Assembly (NCBI GenBank): GCA_011620345.1
Contig: WOZJ01000002.1
Coordinates: 1 to 9,139 of the forward strand
Length of the DNA: 9,139 bases
Direction: 5' to 3'
DNA from: Nitrospirota bacterium
GTDB lineage: Bacteria; UBA2233
Below are positions 1-9,139 of this stretch, piece by piece. The notes under the pieces were generated by a model. It ran no database searches. It saw only the letters and a program-made list of their open reading frames with translations, and was not told where the DNA came from. The translations under genes were made by a program, and so were the position numbers. Each line of letters opens with the position of its first letter. Position 1 is the stretch's first letter.

Positions 1-31
1 AGCAGTCTCTTTCGTAGTGAAGAAAATATGT

Positions 32-46
32 GTTGAAAAAGTGAAC
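32..46. promoter_or_regulatory. Weak distal copy of the upstream inverted repeat
   Basis: The sequence reads GTTGAA-AAA-GTGAAC. The left arm is identical to the two better copies downstream, but the right arm matches TTCAAC at only four of six positions. Its centre lies about 51 bases upstream of the next copy, close to five helical turns. It is proposed as a third, weak binding site for the enhancer-binding regulator encoded at 5394. The similarity is seen directly; binding is inferred. Confidence 0.3.
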
Positions 47-82
47 CTCAAAAAGGGCTTTTTATGGGGATTTTAAAATTCT

Positions 83-97
83 GTTGAAAATTTCATC
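83..97. promoter_or_regulatory. Candidate enhancer site, imperfect inverted repeat
   Basis: GTTGAA-AAT-TTCATC has the same 6-3-6 layout as the perfect copy at 106-120, with one mismatch in the right arm. The two centres are 23 bases apart, about two helical turns, so dimers would sit on nearly the same DNA face. This arrangement is typical of NtrC-family upstream activating sequences. The likely binder is the regulator encoded at 5394-6752, which is an inference. Confidence 0.5.
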
Positions 98-105
98 GTG
101 CATTC

Positions 106-120
106 GTTGAAAGATTCAAC
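106..120. promoter_or_regulatory. Candidate enhancer site, perfect inverted repeat
   Basis: GTTGAA-AGA-TTCAAC is a perfect 6-base inverted repeat with a 3-base spacer. Its centre is about 96 bases upstream of the -12 element of the sigma-54 promoter at 196-211, a normal distance for an enhancer-binding activator acting by DNA looping. A further isolated TTCAAC half-site lies at 153-158. The regulator with a Fis-type helix-turn-helix encoded in this window is the natural candidate to bind here. Confidence 0.55.
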
Positions 121-195
121 ATTTTTGGAACCGTGCAGGTCTCACAAAAAACTTCAACAGGCCGAAAGTGTGGAAAAATCAGGCACGCTACGGCA

Positions 196-211
196 TGGCA
201 TCATTATTGCG
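196..211 (+). promoter_or_regulatory. Sigma-54 (-24/-12) promoter for the six-gene operon
   Basis: TGGCATC-ATTA-TTGCG closely matches the sigma-54 consensus TGGCACG-N4-TTGCW. It has the invariant GG (197-198) and GC (209-210) at the required spacing. Transcription should start around 221-223, leaving a leader of about 30 bases that contains the AAGGAG Shine-Dalgarno at 241-246 and the ATG at 253. A sigma-54 promoter needs an AAA+ activator, and one with the GAFTGA sigma-54 contact loop is encoded at 5394. The promoter match is direct; activity is inferred. Confidence 0.8.
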
Positions 212-252
212 TACATATTAAGCGTGGACAGTCGAAAAAAAAGGAGAAGGCC

Positions 253-1377
253 ATGAAAAGTCTCATTGCAGGGTTTGGGTTCTTCGCGATTCTGACTTTG
301 ACCCTTCCATTGCTCGCGTTGACGATGTTTGTGCTTCGTTACGCCGGGTTCCTCGTTCTTGTCCCAATAGGGGCGGCCCTTGTGGGAAAAGAGTTGGGAG
401 TTGCCGTTTGTGAAGGGTCTGGACGTACGATTCAAAGGAGGGTTGCCATGAAACGTAGGTTGTTGGATGCTTTCGCCGCGCTGGCCGTTTTGCTCGGCGT
501 CGTCGTAGCCATTCCCGTGATGGCGCTCGGGGTCGTCTTGTTGCGGCCGCTTTTGCTTGGTGCGGTTCCTGTCGGGGTTGTCGGTATTGGGCTTGCTCGC
601 TTAGTTTCTGCCAGGCGCGTGGGCGAGGGCCTTACCAAGCTGATGGTGACCGTCTCGGTCCTGATCGGCTTGCTCGTGGCAATCCCGCTTATGGCCTTTC
701 TTGGGTTTACGCTGCGCTATGCGCTGGCCCTGGCTATCCCTGCGGGCGTGATTGGAGGCGCGCTCGCGCTCGCGCTTGATCCGAGCTTCAGGGCCTTGAT
801 CCTCGAAAAGACGGCCGATCGGCGTTTGCGGCAGATCATGGGGTTTATGCTTTCAGACAACTGCCTTTATTCCCCAAGCCATACCTGGACAAGGGTAGGG
901 ATCGGCCGGAAAGAGGCGGAAATCGGCCTGGATGACTTCGCCCAGAAGCTCCTTGGGAAGGCCGGCGCGATCGAGCTTTCGGTAACCCCGGGCACACTGG
1001 TGAAGCAGGGCGAAACGATCGGGATGCTCCGGCACGACGGGCGTTCGATTCCGATCAAGTCTCCGCTCGAAGGGGTCGTCTCCAGCCTGAACAGGGGCGT
1101 TTTGAGCGATCCTGGCAGGATTAACCATGACCCATACGGCAGGGGTTGGATCCTGAAACTCGAGCCGCAATCGTTTGCCTACGACCGTGTCCTGTTGAAG
1201 ACCGGAGAAGCGGCGAGGGAATGGCTCCAAAACGAACTTGAGCGCTTCCGGGTGATCGTTCAGGGTAGCCCAGCGCTTGTCCCCGTCCTTCAGGATGGCG
1301 GCGTATTTGTAGAGAACCTGGCCGAACACTTGGACGATGCCACGTGGGCAAGGCTCAAAGAAAGCTTTTTCAAATAA
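253..1377 (+). CDS. Polytopic membrane protein with triplicated hairpin and C-terminal GcvH-like domain
   Basis: The product is 374 residues. The ATG at 253 is chosen because AAGGAG lies 7-12 bases before it. An in-frame GTG at 133 would lie upstream of the predicted transcription start. Residues 1-176 hold three related hydrophobic hairpins (about 3-50, 69-118, 129-176). Residues 205-305 resemble the glycine-cleavage H protein fold, with YSPSHTW, IGLDDFAQKLLG and IKSPLEGVV. The position of the lipoyl lysine, eight residues before the Pro of SPLEG, is Gly263, so classical lipoylation is not expected. Residues 315-374 form an extra C-terminal domain with VLQDGGV, shared with the products starting at 3580 and 4564. 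It is first in the operon, 11 bases before the Fe-S gene. A role as membrane scaffold or assembly factor for the Fe-S/NrfD module is inference; the true function is unknown. Confidence 0.85.
   Translation: MKSLIAGFGFFAILTLTLPLLALTMFVLRYAGFLVLVPIGAALVGKELGVAVCEGSGRTIQRRVAMKRRLLDAFAALAVLLGVVVAIPVMALGVVLLRPLLLGAVPVGVVGIGLARLVSARRVGEGLTKLMVTVSVLIGLLVAIPLMAFLGFTLRYALALAIPAGVIGGALALALDPSFRALILEKTADRRLRQIMGFMLSDNCLYSPSHTWTRVGIGRKEAEIGLDDFAQKLLGKAGAIELSVTPGTLVKQGETIGMLRHDGRSIPIKSPLEGVVSSLNRGVLSDPGRINHDPYGRGWILKLEPQSFAYDRVLLKTGEAAREWLQNELERFRVIVQGSPALVPVLQDGGVFVENLAEHLDDATWARLKESFFK
259..783 (+). repeat. Three tandem membrane-hairpin repeats within the first gene
   Basis: Repeat units at about 259-402, 457-606 and 637-783 each encode some 50 hydrophobic residues. 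They share a pattern of P-[LVM]-[LM]-A, then six or seven residues, LR, then P-x-G near the end. Units 2 and 3 are closest, sharing VAIP-x-MA and LR at the same positions. The small protein encoded at 4319 has one similar segment (VLIPLIG, then AVRAL). This indicates duplication of a one-hairpin module at protein level. The DNA itself has diverged. Confidence 0.6.
435..450 (+). promoter_or_regulatory. Strong internal Shine-Dalgarno and ATG inside the first gene
   Basis: AAAGGAGGGTTGCC directly precedes an in-frame ATG at 448 (Met66 of the 374-residue protein), which begins the second hairpin unit. The AGGAGG core is stronger than the one at the annotated start. A shorter 309-residue isoform beginning with hairpin 2 is therefore possible. 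Alternatively this is the relic start of a formerly separate gene. Initiation here is inferred, not shown. Confidence 0.45.
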
Positions 1378-1388
1378 GGAGTGCGGGC

Positions 1389-2285
1389 ATGGACATTCGA
1401 AGGCGAGATTTTCTAAAGCTTACAGGACTTGCGGCAGCGACCGGAATCCTCGGCCCTGGGGGGAACGGAAGGGTCCTCGGGGCCGAGACTGGGCCCAAAG
1501 ACGATGGTTACGGGCTTTTGATCGACACGACGAGGTGCGTTGGATGTCGCTCTTGCGAGCTTGCCTGTGCCGAGGCCAACGGCCTTAAAGAGCCAGAGCA
1601 GTTCGGGGATGAGGCCATCTTTCAAAGGGTCAGGACGACCTCTCCCGATGCCTTTACCGTGGTCAATCGCTACGAGACCCAAAAAGGCCAAGTCTTTCGA
1701 AAGCAGCAATGTATGCACTGCCTTCAACCTGCATGCGAGTCTGCTTGCCTGGTAAGGGCGCTTCGAAAGCATCCGGAAGGCCCGGTCACCTGGAACGATA
1801 AGAAGTGTCTTGGGTGTCGCTACTGCATGATCTCTTGCCCGTTCGACGTGCCCAAGTTCGAGTACAACAGCCCGAACCCGCGGATCCGGAAGTGTACGCT
1901 TTGCTTCGAGCGGGTCAAGGCTGGCAAGCAAACAGCTTGTGCCGAGGCCTGCCCTGTGGAGGCGATTCGGTTTGGCAAACGCTCGGAACTGCTGGAAACC
2001 GCAAAAACAAGGATTTACCAAAACCAGGACAGTTACGTCCATTCCATCTACGGCGAGCACGAGGCGGGCGGAACGAGCGTGATGTACTTATCCGCCGTCC
2101 CGTTCGAGCAGCTTGGCCTCAACACGGGCCTCGATAAGAAACCTTACCCCGAGCTGACGCAGGAATATCTGCATAACATCGTGCTGGTGGATTTATTCTT
2201 CCCCATCTTCTTGCTCGGCATAAGCTATGCGGTGAAGGGCAGGGAGAAGGAGATCAAAGCCCAAACGAGGGAGGAAGAGCGATGA
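1389..2285 (+). CDS. Tat-exported HybA/HmcB-like ferredoxin with four [4Fe-4S] clusters and C-terminal anchor
   Basis: The product is 298 residues. The ATG at 1389 is preceded by AAGGAG at 1376-1381, and it places a twin-arginine signal (RRRDFLKL, residues 4-11) at the N terminus. An in-frame ATG at 1344 would overlap the previous gene and bury that signal. Four Cys quartets are visible: C50-C53-C56-C60, C108-C111-C116-C120, C140-C143-C146-C150 and C169-C172-C184-C188, the pattern of the HybA/DsrO/HmcB electron-transfer family. A hydrophobic segment at about 262-282 is a C-terminal anchor, as in HybA. The protein should sit on the periplasmic face and pass electrons to or from the NrfD-type partner, whose gene overlaps its stop codon by ATGA. 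No molybdopterin, hydrogenase or cytochrome subunit is encoded nearby, so the redox partner is unknown. Confidence 0.9.
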   Translation: MDIRRRDFLKLTGLAAATGILGPGGNGRVLGAETGPKDDGYGLLIDTTRCVGCRSCELACAEANGLKEPEQFGDEAIFQRVRTTSPDAFTVVNRYETQKGQVFRKQQCMHCLQPACESACLVRALRKHPEGPVTWNDKKCLGCRYCMISCPFDVPKFEYNSPNPRIRKCTLCFERVKAGKQTACAEACPVEAIRFGKRSELLETAKTRIYQNQDSYVHSIYGEHEAGGTSVMYLSAVPFEQLGLNTGLDKKPYPELTQEYLHNIVLVDLFFPIFLLGISYAVKGREKEIKAQTREEER

Positions 2286-3595
2286 AACGCCAAGACTCAA
2301 AGATGCCCATGCGGGTCGAGCCACTTAGGAGGGCAACGAGGCCCTCGTTTAGGGCGCTAAGCACCGAGTTTGCAAGGTTCGTACGTTTCATACTTGAAGA
2401 GCTCAAGCCCAAGGGCAAGATTCTTACGCCCTTTAACGTGATCACGGGCGTGATCATCCTCGTTGGGCTCGTGATCATCGTCGTTCGGTTTGCCAAGGGG
2501 CTTGGTGCCGTAACGAACCTCTCCCAGGAGTTCCCCTGGGGGCTGTGGATCGGGTTTGATGTTGTCACGGGCGTGGCCTTTGCGGGCGGTGCCTACGTTT
2601 TGACGTTCATGGTCTACATCCTGGGGTTAGAAAAATACCACCCTATTGCCCGGATCACGGTGCTTAACGGTTTTTTGGCCTACGCGTTTTATGCAGGAGC
2701 GCTCCTGCTCGACATCGGGCGTCCTTGGCATATCTTCAACCCGATCATCGGGAACTCTTTCGGGGCCGCTTCGGTTATGTTCCTCGTCGCCTGGCATTTC
2801 TTCTTGTACACGGTGGCTGAGTTCGTAGAGTTCTCCCCGGCCATCGGCGAGTGGTTAGGCTACCGGAGGCTTACTCGTATCTTGCAATCATTGACGCTCG
2901 CGGCCGTCATCTTCGGCATCATGCTCTCGACGGGCCATCAATCTGGGTTGGGGGCGCTGTTCTTGATGGCCAAGGGCAAGTTGCATCCGCTTTGGTATTC
3001 AAGCCTCTTGCCCGTTTCATTCTTTGTCTCCAGCATCTTTGCCGGGCTGTCGATGGTGATCTTGGAGGGAACGATCAGCGAACGGGTGTTTTCCGACCGC
3101 ATTCCAGGCACCCATAAGGCTTCCCACGGCGAGATCGTGGTCGGCCTTTCCAGGGTATGCGTAGGAGCGATGTTCGTCTACTTGTTCCTCGAGGTCGCCA
3201 AGCTCATAAACGAAGGGACGATTGGCTACCTTGCGACCCCGATGGGCGCCTGGTACCTGCTGGAGGTCTTGGGATTCATGCTTATCCCGGCGGGCCTGTT
3301 CCTTCTGGGGGCTCGAAGCGCCAACCTGTTCATGCTCAAAATCGCCGCGTTCGGAACGGTGCTTGGCGTTGCGCTCAACCGTCTCAACGTCTCGATCATC
3401 GCCTACAAATGGAATGCTCCTTTCCATTACGTGCCCTCCTGGATGGAGATTTGGGTGACGCTTGCCGTCATCAGTGCGGAGATTTGGGCGCTTCGCTGGA
3501 TTGTCCGCCGCATGCCCGTTTACGAAGAACATGAAGAACATTTGGATGTCGAAGAACTATCGGTTAAGGAGGGAGTCCAATGGAAGGCTATGTAG
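2282..3595 (+). CDS. NrfD/HybB-family membrane subunit, quinone-interacting
   Basis: This 437-residue protein has about ten predicted membrane segments between residues 50 and 410. HybB-type signatures are visible: PWGLWIGFDVVTG (85-97), DIGRPWHIFNP (144-154), AWHFFLYTVAE (170-180), STGHQSGLG (216-224), LHPLWYSSLLPVSFF (234-248) and LNRLNVSIIAY (365-375). Members of this family bear no cofactor of their own and exchange electrons between menaquinone and an attached Fe-S subunit, here the product of the preceding gene (ATGA overlap at 2282). The C-terminal tail is acidic (EEHEEHLDVEE), and its last 16 bases overlap the next gene. Whether the pair reduces or oxidises quinone cannot be told from sequence. 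It most resembles the HybAB-like halves of Hyb and Hmc complexes. Confidence 0.92.
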   Translation: MKRQDSKMPMRVEPLRRATRPSFRALSTEFARFVRFILEELKPKGKILTPFNVITGVIILVGLVIIVVRFAKGLGAVTNLSQEFPWGLWIGFDVVTGVAFAGGAYVLTFMVYILGLEKYHPIARITVLNGFLAYAFYAGALLLDIGRPWHIFNPIIGNSFGAASVMFLVAWHFFLYTVAEFVEFSPAIGEWLGYRRLTRILQSLTLAAVIFGIMLSTGHQSGLGALFLMAKGKLHPLWYSSLLPVSFFVSSIFAGLSMVILEGTISERVFSDRIPGTHKASHGEIVVGLSRVCVGAMFVYLFLEVAKLINEGTIGYLATPMGAWYLLEVLGFMLIPAGLFLLGARSANLFMLKIAAFGTVLGVALNRLNVSIIAYKWNAPFHYVPSWMEIWVTLAVISAEIWALRWIVRRMPVYEEHEEHLDVEELSVKEGVQWKAM

Positions 3596-4293
3596 ACCTG
3601 CACGCACTCAAGGCGCTGAATTACCTTGTGGCCGTCATCTCGCTGATTTCCCTGGTCTTCTTCTGGCAAGTCTTGAAGGCTCCGGCGGTCAGGAGAGTGG
3701 TCCAACGGGTGGGGACGAGCATCGCGGACATGGCCAGGTGGTTTTTCTTGCCGGAGCATTACTACTTCCACCCAGGACATACCTGGGCATGCCCCGGGGA
3801 TGACGGAAGGATGTTGGTGGGCATGGACGACTTTGCCACGAAGCTCGTTGGCCAAATTGACGAGATCGAGCTCCCCAAGCCGGGCACCCGTGTTCGGCAA
3901 GGTCAGGTGGTTTGGAAGGTCCGGGTGGCTGGCAAGACGTTCTCCATGCGTTCGCCCGTCGAAGGGGTCGTGGAGGAAATTCATGAGGCGGTACGTGAGA
4001 ACCCAAGCCTCCTCCTGAATGATCCTTACAAAAACGGCTGGATCTTGCGCATCAGGCCTGAAGACCCGGCCGCTTCACTCTCCACGCTCCTTTCTGGGGG
4101 TCTTGCCAGGCGCTGTCTTGAAACCGACCTGTCAAGGCTGCTCCCAGCTGGCTCGGGAGAGCTTGGTGTACTCGCTCAAGATGGCGGGCTTCTCTTACAA
4201 GACGGCGGGATGCCGATCCACGGGATTGCCCAAGCCCTCGAACCCGAGCGCTGGGATGAGCTCGTTTCCGAAATGTTCCTGACGAAGGAATAG
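3580..4293 (+). CDS. GcvH-like protein with N-terminal membrane helix and no lipoyl lysine at the expected site
   Basis: The product is 237 residues. The ATG at 3580 lies within the end of the NrfD-type gene and is preceded by AAGGAGGGA (3566-3574), so translation is coupled. Residues 13-32 form one membrane helix. Residues 58-160 are H-protein-like, with YYFHPGHTW, VGMDDFATKLVG, the hairpin ending in MRSPVEGVV, and DPYKNGWIL. The lipoyl-lysine position (eight before Pro126) is Gly118; a lysine lies one residue later (Lys119), so modification is unlikely but not excluded. Residues 165-237 match the C-terminal domain of its two paralogues and contain QDGG twice (200-203 and 207-210). The helix should anchor it beside the NrfD-type subunit. 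Which side of the membrane the H-like domain faces is not certain. Its function is unknown, and glycine cleavage is improbable because no gcvT or gcvP is present. Confidence 0.85.
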   Translation: MEGYVDLHALKALNYLVAVISLISLVFFWQVLKAPAVRRVVQRVGTSIADMARWFFLPEHYYFHPGHTWACPGDDGRMLVGMDDFATKLVGQIDEIELPKPGTRVRQGQVVWKVRVAGKTFSMRSPVEGVVEEIHEAVRENPSLLLNDPYKNGWILRIRPEDPAASLSTLLSGGLARRCLETDLSRLLPAGSGELGVLAQDGGLLLQDGGMPIHGIAQALEPERWDELVSEMFLTKE

Positions 4294-4318
4294 GTTCGCT
4301 CAAACGAAGGGGATAGCC

Positions 4319-4567
4319 ATGAAGAACAAGCACGGTCCCGCCAAGGGTGCCAAGGAAAGCCCAAGGACGGCCCTTTGGGTCGTCCTTGGGCCCCTGCTTG
4401 GGCTTATGTATGTTGTCTTGATCCCACTGATCGGGCTTTTTGCGCTTGCGTTTCTGGCGGTTCGTGCGCTCGAGAGAGCGTTTCGTCCTTCAAGGGCGGG
4501 GGTCGTGTATCCTGACGGAGGACTTTCTGTCAAAAAAGCGGGAAAAAAAGAGGGGGAGGAGGGATGA
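4319..4567 (+). CDS. Small hairpin membrane protein
   Basis: The product is 82 residues. It has a basic N terminus (residues 1-17), a continuous hydrophobic stretch at about 18-52 long enough for a tight hairpin or one long helix, and a charged tail ending in KKAGKKEGEEG. A purine-rich GAAGGGGA lies 5-12 bases before the ATG. The hydrophobic core (VLIPLIG, then AVRAL) resembles the repeat unit of the first gene in the operon. Its stop overlaps the next start by ATGA. No database family is recognised by eye. The resemblance suggests a membrane tether for the GcvH-like protein that follows. That would mirror the first gene, where hairpins and H-like domain are one chain. Its size and lack of other motifs limit confidence in function, but gene position and spacing make it a real gene. 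Confidence 0.75.
   Translation: MKNKHGPAKGAKESPRTALWVVLGPLLGLMYVVLIPLIGLFALAFLAVRALERAFRPSRAGVVYPDGGLSVKKAGKKEGEEG
4542..4566 (+). other. Possible -1 slippage run upstream of an ATGA gene junction
   Basis: In the small gene's frame the codons read GGA-AAA-AAA-GAG, giving a slippery A-AAA-AAA heptamer at 4543-4549. The frame of the next gene is -1 relative to it and is open from 4516 through the ATG at 4564. A -1 shift would therefore fuse the hairpin protein to the GcvH-like protein through an RGGGG linker. Ordinary coupled reinitiation at ATGA, with a GGAGG immediately upstream, is the simpler reading. Confidence 0.3.
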
Positions 4568-5286
4568 AGACAATAGAAGGTCTCACGCCCTTGATCCCTA
4601 AAGGCGAAACTGCCTGCGTGTGGATGGAGGCGGGAGTTGTCAATTATAAGCTGTGCGATTGCGAGTGTGGATGCGAATCCTGCCCGTTCGATCGGGCGAT
4701 CAGGAGGCAGAGCGGCCCCGGTGCGCCCTTCTACGAAGCGAGCGGGATAAGGCTGTATCCAGGCCTTTTCTACCACCCAAGGCACCTTTGGGTGATGATT
4801 GAGGAAAAAGGTGAGGTCAGGATTGGGTTGGACGACTTTGCCCAGCGGCTCTTAGGTTCGGTCGAGAGACTTGTACTTCCTAAGACAGGGATAAGGATTG
4901 AGACCAACCCTCCAAAAGTCTTTGCGAGAGGTACGCTTCTTTCGCTTGCTGCTCCGATTCACGGTGTGGTGATCCAGGCGAACAAGAGCCTTATCGACAC
5001 GCCTTCGTTGATCCATGGGCACCCCTACACGAGAGGCTGGCTTGTCAGGGCTGTCCCCTCCCGCCTCAAGGAGGACCTTGAAATGCTCGCGTACGGGCAC
5101 GGGGCAAAGCGTTGGCTCCAAGAAGAGTGCAGCCGACTTACGGGCTTTTTTTCCAGGGCGCTCTCCCCGAGCGAATCCCAGGCCGGACCGACGCTCCAGG
5201 ATGGTGGGGTTCCACTTCTGGAGTCGTTGGACCAGTTCGACCCGCGGACGCTTAAGGAGGCGGTCAGGTTGTTTCTTGTTGGATGA
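4564..5286 (+). CDS. GcvH-like protein with Cys-rich N-terminal motif and no lipoyl lysine
   Basis: The product is 240 residues. It starts at the ATG overlapping the preceding stop and has no membrane segment. The N terminus carries a dense cysteine motif, C18, then C31-x-C33-x-C35-x-C37-x2-C40 followed by PFDRAI, suited to binding a metal or Fe-S cluster. Residues 66-162 are H-protein-like (YPGLFYHPRHLWV, IGLDDFAQRLLG, LAAPIHGVV, HPYTRGWLV). The hairpin is shortened, and the residue eight before Pro131 is Gly123, so there is no lipoyl lysine. Residues 170-240 are the shared C-terminal domain, with AKRWLQEE and TLQDGGVPLLESLD. Proteins with this Cys-plus-H layout are, to my knowledge, commonly auto-annotated as glycine cleavage H protein in deltaproteobacteria, but the gene context here is electron transfer. 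It is the last gene before the probable operon boundary. Exact function is unknown. Confidence 0.85.
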   Translation: MKTIEGLTPLIPKGETACVWMEAGVVNYKLCDCECGCESCPFDRAIRRQSGPGAPFYEASGIRLYPGLFYHPRHLWVMIEEKGEVRIGLDDFAQRLLGSVERLVLPKTGIRIETNPPKVFARGTLLSLAAPIHGVVIQANKSLIDTPSLIHGHPYTRGWLVRAVPSRLKEDLEMLAYGHGAKRWLQEECSRLTGFFSRALSPSESQAGPTLQDGGVPLLESLDQFDPRTLKEAVRLFLVG

Positions 5287-5312
5287 GACAATCTTCTTGC
5301 TCGAGGGCTTGG

Positions 5313-5341
5313 TTGAGTTCTTGGACAAAAGATCGTATACT
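5313..5341 (+). promoter_or_regulatory. Probable sigma-70 promoter of the two-component operon
   Basis: A -35-like TTGAGT (5313-5318) and a -10-like TATACT (5336-5341) are separated by exactly 17 bases in the 107-base gap before the response regulator gene. A constitutive or mildly autoregulated promoter here would let the regulator be made before the sigma-54 operon is induced. A loose match to the upstream repeat (GTTGAG-TTC-TTGGAC, 5312-5326) overlaps the -35, but it is too degenerate to count on. Confidence 0.5.
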
Positions 5342-5393
5342 ATTTCGAAGAAAAAGTTGTTTTAATAATTCCTGTTTATCGGGAGATTAAGCC

Positions 5394-6752
5394 ATGCAGG
5401 AAGTAGTCAGCCTCCTGATCGTGGACGATGAGCCTTCGGTGGGTGATTCGCTCCTGAGCTGGTTCAAGGAGGAAGGCTATGAAGTCGAGGTTGCCCGGGA
5501 CGCCAAGACATGCCTCACCAAAATGGCCGAGCGGCAGTATGACATCTACCTGGTCGACATCCGGATGCCCGGGATCGACGGGCTTGAGCTCCAGCGGCGC
5601 ATCAAGAAGGTCCAGCCCGATGCTACGATCATCATCATGACGGCCTATGCAAGCGTCGAGTCGGCCGTGGAGGCGCTCAAGCAGGGGGCTTACGATTACA
5701 TCACCAAGCCCTTCGACCCGGACGAACTTGCCCATCTTGTCCGGAACGCGGCCGAGCGAAAGCGTCTTATGCTCGAGTCGCAAAAGCTCAAAACGCGCCT
5801 CGAAGAATCCTCCATGACCCCCGAGATCGTCGGCAAGAGCAAGGCCATGCAGCAAGTTATGGAGCTCGTGCATACCGTGGCCAAAACAGATGCCACCGTA
5901 CTGATCCGGGGCGAGTCGGGGACCGGCAAGGAGCTTATCGCCAGGGCCATCCATGCCAACTCCAGCCGTCGCTACATGCCGATCGTTACTGTCAATTGCG
6001 GTGCACTGGCCGAGGGTGTGCTCGAAAGCGAGCTGTTCGGCCACGAAAAGGGGGCGTTCACGGGGGCGCACTACCAACGAAAGGGCAAGTTCGAGATGGC
6101 AGACGGGGGGACGATCTTCTTGGACGAAATCGGGGACATCAGCCTCAAGACGCAGACCGACCTCCTTAGGGTGATCGAAGAGAAGAAATTTTTCCGTGTT
6201 GGCGGCAACAAGGAGATTTACTCCGACTTCCGAACGATCGCGGCCACAAACAAAGACCTAGAGCAGATGGTGGCCAACGGAACCTTTCGCTCGGATTTGT
6301 ACTACCGCCTGAACGTCTTTACCATCTTCATCCCACCGCTCAAGGACAGGCCCGAGGACATCCCGGTTTTGATCGAGCATTTTATCAAGAAGTACGCAAT
6401 GAGCATGAACAAGCCGATTCGGGGAATCGACCCGTCGGCCATGAGCATGCTTCTTACCTACGACTGGCCGGGCAACGTAAGGGAGCTCGAGAACGCCATC
6501 GAAAGGGCCATGGTGGTAGCGAAATCCGAAGTCTTGCATTCGGAAAACTTCGCGTTCCGCTTCGAAGCCCAGAAGGACGACGAAAAGCATGCCCGGCCGC
6601 TGGGAACGCTCTCGGACATGGAAAAAGAATACATTCAAAATGTGCTCGAAGAAACTGGGTGGAACATCGCGCAGTCGGCTAGGCTCTTGGATATCGACCG
6701 CGTGACGCTCTACAACAAAATCAAAAAGTATAACCTTACCCGTAAGGCTTGA
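5394..6752 (+). CDS. NtrC-family sigma-54-dependent response regulator
   Basis: The product is 452 residues; the ATG at 5394 is preceded by GGGAG at 5381-5385. The receiver domain (1-120) has acidic D11/D12, phosphoacceptor D55 in LVDIRMPG, T83 and K105. The AAA+ domain (about 145-375) has Walker A GESGTGKE (173-180), the sigma-54 contact loop GAFTGA (220-225), Walker B GGTIFLDE (238-245) and the arginine-finger region FRSDLYYRLNVF. Residues 408-449 form a Fis-type helix-turn-helix (WNIAQSARLLDIDRVTLYNKI). All catalytic residues are intact, so it should be a fully competent activator that hydrolyses ATP to remodel sigma-54 polymerase once phosphorylated. The kinase gene follows 26 bases later. 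The sigma-54 promoter at 196-211 with its inverted repeats is the obvious target. The exact signal cannot be read from this protein. Confidence 0.95.
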   Translation: MQEVVSLLIVDDEPSVGDSLLSWFKEEGYEVEVARDAKTCLTKMAERQYDIYLVDIRMPGIDGLELQRRIKKVQPDATIIIMTAYASVESAVEALKQGAYDYITKPFDPDELAHLVRNAAERKRLMLESQKLKTRLEESSMTPEIVGKSKAMQQVMELVHTVAKTDATVLIRGESGTGKELIARAIHANSSRRYMPIVTVNCGALAEGVLESELFGHEKGAFTGAHYQRKGKFEMADGGTIFLDEIGDISLKTQTDLLRVIEEKKFFRVGGNKEIYSDFRTIAATNKDLEQMVANGTFRSDLYYRLNVFTIFIPPLKDRPEDIPVLIEHFIKKYAMSMNKPIRGIDPSAMSMLLTYDWPGNVRELENAIERAMVVAKSEVLHSENFAFRFEAQKDDEKHARPLGTLSDMEKEYIQNVLEETGWNIAQSARLLDIDRVTLYNKIKKYNLTRKA

Positions 6753-6778
6753 AAACTCTCCAACCCGGGTAGGTACCG

Positions 6779-8446
6779 ATGGCAGGTCTGAGGCAATCTT
6801 CGCTTGGAGCCTTCAAAAAAAGCTTGACGCTCAAGTTGCTGGTCTTTTTGGTCGGCTCACTGGTCTTTTTGGTCGGCGTTATTGCCTACACATCCGTTTC
6901 TACCTGCCGAAGCCGCCTGCTGGCGACGGTCCTTTTGAACGCCGAACAGACGGCCGATGTGCTCAAAAGGAGCCTTCGGTACGCCATGCTCAAGAACGAG
7001 CGTGAGACGATCTACCATATCATCAATACTGTGGCCAAGGAGCCGGGCATCAAAAAGGTCCGGATCTACAATAAAGAAGGCCAGATCGTTTTTTCATCTC
7101 TAGAGTACGAAACGGGCTCGTTCGTGGACCTTCGAGCGGATGCCTGTATCGGATGCCATGGCCAAGCAAGGACGCTCGAACGCCTTCCTCGGACAGATAG
7201 GTTTAGAGAATACCACCTCGCCAAAAAGGGCCATGTGCTAGGGTTGATCCTGCCGATCGAAAACGAGCCCGAGTGTGCGAACCAAGGCTGCCATGCAAGC
7301 CCGAAAGCCAAGCCTATTCTTGGAGTGCTCGATGTCATCCTTTCGCTCACGTCCGTCGATGAGAGCGTGAAGACCCTCCAAGCGCAGCTTCTGATCCAGC
7401 TCCTCGTGCTTTTGTTGGCAGTCACGCTCGTGAGCGTGCTTTTGCTGGTTCGGTTTGTCCGCAACCCCCTAAGGGTGCTTCTTGAAGGAACAGAACAGCT
7501 ACGCGCAGGGAATCTGTCCTTCGTGCTCAAAGTCACTTCGGAAGACGAAATCGGGGACCTTTGCCGTTCGTTTAACGAGATGGCCCGGTCACTCATGGAG
7601 GCGAGGGACAAGATCCTTGCCTGGAACGAGGAGCTCGAAAAACGGGTGGAAGAGCGAACGGCCCAGCTTAAAAAGGCCCATGAGGAGATGATCCGCTCCG
7701 CCAAGATGGCCTCCGTCGGCAAGCTTGCGGCTATCGTGGCCCACGAAATCAACAACCCGCTCTTTGGGGTTCGGACCTACGCCAAGCTGCTTCAGAGGCG
7801 GCTCGAAAAGGAGGGGGTGCTCAAGAATGGCCCAGAGGAGGATACTGCCAAGATCTTGGCGACGATCGAGGCCGAAGTTGCCCGCTGTGGTGAGATTGTA
7901 AAGAACCTCCTTCAGTTTTCCAGGCCAAGCGCCCCAAAGATAGAGCTAAAGTCCTTGAACGCGGCCGTAGAGAAAGCAATACGCCTGATCCAGCACCAAA
8001 TCGACCTGCTCGGGGCTGAAATGATCGTGGGGCTTGACAAGAGTCTTCCCGACATTCCGATCGACGAACAGAAGATCCAGCAGGTGCTCCTTGCGCTCCT
8101 GATCAACGCGTGCGAGGCAATCCCGAAGGGTTCGGGGAGGATCGAGGTTCGGACGGGGCGCTCGGAGGCAGGAGATGGGGTAGAGGTTCTTGTTCGGGAC
8201 AACGGGGCCGGTATCGATGAGGACGTCCTGCCGCACATCTTTGAGCCTTTCTTCACGACCAAGGGTCAGAGGCCGGGGGGTGGAGGGACAGGCCTTGGGC
8301 TTTCCGTCGTCCAGTCCATCGTGACACTCCACCACGGCCGGATTGCCGTCAGCTCCAAGAAAGGAGAGGGAACGACGTTCGTCATGCTCCTGCCGTTTAA
8401 GCAGCCTGAGCGCGAGGAAGAGTTTGGCCTTGAGGAGGTCATTTAG
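6779..8446 (+). CDS. Membrane histidine kinase with periplasmic c-type heme motifs
   Basis: The product is 555 residues. Transmembrane helix 1 lies at about 19-39 and helix 2 at about 204-226, enclosing a periplasmic domain of some 165 residues. This domain contains two c-type heme attachment motifs, CIGCH (123-127) and the variant Cx4CH motif CANQGCH (166-172), followed by LGVLDVILSL before helix 2. A HAMP domain (227-280), a coiled coil (280-310), a HisKA domain with AHEINNPL (phosphoacceptor His322) and an HATPase domain follow. The ATPase domain has an N box around Asn443, DNGAG (474-478) and GGGTGLGL (501-508). The domain layout is NtrB/ZraS-like with no PAS domain. The sensor probably responds to periplasmic redox potential or a heme ligand and signals to the regulator encoded just upstream. 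Heme attachment would need the cytochrome c maturation system. The nature of the ligand is unknown. Confidence 0.93.
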   Translation: MAGLRQSSLGAFKKSLTLKLLVFLVGSLVFLVGVIAYTSVSTCRSRLLATVLLNAEQTADVLKRSLRYAMLKNERETIYHIINTVAKEPGIKKVRIYNKEGQIVFSSLEYETGSFVDLRADACIGCHGQARTLERLPRTDRFREYHLAKKGHVLGLILPIENEPECANQGCHASPKAKPILGVLDVILSLTSVDESVKTLQAQLLIQLLVLLLAVTLVSVLLLVRFVRNPLRVLLEGTEQLRAGNLSFVLKVTSEDEIGDLCRSFNEMARSLMEARDKILAWNEELEKRVEERTAQLKKAHEEMIRSAKMASVGKLAAIVAHEINNPLFGVRTYAKLLQRRLEKEGVLKNGPEEDTAKILATIEAEVARCGEIVKNLLQFSRPSAPKIELKSLNAAVEKAIRLIQHQIDLLGAEMIVGLDKSLPDIPIDEQKIQQVLLALLINACEAIPKGSGRIEVRTGRSEAGDGVEVLVRDNGAGIDEDVLPHIFEPFFTTKGQRPGGGGTGLGLSVVQSIVTLHHGRIAVSSKKGEGTTFVMLLPFKQPEREEEFGLEEVI

Positions 8447-8449
8447 GCC

Positions 8450-8989
8450 GTGCGTGGGATAGAGCTCGTCCCCTTGGGAAGGGTGGACATGCGGGCGGTA
8501 GATTTCCTCTCGCTCGTTTTGCCCGACACGTTTAGGGTGCCCTGCAGCGTAAGGAAGCTCGCAATCGACATCGAGCCCGCGTTTGACCCTAAAAGAAGAC
8601 AGTACCACTCCACGAAACTTATCGTGAGGCTGCTTGATTTTGCAAGAAGGGATTACAAAATGCTTGGCGTCACGGATGTGGACCTGCATATTCCCATCCT
8701 GACGTTTGTGTTCGGTGAAGCGCAACTTGGAAGGTACTGCGCCGTTGTTTCTACAAGTAGGCTCCATCAGAGCTTCTATGGCTTCGAGGAAGACGAGGTG
8801 CTGTTTTTGGAGAGGCTCGAAAAGGAGGCGATTCACGAGCTCGGGCATACGCTTGGGCTGATCCATTGCCCGGACTACGCTTGCGTGATGCACTACGCCA
8901 ACGCAATCGAGGACATCGACCTGAAGGCGAACACCTTCTGCCATGCCTGTATCTCGACAGTTCAGCAAAACCTTCTGGCCGGAAGGTAG
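8450..8989 (+). CDS. amzA: Archaemetzincin-type zinc metalloprotease (peptidase family M54)
   Basis: The product is 179 residues, a normal size for the family. The GTG at 8450 follows the kinase stop by three bases, and GAGGAGG (8432-8438) inside the kinase gene serves as Shine-Dalgarno, so the genes are co-transcribed and probably coupled. The catalytic motif HELGHTLGLIHC (129-140) supplies three zinc ligands (H129, H133, H139) and Glu130. C140, C145, C164 and C167 match the family's second, structural zinc site, and Met147 fits the Met-turn. There is no signal peptide, so it should be cytoplasmic. Archaemetzincins are found in archaea and some bacteria and their substrates are poorly known. 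Its place behind a sensor kinase and regulator suggests a link to that regulon, perhaps regulated turnover of a component, but this is inference only. Confidence 0.93.
   Translation: MRGIELVPLGRVDMRAVDFLSLVLPDTFRVPCSVRKLAIDIEPAFDPKRRQYHSTKLIVRLLDFARRDYKMLGVTDVDLHIPILTFVFGEAQLGRYCAVVSTSRLHQSFYGFEEDEVLFLERLEKEAIHELGHTLGLIHCPDYACVMHYANAIEDIDLKANTFCHACISTVQQNLLAGR
8970..8987 (+). terminator. Short hairpin at the end of the metalloprotease gene
   Basis: ACCTTC and GAAGGT pair perfectly around TGGCCG, giving a six-pair stem overlapping the first base of the TAG stop. Only a few scattered T residues follow, not a proper T tract. It may be a weak terminator, an mRNA 3' structure or chance. The pairing is seen directly; the function is uncertain. 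Confidence 0.25.
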
Positions 8990-9139
8990 TTATCGTCCCG
9001 TTTGCGCCGTAAGGCCCCAACTTGCTGGTGTCAAGTCCCAAAAGTGCCTTACTTTCCTCCGATAGACGATCCCATCTTCGCACCCTCTAGATAGCGGGTC
9101 TGTTGTCCTGCAAGAAATCACCATCGAATTTACCCCTCC
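8990..9139. other. Downstream region with nested inverted repeat, no convincing gene
   Basis: The 150 bases after the last gene contain GTAAGGC (9009-9015) pairing with GCCTTAC (9046-9052), with an inner pair ACTTG (9020-9024) and CAAGT (9032-9036) around a 7-base loop. Together they make a two-tier stem. A - strand frame is open from the window edge to a TAA at 8990-8992, directly abutting the TAG of the metalloprotease. It could be the last 49 codons of a convergent gene (ending WGLTAQTGR), but an open frame this short arises easily by chance and no family is recognised. Confidence 0.3.

Follow-up and report, generated by a model that had tools for sequence, protein, structure and literature searches.

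What are three H-protein-like proteins without a lipoyl lysine doing in an operon of Fe-S and NrfD-type membrane proteins? The H-protein is normally a carrier of lipoic acid, with a swinging-arm carrier fold. We have analyzed a stretch of 9,139 nucleotides (the window) that contains nine genes, all on the + strand. An earlier note had taken the three proteins to be structural or assembly parts of a membrane redox complex, with one subunit of each kind in a single assembly. We suggest that this region represents a redox-signalling cassette that is conserved and patchily distributed, in which non-catalytic H modules would regulate or dock on an HmcB/HmcC pair (HmcBC) under the control of a haem two-component system. 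We give this reading about an even chance of being correct.

The three open reading frames are present as described, and each matches the Pfam family GCV_H. H-like protein 1 (H1, 253-1377) has several hydrophobic hairpins, the GCV_H domain (E = 7.9e-18) and an LQDGG tail. H-like protein 2 (H2, 3580-4293) has one transmembrane (TM) helix, a GCV_H domain predicted to be cytoplasmic (E = 9.7e-20) and a QDGG tail, while H-like protein 3 (H3, 4564-5286) is soluble, with an N-terminal Cys motif CVWMEAGVVNYKLCDCECGCESCPF ahead of its domain (E = 3.2e-16) and an LQDGG tail. The Cys motif is common to H-like proteins of loci L039, L041, L046 and L049. The GCV_H scores of H1, H2 and H3 are 65, 71 and 60 bits against a cut-off of 22.2, and the NCBIfam GcvH scores are 62, 72 and 59 bits, under the cut-off of ~116-117 bits for true GcvH. 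Structure prediction for H2 recovered the H-protein fold; the AlphaFold2 model adopts it over residues 56-183, with Z = 19.0 and an rmsd of 1.4 Å to the pea H-protein 1htp (VIA). The model of H3 resembles that of H2 in the order of its secondary-structure elements, judged by element order alone.

At the position of the lipoyl lysine the alignment places glycine in all three proteins, as had been noticed earlier. These are Gly263 of H1 (codon 1039-1041), Gly118 of H2 (3931-3933) and Gly123 of H3 (4930-4932), lying eight residues ahead of the invariant [SA]-P, and none of the window copies has the lysine of the ES[VT]K hairpin. The real GcvH of the host reads ESVK at this site, and its gene lies outside the window, on contig C66, as part of a normal gcvT-gcvH-gcvP cluster. 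There is no gcvT or gcvP within the window, again as stated earlier, and no lipoate ligase or LipS1/S2 gene. We therefore confirm the lipoyl-less H-like trio, which is not a chance observation. The proteins share with GcvH their fold and Pfam family, but differ from it in the missing lysine, the absence of gcvT and gcvP nearby and the sub-threshold GcvH scores, and in the addition of an N-terminal membrane or Cys segment and a C-terminal DGG-helix tail. On the evidence of their sequences, and since the lipoyl lysine is missing, they cannot function as normal aminomethyl or lipoyl carriers.

Might a lipoyl-like arm be carried on another residue, shuttling thiols or electrons? A precedent for the recruitment of a GcvH relative to a redox system is LbpA of sHdr sulfur oxidation (Cao et al. 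2018; PMC10332631), which has a dedicated ligase for its lipoylation and operates together with Hdr-like proteins. The overall H fold is intact in our proteins, and one cassette member, the L046 NrfD-H ORF, does have Lys at the site. Yet this is the single exception; the lysine is missing in 61 of the 62 H-like cassette members collected, with no conserved substitute. Nor does one conserved catalytic residue occupy the glycine site, an idea that we rejected since the column contains G, S, D, N, A, T, H, E, Y and others. LbpA is accompanied by sLpl(AB)/LipS1S2 genes beside sHdr, whereas the window has neither such genes nor the lysine, and the partner is HmcBC/NrfD. We consider an arm of this kind very unlikely.

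The neighbours of the H proteins are indeed a Tat Fe-S protein and an NrfD-type quinone protein, as first read. The former (1389-2285) is an intact HmcB/HybA-type, Tat-exported and tail-anchored 4x[4Fe-4S] protein, and the latter (2282-3595) an HmcC/HybB-type NrfD membrane protein with ~10 TM helices (Pfam NrfD 44.8 bits). For the Fe-S gene the probable start is ATG 1389 and not GTG 1344, where the longest ORF begins, because the Tat motif lies downstream of 1389. All 16 cluster Cys residues align with those of E. coli HybA, and the HmcC-like protein keeps the residues equivalent to HybB Asp58, Tyr141, Glu148, Glu155, His184 and Ser186 (residue list from PMC8076601). With these cluster and quinone- and ion-path residues retained, the pair looks competent for electron exchange with quinone. 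It has the composition of an NrfD/Fe-S quinone module, that is a ferredoxin-like subunit with four [4Fe-4S] motifs and an NrfD-family membrane subunit. It resembles HmcBC and HybAB in this, but scores below their equivalog cut-offs (HmcB 330 against 420 bits, HmcC 394 against 550 bits, and HybA, at 243 bits, likewise below), and the window contains neither an HmcA cytochrome nor, among its ORFs, the HybO/HybC hydrogenase subunits. A review of NrfD proteins (PMC8076601) makes no mention of GcvH or lipoyl partners. Around half of the HmcB homologues lack the Tat signal, so that the side of the membrane on which the Fe-S protein lies, and with it the orientation of the module, may differ between lineages.

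From H1 through H3, neighbouring genes abut or overlap. The interval covered by the earlier note, 253-5286, also contains a small membrane protein of 82 amino acids with a hydrophobic hairpin (ORF 4319-4567), and an ORF with hydrophobic segments is found in the equivalent place in G087 (L066). As a description of the conserved unit that interval starts too late, omitting a promoter and a palindrome upstream, and ends too soon, omitting three further genes within 5394-8989. The first encodes a sigma-54-dependent NtrC-type response regulator (5394-6752) with receiver, AAA+ and Fis-type HTH domains (Pfam Response_reg, Sigma54_activat, HTH_8), and the second a sensor histidine kinase (6779-8446; Pfam HAMP, HisKA, HATPase_c) with CxxCH and Cx4CH haem motifs in its periplasmic domain. 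The third product is an archaemetzincin (M54; 8450-8989) with an intact HExxHxxGxxHC...C..C zinc site and an NCBIfam archmetzin score of 162.5 bits, above the cut-off of 145. We find no terminator between the H3 and regulator genes, and one weak sigma-70-like match in the gap; co-transcription of the H1-H3 genes with those for regulator, kinase and protease is possible.

Upstream of H1 there is a -24/-12 element TGGCATCATTATTGC (196-210, + strand), an exact match to TGGCAYNNNNNTTGC that begins 57 bases ahead of the start codon at 253. Allowing two mismatches, the window contains no more matches than expected by chance, and the case for the element therefore rests on its exact and well-placed match together with its recurrence. 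Such an element precedes most H operons of the cassette. Good ones (scoring at least 13.0 of 14.5) are found close to the first H gene in G007, G015, G021, G025, G032, G042, G058 (two loci), G087, G137, G187 and G287, and in four of five Acidobacteria. Those of G015 and G025 fall just within a called ORF, whose start may be too early. There is none ahead of the HmcB genes of the Acidobacteria, nor at the G053 locus, which has no sigma-54 regulator. Further upstream stands the palindrome CGTTGAAAGATTCAACA (105-121, no strand assigned), the putative binding site (UAS) of the regulator, matching 13 of the 14 positions of the consensus TGTTGAAnnnTTCAACA. The consensus was defined from the window, L057 and L066 and tested on the remaining loci, where it is again found upstream of H operons, in different phyla, with a combined p of ~2e-12 by shuffling, a value that is approximate since related loci are not independent. 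Three such sites lie together ahead of the H operon of G087. In the 1.8 Mb host genome 105-121 is the only site with no more than one mismatch, and of the 17 host-wide -24/-12 sites none other than that of the H operon has the palindrome, so that no wider regulon is seen there.

The H operon thus has the arrangement expected for NtrC-type control, a -24/-12 promoter with an upstream palindromic site, and the regulator has the domain order of NtrC/AtoC-type systems. The kinase differs from these in its sensor, where the CxxCH and Cx4CH motifs are kept in nearly all cassette kinases, which would make it a periplasmic c-type-haem sensor. Relatives of the regulator are found in cassettes elsewhere. 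The predicted control circuit of kinase, regulator, promoter and palindrome is well supported.

The cassette itself recurs. Searching other genomes, with H2 as query and then with a 32-row profile, we find it in about 30 loci. These come from more than 20 lineages, small or distant, among which are Desulfarculales and Acidobacteria (the latter with Candidatus Sulfotelmatobacter). The recurrent set comprises H-like proteins (usually two or three), HmcB, HmcC, kinase, sigma-54 regulator and archaemetzincin. All examined members of two small phyla have strong H-like matches, and phylum-level searches around G015 and G058 returned those genomes only. About 25 of 31 loci have HmcB and/or HmcC next to H, and several of the exceptions are at contig ends; many loci come from fragmented genomes, and related loci are not independent. 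Co-retention of the H genes with the Fe-S/NrfD pair across genomes, a check proposed in the earlier note, thus came out in favour of that note. In a single-domain tree with moderate support the cassette H-like proteins are split from true GcvH, and the window H2 clusters with H2-type proteins of other lineages, so the paralogue classes appear to be old. The earlier proposal that the H fold was repurposed without lipoate and tied to the Fe-S/NrfD pair is borne out by this recurrent adjacency and by the age of the classes. The cassette is absent from the only congener examined (G001), as it might be if the genes had been grouped by chance or had moved horizontally as pieces that do not function as a unit. 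The gene set, promoter and palindrome are, however, alike in many distant lineages, and this conserved synteny makes such a grouping most improbable.

Some loci depart from the usual set. G002 and G287 have NuoF/NuoG-like or CCG-domain partners in place of HmcBC, and one of their Fe-S (NuoG-like) proteins is fused to an H domain. This fusion and the NrfD-H ORF of L046 count in favour of a tie between H and the redox proteins. The topology of the L046 ORF is awkward: with the C-terminus of HmcC expected inside, the helix that joins the two parts would place H outside. A second candidate NrfD-H fusion, L070, was rejected, being two overlapping genes.

Might the H-like proteins then be no more than structural or assembly parts of an NrfD complex that conserves energy, each kind present once, with the two-component system controlling expression only and the archaemetzincin incidental? 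The tight overlap of the genes in 1344-4567, the constant company of HmcBC and the old paralogue classes, with H2 grouping with its counterparts elsewhere, would all fit. But H copy number varies from one, in the Acidobacteria, to three, and this and the NuoF/NuoG-like partners of two lineages do not sustain the idea that the three copies are single subunits of one assembly. In the Acidobacteria, moreover, the single H gene has its own sigma-54 promoter, HmcBC being located with kinase and regulator. The archaemetzincin is strongly linked to the cassette, and H domains fused to receivers (below) are ill-suited to a passive part. Of the original structural proposal the repurposing stands; the haem-sensing two-component system, the archaemetzincin and the fusions point away from structure alone and toward regulation. 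We regard an exclusively structural role as possible, if on the unlikely side.

The Acidobacterial arrangement lends itself to another explanation, that HmcBC and the H proteins form a sensing arm that reports the redox state of the quinone pool to the kinase and regulator without bulk electron transfer. There the HmcB-HmcC-kinase-regulator-archaemetzincin genes form one run that lacks a sigma-54 element, the regulated promoter being confined to H; the window cassette, too, encodes no dedicated dehydrogenase or reductase. Against this, most other lineages place HmcBC together with H behind the sigma-54 promoter, as outputs, several loci also encode multihaem cytochromes or a molybdopterin protein in the manner of real respiratory complexes, and the kinase appears to have a haem sensor of its own. 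We think a sensing arm unlikely.

Regulation by the H modules, the reading that we prefer, gains from a second flavour of the cassette (flavour II), which has neither the sigma-54 regulator nor the protease and in which the H domain is joined to phospho-receiver domains. In G053, G105, G241 and G207 the kinase is found with two receiver-H fusions replacing the sigma-54 regulator, a further difference from NtrC/AtoC-type systems, and HmcB and HmcC lie within the same cluster. Multihaem cytochromes are near three of these four loci. In the H tree (single domain, moderate support) the two receiver-H copies belong to two different clades, and in G053, G105 and G241 one of the pair begins with a TM helix (TM-receiver-H). 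Receiver domains function in the cytoplasm, and because of this and the TM-receiver-H order we place the H domains of the cassette proteins, by prediction, in the cytoplasm. The charge bias of the flanking segments fits this location in 31 of 40 membrane-anchored members. The fusions point to a regulatory role, rather than only a structural one.

The archaemetzincin keeps the zinc site of the M54 family, and protease activity is predicted. It is encoded in 14 of the 17 genomes with strong H-like matches compared with 30 of 274 others (p = 2e-10), where ten of the 17, besides the host, were sources of profile rows or first seen in the H2 search; among the six new strong-match genomes it is present in four, each time on the same contig. 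The conserved DGG motif lies in a low-confidence linker ahead of the C-terminal helix in the models of H2 and H3; in H2 it is at 4201-4209 (+ strand), between the H domain and that helix. Protease and DGG tail occur together in 20 of the 21 genomes with the protease, and the tail is missing in four of six genomes without a detected protease, both exceptions being on short contigs, an association that is largely one evolutionary contrast. Because the tail is found where the protease is found, and is missing in flavour II, the pattern suggests that the archaemetzincin may act at the DGG tail of the H proteins.

The following mechanism would account for these observations. The c-type-haem kinase would sense a ligand or the redox state on the outer side of the cytoplasmic membrane, and would phosphorylate the sigma-54 activator, which on binding the palindrome at 105-121 would fire the promoter at 196-210. 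By gene order, the output of the operon would be the HmcB/HybA-type Fe-S protein, the HmcC/HybB-type NrfD protein and the three H-fold proteins, these last without normal carrier function. We infer that H proteins at the cytoplasmic face would dock on the NrfD/Fe-S module as non-catalytic regulators or adaptors, controlling or connecting electron flow from or to the quinone pool. In the second flavour control would be direct, since a phospho-receiver precedes the H domain in the same chain. As the weakest step, the archaemetzincin might trim the H proteins or otherwise turn the system over. Counting against this mechanism are the topology and Lys of L046, the HmcB proteins that lack a Tat signal, the partners in G002 and G287, and the absence of the cassette from G001. 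A bolder version, which we offer tentatively and think rather unlikely, is that the lipoyl-less H fold is a new signal-output domain that gates the NrfD/Fe-S quinone complex, being induced through sigma-54 with its LxDGG tail cut by the archaemetzincin in flavour I, and switched by receiver phosphorylation in flavour II.

Each of the protein families is known, but their combination was not found in the literature searched. In the open-licence literature that we searched there was no report of an archaemetzincin linked to a redox operon, nor of the cassette, whether as GcvH-like proteins with NrfD/HmcBC or as archaemetzincin with the kinase or operon. Neither was a cofactor-free H fold found there as the partner of an NrfD module or as a receiver output domain. 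The cassette points to an undescribed signal-controlled redox system. With its conserved promoter and palindrome the circuit can be tested by reporter, and the receiver-H fusions predict clearly how activity would be switched. If our reading is true, bacterial archaemetzincins would gain a defined genetic context, and the classic swinging-arm carrier fold, minus its cofactor, would have become a widely spread redox or signalling part.

The soluble H-like proteins at loci L042 (10001-10828), L047 (5165-5908), L051 (6914-7759) and L067 (7950-9059) carry N-terminal cysteine motifs of two kinds, CxWM..YKLC..C..CPF and CPFL..YC..CLS..H..C, and the L067 protein combines both kinds. These motifs are possible Zn or Fe-S sites.

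The HmcB homologues of 12 loci (L041, L045, L047, L048, L049, L058, L060, L061, L068, L069, L072 and L073) have no Tat signal and retain the C-terminal membrane helix, so that their Fe-S subunit may lie on either face of the membrane. At the flavour II loci, where the sigma-54 regulator and protease are absent and the H domain is fused to receiver domains, the NrfD proteins (L072, 9206-10750; L073, 6149-7783) have an additional transmembrane helix and a tri-CxxCH domain at the C-terminus.

The host genome also encodes a second GcvH-like protein (G000:C50:162488-162844; L002; L054, 7336-7869), in which the lipoyl site is occupied by Arg (ESARTIKELVAP). The gene after it is thioredoxin/peroxiredoxin-like. 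A similar second match is found in the congener G001. Genomes G012 and G160 each have five GcvH-type matches, with scores that are not cassette-like.

Elsewhere in the host genome, a pair of divergent -24/-12 elements with a spacing of 25 bases lies downstream of cydAB-like genes (G000:C16:8214-8253).

At L053 (8207-12839), in genome G026, a five-CxxCH cytochrome and a molybdopterin-oxidoreductase-like protein with a Tat signal are linked to the cassette, an arrangement that resembles a Qrc/ACIII complex.
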